This document shows, piece after piece, positions 1 through 55,880 of a stretch of DNA of 55,880 nucleotides. Origin of the DNA: Candidatus Gemmiger stercoravium (lineage in GTDB: Bacteria; Bacillota; Clostridia; Oscillospirales; Ruminococcaceae); NCBI GenBank assembly GCA_019119835.1, contig DWWE01000066.1:1-55880 (forward strand), given 5' to 3'. The position numbers and the translations under genes are program-made. A model generated the notes under the pieces. That model did not search any database, was not told the origin of the DNA, and saw only the letters and a list, made by a program, of their open reading frames with translations. Positions within the stretch are counted from its first letter, which is position 1. Each line of letters starts with the position of its first letter.

Positions 1-118
1 CAAAATTTTACGTCAAATCGCGCACTCGTCTCTTCGTTCCTCGCACACAATTTGCCGTAAAATTTCCCTGTCGGTGTCGCCGTCGTCGGCGCATGTCCGC
101 CGACGGCGACGGATTTTA
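1..118 (-). repeat. Two-hairpin dispersed repeat, copy 1 (cut by window edge)
   Basis: This stretch is the reverse complement of the element at 22563-22683, nearly identical apart from a variable 8-nt loop. Hairpin 1 is a near-palindrome at 76-110 with a 10-bp outer stem. Hairpin 2 spans 2-65, with arms AAAATTTTACG and CGTAAAATTT enclosing GC-rich inner arms. Compared with copy 2, hairpin 1 carries a paired C-G in place of T-A, a compensatory change. The small reading frames crossing it look like by-products of the palindromes rather than genes. Confidence 0.85.
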
Positions 119-182
119 TACTTTTTCGACAGTCTGGGGGTGACTAAGAAAGCGGCCCCGGATTTTTTTGAAAGCCCGGCAT

Positions 183-211
183 TTACAAATCCCCGGCCGG
201 GCGGGTATAAT
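183..211 (+). promoter_or_regulatory. Sigma-A-type promoter for the membrane protein at 373
   Basis: The -35 is TTACAA at 183-188 and the -10 is TATAAT at 206-211, with 17 bp between them. Transcription would start near 218 and leave a GC-rich leader of about 155 nt. I see no recognisable riboswitch in that leader. Confidence 0.6.
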
Positions 212-372
212 AGAGGCAGAGACCGGCGGAAAAGCCCCTTTGCGGAAAATCGGCTGCCGCCGGAAGGGCGCGGTGCCGCCGTGCCGGCGGCCCGGCGCTG
301 CCGGCGGTGTTGCTTTTTGGCAGAATTTCTGCCGGTATGCCGCCTGCTGATCCGGAAAAGGGGGAAAACGCT

Positions 373-897
373 TTGCCCAACACACAAAGCCGCCGCATCG
401 CCCTGTGCGGCGTGCTGGCCGCCCTGGGGGTGGTCCTGCTGCTGGCGGGCAGCGCACTGGGCATCGGGACCTATGCGGCGCCGATGCTGACCTGTTTCCT
501 GCTGATCCCCGCTTTGAACGATTACGGTCCCGCCACCGCCCTGACCCAGTACGCGGCCACCGCCCTGCTGGGGCTGCTGCTGGTGCCGGACCCGGAACTT
601 TCGCTGTTCTACGCCCTGGCCCTGGGGCCTTACCCGGTGGTGCGGGTGTTCCTTGAACGGCTGCGCCGCCCGGTGCTGCGCCGGGCGGCCAAGTTCGCCT
701 GGTTCACCCTGACGGTGGCGGCGCTGTACGCGCTGTTGCTGCTGGTGTTTGCGCCGCCCGGCCTGGGAGCCGAGCTGTTCGGCGGCGGGGTGTGGTATCT
801 GGCGGTGCTGGCCGGCATGATCAACCTGGCCTTCTGGCTGTGCGACCGGGCCCTGGCCGCCCTGACCGCCGCCTACCGCCTGCGCCGGCGCCGCTGA
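373..897 (+). CDS. Small multi-pass membrane protein, function unknown
   Basis: The 174-residue product is hydrophobic, with about five membrane segments (roughly residues 8-30, 35-52, 57-90, 106-128 and 138-160) and a basic tail ending in RLRRRR. I chose the TTG start at 373 because AAAAGGGGGA lies just upstream at about 357-366; the frame stays open further upstream without another good ribosome binding site. The overall look, with a basic N-terminus and short helices, resembles small clostridial membrane proteins annotated only as hypothetical or S-component-like. No catalytic or binding motif is visible, so no function is assigned. It stands alone between its own promoter and the glucosidase gene. 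Confidence 0.7.
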   Translation: MPNTQSRRIALCGVLAALGVVLLLAGSALGIGTYAAPMLTCFLLIPALNDYGPATALTQYAATALLGLLLVPDPELSLFYALALGPYPVVRVFLERLRRPVLRRAAKFAWFTLTVAALYALLLLVFAPPGLGAELFGGGVWYLAVLAGMINLAFWLCDRALAALTAAYRLRRRR

Positions 898-976
898 CCG
901 CCCCGCTGCAAACCGACCGATCCAACCAATCACAAAACAAGGAGCCGGACCCTGCCGGCTCGGGAAGGAAACCGCC

Positions 977-2284
977 ATGTGGTATCAAAATGCCGTTGTC
1001 TATCAGATCTATCCGCTGGGGCTGTGCGGTGCGCCGCTGCAAAACGACGGCGTCCAGGCCCATCGCCTGCGCCGCCTGCTTGACTGGGTGGAGCCCATCA
1101 AGGAACTGGGGGCCACCTGTGTGCTTTTCAACCCGCTGTTTGAAAGCGACGCCCACGGCTATGACACCCGGGACTTCAACAAGGTGGATGTCCGCCTTGG
1201 CACCGGCGAGGACCTGAAGGCCGTCTGCGAGGCGCTGCATGCCGCCGGCCTCAAGGTCATGCTGGACGGCGTGTTCAACCATGTGGGCCGCGGGTTCTGG
1301 GCGTTCCGGGACGTGCAGGAGAAAAAGTGGGACAGCCCCTACAAGGACTGGTTCCACCTGAGCTTTGACGGCAATACCAATTATAATGACGGCTTCTGGT
1401 ACGAAAGCTGGGAGGGCTGCAACGAACTGGTCAAGCTCAACCTGCACAACACCGCCGTGCGGGAGCATCTCTTTGACGCCATCGCCGGCTGGGTCCGGGA
1501 CTATGACATCGACGGCCTGCGCCTGGATGTGGCCTACTGTCTGGACCAGGACTTCCTGGCTGCGCTGCGCAACTTCACCAACCAGCTCAAACCCGACTTC
1601 GTGCTGGTGGGCGAGACGCTCCACGGCGACTACAACCGCTGGATGAACGACAATGCCTGCCACTCGGTCACCAACTACGAATGCTACAAGGGGCTGTATT
1701 CCAGCTTCAACACCGGCAACATGCACGAGATCGCCTACAGCCTCAACCGGCAGTTCGGCGCCGAACCCTGGTGTCTGTACACCGGCAAACAGCTGCTCAG
1801 CTTTGTGGACAACCACGATGTCACCCGCATCGCCAGCATCCTGCAGGACAAGCAGCAGCTCAAACCCATCTACGGTCTGCTCTTCGGGATGCCCGGCACC
1901 CCGGCCGTTTACTATGGCAGCGAATGGGGCCTCACCGGCGAAAAGAAGGACGGCGACCCGGCCCTGCGCCCGGCGATCGAGACCCCCGAACACAACGACC
2001 TCACCGACTGGATCACCGCCCTGGCCGGCGCCCGCGCCGCCAGCCCGGCGCTGTGCACCGGCAGCTACCGCAACATCCTGGTCCAGCCCAAACAGCTGAT
2101 CTTTGAGCGCCGCCAGGGGCAGGACCGGGTGCTGGTGGCCATCAACGCCGACAGCAGCCCCTACCACGCCGATTTCAACGCCGAAGCCGGCTGCGCCGTG
2201 GATCTCATCACCGGCAAGCCCCACGACTTCGGCGGCGGCAGCGACCTGCCGCCCTACTCCTGCGCTTTCTGGAAGACCGAATAA
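977..2284 (+). CDS. GH13 alpha-glucosidase / maltodextrin hydrolase
   Basis: A 435-residue glycoside hydrolase of family 13 (alpha-amylase clan). The conserved regions are all present: DGVFNH at 97-102, GLRLDVA at 180-186 with D184 as nucleophile, GETLHG near 212 with E213 as acid/base, and FVDNHD at 276-281 with D281 as transition-state stabiliser. There is no signal peptide, carbohydrate-binding module or long insert, so it probably acts in the cytoplasm on imported maltodextrins or other short alpha-glucans. It is shorter than typical cyclomaltodextrinases, which have an extra N-terminal domain. The exact linkage preference cannot be read from sequence. The start ATG follows GGAAGGAAA. Confidence 0.88.
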   Translation: MWYQNAVVYQIYPLGLCGAPLQNDGVQAHRLRRLLDWVEPIKELGATCVLFNPLFESDAHGYDTRDFNKVDVRLGTGEDLKAVCEALHAAGLKVMLDGVFNHVGRGFWAFRDVQEKKWDSPYKDWFHLSFDGNTNYNDGFWYESWEGCNELVKLNLHNTAVREHLFDAIAGWVRDYDIDGLRLDVAYCLDQDFLAALRNFTNQLKPDFVLVGETLHGDYNRWMNDNACHSVTNYECYKGLYSSFNTGNMHEIAYSLNRQFGAEPWCLYTGKQLLSFVDNHDVTRIASILQDKQQLKPIYGLLFGMPGTPAVYYGSEWGLTGEKKDGDPALRPAIETPEHNDLTDWITALAGARAASPALCTGSYRNILVQPKQLIFERRQGQDRVLVAINADSSPYHADFNAEAGCAVDLITGKPHDFGGGSDLPPYSCAFWKTE

Positions 2285-2350
2285 GCCCACGCCGGCGAAA
2301 GTCTCGCCGGTCTGCGGGTCCGCCCGCCCCGAATCCATCCCGCATCTGCA

Positions 2351-2382
2351 GCGCCCTGCCCCGGCAGGGCGCTTTTGCTTTG
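2351..2382 (+). terminator. Intrinsic terminator after the GH13 gene
   Basis: A perfect 10-bp stem, GCGCCCTGCC paired with GGCAGGGCGC around a CC loop, is followed by TTTTGCTTT. A smaller hairpin at 2292-2310 (CCGGCGA/TCGCCGG) precedes it. It separates the glucosidase from spoIVB. Confidence 0.85.
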
Positions 2383-2481
2383 CCCGCCGCCTTGTTTTCC
2401 GACCTTTCGCAATAGTTCGACCCTGCCTGCACATACTGTAGGGTGAAAACTCTGCCAATCCAGAATCAGGAGGGGATCCCC

Positions 2482-3705
2482 TTGCGAAAAAAACGTACCC
2501 TGCGCCGGGCCGCGGCGCTGGCCGCGCTGCTGCTGGCAGGCGGGCTGGCTGCCGGCTGGTTCCGGCTGCGCGCCGCCCTGCCGGACACCTTCACCCTGGC
2601 CCCCGGCCAGGCGCTCACCGTGGGCTCGCTGCCTTTCCTGCAGGCGGGGGTGCCCAGCGCCGGCCCGGCCGCCGCGGCCGGCAGCGTTCAGGCGGATACC
2701 AGCCGCAACCAGACCCTGCGGCTGTTCGGCGTGGTGCCGGTCAAGACGGTGCGCACCGTCGAGACGCCGCGCCGCACCGTCACCGTCTCGGGGGCGCCCT
2801 TCGGGGTCAAGATGTTTTCCGACGGGGCGCTGGTGGTGGCCTTCTCCGACCAGTACACGGCCTTCGGCACCGAAAACCCCGCCAAGGAGGCCGGCCTGCG
2901 CCTGGGCGACCTGATCGTCTCGGCCGGCGGCCGGCCGGTGCGCAGCAATGCGGAACTCAGCGCCGTCGTCACGGCCGCTGCCGGCCAACCCCTGCCCCTG
3001 ACCTATCTGCGGGACGGCGTGCAGCACACCACCACCCTCACCCCGGTGGCCGACCGGGACACCGGCGCCTGGCGGGCGGGGGTCTGGGTGCGGGATTCCT
3101 CCGCCGGCATCGGAACCCTCACCTTCACCGACCCGGCCCGGGGCACCTTTGCCGGGCTGGGCCACGCGGTCAGCGACAGCGACACCGGCGCCGAACTGAC
3201 CCTGCTGTCCGGGGAGATCGTCCCGGTCAGCATCCTGGCGGTGCAGAAGGGCACGGCGGGGGTGCCCGGCGAACTCAAGGGCGAATTCTCCGGCGTGGCG
3301 CTGGGGGCGGTGCGCGCCAACGACACCACCGGCGTGTACGGCACCCTGACCGGCGCCGCCCCCGGCGGCGAGGCGATGCCGGTGGCCAACTGCCAGGAGG
3401 TGGAGGTGGGGGAGGCCGAGATCCTGACCACCCTGTCCGGCACCACCCCCCGGCGCTATCAAGTGCGGATCGAGCGGGTCAACCTGACCGCTGCCGACCC
3501 CAACCGCAACCTGCTGCTGCGGGTCACCGACGAACGTCTGCTGGCGGAGGCCGGCGGCATCGTCCAGGGCATGAGCGGCAGCCCCATCCTGCAGAACGGC
3601 CGCCTGGTGGGGGCGGTGACCCATGTGCTCATCAACGACCCCGGCTGCGGATACGGCATCTTCGCGGCGACGATGCTGGAAAAAGCGGACGCGGCCGCCG
3701 GCTGA
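2482..3705 (+). CDS. spoIVB: SpoIVB serine peptidase (S55), sporulation signalling
   Basis: A 407-residue SpoIVB. In sporulating Firmicutes it is secreted from the forespore and triggers pro-sigma-K processing in the mother cell. An N-terminal membrane anchor (about residues 8-28) is followed by a PDZ domain (about 107-187, with the NPAKEAGLRLGDLI stretch) and the S55 peptidase domain. The catalytic histidine lies in GLGHAVSD (near 228) and the serine in VQGMSGSPI (near 365). I chose the TTG at 2482 because AGGAGGGG sits 6-7 nt upstream; a GTG at 2443 in the same frame lacks this. Location directly before spo0A is the classical order and strongly supports the call. Key residues are intact, so the peptidase should be active. 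Confidence 0.93.
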   Translation: MRKKRTLRRAAALAALLLAGGLAAGWFRLRAALPDTFTLAPGQALTVGSLPFLQAGVPSAGPAAAAGSVQADTSRNQTLRLFGVVPVKTVRTVETPRRTVTVSGAPFGVKMFSDGALVVAFSDQYTAFGTENPAKEAGLRLGDLIVSAGGRPVRSNAELSAVVTAAAGQPLPLTYLRDGVQHTTTLTPVADRDTGAWRAGVWVRDSSAGIGTLTFTDPARGTFAGLGHAVSDSDTGAELTLLSGEIVPVSILAVQKGTAGVPGELKGEFSGVALGAVRANDTTGVYGTLTGAAPGGEAMPVANCQEVEVGEAEILTTLSGTTPRRYQVRIERVNLTAADPNRNLLLRVTDERLLAEAGGIVQGMSGSPILQNGRLVGAVTHVLINDPGCGYGIFAATMLEKADAAAG

Positions 3706-3829
3706 AACGGCGGCGAAAAGGAGAAACAGACCTCCAAAAAAGTGCAGGAAAGACGAAGAAAAATGTCAAACGCTTGCGCAAAGGATCGCAAAAACACCGC
3801 CGGAGTCGAAAGGGAACGAAATTTTCGTA

Positions 3830-3871
3830 TTGCCAGAATTGGTAAAATATGGTAAAATTGCCATTGTCGAG
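3830..3871 (+). promoter_or_regulatory. spo0A promoter with an adjacent 0A-box-like site
   Basis: TTGCCA at 3830-3835 and TAAAAT at 3853-3858 are 17 bp apart. TTGTCGAG at 3864-3871, just downstream of the -10, contains a heptamer one base from the 0A-box core TGTCGAA. A second near match, AGTCGAA, lies upstream at 3804-3810. Autoregulation of spo0A is known in Bacillus; here it is inferred from these short matches. Confidence 0.55.
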
Positions 3872-3935
3872 AGAAACCGAGGGACTGGCCGCACAGGCCC
3901 GGCAGAGTCTTATCTTGTTGAAGGAGTGTACCACA

Positions 3936-4694
3936 ATGGAAAAGATCAAGTTCCTGATGACCGATACCGGCGTACAGACCACTGCACTGTGCCGCCAGGC
4001 GCTGGAAAGCAAGGGGGTGCAGGTGACGGTGTGCGAGAAAAACGGCGCCCGCGCCCTGCAGACCTTGCTGGAACAGCACCCCCAGGCGGCGCTGCTGGAT
4101 GCCTTCATGCCGGACCTGGACGCCATCACGGTCAAGCAGCGCTACGAAGCGCAGGACACCACCGGCGCCCACACCACCTTTTTTGTCACCGGCGCCTTCC
4201 AGAGCGAGGAGGTGGAACAGGACCTGCTGGACAACGGCTTTTCCTTTTTCTTTGTCAAACCCTTCGACGAGACGGTGCTGGTCAGCCGGGTGCTCAAGGC
4301 GGCGGGCAGCCCGGTGCGCCCGCACCTGGTCTCCCAGGACAGTGACGAGCTCACCGTCACCGAGATCCTCCATCAGGTGGGGGTGCCGGCCCACATCAAG
4401 GGCTACCAGTTCCTGCGGGACGCGATTTTGCTGGCGGTGGAGGACCATGAGTACATCAACGCCGTGACCAAGCGCCTTTACCCGGAGATCGCCAAGCGCA
4501 ACGGCACCACCGCCTCCCGGGTGGAACGGGCGATCCGCCATGCCATCGAGGTGGCCTGGGACCGGGGCGATGTGGACACCCTCAACAGCTATTTCGGCTA
4601 CACGATCCACAGCCTGCGGGGCAAACCCACCAACTCGGAATTCATCGCCATGATCGCCGACAAGATCCGCCTGGACAAGCGCCGCCGGGCCTGA
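3936..4694 (+). CDS. spo0A: Spo0A sporulation master response regulator
   Basis: A 252-residue two-domain regulator. The N-terminal receiver has phospho-acceptor D55 in [10 protein letters not shown], a switch threonine in FFVTG and lysine K108 in FVKPFD. The C-terminal Spo0A DNA-binding domain (about 140-250) contains the family stretch [13 protein letters not shown]. The metal-binding pocket, normally two adjacent acidic residues near position 10, has only D10 followed by T11. ATG 3936 is preceded by AAGGAG, which decides the start. In Bacillus and Clostridium the phosphorylated protein starts sporulation and controls stationary-phase genes. Together with spoIVB, yabP and yabQ it suggests some sporulation capacity or a retained developmental switch. 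Confidence 0.95.
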
Positions 4695-4724
4695 TGGCCC
4701 CGCCCGGCCGGGCAAACAACAAAT

Positions 4725-4753
4725 GGCTCCCGCTGCTGCGGGAGTTTTTTTTG
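4725..4753 (+). terminator. Intrinsic terminator after spo0A
   Basis: The stem CTCCCGC/GCGGGAG (4727-4733 and 4738-4744) around a 4-nt loop is followed directly by eight T residues. It isolates spo0A from ispDF. Confidence 0.9.
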
Positions 4754-4875
4754 TTGCAATTCCCTTTCAAAACGCCTCGAAGCGGTAGATTTTTTGAAAG
4801 GATGCTTGTATAATGGTATCGTATGCAGGAACGCGCCCTGGCGGGCCTGTAAAAAACGGAAAGGGGAGCAAGACG

Positions 4876-6003
4876 ATGGCGCACACAGTAACGGCCATTC
4901 TGGTGGCGGCGGGGGCTTCCCGCCGTATGGGGTTCGACAAACTCAGCTACCGGCTGCCCGGGGGGGCCACGGTGCTGCAGGCCAGCCTGCAGGCGTTTGC
5001 CGGCCATGACCGGGTCAGCCAGATCGTGCTGGTGGCCGGCGCCAACCTGGAAACCTGCCGGGCGCTGGCCGCCCGCTGCCCCAAACCCTGCGTGGCGGTG
5101 CCCGGCGGCGCCACCCGCGCCGACAGCGTGCGGGCCGGGCTGGCCGCCGCCACCGGGGAACTGGTGGCCATCCATGACGCGGCCCGCCCCTTTGTGAGCG
5201 CCGCGGTGATCTCCGCCGCGCTGGAAGCCGCCGAAAAGACCGGCGCCGCCGCCCCGGCCGTCCCGGTCAAGGATACCATCAAGCAGGCGGACGCCGACGG
5301 CCGGGTCACGGCCACGCCGGACCGCGCCGCGCTGTTTGCGGTGCAGACGCCCCAGTGCTTTTCCCGGGCGCTGTACCTGCAGGCGCTGGACCGGGTCCGG
5401 GGGGACGCCGCCCGCCTGGTCACCGACGACTGCAGCCTGTTTGAGCTGGCCGGCTTTCCGGTACAGCTCACCGCCGGGGACTATGCCAACCTGAAAATCA
5501 CCACACAGGAGGACCTGAAGGGGGAAAGAACCATGAGGATCGGACATGGATATGACGTACACCGGCTGGTGGAAGGCCGCCGCCTGGTGCTGGGCGGGGT
5601 GACCATCCCCTACGAAAAGGGCCTGCTGGGCCACTCGGACGCCGACGTGCTGCTGCACGCCGTCGCCGACGCGCTGCTGGGCGCCGCCGCGCTGGGCGAC
5701 ATCGGCCAGCACTTCCCCGACACCGACCCCCGCTACAAGGGGGCGGACTCCCTCCGGCTGCTGCAGGCGGTGGGGGACCTGTTACATAAAGAAGGCTACA
5801 CCATCGGCAACATCGACGCCACCGTTCTCTGCCAGACGCCCAAGCTGGCGCCCCACATCCCGGTCATGCGGCAGAACATCGCCGCTGCGCTGCACATGGA
5901 TGTGGGCCGGGTGAGCGTCAAGGCCACCACCGAGGAGCATCTGGGCTTCACCGGTTCGGGCGAGGGCATCGCCGCCCATGCGGTGGCGATGGTGGAAGTG
6001 TAA
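4876..6003 (+). CDS. ispDF: IspDF bifunctional MEP-pathway enzyme
   Basis: A 375-residue fusion of two isoprenoid-precursor enzymes. Residues 1-219 are IspD (MEP cytidylyltransferase), with the nucleotide-binding AAGASRRMG near the N-terminus, TRADSV, and VKDTIK. Residues 220-375 are IspF (MEcPP synthase), with the metal ligands in GYDVHR and in [12 protein letters not shown], and the [10 protein letters not shown] signature. The two parts join in one open frame. A strong internal ribosome binding site (AAGGGGGAAAG) and ATG at 5533 precede the IspF part. The enzymes catalyse non-consecutive steps, with IspE between them. No neighbour is pathway-related. ATG 4876 is chosen over upstream in-frame codons because AAGGGGAG precedes it and IspD homology begins there. 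Confidence 0.93.
5518..5535 (+). promoter_or_regulatory. Internal ribosome binding site and start for the IspF part
   Basis: AAGGGGGAAAG at about 5518-5528 lies 5-6 nt before an in-frame ATG at 5533, exactly where IspF homology begins ([12 protein letters not shown]). It could allow free IspF to be made as well as the fusion, or it may be a relic from before the genes fused. Confidence 0.55.
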
Positions 6004-6066
6004 AGTCCGCCTGCCTGCCACCGCCCGCCGCCCACCGCCCACGCCCGGAAGGAGGCTTTGCCTGCC

Positions 6067-6972
6067 ATGTACGCCCTCCACGAATTTTTCAACAACGTCG
6101 TCAGCAACCTGCGCACCTTCCAGGTGCGGGACCTGATCGACATTCTTGTGATCTCCTTTGTCTTTTACGAACTCTTTGTCTTTGCCCGCAAATCCCGCGC
6201 CGGGCAGCTGGTGCGCGGCCTGGTGCTGCTGCTGGTCTGCTTTGCGCTGGCCTATCTGCTGGAACTGCGCACCGTGCGCTGGCTGCTCAACAACTTCCTG
6301 CAGGTGGGCTTCATCGCCGCGGTGGTGCTGTTCCAGCCGGAACTGCGCCGTGCGCTGGAACGCCTGGGCCAGAACACCAACTGGGCCGGGCTGTTCAACT
6401 GGCGGCGCAGCGACCCGTCGCTGCGCAGTGTGTGGCAGAGCGCCGTGGTGGCCATCTGCGACGCGGCCGAACAGCTTTCGGACACCCGCACCGGCGCGCT
6501 GATGGTGCTGGAACGCAACAACGACCTGGAAGAGATCATCCGCACCGGCACGCCGCTGTCCGCCAATGTGATCCCGGAAATGCTCGGGACCATCTTTTAT
6601 GAAGGCACCCCGCTGCACGACGGCGCCGTGATCATCCGGGACGGGCGCATCGTGGCCGCCGGCTGCGTGCTGCCGCTTTCCAACAACCTGGAAATGGGCA
6701 AGGATATGGGCACCCGCCACCGGGCCGGCCTTGGCATGAGCGAAAACTCCGACGCCATCGTCGTGGTGGTCAGCGAGGAGACCGGCATCATTTCGCTGGC
6801 CAAAAACGGCGTGCTGATCCGCCGCCTGGACCGCCAGAACCTGTTCAACCTCCTGCAGGAGGAGATCATCCCGCCCGAGTCGGAGACGGAACAGAAGAAA
6901 GAGACCCCCTGGGCCAGACTCTTCAGCAAAAAAGGAGGTGCCGACCGCCATGCAGAATCCAAAACCCACTAA
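6067..6972 (+). CDS. cdaA: Membrane diadenylate cyclase CdaA (DacA)
   Basis: A 301-residue CdaA-type enzyme that makes cyclic di-AMP from two ATP. Three N-terminal membrane helices (about residues 18-90) are followed by the DAC catalytic domain, with the DGA motif in PLHDGAVII and the RHR motif in GTRHRAGLG. The c-di-AMP made this way controls potassium and osmolyte transport and cell-wall homeostasis in Firmicutes. The ATG at 6067 lies 11 nt after GGAGG; a TTG at 6058 is too close to the ribosome binding site. The gene overlaps the start of cdaR by 23 bp, so the two are co-translated. The glmM gene that often follows cdaR is absent here. Confidence 0.95.
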   Translation: MYALHEFFNNVVSNLRTFQVRDLIDILVISFVFYELFVFARKSRAGQLVRGLVLLLVCFALAYLLELRTVRWLLNNFLQVGFIAAVVLFQPELRRALERLGQNTNWAGLFNWRRSDPSLRSVWQSAVVAICDAAEQLSDTRTGALMVLERNNDLEEIIRTGTPLSANVIPEMLGTIFYEGTPLHDGAVIIRDGRIVAAGCVLPLSNNLEMGKDMGTRHRAGLGMSENSDAIVVVVSEETGIISLAKNGVLIRRLDRQNLFNLLQEEIIPPESETEQKKETPWARLFSKKGGADRHAESKTH

Positions 6973-8257
6973 GCCCGTGGTGGACCCGGGCACCCAGAAA
7001 CGCCATTCCATCTGGGATGTGCGGCCCTTCCTGTTTGTGGCGGCGGCGCTGTGCGCGATCCTGACCTGGTTTGTCGTCACGATGTATTTCGACCAGGAGG
7101 GCGACCACGTCATCATCGTGGATTCGGTCACCTACACCTATCAGTCCAGCACCTACACGAGCCTGGGCCTTGACCTGGTCAGCACGCCGGAAGTCAGCAA
7201 CATCGCGGTGCGGGTCCGCGGCAGCGGCACCGTCATCGGCAACATCAGGGCGGGGGACATCATGGTCTACCCCCGCTACTCCAGCGTGCGGGGCGCGGGC
7301 GAGGTCACCCTCGACCTGGACGCCCGGTTCGTCACCTCGGACTATGACAACTTCAACATCGAGCTGACGGTGGAATCGCCGTCCACCGTCACGGTGGTCT
7401 TTGACGAAGTCAGCGAAAAGGTGGTGCCGGTCACTGCCGACACCTCCCAGATCCAGATTGCGGAGGGCTTCAGCCTCAACCGGGTGTCCTCGGTCCCGGC
7501 GGAAGTCACGGTCACCGGCCCCACCTCCGAACTGGACCAGATCGACTCGGTGGTGGCGGTGGTCACCTCCTCCGAAAGCCTTTCGGATTCGGTCACGCTG
7601 GACGCCACGCTGGAAATGCGCGACGCCGACGGCAACCCCATCACCCCGGAATACACCACCCTCGAGACCGAGACCGCCGAGGTCTCCCTCACCGTCTACC
7701 AGGTGCGGGAACTGCCGCTGACGGTGGACTTCATCGGCCTGCCCACCAACTTTGACGTGAGCAGCCTGCACTATTCGCTGGACCGGGACACCCTGCAGGT
7801 AGCCGGCCCCACCCGCATCATCAGCCGGCTGACCGAACTCAGCGTGGCCAGCCTGGATCTGAGCCAGAGCTTTGCCTTTGACCGGGACTACCAGCTTCAG
7901 GTGGAGCTGCCCGAGGGCATCGTCTCCCAGGACGGCGTCAACACCGTCACCCTGACCTTCGACACCTCGGACATGTCCTCCACCACCCTCAACGTCGCCA
8001 ACATCCGGGTCATCAACACCCCCAGCGATGTGGATGTGGAGGTGCTGACCAACCGGATCAGCAGCGTGGTGCTGTACGGCCCGGCCGAAGAGCTGGCCAC
8101 CCTGTCGGCGGAGAGCGTCGTCGCCCAGGTGGACTGCCAGAGCATCTCGGTCACGGCCGGCCAGCAGACCGTCCCGGTGTCCATCCAGATCCCCGCCTCC
8201 AGCCGCATCTTTGCGGTGGGGGACTACACCGTCGATTGCGAGGTCACCACCAAGTGA
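6950..8257 (+). CDS. cdaR: CdaR, YbbR-domain regulator of CdaA
   Basis: A 435-residue protein with a short cytoplasmic N-terminus, one membrane helix (about 22-45) and a long extracellular part that reads as about four YbbR repeats, rich in V, T and D and with recurring VTVTGP/LQVAGP-like strands. CdaR proteins bind the diadenylate cyclase at the membrane and adjust its activity. AAAGGAGG at 6930-6937 serves the ATG at 6950; a GTG directly after it is too near. The start lies inside the cdaA reading frame, a coupled arrangement typical of this pair. The partner call rests on this neighbourhood as well as the domain. Confidence 0.9.
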   Translation: MQNPKPTKPVVDPGTQKRHSIWDVRPFLFVAAALCAILTWFVVTMYFDQEGDHVIIVDSVTYTYQSSTYTSLGLDLVSTPEVSNIAVRVRGSGTVIGNIRAGDIMVYPRYSSVRGAGEVTLDLDARFVTSDYDNFNIELTVESPSTVTVVFDEVSEKVVPVTADTSQIQIAEGFSLNRVSSVPAEVTVTGPTSELDQIDSVVAVVTSSESLSDSVTLDATLEMRDADGNPITPEYTTLETETAEVSLTVYQVRELPLTVDFIGLPTNFDVSSLHYSLDRDTLQVAGPTRIISRLTELSVASLDLSQSFAFDRDYQLQVELPEGIVSQDGVNTVTLTFDTSDMSSTTLNVANIRVINTPSDVDVEVLTNRISSVVLYGPAEELATLSAESVVAQVDCQSISVTAGQQTVPVSIQIPASSRIFAVGDYTVDCEVTTK

Positions 8258-8318
8258 CCGCCCCCGCGCCCGGCCCCGGTGCCGGCGCCCATGCTCGGAA
8301 CAAAGGAACCGCCTGCCT

Positions 8319-9920
8319 ATGCTACTGGTCCGCAACATCCGCCTGCCGCTGAGCTGCCCCGACCCTGAGGCCGAAGCCCTGCGCCGGGCCCGCAAGCTGC
8401 TGGGTCTGCCGCCTTCCCGCGCTGCGGGGGGCGGCGTGGCCCGCCTTTCGGTGGACGCCCGCCACGGCAAACCCGTGCTGGTGTATACCATCGCCATCAC
8501 ACTCAACGACGAGGGTGAGGAATCGGCTTTGGCCGGGGCCTCGCCCTGTGTCTGTTTCACCCGCCGGCCGGAATTCTCCTTTCCCCGGGGGCAGGCGCCG
8601 CTGGCCCACCGCCCGGTGGTGGTGGGGCTGGGCCCGGCCGGGCTTTTCGCCGCGCTGCTGCTGGCCCGCCAGGGCTACCGCCCGCTGGTGCTGGAACGGG
8701 GCCCGGCCCTGGCCGAGCGGACGGCGGCCGTCGCCCGCTTTGAGGCCGAGGGCATCCTGGATGAAAACGCCAACATCCAGTTCGGCGAGGGCGGGGCCGG
8801 CACCTTCTCGGACGGCAAGCTCACCACCCGCCACGGCGACCCGCTGTGCGCCTATGTCACCGCCGCGCTGCTTCGCCACGGCGCCCCCGCCGACATTGCC
8901 TGGCGGCAGAAACCCCATGTGGGCACCGACCTGCTGCGCGGGGTCATTGCCGGCATCCGGGCCGAGATCGAATCGCTGGGCGGCACCGTGCGGTTCCACA
9001 CCGCCCTCACCGGGCTGACGGTGCGCGGCGGCGCACTGGCCGGGATCCGCACCACCGGGGGCGACATCCCCTGCGAACGGCTGATCCTGGCGGTGGGCCA
9101 CAGCGCCCGGGATACCTTCGGGATGCTGCAGCGCCAGGGTCTGCCGCTGCAGTGCAAGCCTTTCTCGGTGGGCTTTCGGGCCGAACACCTGCAGACCGAG
9201 ATCGAAAAAAGCCTTTACCACGGGGCGGCCGGCCACCCGGCGCTGCCCAGGGGGGAATACCAGCTCAGCCAGCATGTGGAGGGCGGGCGCTGCGTCTACA
9301 CCTTCTGCATGTGTCCGGGCGGCACCGTCTGCGCGGCCGCCAGCGAGGCGGGCGGGGTGGTCACCAACGGCATGAGCCTTCATGCCCGGGCCGGCCGCAA
9401 CGCCAACGCCGCCGTGGTGGTCAGCGTGGACGGCCGGGATTTCGGCGAGGACCCGGCCCGGGCCATCGCCTTCCAGCGGCAGCTGGAACAGGCCGCCTAC
9501 CGGGCCGGCGGCGGGGGCTACCGGGCCCCGGCCGAAACGGTGGGCAGCTTTCTTGACGGCCGCGGCCGGCTGGACCTGGGCGCCGTGCAGCCCAGCTACC
9601 CCCGCGGGGTCACCCCCTGCGACCTGGGCGGCCTTCTGCCCGACGAACTGGCCGGTGCGCTGCGCCAGGGCCTGGCGGCCTTTGGCCGCAAGCTGGCCGC
9701 CTACCGGGCGCCGGACGGGGTGCTCACCGGGCTTGAGACCCGCACCTCCAGCCCGGTGCGGCTGCTGCGGGGCCGGGACCTGCAGTGCGCCGACCTGCCC
9801 GGCCTTTACCCCTGCGGCGAGGGCGCCGGCTATGCCGGCGGCATCATGACCGCTGCGGTGGACGGCCTGCGCTGCGCCGCCGCCCTGATGGCCGGCTGCC
9901 GGCCGGCCGCCGGCGACTGA
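8319..9920 (+). CDS. FAD-dependent dehydrogenase, COG2509 type
   Basis: A 533-residue flavoprotein. After a roughly 95-residue N-terminal domain comes the dinucleotide-binding motif VVVGLGPAGLF (100-110). Further FAD-family stretches are NANIQFGEGGAGTFSDGKL, LAVGHSARDTF and a C-terminal YPCGEGAGYAGGI. This combination marks the uncharacterised FAD dehydrogenases common in Firmicutes (COG2509). The substrate is not known to me and cannot be inferred from neighbours, which are c-di-AMP and DNA-repair genes. Residue VCFTRRPEFSF in the linker is also family-like. ATG 8319 is preceded by AAAGGAA. It is expected to be soluble, with no membrane segment or signal peptide. Confidence 0.85.
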   Translation: MLLVRNIRLPLSCPDPEAEALRRARKLLGLPPSRAAGGGVARLSVDARHGKPVLVYTIAITLNDEGEESALAGASPCVCFTRRPEFSFPRGQAPLAHRPVVVGLGPAGLFAALLLARQGYRPLVLERGPALAERTAAVARFEAEGILDENANIQFGEGGAGTFSDGKLTTRHGDPLCAYVTAALLRHGAPADIAWRQKPHVGTDLLRGVIAGIRAEIESLGGTVRFHTALTGLTVRGGALAGIRTTGGDIPCERLILAVGHSARDTFGMLQRQGLPLQCKPFSVGFRAEHLQTEIEKSLYHGAAGHPALPRGEYQLSQHVEGGRCVYTFCMCPGGTVCAAASEAGGVVTNGMSLHARAGRNANAAVVVSVDGRDFGEDPARAIAFQRQLEQAAYRAGGGGYRAPAETVGSFLDGRGRLDLGAVQPSYPRGVTPCDLGGLLPDELAGALRQGLAAFGRKLAAYRAPDGVLTGLETRTSSPVRLLRGRDLQCADLPGLYPCGEGAGYAGGIMTAAVDGLRCAAALMAGCRPAAGD

Positions 9921-9957
9921 GCCGGCCCCACAAAATCCTGAGCGAAGAGGAAGTACC

Positions 9958-11166
9958 ATGCCTTACGAACATCCCTACAAACCAAACCGGCCCCCGCAGA
10001 CCTCCCACACCTCCGAGGGCGAAGACCGGGACCCGGGCTCTGCCCGGGAGAAGCCCGGCTACACCGACCTGCCTGATCTGGACGAAGCGATCCATCAGGT
10101 GGTGGAGACCGGCAGCACCATCGGCGCCCAGGTGCTGGACACCATCGGCGAGGCGCTGCGCTCGGCCGGGGAGGCGCTGGGCGGCGGCAAACTCAGCGAC
10201 AAGACCGTCCCCTTTGCCAAGTGGAAAGCCCGGATGGACCGCCACCTGAAAAACGAGGAACAGGACGGCTACCTTGCCATGGCCATCTGCGGCTGGACCT
10301 TTGCCGCCTGCTTCGGCATAGCGACGCTGGTCATGACCATCCTGGCCGGCGTGGGGCCGCAGGCGCTCTCCCTCACCCGCGATGTCTGGACGGTCTTTCC
10401 CATCCTCATGGCCTGTTTCGCGCCCATCACCGCCGGTTTCTGCATCATGGGCTGGCAGGGGAGCCGCCGGTACGGCTTTTACAAGCGCATCCGCAACTAT
10501 CTGCGCTTTGCCCGGGACTGGGTCTGCGCGGTGCCGGAACTGGCCCGCCAGACCGGCGTGCCGGTGGACCAGGTGCGCAGCGAACTGCAGAAGGTGACGG
10601 CCGACGGCGTGGTGCCCGGGGCGCTGCTCAGCCCCGACGGCCAGACCCTCTACCTGGACGACGCCCGCTACACCCCGCCGGCGGCCGAACCGGCCCCGCA
10701 GCCCGCCGCCGGGACGCAGGAGGTAAGCGAAGCCGAGCAGTTCCGGCAGGAGGGGGCGGCGTTCCTCGCCTATCTGCGCAGCTGCCGCGGCAAGCTGGAC
10801 CCCGGCGCCGACGAGCAGCTGGCCCAGATGGAAAAGAACTGCAGCGCGATCCTGGGTTTTGCCCACAACCACCCTGACCAGCTGCCCCGGCTGCGCCGCT
10901 TCCGGGAATATTACCTGCCCACCACCCGCAAATTGCTGGATGTGGCCCAGGGGCTCGGCAGCACCGACGCCGCCTCGGCCAATCAGATCCGCGGCGAGAT
11001 CACCGGCATCCTGCACACCCTCAACCTTGCCTACACCAAATTGTACGATACCCTGCTCCAGGATGTCAGCCTTGATGTGTCCACCGAGATCGACACGCTG
11101 GAGACGATGCTCCGCCAGGACGGTCTGACTCATGATTTTGAGCAGGACTTCGGCGGCGCCGAATGA
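9958..11166 (+). CDS. XpaC-like protein (5-bromo-4-chloroindolyl phosphate hydrolysis family)
   Basis: A 402-residue protein with a polar, low-complexity N-terminus (about 1-100), two membrane helices (about 106-130 and 136-158) and a C-terminal helical domain containing FREYYLPTTRKLLD, the hallmark of the XpaC / Halogen_Hydrol family. The family name comes from a screening phenotype; the real function is unclear, though many relatives sit beside TelA-type toxic-anion-resistance genes and are thought to serve envelope stress. No telA is present here. A Pro/Ala-rich linker at about 225-245 separates the membrane part from the C-terminal domain. The start has GAAGAGGAAG upstream. Confidence 0.75.
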   Translation: MPYEHPYKPNRPPQTSHTSEGEDRDPGSAREKPGYTDLPDLDEAIHQVVETGSTIGAQVLDTIGEALRSAGEALGGGKLSDKTVPFAKWKARMDRHLKNEEQDGYLAMAICGWTFAACFGIATLVMTILAGVGPQALSLTRDVWTVFPILMACFAPITAGFCIMGWQGSRRYGFYKRIRNYLRFARDWVCAVPELARQTGVPVDQVRSELQKVTADGVVPGALLSPDGQTLYLDDARYTPPAAEPAPQPAAGTQEVSEAEQFRQEGAAFLAYLRSCRGKLDPGADEQLAQMEKNCSAILGFAHNHPDQLPRLRRFREYYLPTTRKLLDVAQGLGSTDAASANQIRGEITGILHTLNLAYTKLYDTLLQDVSLDVSTEIDTLETMLRQDGLTHDFEQDFGGAE

Positions 11167-11191
11167 CACGACCCCAAGGAGGCACAGTTTT

Positions 11192-13228
11192 ATGAATTAT
11201 CGGATCTGGCAGCAAAAACCGGCCGACCCCGCCGCCGTACAGGCGCTGCAGGGGGCCGGGTACGGCGCGCTGTTCAGCCGCGTGCTGGCCGCCCGCGGCG
11301 TCACCACGCCGCAGGCGGCCGCCCAGCTGCTGGACGCCCGGGCGCCGCTGTCCGACCCGCTGTGCATCCGGGATATGGACAAGGCGGCGGCTCGCATCCG
11401 CCGGGCGGTGGAGGAAGAGGAATCCATCGTGATCTTCGGCGACTATGATGTGGACGGCGTCTGTGCCACCGCCATCTTGTACGAGTGTCTTGCCAACCAG
11501 GGCGCCCGGGTGCGCTGCAAGCTCCCCAGCCGGGAGGGCGGCGGCTACGGGCTGAACACCGACATCATCCGCAGCCTGGCCGGCAAGGGGTATCAGCTCA
11601 TCATCACGGTGGACAACGGCATCACCGCGGTGGAGGAAGCCGCCTGCGCCCGGGAACTGGGGGTGGACCTGGTGATCACCGACCACCACCTGCCCGGCCC
11701 CCGGCTGCCCGACGCGGTGGCGGTGGTGGACCCCAACCGGGCCGACGACGAAAGCCCCTGCAAAACGCTGTGCGGCGCCGGGGTGGCCTTCATGCTCTGC
11801 GCCGCGCTGGAAGGGTGCGACCCCGGGGAGCTGCTGGAAGTGTTCGGCGAACTGGCAGCCATGGGGACCATCGCGGACATGATGCCGCTGTGCGGCGAAA
11901 ACCGCACCATCGTGCAGGAAGGGCTGGCCATGCTGCAGGACACCATGCGCCCCGGCCTGCAGGCATTGCTGGAAAACGCCGGCTATGCCGGGCGGCCCAT
12001 CACGGCGGATACCGTCAGCTTCGGGCTGGCGCCGCGGATCAACGCGGCCGGCCGGATGGACACCGCAGCCGTCGCCCTCAAGCTGCTGCTGTGCGAAAAC
12101 GAGGAACAGGCCGCCGGCATTGCCGCCCGCCTGGGCGAGATCAACGCCGAACGCCAGAAGACCGAACAGCAGATCGCCGCCGCGGCGCTCCAGTCGCTGC
12201 GCGCCGACCCCGAACGCGCCCACGACCGGGTGCTGGTGGTGTCGGGGGAGGGCTGGCACCCCGGCGTCATCGGCATTGTGGCCAGCCGGCTGATGGAGCG
12301 CTTCGCCCGGCCGGTCATCGTCATCTCCACCGAAAACGGCGAGGGCCGGGGCTCGGGCCGTGCGCCGGAAGGTTTCAACCTTCACGCGGCGCTCACGGCC
12401 TGTGCCGGGCAGCTGCTGCGCTGCGGCGGCCATGCGGCGGCCGCCGGCCTGACCATTGAGGAAGACCGGATCCCCGCCTTCCGCGCTGCGATCAACGCCT
12501 GGGCCGCCCGGGAATATCCGGTGCCCCAGCCCGGCTGCTACAGGCCGGACGCCACCGTCACGCTGGACGAACTCAGCCTGGCGGCGGTGGGGCAGCTGGA
12601 ACGGCTGGCGCCCTTCGGGGCCGGCAACCCCACGCCGCTGCTCCGCATCGAGGACGCCGAGGTGGACGGGCTGTGGCCGATGGGCAGCGAACGCCGCCAC
12701 ACCCGCCTGCGTCTGCGCCAGGGCGGCGCCGAACTCTTCCTCAGCCTGTTCGGCACCCCGCCCGAGTCGGTGGCCTACCCGGTGGGCAGCCGGGTGGACG
12801 CCCTGGTGGAGGTGAGCATCTTCAACGGCCGCAGCGGGCCGATGGTGTCGGCCCATGTCCGGGCGCTGCGCCCGGCGGGGCTTGGCGACCTTCCGGCCCG
12901 GCAGGCCGCCGCCTTCGAGGCGCTGCGCTGCGGCGGGGCGCTGCCGCCGGACCAGGCCGCCGCGTTCCTGCCGGACCGCAGCGACACCGCCCGGGTGTAC
13001 CGGATGGTGCGCGCCGGCGGGCTGCCGGCCGACGACCTGCAGCCGCTGTTTGCGGCGGTGGGGGCGGCCAATACTGGAAAGACACTGGCCAGCCTGACCG
13101 CCCTGGCCCAGCTGGGATTGGTGGAAAATCAGGACGGACGCTGGGTGCCGGCCCAGGTCACCGCCAAACGCAACCTGGACGACGCGCCGGTGCTGAAAAA
13201 ACTGCACGCCATGGCGGCGCAGGGTTGA
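11192..13228 (+). CDS. recJ: RecJ single-strand-specific 5'-3' exonuclease
   Basis: A 678-residue RecJ, which trims 5' single-stranded DNA in recombination and mismatch or base-excision repair. The DHH catalytic motifs are visible: GDYDVDG at 83-89, DNGI starting at D141, and TDHH with residues 164-166. The DHHA1 region follows, with GRGSGRAPEGFNLHAAL and a GGHAAAAGL stretch, then the OB-fold and a C-terminal extension that probably replaces the longer tail seen in Bacillus. AAGGAGG lies 8 nt before ATG 11192. It is followed after 28 bp by the (p)ppGpp synthetase gene, and the pair probably forms one transcript. Confidence 0.95.
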   Translation: MNYRIWQQKPADPAAVQALQGAGYGALFSRVLAARGVTTPQAAAQLLDARAPLSDPLCIRDMDKAAARIRRAVEEEESIVIFGDYDVDGVCATAILYECLANQGARVRCKLPSREGGGYGLNTDIIRSLAGKGYQLIITVDNGITAVEEAACARELGVDLVITDHHLPGPRLPDAVAVVDPNRADDESPCKTLCGAGVAFMLCAALEGCDPGELLEVFGELAAMGTIADMMPLCGENRTIVQEGLAMLQDTMRPGLQALLENAGYAGRPITADTVSFGLAPRINAAGRMDTAAVALKLLLCENEEQAAGIAARLGEINAERQKTEQQIAAAALQSLRADPERAHDRVLVVSGEGWHPGVIGIVASRLMERFARPVIVISTENGEGRGSGRAPEGFNLHAALTACAGQLLRCGGHAAAAGLTIEEDRIPAFRAAINAWAAREYPVPQPGCYRPDATVTLDELSLAAVGQLERLAPFGAGNPTPLLRIEDAEVDGLWPMGSERRHTRLRLRQGGAELFLSLFGTPPESVAYPVGSRVDALVEVSIFNGRSGPMVSAHVRALRPAGLGDLPARQAAAFEALRCGGALPPDQAAAFLPDRSDTARVYRMVRAGGLPADDLQPLFAAVGAANTGKTLASLTALAQLGLVENQDGRWVPAQVTAKRNLDDAPVLKKLHAMAAQG

Positions 13229-13256
13229 ATCGGAAACACAAAGGGGAGGATGCGGA

Positions 13257-15431
<2,175 letters not shown>

Positions 15432-15452
15432 TCGCAAACAGAAAGGCTTGCC

Positions 15453-17177
15453 ATGTTTTCTGCGTTTCTCTGCACCAGGCCCCGGCGCCCGCGGCTGCTG
15501 GCCGCGTTGCTGGGGGGCTGCGCCGGCGCCACGGTGTTCCTGTGGCTGTACGGCGCCGCGGTGCTGAACCCCGGCTGGGACGCCTGGATCCTGAACGGGT
15601 ACGATGAATGGGACGTGCAGCAGCACTATGCGGGCTGGCTGCTCTTCCGCAACAGCCACTGGTCCTTCCCGCTGGGCCTGGCCGATACCCTCGCCGTGCC
15701 GGACGGCACCGTGATCTCCTACACCGACAGTCTGCCCTGGGTCAGCATCTTCTTCAAGCTGCTGCGGGGCGTTCTGCCCGCCACCTTCCAGTGGTTCGGG
15801 CTGTACACGCTGCTGTGCTTCTGCCTGCAGGGGGCGGCCGGGGCGCTGCTGTGCAGCCGCGGGGTGCGCACCCGGGCCGGGGCGGTCTGCCTGCCGCTGC
15901 TCACCGGGGCGCTGTTCGCCTGCCTGCCCACCCTTTGGGAGCGCGCCTTCCGCCATGTGGCGCTGGCCTCCCAGTGGCTGTTCCTGCTGGCCCTGTACGC
16001 TTTGCTGGAAGAGCGGTCCGCGCTGCGCCGGCTTGGCCGTCCCGGCGCCTGGCGTTGGGCCTTCCCGGTCCTGGCCTTCGGGGCGGTGGGGATCCACCCC
16101 TATTTCCTGCCGCCGGTCATGGTCTGCGCATTGCTGGCCGCCCTGGACCGGGGCCGGCTGACCCGCGCCTGGCGGGGCGGGGCGCTGGATTTCGCCCTCT
16201 CGCTGGCCGCCGCCCTGGCGGGCGGGGTGCTCTGCGGCGCCATCGGCGGGGACAGCGGACTGTCCCGCCACGGCTACGGCGAGATCTCGATGAACCTCAA
16301 CGCGCTGTGGAACCCCAGTTCCCGCGGCGGCTATACCTGGAGCCGGCTGCTGCCGGCCCTGCCCCAGCAAAGCGGCCAGTATGACGGCTTCAACTACCTG
16401 GGCCTGGGGGTGCTGGTGCTGCTGGCCGCGGCGCTGGCCCTGGCCGCCGCGGCCCTTGTCCGCCGCCCGGCGGCGGTGCGGGGGTGGTGGGGGCGCAACT
16501 GGCCCACGGCGGCGGCCTGCGCCTTCCTGGCGGCCTTTGCGGTCAGCAACACCGTCACCCTGAATGAATTCTCCTTCACCATCCCGCTGCCGGGCTGGCT
16601 GCTGGAATTGTGCGGCATCTTCCGTTCCAGCGGGCGGATGTTCTACCTGGTGGCGGCCTGTATGCTGGTCTGGGCCGTCTACACGCTGCGCGGCGCCCTG
16701 GCCGGCCCCCGGGGCGAGGCAGCCGCCTGCCTTCTGCTGGCCGCCGTGCTGGCCGTACAGCTGTGGGACCTGTCGGCGGCAGCCGCCCAGAAGCGGGCGA
16801 TGCTCCGGTCGGACACTGCCATCAACGCCACCGTGGTCAACGACCCCCAGACCGCCGCCCTGGGGGTGGGGCATACCCGGCTGCTGGCCGCCGGCGACGT
16901 GCGGGAGGACCGGCTGCGCCTGCTGGCCATCCTGGCCGGCAAACAGGGGCTGGCCACCAACCTGGACATTGCGGTTTCGGGCTCCCGCACCGGGGCGGCC
17001 GAAAGCCGGGCCGACACCGCCGCCCTGCTGCAAAGCGGCCGGTATGACCCCGGCACCGTCTATGTCACCACCGACGGCGGCGTGTGGGAAAGCTGGCAGC
17101 AGATCTTTGCCGGCGACCCGGCCCTGACCTTCTTTGTGGCGGATTCCTGCTACTTCATGGTCCCGCTGACCGGCTGA
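15453..17177 (+). CDS. Large integral membrane protein, DUF6311-like (GT-C-type)
   Basis: A 574-residue membrane protein with about ten helices. After the first helix comes an extracytoplasmic loop with DEWDVQQHYAGWLLFRNSHW, then FPLGLAD and YTDSLPW. Acidic and histidine residues in the first loop and the FPLG/YTDS motifs are how I remember DUF6311 proteins, which resemble GT-C lipid-sugar glycosyltransferases. The C-terminal 100 residues are soluble and probably outside the membrane. It sits between rel and dtd, an order otherwise fully housekeeping, with 21-30 bp gaps and its own ribosome binding site. A role in decorating a cell-surface polymer is plausible, but donor and acceptor are unknown. 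Confidence 0.7.
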   Translation: MFSAFLCTRPRRPRLLAALLGGCAGATVFLWLYGAAVLNPGWDAWILNGYDEWDVQQHYAGWLLFRNSHWSFPLGLADTLAVPDGTVISYTDSLPWVSIFFKLLRGVLPATFQWFGLYTLLCFCLQGAAGALLCSRGVRTRAGAVCLPLLTGALFACLPTLWERAFRHVALASQWLFLLALYALLEERSALRRLGRPGAWRWAFPVLAFGAVGIHPYFLPPVMVCALLAALDRGRLTRAWRGGALDFALSLAAALAGGVLCGAIGGDSGLSRHGYGEISMNLNALWNPSSRGGYTWSRLLPALPQQSGQYDGFNYLGLGVLVLLAAALALAAAALVRRPAAVRGWWGRNWPTAAACAFLAAFAVSNTVTLNEFSFTIPLPGWLLELCGIFRSSGRMFYLVAACMLVWAVYTLRGALAGPRGEAAACLLLAAVLAVQLWDLSAAAAQKRAMLRSDTAINATVVNDPQTAALGVGHTRLLAAGDVREDRLRLLAILAGKQGLATNLDIAVSGSRTGAAESRADTAALLQSGRYDPGTVYVTTDGGVWESWQQIFAGDPALTFFVADSCYFMVPLTG

Positions 17178-17207
17178 ATTCATTTTCCATCAAGGAGGAC
17201 CCTTTTC

Positions 17208-17666
17208 ATGCGTGCTGTGATCCAGCGTGTGACCGAGGCTTCGGTCACCGTCAACGGCGGCGAGCCCCGGGCCATCGGCCCCGGCCTTGTGATCCTCCTC
17301 GGCGTCAAGGACGGCGAGGACACCGCCATCATCCCCAAGCTGGCCGCCAAATGCGCGAACCTGCGCATCTTTGAGGACGACGCCGGCAAACTCAACCGCA
17401 GCGCCGCGGAACTTGGCTACTCGGCGCTGGTGGTCTCCAACTTCACCCTGTACGGTGACACCGCCCGCGGCAACCGGCCCAGTTTTATCCGGGCGGCCCG
17501 GGGCGAGGCGGCCGACAGCGCCTACCGGGCTTTCCTGGCCGAGCTGTCCGGCCAGGGGCTGCGGGCGGTGCGCCACGGCGAATTCGGCGCCGACATGCAG
17601 GTGCGCCTTGTGAACGACGGACCGGTGACCATCGTCATCGACACCGACGAGTGGACCAAAAAATGA
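17208..17666 (+). CDS. dtd: D-aminoacyl-tRNA deacylase
   Basis: A 152-residue DTD, which removes D-amino acids mischarged onto tRNA and so protects translation. The substrate-pocket motifs are present: SNFTLYGD (the SQxTL motif with N for Q) around residues 79-86, and NDGPVTI near the C-terminus (the NxGPVT motif). The length matches the family. CAAGGAGGA lies 8 nt before ATG 17208. In Firmicutes dtd very often follows rel; here one membrane-protein gene lies between. The metallo-hydrolase gene starts 30 bp downstream, so the two are probably co-transcribed. Confidence 0.95.
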   Translation: MRAVIQRVTEASVTVNGGEPRAIGPGLVILLGVKDGEDTAIIPKLAAKCANLRIFEDDAGKLNRSAAELGYSALVVSNFTLYGDTARGNRPSFIRAARGEAADSAYRAFLAELSGQGLRAVRHGEFGADMQVRLVNDGPVTIVIDTDEWTKK

Positions 17667-17695
17667 CCAACCCCCCAGATTCAGGAGGATTCCCC

Positions 17696-18301
17696 ATGGA
17701 ACTGCAACTCATCCACGGCCCCTGGCCGCTGTACACCAACAGCTTTCTGCTGTTCACCCCGTCGGGCAGCGCCCTTGTCATCGACCCCAACGCCGACCCC
17801 GGGGTCTACGAGAAGGCGCTGGCCGACCGCGGCGCCCGCCTGACCCACATCCTGCTCACCCACGGCCACTACGACCATGTGGGGGCGGTGGCGGCGCTGC
17901 GGGCCGCCACCGGCGCCAAGGTCCACATGGACCCGGCCGATGCGTCGGGCAGCGAACTGCTGCCCCTGACCCCCGACCTGGTGGACGAACCCTGGCCCGA
18001 CGCCCCGGAACTCACCCTCGACGGGGTGACCTTCCGGATCTGGCGTACGCCGGGGCACACGCCAGGGGGCGTCTGCCTGCACACCGGCAACCTGCTTTTC
18101 TGCGGCGATACGCTGTTTGCCGGCTCCTGCGGGCGGGTGGACCTGCCCGGCGGCGACGCCGCCGCCATGCGCCGCAGCCTGGCCTTGCTGGCCGGCCTGC
18201 CGCTGCCCGACGCCACCCAGGTGCTGCCCGGCCACGGGGAGCTTTCCACCCTCGGGCAGGAGCGTGACACCAACCCCTACCTGCAGGGGCAGTGGTTCTG
18301 A
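17696..18301 (+). CDS. Metallo-beta-lactamase-fold hydrolase (glyoxalase II-like)
   Basis: A 201-residue hydrolase with the zinc-binding THGHYDH motif near residues 56-62, a following metal ligand in RTPGHTPGGV, an acidic ligand in LLFCGDTLFAGSCGR and a C-terminal PGHGELS. This is the YcbL/glyoxalase-II-like subgroup, short and without the glyoxalase-II C-terminal helical domain. Such enzymes hydrolyse thioesters or similar small substrates; the physiological one is unknown. CAGGAGG precedes ATG 17696 by about 7 nt. The order rel-dtd-MBL-hemZ is a recurring one in Firmicutes, which supports the family assignment. Confidence 0.9.
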   Translation: MELQLIHGPWPLYTNSFLLFTPSGSALVIDPNADPGVYEKALADRGARLTHILLTHGHYDHVGAVAALRAATGAKVHMDPADASGSELLPLTPDLVDEPWPDAPELTLDGVTFRIWRTPGHTPGGVCLHTGNLLFCGDTLFAGSCGRVDLPGGDAAAMRRSLALLAGLPLPDATQVLPGHGELSTLGQERDTNPYLQGQWF

Positions 18302-18357
18302 CGGATCTTCACCCCGGGCGCGGGGCTGTGCGCCCGGCCCACCAACAGGAGGTAGCT

Positions 18358-19848
18358 ATGCAGATCGTTCTGCGCGGGGACGCCGCCGGCTATGAGGCCG
18401 AGCATGTGGCCCGCCTGTTTTTCCCCGGCGCCGAGCTGGCCGGGGCCGATTGCCGCCTGGACGACCCGGACGCGGACGTGGTGGCCGCCGTGGACCATAC
18501 GCTGGCCCGGCTGGTCTACCTGCGCCGGGGCGGCCGGCTGTGGTGGCGGATGGAAACCGTTTCCCGCCATGACACCCGCCGCCGGCGGGAGTATGGGCTC
18601 TGCCGCCTTTTGTACGAGCTGCTCAAGGCCTGTACCGGCATCCGGCCGCCCTGGGGCATGATGACCGGTGTGCGGCCGGTGCGCATCATCCACGATATGC
18701 GGGCCGAGGGCGCCTGCGAGGCGGACATTGCCGAGCGGTTCCTCGACACCTATGACTGCACCCCCCGCCGGTTCGAGATGGCCCGGGCCATCGCCGACCT
18801 GCAGCGCCCGGTGCTGGAATCCTGTGCGCCGCAGGACTGCAGCGTCTACGCGGGCATCCCGTTCTGCCCTTCCCGCTGCAGCTACTGCAGCTTTGTCTCC
18901 CGCACGGTGGGGGACCGGTCCACCCAGGCGCTGGTGGACCCCTATGTGGACTGCCTGTGCCGGGAGCTGGAAGCCACCCGCACCCAGGTGGAGCGCTGCG
19001 GGCTGCGGGTGCGCACGCTGTACATCGGCGGCGGCACCCCCACCAGCCTGTCGGCGCCCCAGCTGCGCCGGCTGATGGAAAAGATGGCCGACTGCTTCCC
19101 GCTGGACGCTCTGCAGGAATATACCGTGGAAGCCGGGCGCCCCGACTGCACCGATGAGGAAAAGCTGCGCATCATCAAGGAATACGGCGCCACCCGCATC
19201 TCCATCAACCCCCAGACCTTCTCGGACGAGGTGCTGCGGGGCATCGGCCGCCGCCACACCGCGCAGGACATCCTCGACTGCTATCATACCGCCCGGGCGG
19301 TGGGGCATACCAATATCAACATGGACCTGATCGCCGGCCTGCCCGGGGACACGGTGGAAGGGTTCCGCCGCAGCCTGGAAACGGCGATCTCGCTGGAGCC
19401 GGAGAACATCACGGTCCACACCCTCACCCTCAAGCGGGCGTCCAACCTGGTGGTGGAACACCGGGCGGCCGCCTACGACGATGTGGCCGCCATGCTCGAA
19501 CAGTGTACGCTGCTGGAACAGGCCGGCTACCGGCCCTACTACCTCTACCGGCAGAAGGGCACGCTGCAGAACCTGGAAAACATCGGCTGGAGCAAACCCG
19601 GCCGCGAATGCCTGTACAACATCTATATCATGGAAGAGGTCCACAGCATCCTGTCGGCCGGGGCCGGCGGCTCCACCAAGCTGGTGACCCCCGGCGTCCG
19701 CCACGGCAGGATCGAGCGGATCTTCAACTACAAATACCCCACCGAGTACATCGACCGTTTCGATATGGTCCTGGCCCGCAAGGAAGGAGTGAAACACTTT
19801 TATGACACATGCCGCAAAAACGCCGCCGAAACGGCTGGTCGGGTGTGA
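18358..19848 (+). CDS. hemZ: HemZ-type radical SAM enzyme (coproporphyrinogen dehydrogenase-like)
   Basis: A 496-residue HemZ. An N-terminal domain of about 160 residues precedes the radical SAM core, whose 4Fe-4S ligands are C170, C174 and C177 in PFCPSRCSYC. The core continues with YIGGGTPTSL, TVEAGRPDCT, SINPQTF and MDLIAGLPGD, matching the HemN/HemZ group. HemZ proteins are linked to oxygen-independent oxidation of coproporphyrinogen, but many anaerobes carry the gene without a full haem pathway, and none of the other haem genes is here. The start has CAGGAGG 7 nt upstream. Its 3' end overlaps the next gene by 47 bp. Confidence 0.88.
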   Translation: MQIVLRGDAAGYEAEHVARLFFPGAELAGADCRLDDPDADVVAAVDHTLARLVYLRRGGRLWWRMETVSRHDTRRRREYGLCRLLYELLKACTGIRPPWGMMTGVRPVRIIHDMRAEGACEADIAERFLDTYDCTPRRFEMARAIADLQRPVLESCAPQDCSVYAGIPFCPSRCSYCSFVSRTVGDRSTQALVDPYVDCLCRELEATRTQVERCGLRVRTLYIGGGTPTSLSAPQLRRLMEKMADCFPLDALQEYTVEAGRPDCTDEEKLRIIKEYGATRISINPQTFSDEVLRGIGRRHTAQDILDCYHTARAVGHTNINMDLIAGLPGDTVEGFRRSLETAISLEPENITVHTLTLKRASNLVVEHRAAAYDDVAAMLEQCTLLEQAGYRPYYLYRQKGTLQNLENIGWSKPGRECLYNIYIMEEVHSILSAGAGGSTKLVTPGVRHGRIERIFNYKYPTEYIDRFDMVLARKEGVKHFYDTCRKNAAETAGRV

Positions 19849-20752
19849 ACTGATCGACCTGGCCGCCCGCAGCCCCGCCGCGTTTGTGGATGTCTGCGAA
19901 AAGCGCTACCATGACCGGCTGGACCGGGTGGTGGAAACCGCGCTGGAGCGCAAGGTACAGATCATCATGCTCACCGGCCCGTCGGCCGCCGGCAAGACCA
20001 CCACGGCCCACAAACTGGCCGAGCGGATCGCGGCGCGGGGGATGCGCAGCGCGGTCATGAGTCTGGACGACTTCTTTGTGGGGGAGGGGCGCTACCCCAA
20101 ACAGCCTGACGGCAGCGATGACTATGAGTGCGTCGAAGCCCTGGATCTGCCGGTGCTGCGCAGCTGCCTGGCTAGCCTGGCCCGGACCGGGCGGTGCGAA
20201 GCGCCGATCTTCAGCTTCCTGAGCCAGCGCCCCACCGGCGAGACCCGCACCGTCGATGCCCGGGGCGGCATTGCGGTGGTGGAAGGGCTGCACGCCTTCA
20301 ACCCGGCGCTGCAGGTGGACGCGCTGCCCGCCGGCACCGCCCTGCACCTGTACGCCGGCCTGCGGGAAGAATATGCCGCCCCGGACGGCGCCCGGGTGCT
20401 GGCCACCCGGGACATCCGGCTGGCCCGCCGGCTGACACGGGACTTTTTGTTCCGCGGCCATGACGCGGACTTCACCCTCGGCCTGTGGCCCCACGTCTGC
20501 GCGTCGGAGGATAAGTACATCAAGGCGTTCAAAAACCGTGCGGACCTGGTCATCGACACCTCCTTCAGCTACGAGGTCTGCCTGTGGGAACACTACACCC
20601 AGCAGATGCACGCCGAAGCCCACGCCCGCCGCCTGCGGGACCTCTGCGCCCGGTTCGCCGCCTTCCCGCCGCTGGGGGGCACCGTCGTGCCCGCCGACAG
20701 TATGCTGCGGGAGTTCATCGGCCAAAAAACAGGGGACACCGACAAAAAATAG
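19802..20752 (+). CDS. Nucleoside kinase of the uridine kinase / phosphoribulokinase family
   Basis: A 316-residue P-loop kinase with the Walker A motif GPSAAGKTTTA (about residues 59-69), an SLDDFF acidic motif and VVEGLHAFNP, typical of uridine-kinase-like enzymes in clostridia. The N-terminal 55 residues are an extra segment without motif. It probably phosphorylates a nucleoside such as uridine or cytidine, or a related substrate. AAGGAAGG lies inside the hemZ reading frame, and translation begins 47 bp before the hemZ stop, so the two are translationally linked. The distance from the nucleoside importer cluster (31-40 kb) argues for a housekeeping rather than a dedicated role. Confidence 0.8.
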   Translation: MTHAAKTPPKRLVGCELIDLAARSPAAFVDVCEKRYHDRLDRVVETALERKVQIIMLTGPSAAGKTTTAHKLAERIAARGMRSAVMSLDDFFVGEGRYPKQPDGSDDYECVEALDLPVLRSCLASLARTGRCEAPIFSFLSQRPTGETRTVDARGGIAVVEGLHAFNPALQVDALPAGTALHLYAGLREEYAAPDGARVLATRDIRLARRLTRDFLFRGHDADFTLGLWPHVCASEDKYIKAFKNRADLVIDTSFSYEVCLWEHYTQQMHAEAHARRLRDLCARFAAFPPLGGTVVPADSMLREFIGQKTGDTDKK

Positions 20753-20805
20753 GACCTCTTCCGCGAAAAGTTAAAGAAAAGGTCACAATTATCTTTGTTT
20801 TTTGA

Positions 20806-20834
20806 TTGAAAACCGCGCAGCAATCGGCTATAAT
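20806..20834 (+). promoter_or_regulatory. Strong sigma-A-type promoter for the zinc-ribbon protein
   Basis: TTGAAA at 20806-20811 and TATAAT at 20829-20834 are exactly 17 bp apart. The transcript would begin about 43 nt before the start codon. It is one of the best promoters in the window and suggests high expression of the downstream gene. Confidence 0.8.
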
Positions 20835-20882
20835 GCAAATAGCACCATCCCAAACCGAAACTCTGAATGCGAGGTGTTTATC

Positions 20883-21356
20883 ATGACGTTTGAACTGGAC
20901 ATCGACAAGATCAAGGAGCAGGGTCTCCAACTGGTGGATCTGGCCAAGAAGACCGCGCTGGATCTGGCCGACAAGGGCAAAAACCAGCTGGATCTGGTCA
21001 ATGAAAAGACCCAGCTTTCCAAGGCGCAGCGGCAGCTGGGCGCGCTGGTGTACAGCCTGCATAAATCCGGGGAGGAAAACCAGCCCCTTGTGGATAAGTA
21101 CATCGAGAACATCGCCGAGATCGAGGCGAATATCGCCGCCATCAAGGAGCGTATGACCGCGGAGGAGACCGCCGAGGCGGAAGCCACCGCCGAGACCACC
21201 GCCGATGTGACCGATGCCGCGGAGGCTTCCGCCGAGGAGGAAATGCCGGAGGAGGACGAGTTCGAGGACAACCGCCCCACCAAGGTCTGCCCGGTGTGCA
21301 ATGCCAAGGTGGATGTGGACGCGCTGTTCTGCAACCACTGCGGCGCGCAGCTGTAA
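20883..21356 (+). CDS. Coiled-coil protein with a C-terminal zinc ribbon, function unknown
   Basis: A 157-residue acidic protein. Residues 1-90 are helical and rich in K, E, L and Q, consistent with a coiled coil; residues 95-135 are an Ala/Glu/Thr-rich linker with repeated EA and ET pairs; the C-terminus is a four-cysteine zinc ribbon, CPVC and CNHCG. There is no signal peptide or membrane helix. Similar small zinc-ribbon proteins are frequent near division or translation genes in clostridia but have no settled role. It has its own strong promoter and a long gap downstream, so it is probably a monocistronic, well-expressed gene. I cannot assign a function. Confidence 0.75.
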   Translation: MTFELDIDKIKEQGLQLVDLAKKTALDLADKGKNQLDLVNEKTQLSKAQRQLGALVYSLHKSGEENQPLVDKYIENIAEIEANIAAIKERMTAEETAEAEATAETTADVTDAAEASAEEEMPEEDEFEDNRPTKVCPVCNAKVDVDALFCNHCGAQL

Positions 21357-21417
21357 GTGCGCGGCAGGGCGCAGAAGGCCGAAAGCCGGGAGGCTGCGGG
21401 TCCTGTGCCCCACGGGC

Positions 21418-21445
21418 TTGACAAATGAAAAATCCTGTGTAAAAT
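21418..21445 (+). promoter_or_regulatory. Promoter for mazG
   Basis: A consensus TTGACA at 21418-21423 and TAAAAT at 21440-21445 are 16 bp apart. The predicted transcript starts about 32 nt before the mazG ATG. Confidence 0.7.
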
Positions 21446-21483
21446 GTTGCGTGCGGTCTTTTTGCGCCGCCGGCGGGGAGCCT

Positions 21484-22182
21484 ATGATCCATTATCCTGA
21501 AAAACAACGCTATACAGCCGAGGATCTGGCGGCCATCATCGCCATTCTGCGCGACCCGGAAACCGGCTGCCCATGGGACAGGGTGCAGACCCACCAGTCC
21601 ATCCGGATGAATTTTCTGGAGGAAGCCTACGAGGCGGTGGATGCCCTGGATCTTGACGACCCGGACCTGATGCGGGAAGAGCTGGGCGATGTGCTCATGC
21701 AGGTGGTTTTCCACGCCCGCATCGAGCAGGAAGCCGGCCGGTTTGACTGGTCGGCGGTCTGCGATGCCGTATGCCGCAAGCTGATCTGGCGTCACCCGCA
21801 TATTTTTGGCGCTGCGCCCGGCGCAGAAGGCATAAATGACTGGGATGCGCTCAAGAATATGGAAAAGGGGCGCACCACCCTGCAGGCGGATCTGGAAGCG
21901 GTGCCCCGCGCCATGCCGGCCCTGATGCGGGCAGCCAAGCTGCAGAAGCGGGCCGAAAAGCACGGCGAACCGCAGCCGCCCGTCCGGCCGGAGGATCTGG
22001 CCGATGCGGCGGCCCGGCTGCAGAGCGCCGCCCCCGGCAGCCCTGCCGCGGAAGCGGCCCTGGGCCGGCTGCTGTTTTTGGCAGCCGCGCTGGGGCGCAG
22101 CGCCGGGCTGGACCCCGAACAGGCATTGGAACGCGCCAACGATGCGTTCATCCGCGATGCCGCCCACATCCCAACTGCCTAA
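21484..22182 (+). CDS. mazG: MazG nucleoside triphosphate pyrophosphohydrolase
   Basis: A 232-residue MazG that hydrolyses NTPs or dNTPs to monophosphates, a cleaning function for damaged nucleotides. The all-alpha NTP-PPase signature is visible: CPWDRVQTHQSI, FLEEAYEAVDAL and MREELGDVLMQVVFHA, with metal-binding E-E-x-x-E/E-x-x-D residues. The second repeat is shortened and the whole protein is smaller than E. coli MazG, as usual for clostridial forms without the N-terminal methylase domain of Bacillus YabN. GGGGAG precedes ATG 21484. In Bacillus this gene is followed by yabO-yabP-yabQ-divIC-yabR; here hup and a repeat are interposed. Confidence 0.92.
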   Translation: MIHYPEKQRYTAEDLAAIIAILRDPETGCPWDRVQTHQSIRMNFLEEAYEAVDALDLDDPDLMREELGDVLMQVVFHARIEQEAGRFDWSAVCDAVCRKLIWRHPHIFGAAPGAEGINDWDALKNMEKGRTTLQADLEAVPRAMPALMRAAKLQKRAEKHGEPQPPVRPEDLADAAARLQSAAPGSPAAEAALGRLLFLAAALGRSAGLDPEQALERANDAFIRDAAHIPTA

Positions 22183-22246
22183 AGGCGGACACGCATAAGA
22201 CGCACGACCCCGCTTTTGGCTTATAAATCACTTGGAGGTACAAACT

Positions 22247-22519
22247 ATGACCAAAGTTGAACTGATCGCCGCTGTGGCCGCCAATGCCGGCCTGACCAAG
22301 AAAGATGCCGAGAAGGCTGTCACCGCCACCATCGATGTCATCACCGAAACTCTGCAGAAGGGCGAGAAGGTCTCTCTGGTGGGCTTCGGCACCTTCGAAG
22401 TCCGCGAGCGCAAAGAGCGCCAGGGCCGCAACCCCCAGACCCGCGAGCCCATGACCATTCCGGCTTCCAAGCTGCCTGCGTTCAGCGCCGGCAAGGCTCT
22501 GAAGGACGCCGTGAAGTAA
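22247..22519 (+). CDS. hup: HU-family DNA-binding protein
   Basis: A 90-residue HU histone-like protein that bends and compacts DNA as a dimer. The typical N-terminus [20 protein letters not shown], the core [20 protein letters not shown] and the arm [14 protein letters not shown] with the DNA-intercalating proline are all intact, as is the C-terminal [20 protein letters not shown] lies 7-8 nt before ATG 22247. Codon use is noticeably less GC-extreme than in neighbours (many GCT, CTG and AAG codons), as expected for a highly expressed gene. Its insertion between mazG and rqcP breaks the usual Bacillus order. Confidence 0.97.
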
Positions 22520-22534
22520 GAGCTGCGCCTCTTT

Positions 22535-22556
22535 GCCCGCCGCATTCCGGCGGGCT
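22535..22556 (+). terminator. Stem-loop after hup, first copy of a 22-bp direct repeat
   Basis: GCCCGCCG/CGGCGGGC-type stem with loop CATT lies 15 nt after the hup stop, but the expected T-tract is missing: the stem is followed by CAGATTG. The identical 22-bp stem recurs at 22779-22800, where it is followed by TTTTCTTG. This looks like a terminator split from its T-tract by insertion of the repeat element. Confidence 0.75.
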
Positions 22557-22562
22557 CAGATT

Positions 22563-22683
22563 GTCTAAAATTGTCGCTGTCGGCGGACATGTGCCGACGA
22601 CAGCGACACCGCCAGGGAAATTTTGCGGCAAATTGTGTGCGAGGAGTTTTGCTCCGAGTGCGCGATTTGGCGTAAAATTTTGT
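22563..22683 (+). repeat. Two-hairpin dispersed repeat, copy 2
   Basis: Hairpin 1 at 22573-22607 has a 10-bp stem, GTCGCTGTCG paired with CGACAGCGAC, around a near-palindromic centre. Hairpin 2 at 22618-22680 pairs AAATTTTGCG with CGTAAAATTT through a long imperfect stem, with an inner GGAG/CTCC. The element matches positions 1-118 in inverted orientation, differing mainly in the terminal loop of hairpin 2 and by a compensated pair in hairpin 1. It lies between hup and rqcP, inside a normally compact gene cluster. Confidence 0.88.
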
Positions 22684-22750
22684 CGAAGGGGATACACAAG
22701 GGGAAACAGACGCGTCAGGCAATTGCCGTGCGCGGCTGTTGCCTCTTGTG

Positions 22751-22777
22751 CAGCGTGTCGAGTCCCTCGACACGCTG
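22751..22777 (+). repeat. Perfect 12-bp hairpin beside repeat copy 2
   Basis: CAGCGTGTCGAG and CTCGACACGCTG form a perfect 12-bp stem with a TCC loop. It lies between the two-hairpin repeat and the second stem-loop of the 22-bp direct repeat. There is no T-tract directly after it, so it may be part of the inserted segment rather than an independent terminator. Confidence 0.8.
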
Positions 22778-22778
22778 T

Positions 22779-22808
22779 GCCCGCCGCATTCCGGCGGGCT
22801 TTTCTTGT
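22779..22808 (+). terminator. Intrinsic terminator, second copy of the 22-bp direct repeat
   Basis: The stem at 22779-22800 is identical to 22535-22556 and is followed by TTTTCTTG, a normal terminator tail. It would end transcription of hup and of the inserted segment just before rqcP. Confidence 0.8.
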
Positions 22809-22832
22809 CCCGCCCCCAATGAAAGGAATCCT

Positions 22833-23078
22833 ATGCGCCTGGATAAATACCTGAAAGTCAGCCGCCTGATCAAGCGCCGGACCCTCGCCAACGAAGTGGC
22901 GGACGCCGGCCGGGTGCTGGTGGGCGGCAAGCCGGCCAAGGCCAGCTACGCCGTCAAACCCGGCGACATCATCGAAATCACCTTCGGCAACCGCCCGGTC
23001 AAGGTCCGGGTCCTCTCGGTCACCGAGCCGAAAGGCAAGGACGTAGCCCGGGAACTGTACGAAGTCATCGAAAGCTGA
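22833..23078 (+). CDS. rqcP: RqcP (YabO), S4-domain ribosome quality-control factor
   Basis: An 81-residue S4 RNA-binding protein. RqcP proteins bind stalled 50S subunits and work with RqcH in C-terminal alanine tailing of incomplete peptides. The S4 fold is plain: MRLDKYLKVSRLIKRRTLAN, then the GRVLVGGKPAKASYAVKPGD loop and a final beta strand. The length is normal. ATG 22833 has GAAAGGAA 6-7 nt upstream. It opens the conserved rqcP-yabP-yabQ-divIC-yabR order. RqcH itself is not in the window. Confidence 0.93.
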   Translation: MRLDKYLKVSRLIKRRTLANEVADAGRVLVGGKPAKASYAVKPGDIIEITFGNRPVKVRVLSVTEPKGKDVARELYEVIES

Positions 23079-23107
23079 CGGCCGAAACCCGGCCGCCCCA
23101 TACATAA

Positions 23108-23165
23108 AGCCCGCTGTCCCCGCATAAGTATGTAACAGTACACAAGGGGGACAGGGGGCTTTTTT
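23108..23165 (+). terminator. Terminator-like hairpin covering the yabP ribosome binding site
   Basis: AGCCCGCTGTCCCC at 23108-23121 pairs with GGGGGACAGGGGGCT at 23146-23160, with one G-G mismatch, around a 24-nt loop; six T residues follow and run straight into the yabP ATG at 23166. The only purine-rich ribosome binding site for yabP is inside the 3' arm, so folding would both end rqcP transcripts and mask yabP translation. Confidence 0.75.
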
Positions 23166-23486
23166 ATGTTGGAACCGCATGCCCAGGAAACGCCGGCCGC
23201 ACCGCCCGGCCGGGACCCGGCCCCATGCCGGGAACATGTGCTGCTGCTGGAAAACCGCAGCCGGCTGACCGTCAGCGGGGTGACGCGGGTGGTCAGCTGT
23301 GACGAGGGCGGCGCCACATTGAAGACCAGCCAGGGGGACCTTACCATCGGCGGGCAGGGCATCCAGGTCAGCGAACTGTCGGTGCGCACCGGCCAGGTGA
23401 ACATTGCCGGCAAGATCGAATTCCTGCAGTATGCCGAAAACCGCCAGACCGCGGGCGGGCTGCTGGCCCGCCTGCTGCGGGGATGA
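23166..23486 (+). CDS. yabP: YabP sporulation protein
   Basis: A 106-residue YabP-family protein. An N-terminal polar segment (about 1-23) precedes the beta-rich YabP domain with HVLLLENRSRLTVSGVTRVVSCDE, TSQGDLTIGGQGI and ELSVRTGQVNIAGKIEFLQYAE. YabP is made in the mother cell and is needed for spore formation in Bacillus; its molecular role is unresolved. The stop overlaps the yabQ start (ATGA), so the two are translationally coupled. The start codon follows directly after the T-tract of a hairpin that masks the ribosome binding site. Promoter elements were not identified; a sigma-E promoter would be expected from relatives. Confidence 0.92.
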   Translation: MLEPHAQETPAAPPGRDPAPCREHVLLLENRSRLTVSGVTRVVSCDEGGATLKTSQGDLTIGGQGIQVSELSVRTGQVNIAGKIEFLQYAENRQTAGGLLARLLRG

Positions 23487-23935
23487 ACGCCGCACCCGCC
23501 CTGGCGGCGGCGCTGCGGGATGTGGTTGCCTGCCTGGGCATCGGGCTGCTGCTGGCGGCTGCCCGGGACGCTTTGGGCCTGCTGCTGGGCAACGGCCGGG
23601 TGCGGTGCTTTGCCTGGGACCTGGCCGCCTTTGCGGGGGCGGCGGTGCTGCTGTGCGGCTTCGTGGCGGGGGCGTCGTCCAGCGGGGTGATGCGGTGGTA
23701 TATGGCGGCCGGGCTGGGGGCCGGGGCGCTGGGCTGGCAGTGGGCGGTATCCGGCCTGCTGCACCGGCTGGCTGGCGGGGTGCGGCGGGCGGCCGTCTGG
23801 CCGCTGCGGCGGCTGCGCCGGGCCCTGGCGGTGCGGCTGCCGGCCCCGGGCGGCAAAAAAACGGGAAAGAAAAGCAAAAATGTAACAAAGCAGAAAAAAT
23901 TGTTGCAAACAGACAGGGAAATATTGTATAATTGA
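23483..23935 (+). CDS. yabQ: YabQ spore cortex biosynthesis membrane protein
   Basis: A 150-residue membrane protein placed directly after yabP and overlapping it by 4 bp. Three hydrophobic segments (about 13-32, 43-63 and 68-88) are followed by a basic amphipathic region and a Lys-rich tail (GGKKTGKKSKNVTKQKK). The gene order and the membrane topology identify it as YabQ, which in Bacillus localises to the outer forespore membrane and is required for cortex formation. The 3' end contains the promoter of divIC, and the base composition drops there. Sequence conservation in this family is low, so the call leans on synteny. Confidence 0.88.
   Translation: MNAAPALAAALRDVVACLGIGLLLAAARDALGLLLGNGRVRCFAWDLAAFAGAAVLLCGFVAGASSSGVMRWYMAAGLGAGALGWQWAVSGLLHRLAGGVRRAAVWPLRRLRRALAVRLPAPGGKKTGKKSKNVTKQKKLLQTDREILYN
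23903..23932 (+). promoter_or_regulatory. Vegetative promoter for divIC within the 3' end of yabQ
   Basis: TTGCAA at 23903-23908 and TATAAT at 23927-23932 are 18 bp apart, inside an AT-rich island at the end of yabQ. It would give the division gene expression independent of the sporulation genes upstream. Confidence 0.65.
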
Positions 23936-23984
23936 TTCTGTTTAGAAAACATTGTCCAACGCGGGAAGGGAGGCGACGCGGGCG

Positions 23985-24266
23985 ATGAACCACAAAACCG
24001 GCCTGGCCCGGCGGATCATTCCGATTTTGGTGCTGGTGCTGTGCTTTTCGCTGTTCTACAGCCTGCTGCGCAGCCAGATGACCATTCGGACCAAAGAACA
24101 GGAACTGGCCAGCGTCACGGCCGAACTTTCCGATCAGCTGGCCCGCAATGAGGACCTGCAGCGCACCCTTGATGACGGGGAGGACGCCATCATAGAGCGT
24201 TTCGCCCGGGAGGAAGGTTACTCCAAGCCCAATGAGCGGATTTGGGTGGACATCAGCGGCAAATAA
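23985..24266 (+). CDS. divIC: DivIC/FtsB-type septum formation initiator
   Basis: A 93-residue bitopic membrane protein with a short basic cytoplasmic N-terminus, one helix (about 11-28: IIPILVLVLCFSLFYSLL) and an extracellular coiled coil (about 33-65, rich in E, L and Q). The C-terminus IIERFAREEGYSKPNERIW is the conserved DivIC end, RxELGYVKPGErv-like. DivIC works with FtsL and DivIB in the divisome to activate septal peptidoglycan synthesis. GGGAAGGGAGG precedes the start ATG 23985. Its position after yabQ is the standard Firmicute order. Confidence 0.93.
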   Translation: MNHKTGLARRIIPILVLVLCFSLFYSLLRSQMTIRTKEQELASVTAELSDQLARNEDLQRTLDDGEDAIIERFAREEGYSKPNERIWVDISGK

Positions 24267-24376
24267 GTTTTCGGTACAGCAAAGGGGCTTTGCGGCGTCC
24301 GGCAGGCGCGGCAGGGCGGCCCTTTTCTGAAATAAACAGGCGGGCAGCGCCCCGCCGGAAAAAGGGGTATCAGAGT

Positions 24377-24871
24377 TTGACACTACAGGTTGGGGATATT
24401 GTTGAGGGCAAGGTGACCGGCATCAAGCCGTTCGGCGCGTTCGTCTCCTTGCCGGAAGGCAAAAACGGTCTTGTGCATATTTCGGAGGTCTCCTACGAAT
24501 ATGTGCAGGACCTGGCTGCCGTGCTCAGCGAAGGGCAGGATGTCAAGGTCAAGGTGCTTTCCATTGCACCGGACGGCAAGATCGCCCTGTCCATCAAGCG
24601 CACGCAGCCGGCACCGCCCCGCGGTGCCAACGCCAAGGCCGGGGGCGCCCGGCCTGGCGGCCACAGCGGTCAGCCGCCGCGCCAGGGCGGGCGTGCCCCC
24701 AAGCGGGAAGCCCCGCCCCGCGTGTGGCAGCCGAAACCTGCACAGCCGCAGGGGAACCTGAGCTTTGAGGATATGATGGCCCGCTACAAGAGCCAGAGCG
24801 AGGAAAAGATCGCCGACCTCAAGCGCGTCACCGAAAACCGCCGCGGCGGGTATTCGCGCCGCCGCGGCTGA
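24377..24871 (+). CDS. yabR: YabR-type S1-domain RNA-binding protein
   Basis: A 164-residue protein with one S1 domain (about 3-75: VGDIVEGKVTGIKPFGAFV, GLVHISEVSYEYV, VKVKVLSIAPDGKIALSIK) followed by a Pro/Arg/Gly-rich disordered linker and a charged C-terminal tail with SFEDMMARYKSQSEEKI. This matches YabR/general stress protein 13-like proteins, which bind RNA. I chose the TTG at 24377, with AAAAAGGGG about 11 nt upstream; no ATG or GTG lies between it and the S1 homology. It closes the rqcP-yabP-yabQ-divIC-yabR block. Confidence 0.88.
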   Translation: MTLQVGDIVEGKVTGIKPFGAFVSLPEGKNGLVHISEVSYEYVQDLAAVLSEGQDVKVKVLSIAPDGKIALSIKRTQPAPPRGANAKAGGARPGGHSGQPPRQGGRAPKREAPPRVWQPKPAQPQGNLSFEDMMARYKSQSEEKIADLKRVTENRRGGYSRRRG

Positions 24872-24906
24872 TCCCGCCCGACCCGGGCGGAGCCTGACAG
24901 ACGCCG

Positions 24907-24940
24907 GCAAAAGGGCGCTGCCCTTTGCGGCTTCTGTTTT
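24907..24940 (+). terminator. Probable terminator after yabR
   Basis: AAAGGGC and GCCCTTT form a 7-bp stem with a GCT loop, extended by flanking GC pairs, then a short T-rich run. The T-tract is weak. A tandem 15-bp period (CGGCAGATGCACA twice, 24967-24995) follows in the gap before the methyltransferase gene; its meaning is unclear. Confidence 0.5.
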
Positions 24941-25133
24941 CATGCCCGTTTGACAGGCGCACAACACGGCAGATGCACAAGCGGCAGATGCACACTGGGG
25001 GTACGGCGGCCCGGTCCGCCCGGCCCCCTGTGCGCATTGGCCGCTTTGCTTTTGTTCCCCGCCGCGCCGCCGGCCGGCAGCCCCTCGCGCCTGTTTTCCC
25101 GCTGCCCAGCAGCCCATCTGGAAAGGAAATCCC

Positions 25134-26288
25134 ATGTCCAACACCTACACCCTGGTCGCACCCTGCTTTTTCGGCACCGAGGCCACCCTGGCCTTTGAGG
25201 TCCGCCGCCTGGGCGCCGAGAACGTCCAGGTTACCGACGGCCGGGTCCAGTTCACCGGCCCGGCTTCGATGATCGCCGCCGCCAACCTCAACCTGCGCAC
25301 CGCCGAGCGGGTGCTCCTGCTGCTCAAAACCTGGCAGGCCACCACCTTTGACGAACTCTTCGACGGGGTCTATTCCATCCCCTGGGAGGAGCTGCTCCCC
25401 GCTGACGCGGCCTTCCCGGTCAAGGGGTCGAGTCTGTCCAGTCAGCTGTCCAGCGTGCCCGCCTGCCAGAGCATCGTCAAAAAGGCGGTGGTCAAGCGGA
25501 TGATGGCCGGCCACAAGGTCTCCGCCCTGCCGGAGTCCGGCCCGGTGTACAAGCTGCGGTTCGCGCTGCGCAAAAACACCGTGGAAATGATGCTGGACAC
25601 CTCCGGCGATGGGCTGCACAAGCGGGGCTACCGCCGCCACGCCACCCTGGCCCCCATCAAGGAAACGCTGGCTGCCGCCATCGCGGACCTGGGCCGGGTG
25701 CGGCGGGACACCCTGGTGCAAGACCCCTTCTGCGGGTCGGGCACCCTTGTGATCGAAGCCGCCCAGAAGGCGCTGAACATCGCCCCCGGCCTGCACCGCC
25801 ACTTTGCGGCCGAAAACTTCCCCTTTGTGCCGGCCGAGGCATGGCGGCTGGAACGGCAGAAGGCCATCGAATCGGCCCGCCCCGACGCGGCCTTCACCGG
25901 ATTCGGGTTTGACATCGACCCCGCGGCGGTGGAACTGGCCCGGGCCAACGCGAAACTGGCCGGGGTGGGGGAGCGCTGCCGGTTCGAAGTGCAGGACGTG
26001 CGGGACTACCGCCCCGACCCGGACGCCACCGTGCTGACCAACCCGCCCTACGGCGAGCGCCTGGGCGACGCCGCCGAGGCCGCAACCCTCGCCGCGGCGC
26101 TGGGCAAGGTGTGGCGGTTTTCACCGGGGGCGGGGCTGTACGCCATCACCGCCGATGCGGATTTTGAGGCGCATTTCGGCCAGAAAGCCGCCCGCCGCCG
26201 CAAGATCTATAACGGCATGATCCCCTGTCAACTGTATATGTATTACCAGCGCACCGCGCAAAAGCCCAACAAAAAACAGGAGGGTTGA
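25134..26288 (+). CDS. THUMP-domain class I rRNA methyltransferase (RlmL/YpsC-like)
   Basis: A 384-residue RNA methyltransferase. The N-terminal THUMP region (about 1-165) contains APCFFGTEATLAFEVRRLG and DTSGDGLHKRGYR, and the Rossmann-like methyltransferase domain has the AdoMet loop DPFCGSGTLVIEAA and catalytic motif TNPPYGER. These define the RlmL/YpsC family that methylates N2 of a guanine in 23S rRNA; the exact target base is inferred from family only. GGAAAGGAAAT lies just before ATG 25134. The NYN-domain gene follows after 2 bp, so the two form an operon. Confidence 0.9.
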   Translation: MSNTYTLVAPCFFGTEATLAFEVRRLGAENVQVTDGRVQFTGPASMIAAANLNLRTAERVLLLLKTWQATTFDELFDGVYSIPWEELLPADAAFPVKGSSLSSQLSSVPACQSIVKKAVVKRMMAGHKVSALPESGPVYKLRFALRKNTVEMMLDTSGDGLHKRGYRRHATLAPIKETLAAAIADLGRVRRDTLVQDPFCGSGTLVIEAAQKALNIAPGLHRHFAAENFPFVPAEAWRLERQKAIESARPDAAFTGFGFDIDPAAVELARANAKLAGVGERCRFEVQDVRDYRPDPDATVLTNPPYGERLGDAAEAATLAAALGKVWRFSPGAGLYAITADADFEAHFGQKAARRRKIYNGMIPCQLYMYYQRTAQKPNKKQEG

Positions 26289-26290
26289 GA

Positions 26291-27145
26291 ATGGAAGATT
26301 TGAAACTGGCGGTCCTGATCGACGCCGACAACATCTCCCCCAAATATGTCAAGGTCATTCTGGATGAAGCCGCCTCCTTCGGGGTGTCCGCCGTCAAGCG
26401 GATCTATGGCGACTGGAGCGATCAGCGGCTGAAAAGCTGGAAGGACGCCCTGCTGAACAACTCCATCATCCCGATGCAGCAGTACAGCTACACCACCGGC
26501 AAAAACGCCACCGACTCGGCCATGATCATCGACGCCATGGACCTTTTGTATTCCGGCAACCTGGATGGGTTCTGCATCGTCTCTTCGGACAGCGACTTCA
26601 CCCGCCTGGCCGCCCGCCTGCGGGAAGCCGGCAAGCTGGTCATCGGCATGGGGGAGAGCAAGACCCTCGGCCCCTTTGTCAAAGCCTGCGACCAGTTCAA
26701 GTACCTGGATCTGATCCTTGGCCATCAGGCCGAGGAAACGGGCGCCCCCACCGCCACCGACACCGCCGAGGCCGCCGCCATGGCCCAGGCCGGGGACGAT
26801 ACCGCCATCAACCGGGATTCGGTGGGCAAACTGGTCCGCGGCATGATCGACGAGATGGACGACGGCACCGGCTGGGTGCGCACCTCCCGGGTGGGCGACC
26901 AGCTCATCAAGCGCTACCCGGACTTTGACGTGCGAAACTTCGGCTCCAAGAGTCTGAACAAGTTCCTGGCCTCCTTCCCCGAGATGGAGGTGGAGGAGCG
27001 GATTCTGGCCAACGGCAACCCGATCCAGTTTGTGCGCGTTCGGCCCGCGCCGGCGCCCAAACCGCCCAAGCCGCCCAAAAAGAGCGTGACCCACAAGGCC
27101 GGGGCCCACCCCGGTCCCAAAAAGCGCACCGCCCGCAAAAAGTGA
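26291..27145 (+). CDS. NYN-domain putative RNase with a C-terminal LOTUS/OST-HTH domain
   Basis: A 284-residue protein. The NYN (PIN-like) nuclease domain occupies about 1-145, with acidic residues in VLIDADNISPKY, DSAMIIDAMDLLY and IVSSDSDFTRLA that would bind the metal. After an Ala/Thr-rich linker, residues about 180-258 resemble a LOTUS (OST-HTH) RNA-binding domain: GKLVRGMIDEMDDGTGWVRTSRVGDQLIKRYPDFDVRNFG. The tail is Lys/Pro-rich and basic. This architecture occurs widely in bacteria (LabA/YacP-like group) and suggests RNA cleavage or decay, but substrates are unknown. It starts 2 bp after the rRNA methyltransferase, with AGGAGG upstream, which hints at a link to rRNA or RNA turnover. 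Confidence 0.85.
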   Translation: MEDLKLAVLIDADNISPKYVKVILDEAASFGVSAVKRIYGDWSDQRLKSWKDALLNNSIIPMQQYSYTTGKNATDSAMIIDAMDLLYSGNLDGFCIVSSDSDFTRLAARLREAGKLVIGMGESKTLGPFVKACDQFKYLDLILGHQAEETGAPTATDTAEAAAMAQAGDDTAINRDSVGKLVRGMIDEMDDGTGWVRTSRVGDQLIKRYPDFDVRNFGSKSLNKFLASFPEMEVEERILANGNPIQFVRVRPAPAPKPPKPPKKSVTHKAGAHPGPKKRTARKK

Positions 27146-27210
27146 TCCCCGCCCCGCCCGGACGCCCGGGGGGCGCTGAACCGAAGCACAAGAAAGGAGG
27201 AAGGGTCCCC

Positions 27211-28026
27211 ATGTCTCTGCGCCGATGCACCGAGTCCGACCGCGCCGCGATCCTTTCCTACATCGCGGCCGAACCCGAAATCAACCTGTTTATCTACGGC
27301 GACATTGAATCGGTTGGCGTGGACCGGGACCCGGTCCATGTCTTTGTACCTGCGGGCGAGGCGGCCGGGCAGTGGTCCGGCCTGCTGCTGCAGTACTATG
27401 AAAACTACCTCTACTACAGTTGCGACCCCGGTGCCGACCTTGCGCCTTTTGTGGAATTTTTGCAGGGCCGCCGGGTGGAAAACCTCAACGCCAAGGGCGA
27501 ACTGGCTCACCGGCTGGCGCCATATTTTCCGACGCTGCGGCCCACGGACGCCCACATGAGCCGCTGCAACGCCGAGACCTGCGCCCCGGCCGGCCCGCTG
27601 CCCGCTGGCCTGAGCGTCCGCCGCTTCGGCAAGGCGGAGGTGGACGAGGTGTTGGAGCTGCTGCGGGGCGTTGAGGAATTCTCCGACACCTACCGGGGGG
27701 ACCCGAGGGAACGGGAGCGTATGGCCCGGTACCTGGATATGGGCGGTATGATCTACGGCGGCTGTCTAGATGGCCGGCTGGTGGCCACCGCCCAGACTAC
27801 TGCCGCCAGCAGCCGGAGCGCCATGGTCATTTCGGTGGCTACCCGCCCGGACGCCCGGGGGCGCGGTTATGCCAGCGCCGTGGTGTCCGCCCTCTGCCGG
27901 GACAACTTCGCCGCGGGCCGGCAGTTCCTCTGCCTGTTTTACGATAACCCCGCGGCCGGCCGCATCTACCACCGCATCGGCTTCCGGGATGTGGGCGTCT
28001 ATACCATAATGAGCGCGGCCCGCTGA
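27211..28026 (+). CDS. GNAT family N-acetyltransferase
   Basis: A 271-residue protein with an N-terminal half that looks like a degenerate GNAT fold (MSLRRCTESDRAAILSYI start) and a canonical GNAT domain at about 135-270. The acetyl-CoA loop reads VATRPDARGRGYASAVV, with IYHRIGFRDVG near the C-terminus. Two-domain GNATs of this kind acetylate unknown small molecules or proteins. AAAGGAGGAAGG lies 9 nt before ATG 27211. It is the last gene of the plus-strand block and meets the minus-strand pair at a bidirectional terminator. No neighbour suggests a substrate. Confidence 0.85.
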   Translation: MSLRRCTESDRAAILSYIAAEPEINLFIYGDIESVGVDRDPVHVFVPAGEAAGQWSGLLLQYYENYLYYSCDPGADLAPFVEFLQGRRVENLNAKGELAHRLAPYFPTLRPTDAHMSRCNAETCAPAGPLPAGLSVRRFGKAEVDEVLELLRGVEEFSDTYRGDPRERERMARYLDMGGMIYGGCLDGRLVATAQTTAASSRSAMVISVATRPDARGRGYASAVVSALCRDNFAAGRQFLCLFYDNPAAGRIYHRIGFRDVGVYTIMSAAR

Positions 28027-28060
28027 GCGGTGCGCCCTGCCCCTGGAGCCGAGGACCCAA

Positions 28061-28112
28061 TACAAAACCGCCGGCCGGAAGGGAGGGCCCTTTCCGGCCG
28101 GCGGTCATTTTG
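28061..28112. terminator. Bidirectional terminator between convergent genes
   Basis: ACCGCCGGCCGGAA (28067-28080) pairs with TTTCCGGCCGGCGGT (28091-28105), a 14-bp stem with a 10-nt loop, followed by CATTTT on the plus strand and preceded by ACAAAA, which gives a T-tract on the minus strand. It serves the GNAT gene and the minus-strand operon at once. Confidence 0.88.
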
Positions 28113-28129
28113 CAGCCGGCAATGCCCGG

Positions 28130-30052
28130 TTACGTCACGTCTTGCCCGATCTTGTATACCCGGTAGGTTTCGTTCTGGTACCACAGCTCGTACCGGTCGG
28201 CGTACCAGCTCTCGTCGCCGCTGTACTGGGTCAGGGCGGTGGTGTCAAACACCACATAATCCACCCCCCAGGCGTCCAGCGTCACTTCATCCGGCCGGGC
28301 GTACAGACTGACCATCGCGGCATACTGGTCGGAATAGTCCATGCCGTGGTAGTACAAAAAGGTGGCCGACCCGCACAGGATCTGCCGCCCTGCCAGACAG
28401 AGGGTGGGGGCCAGGTGGCTGTCCGGCGCCAGGAACAGCGCGTCCGCCGCGGCATTGTCATCCACATACGCGGCCAGGGCGATGTCGTCGGCGCTCCACT
28501 GCTGGTAGTCGCTGAGCAGTTCGCGCCCCACCGTCAGCACGCTGCCGAACATCCCCACAAAGCACACCGCCGCCAGCCCCAGCGCCTGCCAGGCCGCGGC
28601 GCGCAGCCGGGCAAACAGGTCCCACAGCAGCCCGCCTGCCAAAAAGCAGCCCAGCAGGTGCCAGATGTACAGCAGCTTGTTGTTGTCGTACAGATTGGTC
28701 TGGAACACCACGCACTCGGCCAGGGCCAGGATCAGCAGCCCGCCGCCGTAGAACCACCGCTGCCGGGGTCTTGCGTGGAGGAAGGCCGGGATCAGCAGCA
28801 GATACACCAGCCCGATGTTTTTCAGGTAGAACCAGAAGTAGTTGTCCTTCAGGCCGCCCTCGTTGTTCACCCAGTTGAAGTGCAGCCGCAGCATGTTTTC
28901 GCCGTTCACCGCATGGCCGATCACGGTGCCCAGCGTCTCGGGCAGCCATACGGCGGCGCACAGGACGGCCAGCCCGACCCAGGGCAGCAGCACCGCCCGG
29001 GTGCGGGGCCGGCAGAGGAGGGTGTACACCCCGCACACCAGACAGCACAGCACCAGCGCCAGCGCCGCATGGGTCTGGATCAGCGGCAGCGGCAGGACCA
29101 GCAGCGCCAGCGGCAGCCAGAGTCGGCTCTCCTCCTCCATACAGAACCGCCACAGGAGATACAGCGCCGCAAACAGCACGCTCCAGCCCAGCAGGGTGGC
29201 CCGCTGGGGCACCAGCAGATCCACGATCGGGTTCACCCACAGGATGTTTTGCTGGGTGTAGTTGGTGGGGGTGGTGTAGTACCCGGTAAAGATGGAGGCA
29301 AAATCCGCCGCGCTGCCTGTAAAGTAGAGGAATCCGAACCCGCTGCCCATAAAAAACAGCCAGTACCCCAGGCTGGCCCGGGCTGCGCTGCCAAGCATCC
29401 GCCGCGCCAGCTGCCAGGCCATGCCGTATACCGCCGCCAGCGCCGGAACCAGCGGCAGCAGGTAGGCGGTGCGCAGCCCGGCGCCCAGCACCAGGAAAAC
29501 GCTGGACACCGTCTCACACAAAAACGGGTACCCCAGGCCGAAGTCCCCCGCCAGCATCGGGTCCACCGGCGGGAAGACCCCGCGCACCGCGATGCTCTTG
29601 ATGTAGGCCAGGTGCAGCGCCAGGTCGCCGTAGCAGCTCTGCCCGGTGTGGTAGGTCCCGTCCACCTCCCGCAGAATGTGGGTGTGCAGCAGCCAGATAG
29701 TCAGCGCCAGCAGCGGCAGCACGCAGGCCCACTGGGCGGCGTCCCCCGGGTCCCGCCGCAGCGGGGGCAGGGGAGTGCGCCGCCGCCCGCCGCGCCACAG
29801 CAGTATCGCCGCCGCCAGCGCCAGCACACCGGCCAGCAGCACCGCCGGCAGCCGAAAACCCAGCGCCAGGGCCGCCAGCGCCGGCAGGGCGGCCAGGCCG
29901 CTCACACCGAAGGCGCAGCCCAGCGGCAGTACTGTCCCCGGCGAAGCGTCGGGCAGCGCCCGGCGGGCCGCCAGCCATCCGGCTGCCAGAAACACCGCCA
30001 GGTATGCCAGACAGGCGGCGGTCCTCAAAAGTGAAACTGCATGGTCCATCAA
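28130..30052 (-). CDS. Large GT-C-like integral membrane protein
   Basis: A 640-residue protein with about 14 membrane helices and a C-terminal extracytoplasmic domain (about 525-640). The first large loop has DGTYHTGQSCYGDLALHLAYIKSIA, with acidic and histidine residues placed as in GT-C lipid-linked sugar transferases, followed by FPPVDPMLAGDFGLGYPFLCE. A second loop has VNGENMLRLHFNWVNNEGG. The C-terminal stretch GVDYVVFDTTAL resembles those of YfhO/PMT-like proteins. Donor and acceptor are unknown. It overlaps the upstream radical SAM gene by 4 bp, so the two are co-expressed; why these two are paired is unclear. Confidence 0.75.
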   Translation of the reverse strand: MMDHAVSLLRTAACLAYLAVFLAAGWLAARRALPDASPGTVLPLGCAFGVSGLAALPALAALALGFRLPAVLLAGVLALAAAILLWRGGRRRTPLPPLRRDPGDAAQWACVLPLLALTIWLLHTHILREVDGTYHTGQSCYGDLALHLAYIKSIAVRGVFPPVDPMLAGDFGLGYPFLCETVSSVFLVLGAGLRTAYLLPLVPALAAVYGMAWQLARRMLGSAARASLGYWLFFMGSGFGFLYFTGSAADFASIFTGYYTTPTNYTQQNILWVNPIVDLLVPQRATLLGWSVLFAALYLLWRFCMEEESRLWLPLALLVLPLPLIQTHAALALVLCCLVCGVYTLLCRPRTRAVLLPWVGLAVLCAAVWLPETLGTVIGHAVNGENMLRLHFNWVNNEGGLKDNYFWFYLKNIGLVYLLLIPAFLHARPRQRWFYGGGLLILALAECVVFQTNLYDNNKLLYIWHLLGCFLAGGLLWDLFARLRAAAWQALGLAAVCFVGMFGSVLTVGRELLSDYQQWSADDIALAAYVDDNAAADALFLAPDSHLAPTLCLAGRQILCGSATFLYYHGMDYSDQYAAMVSLYARPDEVTLDAWGVDYVVFDTTALTQYSGDESWYADRYELWYQNETYRVYKIGQDVT

Positions 30053-30963
30053 AGCCCCTCCCCGTCAAACGGCGGGGTGTATTCCTCCCGCGCACTGCTC
30101 TTTTCCTGCATGTATCCGTCGGTCAGCCCCAGCGCCAGCGCCGCGTCCACCACCTTGCGGTACTCATAGCTGGTGATCCGCCGCCCCAGCCCGTGATCGG
30201 CGGCGTGGTAAAAGGGGGTGAACTGGCTCATCAGGCTCAAAAGGAAGGGAACCTCCTCCTGCCGGCGCACCGCGGCCAGCCGCCGCAGCACGGCCTGGCT
30301 GTCCGCCGCCTGGCCGGGCAGCACCAGATGCCGCACAATGACCCCGCGGCGCAAATACCCTTCGGGGTCGTACACCGGCGCCCCGGTCTGGCGCAGCATC
30401 GCCCGCAGGGCGCGGTCGGCCACGGCGGGGTAGTTGCCGGCCCGGGACAGTTCGGCCGCCAGGGCGGGGCTGTCGTATTTGAAATCGGTCAGCCAGATGT
30501 CCACATACCCGGCCAGGGCCTGCACCGTCTGCACCGTCTCATAGCCGCCGGTGTTGTACACCACCGGCAGCCTCAGCCCGCGGCGGCGGGCGCTGTCCAG
30601 CGCCGGCAGCACCCAGGGCAGCCATTGGGTGGCGGTGACCAGGTTGATGTTTTTGGCCCCTTTGGCCTGCAGTTCCAGAAAGATCTCGGCCAGCCGGGCT
30701 TCGGTCAGGGGGCGGCCCTGTCCCTCCTGGCTGATGCCGTAGTTCTGGCAGTAGCAGCACCCCAGCGCACAGCCGCTGAAAAACACCGTGCCGCTGCCGG
30801 TGGGCGCCTCGAGGTCGCCGCTCAGGCAGGGTTCCTCCCAGTGGTGCAGGGCGGCCCGGGCGGCCCGCAGGGTGTCGCCGGCGCCGCACAGGCCGGTCTG
30901 TCCGGCGGCCCGGTCGGCGCCGCAGGCGCGGGGGCACAGGGTACAATGGGTTGGCAGCTGCAT
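30049..30963 (-). CDS. Radical SAM protein, PflX/COG1313 type
   Basis: A 304-residue radical SAM enzyme related to pyruvate formate-lyase activating proteins (COG1313). The N-terminus has a cysteine cluster (C7, C10, C14, C26: CTLCPRACGADR and GLCGAG) and the core cluster is C65-x3-C69-x2-C72 in FFSGCALGCCYCQN. Later motifs NINLVTATQWLPWVLPAL, YNTGGYE and VDIWLTDFKYD match the group. Members are predicted to activate glycyl-radical or related enzymes, but their targets are undefined. It is the first gene of a minus-strand operon and is divergent from deoD across a 266-bp region. Confidence 0.85.
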   Translation of the reverse strand: MQLPTHCTLCPRACGADRAAGQTGLCGAGDTLRAARAALHHWEEPCLSGDLEAPTGSGTVFFSGCALGCCYCQNYGISQEGQGRPLTEARLAEIFLELQAKGAKNINLVTATQWLPWVLPALDSARRRGLRLPVVYNTGGYETVQTVQALAGYVDIWLTDFKYDSPALAAELSRAGNYPAVADRALRAMLRQTGAPVYDPEGYLRRGVIVRHLVLPGQAADSQAVLRRLAAVRRQEEVPFLLSLMSQFTPFYHAADHGLGRRITSYEYRKVVDAALALGLTDGYMQEKSSAREEYTPPFDGEGL

Positions 30964-31034
30964 GGGGGATCCTCCTGCGGGGCGGGAAATTTTGGTGAAA
31001 CACCGCCGCGCCCCGAACTTTCTTTACAAACAGT

Positions 31035-31064
31035 TTAGCACAAAACTGCAAAATGTGGTATACT
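31035..31064 (+). promoter_or_regulatory. Extended -10 promoter for the deoD operon
   Basis: TGGTATACT at 31056-31064 is an extended -10 (TG-N-TATACT), with a weak -35 TTAGCA at 31035-31040, 18 bp upstream. The predicted leader of about 155 nt contains several possible short stems (GCTGG/CCAGC, GCACC/GGTGC) but no riboswitch class I recognise. Confidence 0.6.
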
Positions 31065-31229
31065 AGGGCGTATAGGATCAACCAAAAGTGCTGGAGAATT
31101 CACTCTGAAATCAGCCAGCGCCGAGGATTTTTCAGACGCACCCTGAAGCGGTGCCCAAACAACCCCCCGGTACGCCGGCCTGCGGGCGGGCAAAAATCAG
31201 CCGGGGAACATTAAAAAGGAGGCGTTGCC

Positions 31230-31949
31230 ATGTCTACCCCACACAACCGCGCCGAAATGGGAGATTTCGCCCGGACCGTCCTGATGCCCGGCGACCCGCT
31301 GCGCGCCCAATTCATTGCCGAAACTTTTCTGGAATCTCCGCGCCTGGTCACCGACGTGCGGGGGATGCTGGGCTACACCGGCACCTACCAGGGCCGCCCG
31401 GTCAGCGTGATGGGCAGCGGCATGGGGATGCCGTCCATCGGGATCTATTCCTATGAGCTGTACACCCGCTATGGCGTCGAGAACATCATCCGCATCGGTT
31501 CGGCCGGCTCCTACACCGACAAGGCCCGGCTTTTCGACGTGGTGCTGGCCGACGGCGCCTACTCCGAAAGCAACTACGCCGTGACCCAGTCCGGCGACCG
31601 GGAGGAGATCCAGCGCCCCAGCGCCGCCCTCAACGAAGCGCTGCGCCGCAGCGCAGCCGAACAGAACATCCCGCTCATCGAGGGGATCATCCATTCCTCC
31701 GACGTGTTCTACCGCGAACCCAGCGACGCCAAACCCACCTACTGGGAGCGGCTGCGGGACGAAAAAGGCTGCCTGTGCGTGGAGATGGAGAGCTTTGCGC
31801 TCTTCCACAACGCCAAGGTGCTGGGCAAGAACGCCGCCTGCCTGCTGACCATCTCGGACAGCTTCGTCTCGCCCGAGATCACCACCGCCGAACAGCGCCA
31901 GACCAGCTTCACCGCCATGATGAAGGTCGCGCTGGGGGCGCAGCTGTGA
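31230..31949 (+). CDS. deoD: Purine-nucleoside phosphorylase DeoD
   Basis: A 239-residue hexameric-type purine-nucleoside phosphorylase that splits purine (deoxy)nucleosides with phosphate into base and (deoxy)ribose-1-phosphate. Signature parts are GDPLRAQFIAE, the phosphate-binding RIGSAGS, the ribose-binding VEMESFA, and TISDS with the catalytic aspartate. AAAAAGGAGG lies 9 nt before ATG 31230. It starts a salvage cluster, and its stop overlaps the cdd GTG start. With the BMP-type importer and pyrimidine-nucleoside phosphorylase downstream it provides breakdown of imported nucleosides. Confidence 0.96.
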   Translation: MSTPHNRAEMGDFARTVLMPGDPLRAQFIAETFLESPRLVTDVRGMLGYTGTYQGRPVSVMGSGMGMPSIGIYSYELYTRYGVENIIRIGSAGSYTDKARLFDVVLADGAYSESNYAVTQSGDREEIQRPSAALNEALRRSAAEQNIPLIEGIIHSSDVFYREPSDAKPTYWERLRDEKGCLCVEMESFALFHNAKVLGKNAACLLTISDSFVSPEITTAEQRQTSFTAMMKVALGAQL

Positions 31950-32401
31950 GCGCGCCGATGCCGCGGGACCAGGCCGCGGCGCTGATTCGGGCCGCCTTTG
32001 CGGGTCGCCGGTTCGCCTATGCGCCCTACTCCCACTTTGCGGTGGGGGCGGCGCTGCTGGCGAAGGACGGCCGGGTCTTTACCGGCTGCAACATCGAAAA
32101 CGCCGGCTACACCCCCACCAACTGCGCCGAGCGCACCGCTCTGTTCAAGGCAGTCAGCGAGGGCGTCACCGAGTTTTCGGCCATCGCGGTGGTGGGCAGC
32201 CTGCAGGGCAAGCGCAACGAGCTGCCCACCGGCCCCTGCGGCGTCTGCCGTCAGGCGCTGTTCGAATTCACCGGCCCGGACCTGGTGGTCCTGATGGCCA
32301 AAAGCGAGGACGATTACATCGAGACCACCCTGGGTGCGCTGCTGCCCTACGGCTTCGGCCCGAAGAACCTGGAGATCGACCCGTCCCGCCCCAATGACTG
32401 A
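31946..32401 (+). CDS. cdd: Cytidine deaminase
   Basis: A 151-residue zinc cytidine deaminase converting (deoxy)cytidine to (deoxy)uridine. The zinc ligands and catalytic glutamate are in NCAERTALF (C, E) and PCGVCRQAL (two C), and the N-terminus has FAYAPYSHFAVGAALL. The GTG start at 31946 overlaps the deoD stop as GTGA; GGGGGCG lies about 8 nt upstream within deoD. An internal ATG at 31958 is possible but lacks a better ribosome binding site. It supplies uridine for the phosphorylase at 38882. It is a little longer than typical (about 130) because of a C-terminal extension. Confidence 0.95.
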   Translation: MSAPMPRDQAAALIRAAFAGRRFAYAPYSHFAVGAALLAKDGRVFTGCNIENAGYTPTNCAERTALFKAVSEGVTEFSAIAVVGSLQGKRNELPTGPCGVCRQALFEFTGPDLVVLMAKSEDDYIETTLGALLPYGFGPKNLEIDPSRPND

Positions 32402-32428
32402 ACATCCCGGATAAGGAGTTTTCACCGA

Positions 32429-33619
32429 ATGCGATTCCGTAGATCATTGTCCCGCCGGCTGCGCCGTGCAGCCGCCGCGGCCCTGTGTGCGGTGCTGCCG
32501 CTGGGGCTGTTCGGCTGCGGCACGGCGGCTTCCTCCGAAGCTGCGCAGCAGGCCCTTGACCCGGTGGATATGGAGGACGCCTCTTTCGTGCTGTCCGCCC
32601 CCACCGACCCCGAGGCGGCGACGCTGCAGAACGTCGGCGCCACCATCGCCTTTGTGGCCGATGCGGCCGGGCTGGAAACCGGCCTGGATGCGTCGGTCTG
32701 GCGCGGGGTGCAGAACTTTGCCGCCACCTTCGGCTATACGGCCCAGTCCTACCAGGCCGAGGCCGATACCGACGAAGCACGGGAGACTGCGCTGCGCAGC
32801 GCCGCCGAAAGCGGCGCCGCCGTGGTCGTGTGCAGCGGGCAGGAAATGGCCGTCGCGGTCCATGCCATCCAGGGCAACTACCCCACTGTGGGTTACCTGC
32901 TGCTGGAAGGGGAGCCCCACTCCGCCGACTATACCTCCTATGAAACGGCGTCCAACACCCACTGCGTGCTTTTCAGCGAGGAGCAGGCCGGCTACCTGGC
33001 CGGCTATGCCGCCGTGATGGAAGGCTACACCGCCCTGGGTTTTGTGGGGGTGGATTCGATGCCCGAGACGGTGCGATACTGCACCGGCATGATCCAGGGC
33101 GCCGAGGCCGCCGCCGAGCAGGAGGGCGAACAGGTGCGGTTTGAGGTGTGGTATGTGGGCAGCCCGGACGCCAGCGACGCGGTCACCGCCCGGATGGGCA
33201 GCTGGTATACCGACGGCGTCCAGGCCATTGCGGTCTGCGGCGGGCAGCTGCTGGACAGCTGCCTGACCGCTGCGCAGGACAATGGCGGCCGGGTCATCAA
33301 CCTGGGCTGGGACGCCACCGCCCTGAACGACGCCGTGCTCACCAGCGGGGTGCTCAACGGTTCGGTCATCGCCCAGCAGCAGCTGTATGCCTATTTTACC
33401 GGCGGCTGGGGGGAGAATGCCGGCAAAACCCAGACCGTCACCGCCTCCGAAGCGGCGGTCAGTCTGCCGATGTCGGTGTGGAAATTCCAAAATTTCAGCC
33501 GCGAAGCCTACCGCCAGCTGTACGGCGACCTGGCCGAAGGGGTCGTGCGGGTGGAGCGCTACAGCGACACGGCCACCCTGCCCGAAACCCCCAACGTGGC
33601 GGTGGATATTGAAAACTGA
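32429..33619 (+). CDS. BMP-family lipoprotein, divergent paralogue
   Basis: A 396-residue BMP/PnrA-like substrate-binding lipoprotein. The signal peptide (about 1-30) ends in a lipobox, LGLFGCGT, so the mature protein would be anchored to the outer face of the membrane. The fold-level landmarks EEQAGYLAGYAAVMEG and the family C-terminus are present, but the usual ligand motif VGxIDDxSFNQGxW, seen in the next gene, is replaced here by VADAAGLETGLDASVWRG. It may bind a different ligand or have lost binding. A basic N-terminus and TAAGGAG before the ATG fix the start. It shares the operon with deoD and cdd, while the second BMP gene has its own promoter. Confidence 0.85.
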   Translation: MRFRRSLSRRLRRAAAAALCAVLPLGLFGCGTAASSEAAQQALDPVDMEDASFVLSAPTDPEAATLQNVGATIAFVADAAGLETGLDASVWRGVQNFAATFGYTAQSYQAEADTDEARETALRSAAESGAAVVVCSGQEMAVAVHAIQGNYPTVGYLLLEGEPHSADYTSYETASNTHCVLFSEEQAGYLAGYAAVMEGYTALGFVGVDSMPETVRYCTGMIQGAEAAAEQEGEQVRFEVWYVGSPDASDAVTARMGSWYTDGVQAIAVCGGQLLDSCLTAAQDNGGRVINLGWDATALNDAVLTSGVLNGSVIAQQQLYAYFTGGWGENAGKTQTVTASEAAVSLPMSVWKFQNFSREAYRQLYGDLAEGVVRVERYSDTATLPETPNVAVDIEN

Positions 33620-33676
33620 CAACCCATCGCAGAAGATTTGTTATGAATTTGTAAAGCCTTTACGTTGTTTTTTGAG

Positions 33677-33705
33677 TTGAAAAAAACAGCGGGATGGATT
33701 ATACT
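33677..33705 (+). promoter_or_regulatory. Promoter for the second BMP lipoprotein gene
   Basis: TTGAAA at 33677-33682 and TATACT at 33700-33705, 17 bp apart. Transcription would begin near 33712, leaving a leader of about 68 nt that contains a terminator-like hairpin. Confidence 0.8.
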
Positions 33706-33713
33706 GGAATCAT

Positions 33714-33766
33714 CTTGGTGGGCGCCAATCCCGCAGGGGGCGGCGCCCGTTTTGTCAGATCACCAA
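33714..33766 (+). promoter_or_regulatory. Nested hairpin leader with possible attenuator before the BMP gene
   Basis: GGGCGCC (33720-33726) pairs with GGCGCCC (33742-33748), followed by GTTTTGTC, a terminator-like form. An outer pair, TTGGTG at 33715-33720 with CACCAA at 33761-33766, would close around it and lies directly against the AAAGGAG ribosome binding site. The two forms share bases, so they compete in part. Confidence 0.55.
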
Positions 33767-33779
33767 AGGAGAGTACAAA

Positions 33780-34967
33780 ATGAAAAAGATCCTGTCTCTT
33801 ACCATGGCGGCTGCCATGGCAGTCTCCCTGGCGGCCTGCGGCAGCACCGGCAGCAGCTCCGCTGCGACGGATGATACCACCACCAGCGTCGCCACCAGCG
33901 AAGCCGGTGATGCCACTGCCGAAGGCGCTTCCACCATCGGCGGCATCGCCCAGGTCTGCGACGTGGGCACCATCGACGACGAGAGCTTCAACCAGGGCTG
34001 CTGGGATGCGGTGGAAGCCTACGGCGAAGCCAACGGCATCGACGTCAATTACTACCTGCCGCCGGACGACCCCTCTGATGAGGACCGTCAGTCCATGATC
34101 CGCCAGGCTGTCTCTGACGGGTATGACACCGTCGTCTGCGTCGGCTACCTGTACGGTTCCTCCATCGACTGGGCCGCTGCCGAGTATCCCGATGTGAACT
34201 TCATCGGCGTGGACATCACCGCCGGCGACATCAACGCCGAGGGCAACATCCCCTCCAACGTCTACTGCATCACCTTTAAGGAAGAGCAGGCCGGCTACCT
34301 GGCCGGTTACGCCGCCGTGAAGGACGGCTTCACCAACCTGGGCTTCCTGGGCGGCCAGGCTGTGCCCGCCGTCATCCGTTACGGCTACGGCTTTGTGCAG
34401 GGCGCCGACGCGGCGGCTGCCGAGCTGGGCACCAACATCAGCATCAACTACTGGTACGGCAACCAGTTCTTCGGCGATGCCAACATCACCGCCAAGATGG
34501 AGAGCTGGTACCAGGGCGGCACCGAGGTCGTCTTCGCCTGCGGCGGCGGCATCTACACCAGCGCCGTGGAAGCGGCTGTCAAGTATGACGGCAAGGTCAT
34601 CGGCGTGGACGTTGACCAGCGCTATGTGGGCGACAAGGGCGTTGCGGACGGCGCTTACAGCTACAACCCGTTCCTGACCTCCGCCATGAAGGGCCTGGGC
34701 GTGGCCGTGACCGACGCTCTGGATCACATCACCGCCGGTACCTGGGACACCATCGCCGGCACCAACGGCAACTACGGCCTGGAAGAGGGCGACTATGTGG
34801 GTCTGCCCACCGAGGAAGCCAGCTGGGGCTTCACCACCTTCACCCAGGACGAGTACACCGCCCTGCTGGAGAAGATCCGCTCCGGTGAGATCACCGTGGA
34901 CAACAGCTCTGACGCTGCCACCACCCCGACCACCAGCGAGTTCACCACGGTGGACTATCAGCAGTAA
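33780..34967 (+). CDS. BMP-family nucleoside-binding lipoprotein of an ABC importer
   Basis: A 395-residue substrate-binding lipoprotein. The signal peptide ends with the lipobox SLAACGST, followed by a Ser/Thr/Ala-rich tether. The core has the ligand motif VGTIDDESFNQGCWDAV, EEQAGYLAGYAAVKDGFTN and KVIGVDVDQRYVGDKG. BMP proteins (PnrA, BmpA, Med-like) bind purine or other nucleosides. Codon use is shifted toward highly expressed codons (GGC, AAG, TCC, GTC), and the gene has its own consensus promoter, so the binding protein is probably made in excess over the membrane parts. A strong terminator follows, and a fresh promoter begins the ATPase gene. Confidence 0.95.
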   Translation: MKKILSLTMAAAMAVSLAACGSTGSSSAATDDTTTSVATSEAGDATAEGASTIGGIAQVCDVGTIDDESFNQGCWDAVEAYGEANGIDVNYYLPPDDPSDEDRQSMIRQAVSDGYDTVVCVGYLYGSSIDWAAAEYPDVNFIGVDITAGDINAEGNIPSNVYCITFKEEQAGYLAGYAAVKDGFTNLGFLGGQAVPAVIRYGYGFVQGADAAAAELGTNISINYWYGNQFFGDANITAKMESWYQGGTEVVFACGGGIYTSAVEAAVKYDGKVIGVDVDQRYVGDKGVADGAYSYNPFLTSAMKGLGVAVTDALDHITAGTWDTIAGTNGNYGLEEGDYVGLPTEEASWGFTTFTQDEYTALLEKIRSGEITVDNSSDAATTPTTSEFTTVDYQQ

Positions 34968-35001
34968 GCGAGCGGCCACAGGCAACATTGCACCTGTCTG
35001 C

Positions 35002-35042
35002 GCGGCGGGCGCCTGCAAACGAGCAGGCGCCCGCCGCTTTTT
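35002..35042 (+). terminator. Strong intrinsic terminator between the BMP and ATPase genes
   Basis: A perfect 15-bp stem, GCGGCGGGCGCCTGC with GCAGGCGCCCGCCGC around a 6-nt loop, is followed by TTTTT. It would end most BMP transcripts, which fits surplus production of the binding protein. Confidence 0.92.
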
Positions 35043-35094
35043 GGTTGGGTGGGGCGCACGGCTGTGCCATTTCCCGAAAAAAGTTACAAATCGC

Positions 35095-35123
35095 TTGTGA
35101 ATGGTGGCAAAAACCTGTATAAT
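35095..35123 (+). promoter_or_regulatory. Promoter for the ABC ATPase gene
   Basis: TTGTGA at 35095-35100 and TATAAT at 35118-35123 are 17 bp apart, downstream of the terminator. It gives the transporter core a transcript of its own. Confidence 0.75.
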
Positions 35124-35160
35124 ATAGCTAACAATGATTTTGGAAAGGAGCGTGAACGGA

Positions 35161-36699
35161 TTGGCAGAGGATTTCGTGATCGAGATGCTGCACATCACCA
35201 AGGAATTCCCCGGCATCAAGGCGAATGATGATGTCACCCTCCAGCTGCGCCGCGGCGAAGTACATGCCCTGCTGGGCGAAAACGGCGCCGGAAAATCCAC
35301 GCTGATGAGCGTCTTGTTCGGCCTGTATCAGCCGGAACACGGCACAATACGCAAAAATGGCAAGGAGGTCAGCATCAAGGACCCCAACGACGCCAACGAC
35401 CTGGGCATCGGCATGGTCCACCAGCACTTCAAGCTGGTGGAGTGCTTCTCGGTGCTGGACAATATCATGCTTGGGGTGGAACCCTGCAAGGCCGGCTTTC
35501 TGCAAAAGTCGGTGGCCCGCAAGCGCGTGATGGAACTGTCGGAAAAATACGGCCTTCGGGTGGACCCGGACGCCCTGATCAGCGATATTTCGGTGGGGAT
35601 GCAGCAGCGCGTGGAGATCCTGAAGATGCTGTACCGGGACAATGAGATCCTGATTTTTGACGAGCCCACCGCCGTGCTCACCCCCCAGGAGATCGACGAA
35701 CTCATGGAGATCATGCGCGGCTTCAAGAAAGAGGGCAAGAGCATCCTTTTCATCACCCACAAACTCAACGAGATCATGGCGGTGGCTGACCGCTGCACCG
35801 TTCTGCGCAAGGGCAAGGGCATTGGCACGGTCGAGATCGCCAACACCACCAAGGAGGAACTCTCCCGCATGATGGTGGGCCGCGACGTACAGTTCGCGGT
35901 GGAAAAGGCCCCGGCCAAGCCCGGCAAACCGGTGCTGCAGGTGCAGGGGATGCGGGTGCCCAGCCGTGTCCACAAGAAGGAAGCGGTGCGGGATGTCAGC
36001 TTCACCGTCCACGCCGGCGAGATCGTCTGTCTGGCCGGCATCGAGGGCAACGGCCAGACCGAGCTGGTCTACGGCCTGACCGGGCTGGAAAAGCTCAGCG
36101 GCGGCACCCTCACGCTGGACGGCACCGACATCACCCATGCCTCCATCCGTCAGCGCTCCAAGGACGGGATGAGCCACATCCCCGAAGACCGCCACAAATA
36201 CGGCCTTGTGCTGGATTATACCCTGGAAAAGAACATGGTCCTGCAGCGCTACTGGGAACCCGCGTTCCAGAAAGGCGGCTTCATCCGTCAGGACGAAGTG
36301 CGCGCCTATTCGGACCGGCTGATCCAGCAGTATGACGTGCGCAGCGGCCAGGGCAGCGTGACCATCGCCCGCAGCATGTCCGGCGGCAACCAGCAGAAAG
36401 CCATCATCGCCCGGGAGATCGACAAGGACCCCAAGCTGTTGGTGGCGGTGCAGCCCACCCGCGGGCTGGACGTGGGCGCCATCGAGTATATCCACAAACA
36501 GATCGTGGCCGAGCGGGACCGGGGCACGGCCGTGCTGCTGGTCAGCCTGGAACTGGACGAAGTCATGAACCTGTCCGACCGGATCCTCGTGATGTACGAA
36601 GGGGAGATCGTGGGCGAATTTGACCCCAAGACCACCACGGTGCAGGAGCTGGGCCTGTATATGGCCGGCGCCAAAAAGCAGGAAAAGGAGGCGCACTGA
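35161..36699 (+). CDS. ABC importer ATPase for nucleosides, two fused ATPase domains
   Basis: A 512-residue tandem ATPase of the simple-sugar/nucleoside (CUT2-like) class. The first domain has Walker [10 protein letters not shown], a C-loop [10 protein letters not shown], Walker [10 protein letters not shown] and an ITHKL switch. The second has a degenerate Walker A ([10 protein letters not shown]), a C-loop SGGNQQKAI and QPTRGLDVG. This asymmetry is usual in the family. With the two permeases and the BMP lipoprotein it forms a complete nucleoside importer. I chose the TTG at 35161, with AAGGAG 10 nt upstream; an ATG at 35134 precedes this site and would add nine residues, but its own ribosome binding site is poor. 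Confidence 0.93.
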
Positions 36700-36702
36700 G
36701 CC

Positions 36703-37869
36703 ATGGCAAAACAAAAGACCACAAGAAGTCTGGATGTCCGGGCCAAGCTGCACCAGAGCGTCAACACGGTGATGGCGGCACTGCTGTGCATCCTCATCGG
36801 CCTGCTGGTGGGGCTGCTGGTGCTGCTCATCATCAATCCGGAACATGCCTGGGCCGACGGCTTCATGCGCATCATCCAGGGCGGTTTCTACGACTATCCC
36901 TACGGCGTCGGCCGCACGCTGGTCAACGGCGCACCGCTCATCATGACCGGCCTTTCGGTGGCCTTTGCCTTCAAGACCGGCCTGTTCAACATCGGCGCCG
37001 CCGGCCAGTACACGCTGGGCGCCTTCGGCGGGCTGTACTGCGCCCTGGTGCTGCACCTGCCCTGGTTTGTCTGCCTACTGGTTTCGGCGCTGCTGGGCGC
37101 CGTCTGGGGGGCGATCCCCGGCATCTTCAAGGCATATCTGAATATCAACGAGGTCATCACCTCCATCATGTTCAACTGGATCGGCCTCTACCTGGTCTGT
37201 GAGGTCATCTACGGCCGCGGGGCCGGCCCGATGTACGACGCCAACAACACCCGCACCTGGAAGGTGCAGGACGTTTCGCCCGGATCGCTGATCCCCTCGA
37301 TGGGCCTTTCGGAATATTTCCACACCACCAGCAACACCATCGCCATCTTCCTGGCCATTGCGGTGGCCATTCTGATCTGGGTTGTGCTGGAAAAGACGAC
37401 CTTCGGCTACGAGCTCAAGGCGGTGGGCCTGAACAAGAACGCCGCCCGCTACGCCGGCATCAACGAGAAGAAGAACATCATCCTTTCCATGACCATTGCC
37501 GGCGCTCTGGCCGGTTTCGGCGCCGGCCTGCTCTATCTGTCCGGCGGCGCCGAGTGGAACCCCCTGAACACCACCACCCTGCCGGCCATGGGCTTCAACG
37601 GCATCGCCACCGCGCTGCTGGCATCCTCCCATCCCATCGGCACCATCTTCTCCTCGCTGTTCGTCTCCCACATCACGGTGGGCGGTTCCTTCCTGCCGAC
37701 CCGCTATTTCCCCACCGAAATCGCGGATCTGATCTCCGGCATCATCATCTATCTGTGCGCCTTCGCCATGCTGTTCCGCAGCCTGATCGGCCATGTGATG
37801 GAGCGCAAGCGCAAGAATACGGAGGCCGCTGCGGCGGCGCCCGACAAGACCGGGAAGGAGGGCAAGTGA
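36703..37869 (+). CDS. ABC importer permease for nucleosides (first)
   Basis: A 388-residue inner-membrane permease of the BPD_transp_2 type with about ten helices. The EAA-like cytoplasmic loop is [22 protein letters not shown], and the family stretch [20 protein letters not shown] near the N-terminus matches YufP-like permeases of BMP systems. It starts 3 bp after the ATPase stop, with AAAAGGAGG upstream in the ATPase end. A charged C-terminal tail ([13 protein letters not shown]) is cytoplasmic. Together with the second permease at 37871 it should form the channel of the importer. Confidence 0.93.
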
Positions 37870-37870
37870 T

Positions 37871-38788
37871 ATGCTGCTACTCATCAAATATACCCTGCTG
37901 TACGGCATCGTGCTGATGCTGGTGGCGCTGGGCGGTATGTTCAGCGAGCATTCCGGCATCATCAACATCGCGCTGGAAGGCATCATGGTCATCGGCGGCC
38001 TGGGCGGCGTGCTCACAGTGGCCATGCTGCCCACCGGCACGGCCCCCTGGCTGGTGGTGCTGCTGTCGGTACTGGTGGCGGCCCTGTCGGGCATGGTCTA
38101 CTCGCTGCTGCTGGCCTTCGCCTCCATCAACCTGAAGGCAGACCAGACCATAGGCGGTACGGCCCTGAACATGCTGGCCACCGCCATCGCCGTGATCCTG
38201 GCCAAAAACTACAACGGCTCCACCTCCTCCAAGGTCAGCTACACCAACAACGCCTTCCTGTTCAAGATCGGCGGCCTGGAGCTGAACATCTTCATCCCGC
38301 TGGGCATCCTGCTGCTCATCATCAGCTATGTGGTCATGTACAAGACCCGCTTCGGCCTGCGGCTGCGGGCCTGCGGCGAACATCCCCAGGCGGCGGACTC
38401 GGTGGGCATCAATGTGTACAAGATGCGCTACAGCGGCGTGCTGATCTCCGGCCTGCTGGGCGGCATCGGCGGCCTGGCCTACATCATCCCCAGCGTGCAG
38501 ACCTGGAGCTTTGAGGTGGGCGTGGCCGGCACCGGCTTCCTGGCGCTGGCCGTCATGATCTTCGGCCAGTGGAAACCCATGCACATCTTCGGCGCGGCCA
38601 TGTTTTTTGCCGTGTTCAAAAGCCTGGCCAACATCGCGGACGCCACCGTCCTGTCCCAGCTGGGCTGGTCTTCCAACATCTACAATATGATGCCCTTCAT
38701 CGCCTCGATGGTCATTCTGGCTTTCACCAGCAAGAACAGCATGGCCCCCAAGGCCGAAGGCATCCCCTACGACAAGGGCAGCCGCTGA
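37871..38788 (+). CDS. ABC importer permease for nucleosides (second)
   Basis: A 305-residue BPD_transp_2 permease with about eight helices. Typical stretches are GGMFSEHSGIINIALEGIM near the N-terminus and RACGEHPQAADSVGINVYKMRY, the cytoplasmic coupling loop. The start lies one base after the stop of the first permease, with AAGGAGG in the preceding gene, so the pair is made together in equal amounts. It is shorter than the first permease, the usual asymmetry in YufP/YufQ-like pairs. A GC-rich hairpin and the pyrimidine-nucleoside phosphorylase gene follow. Confidence 0.93.
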   Translation: MLLLIKYTLLYGIVLMLVALGGMFSEHSGIINIALEGIMVIGGLGGVLTVAMLPTGTAPWLVVLLSVLVAALSGMVYSLLLAFASINLKADQTIGGTALNMLATAIAVILAKNYNGSTSSKVSYTNNAFLFKIGGLELNIFIPLGILLLIISYVVMYKTRFGLRLRACGEHPQAADSVGINVYKMRYSGVLISGLLGGIGGLAYIIPSVQTWSFEVGVAGTGFLALAVMIFGQWKPMHIFGAAMFFAVFKSLANIADATVLSQLGWSSNIYNMMPFIASMVILAFTSKNSMAPKAEGIPYDKGSR

Positions 38789-38813
38789 GCGGCCTGCACA
38801 GTCAAACGACCCA

Positions 38814-38855
38814 GCGGCCGCCGTTGCGGGTGCCATGCGCCCACCCGGCGGCCGC
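38814..38855 (+). other. Stable hairpin between the permease and phosphorylase genes
   Basis: GCGGCCGCCG (38814-38823) pairs with CGGCGGCCGC (38846-38855), a 10-bp stem with a 22-nt loop. No T-tract follows; the GGAGG ribosome binding site of the next gene lies 10 nt downstream. It may act as an mRNA stabiliser or processing site rather than a terminator. Confidence 0.6.
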
Positions 38856-38881
38856 CCCTGTTTCCGGAGGTGATATACCCT

Positions 38882-40207
38882 ATGCGTATGTATGACATCA
38901 TTGCAAAAAAGCGGGACGGCGGTACCCTGACCGAGGCGGAGATCGACTTTGCCATCCGGGGTTATGTGGCCGGCGAGATCCCGGATTACCAGATGAGCGC
39001 CCTGCTTATGGCCATTTACCTGCGGGGCATGACCGATGCCGAGACCGCCGTCCTCACCGACGTGATGGCCCGCTCGGGGGATATGGTGGACCTGTCCAGC
39101 ATCCCCGGCGTCAAGGTGGACAAACATTCCACCGGCGGGGTGGGGGACAAGACCACCCTGGTCATCGTGCCCATCGTGGCGGCCTGCGGGCTGCCGGTGG
39201 CCAAGATGAGCGGCCGCGGCCTGGGGCATACCGGCGGCACCATTGATAAGATGGAGGCCGTCCCCGGCACCCGCACCACCCTGACCCAGCAGGAATTCTT
39301 CGCCCAGGTCAACCGCATCGGCCTGGCCGTGATCGGCCAGAGCGGCCAGATTGCGGTGGCGGACAAAAAACTCTACGCCCTGCGGGATGTGACAGCCACC
39401 GTCGGCTGCATCCCGCTGATCGCCTCCTCCATCATGAGCAAGAAGCTGGCCGCCGGCTCGGACGCCATTCTGCTGGATGTCACCATGGGCACCGGCGCCT
39501 TCATGCAGAACCTGGAGGACGCCATCGAGCTGGCCCGGCTGATGGTCTCCATCGGTACGGCCCACGGCCGCAAGGTGGCGGCGCTCATCACCGACATGGA
39601 CAAACCCCTGGGGCACAACATCGGCAATGCGATGGAGGTGGCCGAAAGCATGGCGGTGCTGCAGGGCCGCGGCCCCGCCGACCTGACCGAAGTCTGCCTG
39701 CAGCTGGCCGCCAACATGCTGGTGCTGGGCGGCAAGGGCAGCCTGACCGCCTGCCGCGCCATGGCCGAGCGGGCGCTCAGCGACGGCACGGCCTTTGCCA
39801 AGTGCTGCCAGATGTTCGAAGCCCAGGGGGGCGACATCTCGGTGCTGCAGGACCCGGACCGGTTCCCCAGGGCCAAGTACTGCTACGATCTGGTGGTACG
39901 GGAAGGCGCGGGCTACATCACCGCCAACGATGTGGAAAAAATCGGCAACGCCAGCGTGCTGCTGGGGGCCGGCCGGTTGAAGAAGGAAGACCCCATCGAC
40001 TTTGCCGCCGGCATCGAACTGCACAAAAAGCTGGGGGATGCGGTCAGGCCCGGTGATGTGCTCTGCACCTTCTATGCCTCCGACCCGGCGCTCTTCGCCG
40101 CCGCCGAGGAGATGTACCGCAGCGGCCTTGTGATCTCCGACCGTCGGCCGGCTGAACCGCCGCTGGTCTACGCCCGGGTCACCGCCGACGGGGTCGAACG
40201 TTTCTGA
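38882..40207 (+). CDS. pdp: Pyrimidine-nucleoside phosphorylase
   Basis: A 441-residue phosphorylase of the thymidine/pyrimidine-nucleoside family, cleaving uridine and (deoxy)thymidine to base and (deoxy)ribose-1-phosphate. The signature region KMSGRGLGHTGGTIDK lies near 107-122, with KHSTGGVGDK (phosphate loop) before it and a C-terminal domain from about 340. The ATG at 38882 is 11 nt after GGAGG; the GTG at 38870 overlaps that site. In the cluster it handles pyrimidines, as DeoD handles purines and Cdd feeds cytidine into uridine. The length is normal for the family. Confidence 0.95.
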   Translation: MRMYDIIAKKRDGGTLTEAEIDFAIRGYVAGEIPDYQMSALLMAIYLRGMTDAETAVLTDVMARSGDMVDLSSIPGVKVDKHSTGGVGDKTTLVIVPIVAACGLPVAKMSGRGLGHTGGTIDKMEAVPGTRTTLTQQEFFAQVNRIGLAVIGQSGQIAVADKKLYALRDVTATVGCIPLIASSIMSKKLAAGSDAILLDVTMGTGAFMQNLEDAIELARLMVSIGTAHGRKVAALITDMDKPLGHNIGNAMEVAESMAVLQGRGPADLTEVCLQLAANMLVLGGKGSLTACRAMAERALSDGTAFAKCCQMFEAQGGDISVLQDPDRFPRAKYCYDLVVREGAGYITANDVEKIGNASVLLGAGRLKKEDPIDFAAGIELHKKLGDAVRPGDVLCTFYASDPALFAAAEEMYRSGLVISDRRPAEPPLVYARVTADGVERF

Positions 40208-40224
40208 AAAAGGGGGACAAGCTG

Positions 40225-40749
40225 ATGCAGCCCACATCCAAACCCGGCCTGGTCCACCTTTACTGCGGCGACGGCAAGGGCAAAACCACGGCGGCCATGG
40301 GCCTGGCGCTGCGGGCACTGGGGGCCGGGCATTCGGTCACCATCCTGCAGTTCCTCAAGGATGGTTCCAGCGCCGAACTGGCGCCGCTGCGCACACTGGG
40401 GGCCCGTGTCCTGGCCGGGCAGACCGGTTCCCGCTTTGTATTCCAGATGACCGAGGCGGAGCGGGCGCAGACCCGGCAGTACCAGAGCGAATTGCTGCGC
40501 ACCGTGCTGGCCGACCCCTGCGACCTGCTGATTCTGGATGAAGCCTGCGCCGCCTGGCAGCTGGATATGGTGGACCGGGACCTGCTGCAAAAGGCAGTGC
40601 TCGGCCGCCCGGCCGGGCGGGAGGTCGTGCTGACCGGCCGGGACCCCGCCCCCTGGATGCAGCAGGCCGCCGACTACTGCACCGAAATGTGCGCCCGCCG
40701 CCACCCCTACGACCGGGGCGTCCCGGCCCGCCCGGGCATCGAGTACTGA
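40225..40749 (+). CDS. cobO: Cob(I)alamin adenosyltransferase, CobO/BtuR type
   Basis: A 174-residue corrinoid adenosyltransferase that makes adenosylcobalamin from cob(I)alamin and ATP. The P-loop [18 protein letters not shown] lies near residues 15-32, the Walker-B-like [11 protein letters not shown] near 105, and the C-terminus [15 protein letters not shown] matches the family's KGIxARxGIEx end. It begins 17 bp after the phosphorylase stop with its own AAAGGGGGA, so it belongs to the same transcript. No other cobalamin gene is present. The link with nucleosides may be the need for adenosylcobalamin in ribonucleotide reductase, or just operon economy. Confidence 0.9.
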
Positions 40750-40761
40750 GATTTTCCCAAA

Positions 40762-40790
40762 CGCCCCGCCGCCCGGCGGGCGCGGTTTTC
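40762..40790 (+). terminator. Terminator after cobO
   Basis: CCCGCC and GGCGGG (40765-40770 and 40775-40780) form a stem around GCCC, with a GC-rich base, followed by GGTTTTCT. It ends the nucleoside cluster before glpK. Confidence 0.7.
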
Positions 40791-40834
40791 TCTGCACTTT
40801 TACGATCGTTCAACTTAGGGAAGGAGAATCCTCT

Positions 40835-42337
40835 ATGGCCTACATCATGGCGCTGGATGCAGGGACCACCTCCAACCGCTGCATCCTGTTCAACGAAGCC
40901 GGGGAGATGTGCAGTGTCGCTCAAAAAGAGTTCACCCAGTATTTCCCCAAACCCGGTTGGGTCGAGCATGACGCCAACGAGATCTGGACCACCCAGCTGG
41001 GTGTGGCGCTGTCGGCGATGAACCAGATCGGCGCCAGCGCGGAGGATATTGCCGCCATCGGCATCACCAACCAGCGGGAGACCACCATCGTCTGGGACCG
41101 GGATACCGGCGAGCCGGTCTGCCATGCCATCGTCTGGCAGTGCCGCCGCACCAGCGAGTACTGCGACCAGCTCAAGGCCCGCGGCCTGACCGAAAAGTTC
41201 CGCCAGAAGACCGGTCTTGTCATCGACGCCTATTTCTCGGCCACCAAGCTCAAGTGGATCCTGGACAATGTGCCCGGCGCCCGGCGGCGGGCCGAAGCCG
41301 GGGAACTGCTGTTCGGCACGGTGGAAACCTGGCTGATCTGGAAGCTGACCTGCGGCAAGATCCACGTCACCGACTATTCCAACGCCAGCCGCACGATGAT
41401 GTTCAACATCCATACCCTGGACTGGGACGACGAGATTTTGCAGGAGCTGGACATCCCGCGCTGCATGCTGCCCAAGCCGATGCCCTCCAGCTGCTTCTAT
41501 GAATATGCCGACCCGATGCACTTCGGCGGCGAGATCAAGATCGCCGGTGCGGCCGGGGACCAGCAGGCCGCGCTGTTCGGCCAGACCTGCTTTGAGGAGG
41601 GCGAGGCCAAGAACACCTTCGGCACCGGCGGCTTCATGCTGATGAACACCGGCGAGCGGCCGGTCTATTCCCAAAACGGCCTGGTCACCACCATCGCCTG
41701 GGGTCTCGGCGGCAAGGTCTACTATGCCTTGGAAGGCTCCATCTTTGTGGCCGGTGCGGCCATCCAGTGGCTGCGGGACGAACTCCGCCTGCTGGAGGAT
41801 GCCCGCGACTCGGAATACATGGCCAACAAGGTCAAGGATACCAACGGCTGCTATGTGGTGCCGGCTTTCACCGGTCTGGGCGCCCCCTATTGGGACCAGT
41901 ACGCCCGCGGCACCATCGTGGGGCTGACCCGCGGCGTCAACAAATACCACATCGTCCGTGCCACGCTGGACAGCCAGTGCTATCAGGTCAACGATGTGCT
42001 CCACGCCATGCAGGCGGATTCCGGCATCACGATGACCAAACTGCAGGTGGACGGCGGCGCCTCGGCCAACAACTACCTGCTGCAAACGATGGCCGACATC
42101 AGCGACCTGCCGGTCAAGCGCCCCAAATGTGTCGAGACCACCGCCCTGGGCGCGGCCTACCTGGCCGGCCTGGCAGTGGGGTATTGGCAGTCGCCGGAGC
42201 AGGTGCGGCAGAACTGGGCGGTGGACCGGGTGTTCCGCCCGCAGATCACCGGGGCCGAGCGCACCCGGCGGCTGCGCGGCTGGCAGAAGGCGGTGCGCTG
42301 TTCCTTCGGCTGGGCCAAAGATGAGAATGAGGAATGA
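40835..42337 (+). CDS. glpK: Glycerol kinase
   Basis: A 500-residue glycerol kinase of the FGGY family, phosphorylating glycerol to sn-glycerol-3-phosphate. The ATP-binding N-terminus [12 protein letters not shown], the [10 protein letters not shown] stretch, WLIWKLT and the second-domain motif [12 protein letters not shown] are all present, as is [17 protein letters not shown] near the end. GGGAAGGAGAA precedes ATG 40835. The family histidine phosphorylated by PTS HPr in some Firmicutes was not checked residue by residue. It opens a cluster with two FAD enzymes and a DUF1667 protein that oxidise glycerol-3-phosphate. No glycerol facilitator gene is seen in the window. Confidence 0.97.
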
Positions 42338-42384
42338 TCCGGGGCCAGACCCCGCAGGGAATGAGTAAGGAGAAATATGGACTT

Positions 42385-43818
42385 ATGATGGATGTGATCA
42401 TCATTGGCGCCGGTGTGTCCGGCTGCGCCAGCGCACGGGAACTCTCCCGCTACCAGGCGGACATCCTGGTGCTGGACAAAGAGGAAGATGTCTGCTGCGG
42501 CACCTCCAAGGCCAACAGCGCCATCGTTCATGCCGGTTTCGACGCCGCCCACGGCAGCCTGATGGCCAGGCTGAATGTGGAGGGCAGCCGTCGGATGCCC
42601 GCCCTGGCCAGGGAACTGGACTTTGCTTACCGGCAGTGCGGCAGTCTGGTGGTCTGCCTGAGTGAAGAGGACCGCCCCAAACTGCAGCAGCTGTACGAAA
42701 ACGGCGTGCAAAACGGGGTGGAGGGCCTGCGCATCATCGAGCGGGACGAGCTCGTGGCCATGGAACCCAACGTGTCGGACGATGCGGTGGCGGCCTTGTG
42801 GGCCCCCACCGGCGGCATCGTCTGCCCCTTCGGCATGACCTACGCCTTTGCGGAGAACGCCGCCAAAAACGGCGTCAAGTTCCAGTTTGACACCACCGTC
42901 ACCGGGGTCGAACCCGTCGCGGGCGGCTGGCGGGTCCACACCGACCGCGGCAGCTATGACACCCGCCTGGTGGTCAACGCCGCCGGCGTCTATGCGGACG
43001 TGCTGCACAACATGGCGGCCCCGGCCGATCCGATGCGGATCATCCCCCGCCGGGGCGACTACTTCCTGCTGGACCACACCGCCGGCGACCATGTGCGCCA
43101 TACGGTCTTCCAGCTGCCCGGCAAGTATGGCAAGGGGGTGCTGGTCACCCCCACCGTCCACGGCAACCTGCTGGTCGGCCCCACCGCCATCGACGTGGAG
43201 GACAAGGAGGCCACCAACACCACCGCCGCCGGGCTGGAGGAAGTCCGCGCCAAGTCCGGCCTGGCGGTCAAGGATCTTCCCATGCGCCAGACCATCACCA
43301 GCTTTGCCGGTTTGCGCGCCCACGAACCCCGTCACGATTTCTTTATCGGGGAGATCGCCCCCGGCTTTGTGGACTGCGCGGCCATCGAGTCGCCGGGCCT
43401 GTCCAGCGCGCCGGCCATCGGCGCCATGGTGGCCGATCTGGCGGCCAAGGCGCTGCATCTTGAGAAAAACCCTGCCTTCGACCCCACCCGCAAGGGCATC
43501 CTCGACCCCAAGACGCTGTCGTTTGAGGAGCGGGCCGAGCTGATCCGCCGGAATCCCGCCTACGGTCAGATCATCTGCCGTTGTGAGAGCGTCACCGAGG
43601 GCGAGATCATCGACGCCATCCATCGGGTGCCCGGCGCCCGCAGCCTGGACGGGGTCAAGCGCCGCACCCGCGCCGGAATGGGCCGCTGCCAGGCCGGTTT
43701 CTGCAGCCCGCGTGTCATGGAGATTCTCGCGCGGGAGCTGAACCTGCCGCTCAGCGCGATCACCAAGTCCGGCGGCGATTCCAAAATCATTGTCGGCACC
43801 AACAAGGACGCGCTGTAA
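42385..43818 (+). CDS. GlpA-like FAD-dependent glycerol-3-phosphate dehydrogenase with a BFD-type iron-sulfur domain
   Basis: A 477-residue flavoprotein. The N-terminal DAO domain begins MMDVIIIGAGVSGCASARELS with the FAD-binding loop and continues with CCGTSKANSAIVHAGFD and ITSFAGLRAHEPRHDFFIGE. The C-terminal domain is of the BFD [2Fe-2S] type: ICRCESVTEGEIIDAI and GMGRCQAGFC provide four cysteines. Together with the two genes downstream it resembles an anaerobic glycerol-3-phosphate (or 2-hydroxy acid) dehydrogenase. The ATG at 42385 is taken, with AAGGAG at 42367-42372 upstream; earlier in-frame codons overlap that site. Its place after glpK supports glycerol-3-phosphate as substrate. Confidence 0.88.
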   Translation: MMDVIIIGAGVSGCASARELSRYQADILVLDKEEDVCCGTSKANSAIVHAGFDAAHGSLMARLNVEGSRRMPALARELDFAYRQCGSLVVCLSEEDRPKLQQLYENGVQNGVEGLRIIERDELVAMEPNVSDDAVAALWAPTGGIVCPFGMTYAFAENAAKNGVKFQFDTTVTGVEPVAGGWRVHTDRGSYDTRLVVNAAGVYADVLHNMAAPADPMRIIPRRGDYFLLDHTAGDHVRHTVFQLPGKYGKGVLVTPTVHGNLLVGPTAIDVEDKEATNTTAAGLEEVRAKSGLAVKDLPMRQTITSFAGLRAHEPRHDFFIGEIAPGFVDCAAIESPGLSSAPAIGAMVADLAAKALHLEKNPAFDPTRKGILDPKTLSFEERAELIRRNPAYGQIICRCESVTEGEIIDAIHRVPGARSLDGVKRRTRAGMGRCQAGFCSPRVMEILARELNLPLSAITKSGGDSKIIVGTNKDAL

Positions 43819-43832
43819 GGGGGGAAGGGAAG

Positions 43833-45095
43833 ATGAAGAACGTAGATCTGGTCATCATCGGCGGAGGCCCCGCCGGTCTGGCAGCCGCTGTGGAGGCGCG
43901 CCGCCAGGGCATTCAGGATATTTTGATCCTCGAACGGGACAACGAACTGGGCGGCATTCTGAACCAGTGCATCCACAATGGCTTCGGCCTGCATACATTT
44001 AAGGAGGAACTCACCGGCCCCGAATACGCCGGCCGGTTCATCGCCCAGGTCAGGGAGATGGACATTCCCTGCAAACTCAACACTATGGTGCTCGACCTGG
44101 CCGCCGACAAGACGGTCACCGCCATGAACCGGCAGGACGGCCTGTTTCAGCTGCACCCCAAAGCGGTCATTCTGGCCATGGGCTGCCGGGAACGGCCCCG
44201 CGGCGCGCTGAACATCCCCGGATACCGCCCGGCAGGCATCTTTACCGCCGGCACCGCCCAGCGCCTTGTCAACATGGAAGGCTACATGCCCGGGCGCAAG
44301 GTGGTCATCCTCGGTTCGGGGGACATTGGCCTGATCATGGCCCGCCGCATGACGCTGGAAGGCGCCAGGGTGCAGGTGGTGGCCGAGCTGATGCCCTACT
44401 CCGGCGGGCTCAAGCGCAACATCGTTCAGTGCCTGGATGACTTCGGCATTCCGCTGAAACTCAGCCATACGGTGGTGGACATCCAGGGCAAAGAGCGGGT
44501 GGAGGGCATCACGCTGGCCCGCGTGGAAAACGGCAAGCCGGTGCCCGGCACCGAGGAACACTATGACTGTGACACCCTGCTGCTCTCCTGCGGGCTGCTG
44601 CCCGAAAACGAGCTCAGCCGCGCGGCCGGGGTCGAGCTCAACCCCACAACCAACGGTCCCAAGGTCAACGAGAGCCTGGAAACCAACATCCCCGGCGTGT
44701 TTGCCGCGGGCAACGTGCTGCATGTGCATGACCTGGTGGACTATGTCTCGGAGGAAGCCGGTGCAGCGGGCGCCCATGCGGCGGCCTATATCCAAAACGG
44801 GGAGCAGGGGGCCGATGCGGCTTCGCTGCCTGTCCGCTGCGAAAACGGCGTGCGCTACACCGTGCCCACCGCCATCCGCCCCGCCTGCGCGGGCGACAAG
44901 GTAACGTTGCGCTTCCGCGTCGGGGCTGTGTACAAGAACAAGAAGATCGCCGTCTACCTGGGCGATACCTGCATCTTCGCCCGCAAGCGCCCGGTGCTGG
45001 CCCCCGGCGAGATGGAGACCATCCAGCTCAAGGGTGAACTGCTCCGCAAGGACCCCGCGGCCGACCACATCACCGTCACGCTGGAGGAGGCATAA
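43833..45095 (+). CDS. NAD(P)/FAD-dependent oxidoreductase of the glycerol cluster
   Basis: A 420-residue flavoprotein of the pyridine nucleotide-disulfide oxidoreductase fold. The FAD loop GGGPAGLAAAVEA is at the N-terminus, LGGILNQCIHNGFGL follows, and a second nucleotide-binding loop KVVILGSGDIGLIMARRM lies near the middle. The stretch MGCRERPRGALNIPGYRPAGIFTAGTAQ is typical of subunits that join GlpA-like dehydrogenases in clostridia. The last 90 residues form a small extra domain. It probably passes electrons from the glycerol-3-phosphate dehydrogenase to NAD or another carrier. The start follows GGGGAAGGGAAG; the DUF1667 gene starts 3 bp after its stop. Confidence 0.88.
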   Translation: MKNVDLVIIGGGPAGLAAAVEARRQGIQDILILERDNELGGILNQCIHNGFGLHTFKEELTGPEYAGRFIAQVREMDIPCKLNTMVLDLAADKTVTAMNRQDGLFQLHPKAVILAMGCRERPRGALNIPGYRPAGIFTAGTAQRLVNMEGYMPGRKVVILGSGDIGLIMARRMTLEGARVQVVAELMPYSGGLKRNIVQCLDDFGIPLKLSHTVVDIQGKERVEGITLARVENGKPVPGTEEHYDCDTLLLSCGLLPENELSRAAGVELNPTTNGPKVNESLETNIPGVFAAGNVLHVHDLVDYVSEEAGAAGAHAAAYIQNGEQGADAASLPVRCENGVRYTVPTAIRPACAGDKVTLRFRVGAVYKNKKIAVYLGDTCIFARKRPVLAPGEMETIQLKGELLRKDPAADHITVTLEEA

Positions 45096-45098
45096 ACG

Positions 45099-45467
45099 AT
45101 GGAAAAGATTGAACTGACCTGCATCGGCTGCCCGATGGGCTGCCCGCTGGTGGTGGAGATGGAAAACGGCGCGGTGAGCAAGGTCACCGGCAACACCTGC
45201 CCGCGCGGCGACGCCTATGGCCGCAAGGAGGTCACCAACCCCACCCGCATCGTCACCAGCACGGTGCGGGTGGAGGGCGGCACGCTGCCCGTGGTCTCCT
45301 GCAAGACCCGCACCGACATCCCCAAGGGAAAAATCTTCGACGTGGTCCGCGCCCTCAAGACAGTCACGGTCCCGGCGCCTGTAACCATCGGTCAGGTGTT
45401 GGTGGACAATGTGGCCGATACCGGCGTCGAGATCATCGCCACCAAGAACGTGGGGGTTAAGGTATAG
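45099..45467 (+). CDS. DUF1667 iron-sulfur-type protein
   Basis: A 122-residue DUF1667 protein. Four cysteines, C8, C11 and C15 in TCIGCPMGCPL and C34 in GNTCPRG, match the 4Fe-4S binding pattern at the N-terminus of molybdopterin oxidoreductases, though no cofactor has been settled for this family as far as I know. It follows the FAD enzyme by 3 bp with GGAGGAGG inside the preceding gene. The trio GlpA-like, FAD/NAD enzyme and DUF1667 is a recurring cassette next to glpK in Firmicutes, so this is likely a third subunit or an electron-transfer partner. No signal peptide is present. Confidence 0.88.
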   Translation: MEKIELTCIGCPMGCPLVVEMENGAVSKVTGNTCPRGDAYGRKEVTNPTRIVTSTVRVEGGTLPVVSCKTRTDIPKGKIFDVVRALKTVTVPAPVTIGQVLVDNVADTGVEIIATKNVGVKV

Positions 45468-45519
45468 CGACCTGGCCGCCCGCGGTACAGACCAGAAAGC
45501 TGCAGAAAGGGGAAAGACC

Positions 45520-46410
45520 ATGGACGGGGAACAGACTGCCCGCCAGATCGCCGCGCTGGCACAGCAACTGGCGCTGCCGCCGGATGCCTGCCGGCGGGTG
45601 GGGGAGTGTGCCCAGCCGGAATTTCTGACCCGGTGGGCGGCGGCGTGTCGCCGGCTGACCGAGCCGGATCAGGCGCAGCAAGCCTGGCAGGAGCTGGACG
45701 CCGCGCTCTCGCCCCGGGACGGGGACGGGATGCAGCTTCTGACCCTCTACCTGGCCGCTGCCTGCCGGACCCGCCGGCGCTTCCGGGAAGCGGAAATCCC
45801 GGATGCGGTGTTTTGGGCGACCCTGGGCTGCCTGCCCCGCTTTTTGCAGGAGACCCGGCGCCGGCAGGGGCGGCTTTGCTTTGACCGTGGCTTTTGGTGC
45901 TGGCGGCAGCTGTCCGGCCGGCTGTTCCGGCTGGGAACGCTGGAATTCGAATACCGCCTTACCGGGGCGGGCGAACCGCTCCCGACATCGGTGGGGCAGG
46001 GGGTGCCGGTCCTTTCGGTACACATCCCGTCCGACGCCGGCCTGACCGACCCGGCGCTGCAGGATGCCTACCGGCAGGCGTCGGAGTTTTTCGCTCGCCA
46101 TCGGGCGGCGCTCTGCCTGCAGGGGGCGCCGCAGGCGATGCTGTGCAGCAGCTGGCTGCTCGCCCCGGCGCTGTTGTCCCTGCTGCCGGAATCGTCCGGT
46201 ATCCGGCGCTTTGGCCGGGGCTATCGGGTCTACGCGGCTGATCTGGCGGATGACGGCTATTGTACCTGGCTTTTTGACGGCCAGACCGACCCGGCGCACT
46301 GGCCGCGCCGGACCCGCCTGCAGCGGGCGGCCGCCGAGTTCCTGACAAACGGCGGGCGGATCGGCTGCGGCTTTGGTATCCGGGACCCCCTCGAAACCGG
46401 CCGCCTGTGA
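45520..46410 (+). CDS. GNAT-like acyltransferase-domain protein (NAT_N/GNAT_C type)
   Basis: A 296-residue protein with a two-part layout. An all-helical N-terminal half (about 1-110) is rich in Ala, Gln and Leu; the C-terminal half has LGTLEFEYRL, VPVLSVHIPSDAGL and a region around AMLCSSWLLAPALLSLLPESSGI. These stretches recall the clostridial acyltransferase-domain proteins of the NAT_N plus GNAT_C arrangement, whose substrates are unknown. The start ATG 45520 has GAAAGGGGAAAG upstream. It sits after the glycerol cluster and before the tRNA-Pro promoter, and nothing around it suggests a substrate. The family assignment is from memory of motif style, so treat it as tentative. Confidence 0.65.
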   Translation: MDGEQTARQIAALAQQLALPPDACRRVGECAQPEFLTRWAAACRRLTEPDQAQQAWQELDAALSPRDGDGMQLLTLYLAAACRTRRRFREAEIPDAVFWATLGCLPRFLQETRRRQGRLCFDRGFWCWRQLSGRLFRLGTLEFEYRLTGAGEPLPTSVGQGVPVLSVHIPSDAGLTDPALQDAYRQASEFFARHRAALCLQGAPQAMLCSSWLLAPALLSLLPESSGIRRFGRGYRVYAADLADDGYCTWLFDGQTDPAHWPRRTRLQRAAAEFLTNGGRIGCGFGIRDPLETGRL

Positions 46411-46489
46411 ACGCCGCCTGCACCCCGCCGCCCATCCGGGAGTGAAGAAAAGCCGCCGGGAAAAAGCCCAAATTTTTTGAAATTTTCTC

Positions 46490-46518
46490 TTGACATTTCC
46501 TGCCTCTGTCGCTATAAT
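46490..46518 (+). promoter_or_regulatory. Consensus promoter for tRNA-Pro
   Basis: A perfect TTGACA at 46490-46495 and perfect TATAAT at 46513-46518 with a 17-bp spacer. This is the strongest promoter in the window and lies about 31 bp before the tRNA. Confidence 0.9.
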
Positions 46519-46549
46519 AGATTATGCTGATTGGCCAGCCCAGCCGTGA

Positions 46550-46626
46550 CCGGGTGTAGCGCAGTTTGGTAGCGCGCTTGAATGGGGTTCAAGAGGCCGT
46601 GAGTTCGACTCTCGCCACTCGGACCA
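46550..46626 (+). tRNA. tRNA-Pro (anticodon GGG)
   Basis: The acceptor arms CCGGGTG and CACTCGG pair with one G-U, and the CCA end is encoded. The anticodon stem CTTGA/TCAAG encloses loop ATGGGGT, placing anticodon GGG at 46584-46586. The T arm reads GTGAG-TTCGACT-CTCGC. It has its own promoter and terminator. tRNA genes are common sites of integration, and a tyrosine recombinase gene follows 550 bp downstream. Confidence 0.95.
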
Positions 46627-46648
46627 GAATGCTGGGTCTGCATCAGCA

Positions 46649-46687
46649 AAAAAGCACCGACCGTTTGGTCGGTGCTTTTTTTATTTT
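46649..46687 (+). terminator. Terminator after tRNA-Pro
   Basis: AAAGCACCGACC pairs with GGTCGGTGCTTT around a 4-nt loop, with a run of T residues after it and A residues before it. Confidence 0.93.
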
Positions 46688-47174
46688 CTGGCATGGTTGC
46701 GCTGCTTTTCTAACGGCCGCGGCTGTGCACAGGCGCGCTTTTTCGCAAAAGTCCACACCCTGATCCCGGGACCGGTATCGCCCGCCCGACCGCTTCCCGC
46801 TCTTTGGGTGGAATGGCGGTGGAATGGCCCCAAAGCGAGAACCCGCGCAAGCCCGGACCCTGCAACAAAGAACCATGGAAACAGGAAAAATCCGCAGCAA
46901 TAACGCCAAAATGCGTCCCGCGGACCAGAAAATTTCCGACAAATTTTTCGCCGTATTCTTGTGTATATCACACAATTTTTGCGGCCCTTTTTTGCCTTCC
47001 TCCCCGCCAACATTCATAAAATTCAGCCCCGCCCCGGGCAACGTGTCCCTCTTTTCCTACCCTCGATTTACAGGTGGGCGGGGCAGGGAACTGCATGATT
47101 CCGACAGCTCCAAATTGTACAACTCCTCTCGGCCCATGGTAAGATGGAAGCAAAAAGCGGGAGGACTGGTCACG
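46688..47174. other. Gene-free stretch before the recombinase
   Basis: No convincing gene is seen in these 487 bases. The base composition is mixed, with AT-rich islands unlike the coding regions. A 17-bp imperfect palindrome, TTGTGT-ATATC-ACACAA at 46959-46975, could be an operator or recombinase site. A weak extended -10, TGGTAAGAT at 47137-47145, with TTGTAC 19 bp upstream may serve the recombinase gene. An open frame runs through the region into the recombinase, but the peptide is low-complexity and lacks a ribosome binding site. Confidence 0.5.
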
Positions 47175-48014
47175 ATGGAATACCCTCTGGATGCAGAGAA
47201 AGTCAGAGCCTATATCCGTATGTTGCATGAGGCGGAACGAAGCGATTCTACGATAGAAAAGTATGCGCGGGAGCTGTACAGGTTCGCCGCCTGGCTGGGC
47301 GGGCGGCCGGTGTCAAAAGAGACGGTCATCGAATATAAGGCGGAGCTGGTGCAGTGCCATGCCCCGGCCAGTGTGAACTGTATATTGGCGGCGCTGAATG
47401 GATTCTTTTCTTATATGAATTGGCCAGGCTTGCGGGTCAAACGGCTGCGGATCCAGCGAACTCTCTATGCAGACGCCGGGCGGGAATTGAGCAAAGCCGA
47501 ATACCTGCGGCTGGTGGCCGCCGCCAAAGAGCGCAGGGACGACCGGTTGGCGTTGGTGCTGCAAACCCTCTGCAGCCTGGGACTGCGGGTCAGCGAGCTG
47601 CCGGCCATCACGCTGAAAGCCGCGCAGCAGGGCCGGGCCGAGATCCGCAACAAGGGGAAGTTCCGCACGGTGTTCCTGCCGCGGGGGCTTTGTACCCGGC
47701 TGATCGCCTATTGCCGGGGCCGGCAGATTCGGGGCGGGCCGGTGTTTGTCACCCGCACCGGACGCCCGCTGGATCGTTCCAACATCTGGGCGATGATGAA
47801 ATCTCTGTGCCAAGCGGCGAAGGTAGCGCCGCGGAAGGTGTTCCCCCACAATCTGCGGCATCTGTTTGCCCGGTGCTTTTACCGGCAGATGAAGGACATC
47901 GAGCATCTGGCCAGCATCCTGGGCCACAGCAACATCAACACCACCCGCGTCTATACCCGAACCACCGGCGCCGAATACCGCCGCCAGATGGAAAGGCTGG
48001 CGCTTCTGTTATAA
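47175..48014 (+). CDS. Solitary tyrosine recombinase / integrase
   Basis: A 279-residue tyrosine recombinase. The N-terminal core-binding (SAM-like) domain covers about 1-95, with TIEKYARELYRFAAWLGGRPV. The catalytic domain has R in LGLRVSELPAI, K in NKGKFRTVFLP, HNLRHLFARCF (H-x-x-R), the second H in LGHSNINTTRVYTR and the tyrosine nucleophile there. All catalytic residues are present, so it should be active. I chose ATG 47175, with GGGAGGA upstream, over a long in-frame extension. No excisionase, relaxase or phage gene is nearby. The length and lack of an arm-binding domain favour a XerC/D-like or promoter-inverting enzyme rather than a phage integrase. Confidence 0.9.
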   Translation: MEYPLDAEKVRAYIRMLHEAERSDSTIEKYARELYRFAAWLGGRPVSKETVIEYKAELVQCHAPASVNCILAALNGFFSYMNWPGLRVKRLRIQRTLYADAGRELSKAEYLRLVAAAKERRDDRLALVLQTLCSLGLRVSELPAITLKAAQQGRAEIRNKGKFRTVFLPRGLCTRLIAYCRGRQIRGGPVFVTRTGRPLDRSNIWAMMKSLCQAAKVAPRKVFPHNLRHLFARCFYRQMKDIEHLASILGHSNINTTRVYTRTTGAEYRRQMERLALLL

Positions 48015-48043
48015 ATCGCGGCGGCTCTTCCTTAATCATACAG

Positions 48044-48076
48044 AAACAGGCCGCCCACCCGGACGGCCTGTTTGCA
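48044..48076 (+). terminator. Terminator after the recombinase gene
   Basis: AAACAGGCCG (48044-48053) pairs with CGGCCTGTTT (48064-48073), a 10-bp stem with a 10-nt loop ending in TTT. The A-run and T-run make it work in both directions. Confidence 0.85.
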
Positions 48077-48095
48077 CTGCCCTGCACACCCAAAC

Positions 48096-48146
48096 AACGC
48101 GCCCGCCCTGCCTGATCGACCAATCAGACAGGGCGGGCGTGTTTTG
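48096..48146 (+). terminator. Second long terminator hairpin
   Basis: ACGCGCCCGCCCTG (48097-48110) pairs with CAGGGCGGGCGTGT (48129-48142) with one G-T pair, and an inner CTGAT/ATCAG extends the stem. TTTT follows. Two terminators in tandem fully insulate the glycan locus from the recombinase gene. Confidence 0.85.
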
Positions 48147-48152
48147 CTGTAC

Positions 48153-48186
48153 GAGCGAACACAACATAACGTGAATACCGTGGTGG
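48153..48186 (+). repeat. 34-bp element A flanking the glycan-locus promoter
   Basis: This sequence and 48355-48388 align without gaps over 34 bases at 24 positions. They share GAGCGA at the left, ACAACA in the middle and CCGTGGTGG at the right. The central bases read CGTGAAT here and ATTCACG in element B, which are reverse complements. The pair brackets the promoter at 48295-48323. Confidence 0.5.
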
Positions 48187-48294
48187 ATAGGGCTCTGACG
48201 GACGATTCGGGGGCATTTTTTCAGGCGGACCCATCTGTTCGAGGTAGCTTCTTGGGGGCTCATTTAGGAATATTTACAAGATGGAGAAAATGGG
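48187..48294. other. Gene-free stretch ahead of the glycan-locus promoter
   Basis: No gene, tRNA or clear hairpin is visible. The composition becomes more AT-rich here than in the recombinase gene. It is bounded by element A and the promoter. Confidence 0.5.
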
Positions 48295-48323
48295 TTGCGA
48301 GAAATTACGATTTGATGTATAAT
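48295..48323 (+). promoter_or_regulatory. Promoter of the glycan locus
   Basis: TTGCGA at 48295-48300 and TATAAT at 48318-48323, 17 bp apart, with a TG dinucleotide directly before the -10. The transcript would start near 48330 and have a leader of about 115 nt. Confidence 0.75.
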
Positions 48324-48354
48324 AGAGCGAATGACAAGCTTAGTGATTTTGTCT

Positions 48355-48388
48355 GAGCGATAACAACAAAATTCACGTTCCGTGGTGG
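48355..48388 (+). repeat. 34-bp element B, overlapping the leader hairpin
   Basis: Partner of the element at 48153-48186 (24 of 34 positions identical, centre inverted). Its right half forms one arm and the loop of the leader hairpin at 48365-48395. Confidence 0.5.
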
Positions 48389-48400
48389 TTTTGTTTTTTG
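48365..48400 (+). terminator. Leader hairpin with T-tract before the first glycosyltransferase
   Basis: AACAAAA (48365-48371) pairs with TTTTGTT (48389-48395), and CACG/CGTG pair inside around a TTC loop; a T run follows. It lies about 35 nt into the transcript, between promoter and gene, so it can act as an attenuator that needs antitermination. Confidence 0.6.
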
Positions 48401-48444
48401 TCAATCGTGCTGTTGAGCAAAGTTTCGAGAGGGTGAAGATCGAG

Positions 48445-49407
48445 GTGGCGGCAGATATAAGTGTGATTGTGCCGGTGTATCAGGCGCAAGAGTTTTTGCC
48501 TCTCTGCCTTGATAGCCTGCTCCATCAAACGCATCCCTTGTTCGAGCTCATTTTGGTGGATGACGGCAGCACCGACGCAAGCGGCCGGATCTGCGCCGAA
48601 TATGCAGCCAGGGACCAGCGCATTTCGGTCATTCAGCAAAAAAATCAAGGGGTTTCCGCAGCGCGAAATGCCGGTATGGAAGCCGCCCGCGGTGATTTTC
48701 TGGCGTTTGTCGATTCCGATGACTGGGTCGAGCCCGATTTTTTGCAACAGCTTTATGAGGCCATCGGAAATTCTCAGCTGTCCCTGTGTGGTGTGGCTGA
48801 CCAGGCACCCTTCGCGCCGCCGGCCGAGTGTGTCTCCCGCCAACAGATGCAGCACCAGCCCTCCCGGTATGCGCAGCTGGTTTATACCAACTACGCGATC
48901 AACAAGCTGTATCGACGGGAACTGCTGCTGCCGGCCGGCCCTCGGTTCGACCCGGCCATGAAGCGCGGGGAAGACGCCGCCTTTGTGGCAGCCTGTCTGC
49001 AAAAGTGCGATACGATTTCAGCCTGTGCCGGCATCCTGTACCACTACCGCGTGAATGAGGCCTCGGCCACCCATCGCTTTTATGAGGGGATCTGCCGGGA
49101 TGAGGCGAAACTTTGGGAAGCACAGCGGTCTCTGTTTGCGCCAGCGCAGATGTCTGCCGAGGAGAAAATCTGGTTCGACCGCTGGAGCTACGGGAAAATC
49201 ATCTCCGTGCTGCGGTATATTGCAGTTTACGCACCGACCCCTGCCGTGCGCAGCCGGTATATTGCGGATTTTTTGCAAGACCCGGAACGCTTCGAGCGGT
49301 TCACGCATCTGCCCCCGGGCATCGGCGGCCGAAGCAGGCTGTATGCGATGTTGGCGAGGCGGCGGCGGTACGGACTGCTAGGATACTGTCTGCACGGGCT
49401 CCACTAA
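48445..49407 (+). CDS. Family 2 glycosyltransferase
   Basis: A 320-residue GT-A glycosyltransferase of family GT2. Motifs are ISVIVPVYQAQEFL, ILVDDGSTDASG, ISVIQQKNQGVSAARNAGM and VDSDDWVEPDFL, which bind the nucleotide-sugar and metal. A C-terminal helical region of about 100 residues follows. I chose GTG 48445, with AGAGGGTG about 10 nt upstream; GTG 48433 and 48382 are in frame but less well served. It is the first gene of the glycan locus and would transfer a sugar to a lipid-linked intermediate on the cytoplasmic face. Composition is still moderately GC-rich here. Confidence 0.9.
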   Translation: MAADISVIVPVYQAQEFLPLCLDSLLHQTHPLFELILVDDGSTDASGRICAEYAARDQRISVIQQKNQGVSAARNAGMEAARGDFLAFVDSDDWVEPDFLQQLYEAIGNSQLSLCGVADQAPFAPPAECVSRQQMQHQPSRYAQLVYTNYAINKLYRRELLLPAGPRFDPAMKRGEDAAFVAACLQKCDTISACAGILYHYRVNEASATHRFYEGICRDEAKLWEAQRSLFAPAQMSAEEKIWFDRWSYGKIISVLRYIAVYAPTPAVRSRYIADFLQDPERFERFTHLPPGIGGRSRLYAMLARRRRYGLLGYCLHGLH

Positions 49408-49436
49408 ACCGAGAAAAGAGGCACAAGGAGAAATCT

Positions 49437-51713
49437 ATGGAATTTGATTTTCAATCGCAACCTGGTGTTTCCATACACCACAGAGGATTGCGGAACGACG
49501 GGCAACCTTTGGTGAGTATCATCACGCCCTTCTATAATGGCGGAAAATATTTTGAGCAGACTTTCAACTGCGTAATGAATCAGACCTTCCCCTGGTTTGA
49601 GTGGATCATTGTGGATGATGGAAGCACCGATTCTCAAGACTTGCAAGTGCTGGAAACATTTGCGCGGAGAGACGCCCGCATCCATGTTCTGCACAAAAAC
49701 AATGAGGGGCCAGCCGCGGCGCGCAATTTTGGTGTCCAGGCTGCCGTGACTGAGCTCATTGTTCCTTTGGATGCTGATGATCTAATCGAACCCACCTATC
49801 TGGAAGTTTGCTGGTGGATGCTGCAAAAAAATGCGGACGCTGCTTGGGCTTATACTGACAGTATCGGATTCCAGGAAGTGGAATATATATACGCATGCCC
49901 TTTTTCCCCGGAAAAAGAGAAAAGAGAAAATTTGTTGCCTGTTACGGCAATGATTCGAGAATCCGCATTTCTCGAAGTAGATGGTTATGACGTTCTTGAC
50001 CGTTATTATAATGAAGATTGGGCTTTTTGGTTAAAGCTGCTTGCAAAAGAAAAATTTCCCGTGCAGGCACAACGCGAATATTTGTTTTGGTACCGGCGCA
50101 CCTCTACAGGGGCACTATCGAAAGCTTCCGCTAAGAATCAGCAATATATTCAAGCCGCGGCGCAAGAAGTTAAAAAGACTCAGCCCCCCGTTTTGTATCC
50201 GACGGGATACCAGTACAGTTGGGAAACTCCTGTATCTTCTATATGGGAACATTCCATTTTCAAGCCGACCGAATCACGAAAGTTGCACGTCGCATTTCTT
50301 CTTCCTTGGACGGTCATGGGCGGGGCGGATAAGTTTGTATTGGACCTGGTTTCCGGATTGGATAAAAATTGCTTCGACGTTGGAATCTTGACGACTTTGA
50401 CCAGTCAGAACGACTGGTGTCAGCGCTTCCGTGCCGTTTGTGACGATGTGTTCAATCTGCCCAATTTCATGGCGGTCACCGATTATGCCGAATTTATCAG
50501 TTACTACATAAAAAGCCGCCAACTGGATGTACTGGTTGTCAGCAACACCTATATTGGCATCTATCTGGTCCCTTGGCTCCGGCAAAATTTCCCGGACTTG
50601 GCTATTGTGGACTATGTTCACATGGAGGAATGGTATTGGCGCCAGGGCGGTCACGCCAGAACCAGTGGGGTCATGGGCGGTGTGCTGGACCGGACCTATG
50701 TTTGCAACAGCGCGACCCGCCAGGTAATGATTGACCACTTTGGGCGCAGCCCTGAAAGCGTCGTGACCGTTCATATCGGTGTGGACGAAGGAACGTTTGA
50801 TCGCACAAAAGTGCAATCCGGGCAGCTTTATAGGGAAACCGGCATCGAACCAGGCCGCCCGGTTGTACTGTTTATCTGCCGTTTGCACCCGCAAAAACGC
50901 CCGTATCTGATGCTCGAAATTGCCAACAGTCTTCGCCATAGCGTGCCAGACGTAGCTTTTGTTGTTGTAGGCGACGGTGAGCTGGAAGATGGCATGAAGG
51001 CACGCACGCAAAAACTCGGTCTGGAAAATACAGTGTACTACCTCGGTGCCAAAAAAGAGGTTCGACCTTATTATCGAGATGCAAAGGTTACGCTGGTCTG
51101 CAGTTTGAAAGAAGGACTTTCCCTGACCGCGTATGAATCTTGTGCCATGGGGGTTCCCATTGTCAGCTCTGATGTGGGCGGGCAAAAGGACCTGGTAGAC
51201 AATACGGTAGGGGCTCTGATTCCTTGCTTGCAAGACGAAGCCAGCGGCATCAATGACCAGCAGTACAGCAAGGAAGAAATAGAATCGTATGTGAAGCCGC
51301 TGGCGGAGATTCTGACCGATGACAAATTGTGGCAAACAATGAGCCGCAATGCACGGGCGCGGATAGAAAATGGTTTCACCATTCAGCAGATGGTGGACTA
51401 CTTTGAGGCGGAATTTGTTCGCTTGTCGTCCGATCCAATTGCTGTTGACACTCGACATCGTGTGGCCGCTTCATTGAAATTGACTGCACCTTTGGCGAGT
51501 GAAGTGTATATCTCAACTATGCGTGCAGAAGCTTTGGAAGTCACACTTGACTGGGAGCACAAGCACCGCAGCACGGTTGGCATGCCTGGTGAAAGCCGCT
51601 GGCATTGGCTTAAACGGAAGTTGCGTGGCGCAATCCAGCACATTCGGCAGGAGGGAATAGGTTATACTTGGTTGCTTTTCTTAAATAAGATTAAGTCACG
51701 GTGCGCTGGATAA
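49437..51713 (+). CDS. Two-domain glycosyltransferase, GT2 fused to GT4
   Basis: A 758-residue protein. Residues about 25-240 are a GT2 domain with VSIITPFYNGGKYF, WIIVDDGSTDSQD, NNEGPAAARNFGV and PLDADDLIEPTYL, and an NEDWAFWLKL stretch. Residues about 300-690 are a GT4 domain of GT-B fold, starting LHVAFLLPWTVMGGADKFVLDL and carrying FICRLHPQKRPYLM, VVVGDGELEDGM and KEGLSLTAYESCAMGVPIVSSDVGGQ. A C-terminal 60-residue segment is basic and aromatic, like the tails of polysaccharide glycosyltransferases. One protein can add two successive sugars. ATG 49437 has ACAAGGAG 8 nt upstream. Confidence 0.92.
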   Translation: MEFDFQSQPGVSIHHRGLRNDGQPLVSIITPFYNGGKYFEQTFNCVMNQTFPWFEWIIVDDGSTDSQDLQVLETFARRDARIHVLHKNNEGPAAARNFGVQAAVTELIVPLDADDLIEPTYLEVCWWMLQKNADAAWAYTDSIGFQEVEYIYACPFSPEKEKRENLLPVTAMIRESAFLEVDGYDVLDRYYNEDWAFWLKLLAKEKFPVQAQREYLFWYRRTSTGALSKASAKNQQYIQAAAQEVKKTQPPVLYPTGYQYSWETPVSSIWEHSIFKPTESRKLHVAFLLPWTVMGGADKFVLDLVSGLDKNCFDVGILTTLTSQNDWCQRFRAVCDDVFNLPNFMAVTDYAEFISYYIKSRQLDVLVVSNTYIGIYLVPWLRQNFPDLAIVDYVHMEEWYWRQGGHARTSGVMGGVLDRTYVCNSATRQVMIDHFGRSPESVVTVHIGVDEGTFDRTKVQSGQLYRETGIEPGRPVVLFICRLHPQKRPYLMLEIANSLRHSVPDVAFVVVGDGELEDGMKARTQKLGLENTVYYLGAKKEVRPYYRDAKVTLVCSLKEGLSLTAYESCAMGVPIVSSDVGGQKDLVDNTVGALIPCLQDEASGINDQQYSKEEIESYVKPLAEILTDDKLWQTMSRNARARIENGFTIQQMVDYFEAEFVRLSSDPIAVDTRHRVAASLKLTAPLASEVYISTMRAEALEVTLDWEHKHRSTVGMPGESRWHWLKRKLRGAIQHIRQEGIGYTWLLFLNKIKSRCAG

Positions 51714-51743
51714 TTAGCACAGACTGATGGCGAGGATGAAATA

Positions 51744-53333
51744 ATGGCGACAAATAATAGTCTTACTGACATTGCCAAGAAATGGATAGAAGAAAAGTCT
51801 GTACAGGATGCACGTGCAGAATATCCCGAATTGATTTCACGCTTTGGCTGCACGAAATTCATTTCGGAATTAGCAAGTAATTATTGGACGGAGCAGAGGA
51901 AAATATACGAACGCATTTCACTTGCAGCTCCTTCTGCCAATCAATCTTCAAATGTTAGCTCAATTGCCGTGTACTATTACAGGTTGCGAAACGGCGGTAT
52001 TGAGCGCGTAATATCTCATCTTCTTCCTATTTGGCTCAACCTTGGTTACAGAATCATTCTTTTGACAGAGGAAGTCGCAACCGATGACGATTACCCTGTC
52101 ACACAAAATATAGAACGCGTTCTATTACCAAAAGTAACGCAATGTAAGGCTGCTAATTATCAATACAGAGCAAACGCGTGGGAAAACATTATAGCAGAGT
52201 ATCAGATAGACGCCATTGTATATGAAGCATGGGATTCAGCCTTTCTGTTTTGGGATGCCTGCATGATTAAGGGACTAGGGTGCAATCTTGTTGTTGGCGT
52301 TCATGGGACGTACACATACCTTTTTCGGGAACAAGTTCGGCAACGTTTTGACTTGTTACGCGCCTACCACTTGGTCGATTGCGCTGTTGTATTGTCGCGT
52401 TCTTTCGGGGGGTTTTGGAATCACTTTTGTCCTTCACGGTACATTCCAAACCCTGTTTACCTGTGTCCGTCGGAAGATTGTTCCGCACTAACTGAAGAGA
52501 TGATTTTGTGGGTTGGCAGATTTATTGAAGAAAAGAACCCCAAAGATGCTGTTCGCGCATTTGCAAAAGTCAAAAGCAGCGCCCCCTCGTCCAGCCTGAT
52601 CATGCTCGGCACTGGTGAACCTGAAGTTGTCAATTCTGTAAAGACACTTGCGCGGGAACTGGGGCTGGAAAGCAGCGTATTGTTCCCGGGGTATCACAAA
52701 GAGATCGCTGACTATTATAAAAAGGCAAGCGTACTCTTGTTCACATCTTCATTTGAAGGGTTTCCCATGACAATTGCAGAGGCCAAAAGTCACGGCCTCC
52801 CGATTGTTATGTATGACCTGCCTTACTGTGAGATGGTACGGGATCGCCGGGGAATTATTTCGGTCCCTCAAGGGGACATTGCCGGATTGGCTCATTCGTT
52901 ACAAAATTACTTGGCGCTTGATGTCAAGGAGCGACTCGCCTTAGGAAAGGCATCACGTGAAAGTGCCGAGAGTTTTGCGGCATATAACCAAAAAGCCGCT
53001 TGGAAAGAGTTGTTTGAAAGTTTGGCTGCTCCCTCAAAGTCCGCTTTTTCCAACAAAGAATTTGATGTGGAATTTCTACTGGATAATATAGAATTTGGCG
53101 AAAACAAGATTAGCAACTATCTATCAGAGGTTTTGGTAGGCAAAGACTGGCTGGAACAGCACAGTGCAGAACAGGAACACTGGATTGGTGAGTTGCAGAG
53201 TGGCAAAGATTGGTTGGAACAACAAATCCAAGGGCAAGAGAGACGAATTAATGAACTGCAAAAGGAAAATGAATCTTTGCGCCATATAAGTGGCTGGCTC
53301 AAAACGAAATTTCGTGATTTAAGGGAAAAATGA
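51744..53333 (+). CDS. Family 4 glycosyltransferase with a C-terminal coiled coil
   Basis: A 529-residue GT-B enzyme of family GT4. The N-terminal half has VSSIAVYYYRLRNGGIERVISHLL, and the C-terminal nucleotide-binding half has EMILWVGRFIEEKNPKDAVRAF, MLGTGEPEVV and SFEGFPMTIAEAKSHGLPIVMYD. After residue 460 comes a coiled coil with two tandem 21-residue repeats, each beginning GKDWLEQ (DNA 53139-53201 and 53202-53264), giving three heptads each. A basic end, SGWLKTKFRDLREK, may bind membrane. The DNA is much more AT-rich than in the core chromosome. GAGGATG precedes the start. The sugar is not predictable. Confidence 0.88.
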   Translation: MATNNSLTDIAKKWIEEKSVQDARAEYPELISRFGCTKFISELASNYWTEQRKIYERISLAAPSANQSSNVSSIAVYYYRLRNGGIERVISHLLPIWLNLGYRIILLTEEVATDDDYPVTQNIERVLLPKVTQCKAANYQYRANAWENIIAEYQIDAIVYEAWDSAFLFWDACMIKGLGCNLVVGVHGTYTYLFREQVRQRFDLLRAYHLVDCAVVLSRSFGGFWNHFCPSRYIPNPVYLCPSEDCSALTEEMILWVGRFIEEKNPKDAVRAFAKVKSSAPSSSLIMLGTGEPEVVNSVKTLARELGLESSVLFPGYHKEIADYYKKASVLLFTSSFEGFPMTIAEAKSHGLPIVMYDLPYCEMVRDRRGIISVPQGDIAGLAHSLQNYLALDVKERLALGKASRESAESFAAYNQKAAWKELFESLAAPSKSAFSNKEFDVEFLLDNIEFGENKISNYLSEVLVGKDWLEQHSAEQEHWIGELQSGKDWLEQQIQGQERRINELQKENESLRHISGWLKTKFRDLREK

Positions 53334-53528
53334 AGGAAATGTAAGCATAAAATTGTGTTTGCTTGCTACATAGTGGTCATTGTTCGTCATTGATTGAGAA
53401 ACCAAGCACAATGGAAGTCCGTTTATTTTCAAGCACTATATCTAGGCAACTTTATTCCGGACGGTCAAAGACTAACTAAGCGTTTGGGAGAACTTTAGTA
53501 TGGTAGCAAGTCTTCTTGGGGGAAAGAT
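53334..53528. other. AT-rich gap after the GT4 gene
   Basis: No gene or terminator with a good T-tract is visible in these 195 bases. Imperfectly paired segments (ATTGTG..GCTTG near 53352 and CAAGCACAAT near 53403) could form a weak hairpin. The gap may be a remnant of the rearrangement that truncated the following gene. Confidence 0.4.
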
Positions 53529-53792
53529 ATGCGCAAATTTTACCGTTCCGGTAATGCGGTTGCTTGCATCATGGTAGTTGTTGCTTATTTAGCTGTTTTT
53601 GCAGTACTTAAACTCCCTTTTGCCATTATGGATGATTACCAGATGAGCTATACAGCAAACGGTTCCCCATGGAGAAACTGACCTAATAACCTGATTTATC
53701 CGAATGCTCTGTATAGCGCTTTTCTGCGTCTGATTGCTGGACTAATTGCCAGCTATATTAAGTTATATAATCCAAAAGAGGCTGTGCCATGA
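53529..53792 (+). pseudogene. Decayed N-terminal fragment of a GT-C-like membrane protein
   Basis: From ATG 53529, served by GGGGGAAAG, the frame encodes a basic start, one hydrophobic helix (CIMVVVAYLAVFAVLKLPF) and MDDYQMSYTANGSPW, then a TGA at 53679. The same frame continues without shift: PNNLIYPNALYSAFLRLIAGL and on to TGA at 53790. This is the beginning of a large membrane protein, with the aspartates of the first loop and the PNxxYPN-type motif of lipid-sugar-dependent transferases, but several hundred residues are missing. The fragment ends in an ATGA overlap with the HAD gene. It may still be read weakly, yet one stop and the truncation make a functional product unlikely. Confidence 0.75.
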
Positions 53793-54352
53793 ACGTATAT
53801 GATTTTGACGGAACAGTATATTGTGGCGACTCCAGCGTTGATTTCTATTTGTTTTGCGCGAAAAAGCATTTTTTTGCAGTTGCCAGATCTTTCCCTCATT
53901 TCTGTCTATCTTTCATTCAATACAAGAGACGCTGCTTAAGTAAAAAGGAACTAAAGGAGGCTTTTTTTTCCTTTGTTGCAAACTTAGCAGATTTAGAAGA
54001 ACTTGTTCAGCAATTCTGGAGTAAGAATAGACGAAAAATCTACACTTGGTATCTAACTCAACACTCCCAAACGGACGTTATTGTTTCGGCGTCTCCCGAT
54101 TTTTTGCTCATACCAATCTGTTCTCAGCTGAATGTCGCAAATCTTATTGCAAGCATTGTAGATCCTCGTAGCGGAAAGTTCTTGACTGAAAATTGTTACG
54201 GCCAAGAAAAAGTCAATCGTTTCTTTCAAATATATGCGAATGGTACAATTGATAATTTCTATTCTGATTCAAGAAGCGATTGGCCAATGAAAGAGATTTC
54301 GAAAAGTGCCTTTTTGATAAAAAAGGGGATTCCTATTCCCTGGGAGGGATAG
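53789..54352 (+). CDS. HAD-superfamily phosphatase paired with a UbiA prenyltransferase
   Basis: A 187-residue HAD hydrolase of the IB (phosphoserine-phosphatase-like) class. Motif I is DFDGTVYCGDSS with D5 as nucleophile and D7 as acid, motif II is the serine in VIVSASP, a lysine lies in GQEKVNRF, and motif III/IV is YSDSRSDWPM. Its place immediately before the DPPR-synthase-like gene, 8 bp apart, suggests it removes the 5-phosphate from polyprenyl-phosphoryl-5-phosphoribose. Mycobacteria use a PAP2-type enzyme for this step, whereas HAD proteins are paired with UbiA genes in some other bacteria. The substrate is inferred from the neighbour, not from the protein itself. The start overlaps the pseudogene end as ATGA. 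Confidence 0.85.
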   Translation: MNVYDFDGTVYCGDSSVDFYLFCAKKHFFAVARSFPHFCLSFIQYKRRCLSKKELKEAFFSFVANLADLEELVQQFWSKNRRKIYTWYLTQHSQTDVIVSASPDFLLIPICSQLNVANLIASIVDPRSGKFLTENCYGQEKVNRFFQIYANGTIDNFYSDSRSDWPMKEISKSAFLIKKGIPIPWEG

Positions 54353-54359
54353 CAGCAAA

Positions 54360-55244
54360 ATGAAACTTAAGACAGTATATTCGTTTATTAGGGAAATGCG
54401 GATTAAGCATTGGGTAAAGAATCTATTAGTCTTTCTTCCCGCATTTTTCGGAAACGCTCTCACAGATTACTCTTTGTGGATAACATTGATCTTTGTTGTC
54501 TTATCTTTTAGTTTGATGTCATCCGCGATTTATTGTATTAACGATATTCATGACTTAGACAAAGACCGCCTGCATCCTGTAAAAAAGCACAGACCTATAG
54601 CTTCTGGCGATATTAATGTTAGAGCAGCTAGTGCTTTTTCTTTGGTACTAATTTTGCTTAGCTACTCATTTATGGCTTTAGCACAACCAGTTCATCTAGT
54701 GAATTCCTTATTAGTCTTATCTCTATATATGGTTGTCAACCTTTTCTACTCTGTCGGCGGATTGAAAGATTATGCTTTGCTTGACGTTGCACTTCTGGCT
54801 TCCGGCTTTTGGTTACGCTTAATTATTGGTGGCACCGCAACAGGCGTATACATTTCCGAATGGTTGCATCTTGTTGTGATAACCGGAAGCCTCTTTATGG
54901 GCTTTGGTAAGCGTCGCGGTGAACTAAGACGCTCGGATAGCCGTACTAGAAGTGTGCTAAAAAGTTATAGCTCGGATTTTCTGAATATGGCAATGTATGT
55001 GTGTCTGACATTAACCATCGCCTTCTTTGCTTTATGGTGTAAAGAGCGTGGAACAACCCTACATAATGGTACTTCATTTATTTTACTCGTTCCAATATTC
55101 ATTTTACTTTGTTTCCGCTACTGTATGGATATTGAAGGAGAAAGCAGTGACGGTGATCCTGTCAATGTAATCTTGGGTGACAAATTTTGCATCATATTGG
55201 CAATTATATTTGCAGTTATCCTTGCAGTGTTCCTCTATTTTTGA
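54360..55244 (+). CDS. UbiA-family prenyltransferase, decaprenyl-phosphate phosphoribosyltransferase-like
   Basis: A 294-residue integral membrane protein with about eight to nine helices. The first catalytic motif is NDIHDLDKDRLHPVKKHRPI, which carries the NDxxDxxxD metal site of UbiA enzymes and the HPxKxxRPIAxG extension I associate with mycobacterial DPPR synthase (Rv3806c). A second loop, GFGKRRGELRRSDSR, has the basic residues expected for a phosphorylated sugar donor. The likely reaction is transfer of 5-phosphoribose from PRPP to a polyprenyl phosphate. It starts with GGGAGGG 10-11 nt upstream. Composition is very AT-rich (one 60-base line counts to 33 percent GC), against up to 82 percent in the core. 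Quinone-type UbiA enzymes are less likely given the motif and context. Confidence 0.85.
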   Translation: MKLKTVYSFIREMRIKHWVKNLLVFLPAFFGNALTDYSLWITLIFVVLSFSLMSSAIYCINDIHDLDKDRLHPVKKHRPIASGDINVRAASAFSLVLILLSYSFMALAQPVHLVNSLLVLSLYMVVNLFYSVGGLKDYALLDVALLASGFWLRLIIGGTATGVYISEWLHLVVITGSLFMGFGKRRGELRRSDSRTRSVLKSYSSDFLNMAMYVCLTLTIAFFALWCKERGTTLHNGTSFILLVPIFILLCFRYCMDIEGESSDGDPVNVILGDKFCIILAIIFAVILAVFLYF

Positions 55245-55269
55245 ATTTGATATCTGATCGGAGGGAACC

Positions 55270-55880
55270 ATGACAACCGCCATATCACTCTTTCTTCTCC
55301 TATTCATGACTCTATCGGTGGTATTATCTGCCACAGTTTTATTTCTACATTTCTCGTTATCAACTATTCTTTTGCTTTTTTCTTTTATTCTGTCTTGTAT
55401 CATTGTTTGGAAATATTGTTGTCTCAAAAGACAGAATTTTATTATTGCCATATTGATCGGATTAGCAATTATTGTATGTTGCACGCTTTTTTCCAGTTTA
55501 ACTATTGATAACACTTGGGATGGAGCGGCATATCATAAAAACGCTGTTGGTTTTCTAAAAGAAGGCTGGAATCCTTATTTTGAAACGCCACAAGACTTTC
55601 TTGACAACAAAAGTACGTTACAAAACGCAGATCAAAGTCCGCTACAATGGGTAGAAGTATATCCTAAAGGTACTTGGTATTTTGCTGCACTAGTTTATCA
55701 ACTTACTGACTCTATCGAGGCAGGAAAATGTTACACTATACTTTTTGCGATAATCTTTGGCTTACAGCTTTTTAGCCACTGCTATAAAAACAAAATATCC
55801 TTGCCAGCCTCTTTCGCCATTGCTTGGATTGGTGGTGCAAACCCTATCGTTTTGGCACAATTTCAAACTTATTATCTTGA
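55270..55880 (+). CDS. GT-C-like integral membrane protein, 3' end outside the window
   Basis: The reading frame is open from ATG 55270 to the window edge (203 codons). AT-rich DNA encodes three hydrophobic segments (about 5-24, 27-45 and 57-75), then an extracytoplasmic loop with DNTWDGAAYHKNAVGFLKEGWNPYF, followed by PLQWVEVYPKGTWYF and further helices. The D-x-x-x-Y-H pattern after the early helices is typical of GT-C enzymes that use polyprenyl-linked sugars. Directly behind the HAD and UbiA genes, it is the natural candidate for using the lipid-linked pentose. GGAGGGAAC precedes the ATG. Confidence 0.8.
   Translation, partial: MTTAISLFLLLFMTLSVVLSATVLFLHFSLSTILLLFSFILSCIIVWKYCCLKRQNFIIAILIGLAIIVCCTLFSSLTIDNTWDGAAYHKNAVGFLKEGWNPYFETPQDFLDNKSTLQNADQSPLQWVEVYPKGTWYFAALVYQLTDSIEAGKCYTILFAIIFGLQLFSHCYKNKISLPASFAIAWIGGANPIVLAQFQTYYL

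What the first reader, a model, noticed from the sequence alone, without database searches (positions are those of the whole stretch)
1..118. Inverted pair of two-hairpin repeats with a compensatory base change
Positions 1-118 and 22563-22683 are near-identical in inverted orientation. Each copy holds two hairpins. In hairpin 1, the stem base pair C-G of copy 1 is T-A in copy 2, and in hairpin 2 an A-T pair becomes a G-T wobble; the least similar part is a terminal loop. This pattern points to selection for structure, in DNA or RNA. It resembles REP/BIME or MITE-type elements moved in trans, but I recognise no named family. A mobile two-hairpin element of this lineage may be undescribed.
Basis: seen in the sequence. 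Interest (0 to 1): 0.72.

Follow-up and report, generated by a model that had tools for sequence, protein, structure and literature searches.

The report
Terminator-hopping mini-transposon with a conserved fold
A short DNA repeat with no recognised gene, present in dozens of places in Gemmiger gut bacteria and their relatives, appears to be moved by the enzyme of a known jumping gene into the hairpins that end genes, doubling each hairpin, while its own interior keeps one particular fold by paired mutations, which suggests that the fold itself does something.

Summary
The full element is about 217-235 bp: four hairpins between imperfect ends CAG(N2)TGTCGA(A/G)AA. Insertions lie in stem-loops, many of them gene terminators, and often duplicate the whole stem-loop: 25 of 40 testable Gemmiger-type insertions and 15 of 25 unique rows in other genera. 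Window copy 2 has an identical 21-bp palindrome on both sides, and most relatives examined show the empty site. IS1182-family insertion sequences with similar ends, flanked by identical 39- and 29-bp palindromes, sit in related genera, and one in Gemmiger has matching ends. So it is best read as an IS1182-driven MITE, not a REP/RAYT element. No IS1182 gene was found in the own draft genome. The unusual part is the interior: it covaries strongly (98.7% of cells paired, 220 two-sided cells), folds better on one strand, matched no Rfam family in the searches made, and keeps its architecture in five other genera. Its role is unproven.

The parts
1..136 (+). Copy 1: right-hand part of the element (hairpins 3 and 4 and right end); left part lost at the contig start
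   Evidence: Alignment with 39 other own-genome places; the window is contig C19 from its first base; R1 match 1-110 minus, 119 bits
2..67 (+). Hairpin 3 of copy 1 (AAATTTTACG... stem, conserved TGTGTGC/GTGCGCG wobble block read on the minus strand)
   Evidence: Fold; covariation on A4 helix 2
76..110 (+). Hairpin 4 of copy 1 with conserved loop region GGCGCATGTCCGCC
   Evidence: Fold; covariation on A4 helix 1; same loop in other genera
119..136 (+). Right end; reverse complement of 122-136 is CAGACTGTCGAAAAA, the terminal inverted repeat
   Evidence: Pattern hit C19:122-136 minus, 0 mismatches
22535..22555 (.). Target duplication, copy a: GCCCGCCGCATTCCGGCGGGC (terminator stem-loop)
   Evidence: Identical to 22779-22799
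22556..22778 (-). Copy 2: complete element, 223 bp
   Evidence: R1 22573-22682 plus strand, 117 bits
22751..22777 (-). Hairpin 1 of copy 2, CAGCGTGTCGAG...CTCGACACGCTG, holds the left end
22695..22750 (-). Hairpin 2 of copy 2, CACAAGAGGC...CCCCTTGTG
   Evidence: Sequence; covariation on A3 helices 3-4
22573..22682 (-).
22556..22572 (-). Shortened right end of copy 2 (AATTTTAGACAATCTGA)
22779..22799 (.). Target duplication, copy b; followed by TTTTCTTG, scored as a terminator
22232..22519 (+). Gene upstream of copy 2: HU-type DNA-binding protein (PF00216, 122.5 bits)
22833..23078 (+). Gene downstream of copy 2: S4-domain protein (PF01479, 47.9 bits)

Best explanation
It is a non-autonomous insertion element (MITE) of IS1182 type. 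Inferred mechanism: an IS1182-family DDE transposase made by an IS elsewhere binds the CAG(N2)TGTCGA ends and joins them to the two 5' feet of a stem-loop in the target, often a gene terminator (pathway b of the model drawn for IS1272). Repair then copies the whole stem-loop, so a neighbouring gene keeps its terminator. Shown: ends, multiplicity, stem-loop targets, whole-stem-loop duplications, empty site, IS1182 elements with similar ends and the same kind of duplication. Inferred: mobilisation in trans and the chemistry. The interior (hairpins 2-4) was not seen in the IS1182 elements. The likeliest roles are a transcript that helps the element or its neighbours at 3' ends, or a folded substrate needed for efficient movement; which one is open.
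For: Duplicated stem-loops next to the ends: 25 of 40 full-length unique copies above the 99th percentile of mismatched flank pairs; 21 of these 25 fold better than 95% of shuffles, median 24 nt, range 16-40. Other genera: 18 of 30 rows, 15 of 25 unique rows, 13 of these 15 palindromic at p<0.05. Copy 2: identical 21 bp on both sides. Of 29 relatives' HU-S4 loci, 23 have gaps of 61-97 nt with no element hit against 314 here; the own gap without element and one duplicate would be 70. IS1182 transposases, 389 and 397 bits against cut-off 270, in two full IS of 1562 and 1583 bp flanked by identical 39- and 29-bp palindromes. The four IS ends compared match the better MITE end at 13-15 of 16 and the other at 12-14; the Gemmiger IS (G010) at 14 and 14. 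A second short family with the same ends but another interior in G031: of 9 loci, 6 have both ends and 5 of these 6 a duplicated stem-loop exactly at the ends. Interior: A4, 51 copies, 40 pairs, 98.7% of cells paired, 19 pairs with two-sided change, covariation 0.329 against 0.104 shuffled and 0.025-0.062 slid; full length A3, 43 copies, 71 pairs, 99.4%. Consensus energy minus/plus: -109.0/-66.7, -60.8/-35.6, other genera -64.3/-41.6. G-U to A-C on variable pairs 78:10 and 95:6. No reading frame is stop-free in more than 21 of 43 copies.
Against: No IS1182 gene in the own assembly, and only 6 of 35 genus genomes have a match, 1 over the cut-off; draft genomes from metagenomes often lose multi-copy IS, but that is an argument, not a result. 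15 of 40 full-length copies, and 10 of 25 unique rows in other genera, show no duplication above control. The G-U excess weakens with a plus-derived structure: on A4 29 A-C against 10 G-U read on the plus strand; on A2 29 A-C against 41 G-U, 34 of the 41 in one column. The published IS1182 case with detail, IS1272, replaces its target stem-loop and makes no duplication. Sequences in the alignments are related and the structures were derived from them. No expression data.
Confidence: 0.82

Rival explanations
1. The structured interior is a host-useful 3'-end RNA or terminator module that IS1182-type ends picked up. Copies without hairpin 1 (B-type) sit right behind stop codons in one orientation and are kept by the host.
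For: B-type copies: the upstream gene reads into the copy in 28 of 32, median 5.5 nt after the stop (for those 28); A-type 34 of 51. Of 33 B-type copies with flanks, 6 (three loci) share both flanks with a copy in another genome.
Against: Gene calls are heuristic. Hairpin 4 plus T-run was not scored as a terminator in window copy 1 or 2. The fold is better on the other strand than the one co-transcribed with the upstream gene. In one of the three shared loci the counterpart copy was classed A-type (L181).
Confidence: 0.3
2. The covariation is a by-product: palindromic DNA evolves by hairpin-templated repair or gene conversion between arms, and no fold is selected.
For: The element is palindrome-rich, and template switching can produce two-sided changes (general knowledge).
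Against: Unpaired linker positions are among the invariant columns; five wobble pairs are fixed in 49-51 of 51 copies, with at most 1 copy turned into a Watson-Crick pair, which arm-copying would erase.
Confidence: 0.1
3. REP/BIME-type element moved by a RAYT (Y1 transposase).
For: High copy number, hairpins, intergenic location.
Against: No PF01797 match in the own genome; 19 of 35 genus genomes have one, and several with many element matches (G002, G022, G030) have none. Long target duplications and paired ends.
Confidence: 0.03
4. The partner is an IS30-family IS of the IS1630 kind, which duplicates inverted repeats.
For: IS1630 is titled as targeting and duplicating inverted repeats; four of seven copies flanked by 16-26 bp duplications.
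Against: IS30 matches in 7 of 35 genus genomes; the single own-genome copy has other ends by eye; no element-like end in 7 of 9 IS30 loci checked, lone end-like hits in the other two.
Confidence: 0.03
5. A SINE-like retroelement: the folded RNA is reverse-transcribed into hairpin targets.
For: Single-strand fold, variable-length duplications.
Against: Imperfect inverted ends shared with DDE-type IS and with a second family of another interior.
Confidence: 0.04

Closest known systems
IS1182-family insertion sequences and their MITEs (for example ISMac2 MITEs of Methanosarcina acetivorans, 160 and 169 bp, listed in PMC3852290, one passage seen)
   Same: Ends match IS1182-family elements found here at 12-15 of 16; small, multi-copy; palindromic targets are reported for some IS1182 members (as cited in PMC4923244 and PMC5678879, passages seen).
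   Different: As I read the table columns, the listed ISMac2 MITEs have 4-bp or no direct repeats; here the whole stem-loop is duplicated and a long structured interior is kept.
IS1272 (IS1182 family, Staphylococcus; PMC5678879, abstract and passages seen)
   Same: Targets stem-loops; tandem left ends are reported, and I saw three tandem ends in L288.
   Different: IS1272 replaces the target stem-loop and makes no duplication. The paper's model lists duplication of the stem-loop as pathway b; that is what is seen here.
IS1630 (IS30 family, Mycoplasma fermentans)
   Same: [quoted passage not shown] original paper not held).
   Different: Different transposase family; ends of the IS30 copy in the own genome do not match.
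BOX elements of Streptococcus pneumoniae (PMC3049150, passages seen)
   Same: Modular, structured, intergenic; optional inner modules.
   Different: No sequence comparison made; stem-loop duplication is not mentioned in the passages seen.
REP/BIME with RAYT
   Same: Palindromic intergenic repeats in high copy.
   Different: No Y1 transposase match in the host genome; much longer; target duplication.

Membership tests
IS1182-derived MITE | Terminal inverted repeats shared with an IS1182-family IS | tested here: met
   12-15 of 16 positions against G059, G042 and G010 IS ends
IS1182-derived MITE | Same target rule as the IS | tested here: met
   IS flanked by identical 39- and 29-bp palindromes; MITE 25 of 40 and 15 of 25
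IS1182-derived MITE | Partner IS in the same genome | tested here: not met
   NF033551: no match in the own draft genome; 6 of 35 in the genus, 1 over the cut-off
IS1182-derived MITE | Multi-copy, with empty sites | tested here: met
   40 places at the cap; empty HU-S4 sites
IS1182-derived MITE | No gene of its own | tested here: met
   No frame is stop-free in more than 21 of 43 copies
IS1182-derived MITE | Moved in trans by that transposase | not testable with these tools
   Needs an assay
REP/BIME (RAYT) | Y1 transposase PF01797 in host | tested here: not met
   0 in own genome
IS1630-type IS30 MITE | Ends shared with a host IS30 | tested here: not met
Known RNA family (Rfam 15) | Covariance-model match | tested here: not met
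   Only a tRNA in the window; five sub-threshold matches in five element loci at E<=1, none near its gathering score
IS1272-type replacement | Target stem-loop lost, no duplication | tested here: not met
   Duplicate on both sides in 25 of 40; not excluded for the other 15

The most novel reading that the evidence does not exclude
The element is a structured-RNA satellite of IS1182: a bacterial counterpart of SINEs whose folded single strand, not only its ends, is needed to spread or is put to use by the host at gene ends. It would be a new class of mobile non-coding RNA element found across several genera of gut bacteria.
Probability: 0.25. Interest if true: 0.85.

Novelty: new variant of a known kind. 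Interest (0 to 1): 0.62.

Why it matters
It shows natural cases of whole-stem-loop duplication by IS1182-type ends, a pathway that was drawn as a possibility for IS1272 but not observed there, and offers a way for a mobile element to enter terminators without harming genes. It also gives a clear case of a MITE whose interior looks to be under structural selection across genera, which makes the question whether bacterial MITEs carry working RNA directly testable. It also explains breaks in the draft assembly: 14 of the 40 places lie close to a contig end.

Tried and rejected
RAYT/IS200 partner: rejected. IS30/IS1630 partner: first favoured on recalled literature, then rejected on ends. Partner search among loci held at that time: one pair of ends 0.5-4.5 kb apart (L189), its second end a poor match, not pursued. 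Looser end pattern in complete genomes G004 and G026: no excess over the reversed-pattern control. Viral contigs: 0 matches for two patterns. Salinicola pattern hit L133: 17 bits with R1, taken as chance. Second copy of hairpin 2 behind B-type copies: 8 of 40 at score 11 or more against 7 of 40 in the control, not pursued. Terminator scan: hairpin 4 is not scored as a terminator in the window copies. Plus-derived structures weaken the wobble argument.

Rows dropped. Three of 54 candidates were dropped before A4 was aligned: two reverse-strand self-matches and one with another hairpin-3 module. One of 44 was dropped before A2/A3 for the same module difference. Copy 2 itself is not among the 40; I take its shortened right end to have failed the filter. 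In one search, 60 motif places (overlapping loci counted twice) gave 45 with a left end, 38 with a right end and 30 with both and flanks; five loci appear twice, and two of the 25 unique rows (L372, second row of L363) have doubtful left ends. In one search, 29 of the 34 other genomes were fetched; L220 and L222 gave gaps of 4 and 7 nt and L237, L241 and L248 of 137, 262 and 360 nt without an element hit, unresolved.

Session notes hold errors corrected here: entry 1 gives 27 of 34 genus genomes; the listing is 26 of 34 plus the own genome. Entry 4 gives a reconstructed empty gap of 78; it is 70. Entry 6 gives 185-210 bp for the second family; one search measures 147-194.

Full report
Observation. 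The reverse strand folds far better than the + strand in both copies (z -6.4 and -6.8 against -3.4 and -3.4).

Full anatomy. Aligning 40 own-genome places with flanks shows that the 118 bp are the right half. To the left lie hairpin 1 (CAGCGTGTCGAG...CTCGACACGCTG) and hairpin 2, to the right a tail ending in CTTTTTCGACAGTCTG. The two ends are imperfect inverted repeats. Some copies carry a roughly 120-nt extra module before hairpin 3, two carry about 62 nt in the loop of hairpin 4 (by eye). 14 of the 40 places lie close to a contig end, the window's first base among them.

Spread. 40 places at the scoring cap in the own genome. With the 120-bp query, 26 of 34 other genus members match and 0 of 65 more distant relatives. 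A covariance model built from 51 diverse copies (R1) matched 12 of 197 family genomes, 9 of them outside the genus. One of these, G543, has a contig of the same length as a record of Anaerofilum sp. An201 (inference). The matches in G477, G519, G560, G577, G586 and G590, weak but mostly multi-copy, look like true relatives by anatomy: same hairpin order, same kind of ends, conserved GGC(G/A)CATGTCCGCC in most. Together with G543 these stand for five genera. G454 is weak; the one copy seen in G496 lacks hairpin 1.

Target duplication. Of 269 unique hits, 40 were full length with both flanks; in 25 of 40 the flanks share a direct duplicate above the 99th percentile of mismatched pairs. These are stem-loops: 21 of 25 at p<0.05, 16-40 nt. 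Polarity of the adjoining T- or A-run is balanced (8 right, 7 left, 2 both, 8 unclear). In other genera 18 of 30 rows, 15 of 25 unique, pass (five loci were fetched twice, which probably explains the high control maximum of 24). Many duplicates there are the palindrome end to end. For copy 2 the duplicate is an identical 21-bp palindrome, and the orthologous HU-S4 gap (genes named) is 61-97 nt without an element hit in 23 of 29 relatives, against 314 here (lengths include one base of the start codon). G017 has an insertion of its own next to the S4 gene.

Partner. No convincing pair of ends around a transposase turned up among the loci first held. In G032 seven contigs stop inside CAGCCTGTCGAAAAAGGTCACC, six of them next to a stem-loop, as at a collapsed multi-copy IS. 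That end occurs, with up to one mismatch, in 7 of 394 genomes of the order. In three of the seven (G059, G042 and, truncated, G073) an IS1182-family transposase lies behind it; in the other four the fetched stretch showed none. The two complete IS, 1562 and 1583 bp, are flanked by identical 39- and 29-bp palindromes. In Gemmiger itself, G010 has IS1182 genes (below the family cut-off, cut by contig ends) whose end CAGACTGTCGAGAAACTGG abuts stem-loops in two places. The own genome has no match in the assembly. G031 has a different short family (147-194 bp) with the same ends; of 9 loci 6 have both ends, and 5 of these 6 an exactly abutting stem-loop duplicate. So ends and target rule appear to belong to the transposase, and the interior does not.

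Interior. On the reverse strand 51 copies give 40 pairs with 98.7% of cells paired, 19 pairs with two-sided changes, 220 such cells, none of 500 shuffles as high. 43 full-length copies give 71 pairs at 99.4%. Five wobble pairs are fixed in at least 49 of 51 copies. The consensus fold is better on that strand in three alignments. The structures were derived from these sequences, and relatedness inflates cell counts; with the plus-derived structure the strand bias is smaller on A4 and not seen in the cell totals of A2. No frame is stop-free in more than 21 of 43 copies.

B-type copies. Copies without hairpin 1 lie behind a gene that reads into them in 28 of 32 cases, median 5.5 nt after the stop (heuristic gene calls). 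Six of 33 with flanks, at three loci, share both flanks with a copy in another genome; at one locus the counterpart was classed A-type. That suggests retention by the host, but was not tested further.

Known or new. Stem-loop targeting by IS1182 members is in print, with replacement, not duplication, for IS1272 (PMC5678879, abstract and passages; PMC4923244, passages). Duplication of inverted repeats is in print for IS1630 (title and passages in PMC3317919). IS1182 MITEs are listed in PMC3852290 (one passage). My searches for a Gemmiger or Faecalibacterium repeat of this kind, for IS1182 with MITE and for covarying MITEs listed no title that describes it in the held library; most subscription papers are not held. 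The mobile side is thus a new variant of a known kind; the conserved interior is the open and interesting part.

Noticed in passing
L259-L267 (G031): A second short family of 147-194 bp with another interior (...TTTGTAGGGGGCGGCGTCCTCGACGCC...) uses the same ends and duplicates stem-loops (5 of 6 loci with both ends).
   Followed up: partly
L127, 534-1770 minus (G032 C12): An open frame that joins a reverse-transcriptase-like part to an IS30-like transposase part (by eye); fusion or assembly chimera.
   Followed up: no
L282 near 1501-1540; L287 near 1501-1548: Micro-elements of 40-48 bp that consist of two IS1182-type ends around a small hairpin.
   Followed up: no
L288, from 1501 (G253): Three tandem copies of an IS1182-type end, as reported for IS1272.
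   Followed up: no
L054-L056, L234: A subfamily in G028, G017 and G010 keeps hairpin 4 and, in L234 and L056, the ends, but has another hairpin-3 module.
   Followed up: partly
L028, L061, L066 and L062, L067: Optional inner modules: about 120 nt before hairpin 3, and about 62 nt in the loop of hairpin 4.
   Followed up: partly
L005 and L010: The starts of contigs C85 and C4 look like two halves of one insertion, sharing the same terminator duplicate.
   Followed up: no
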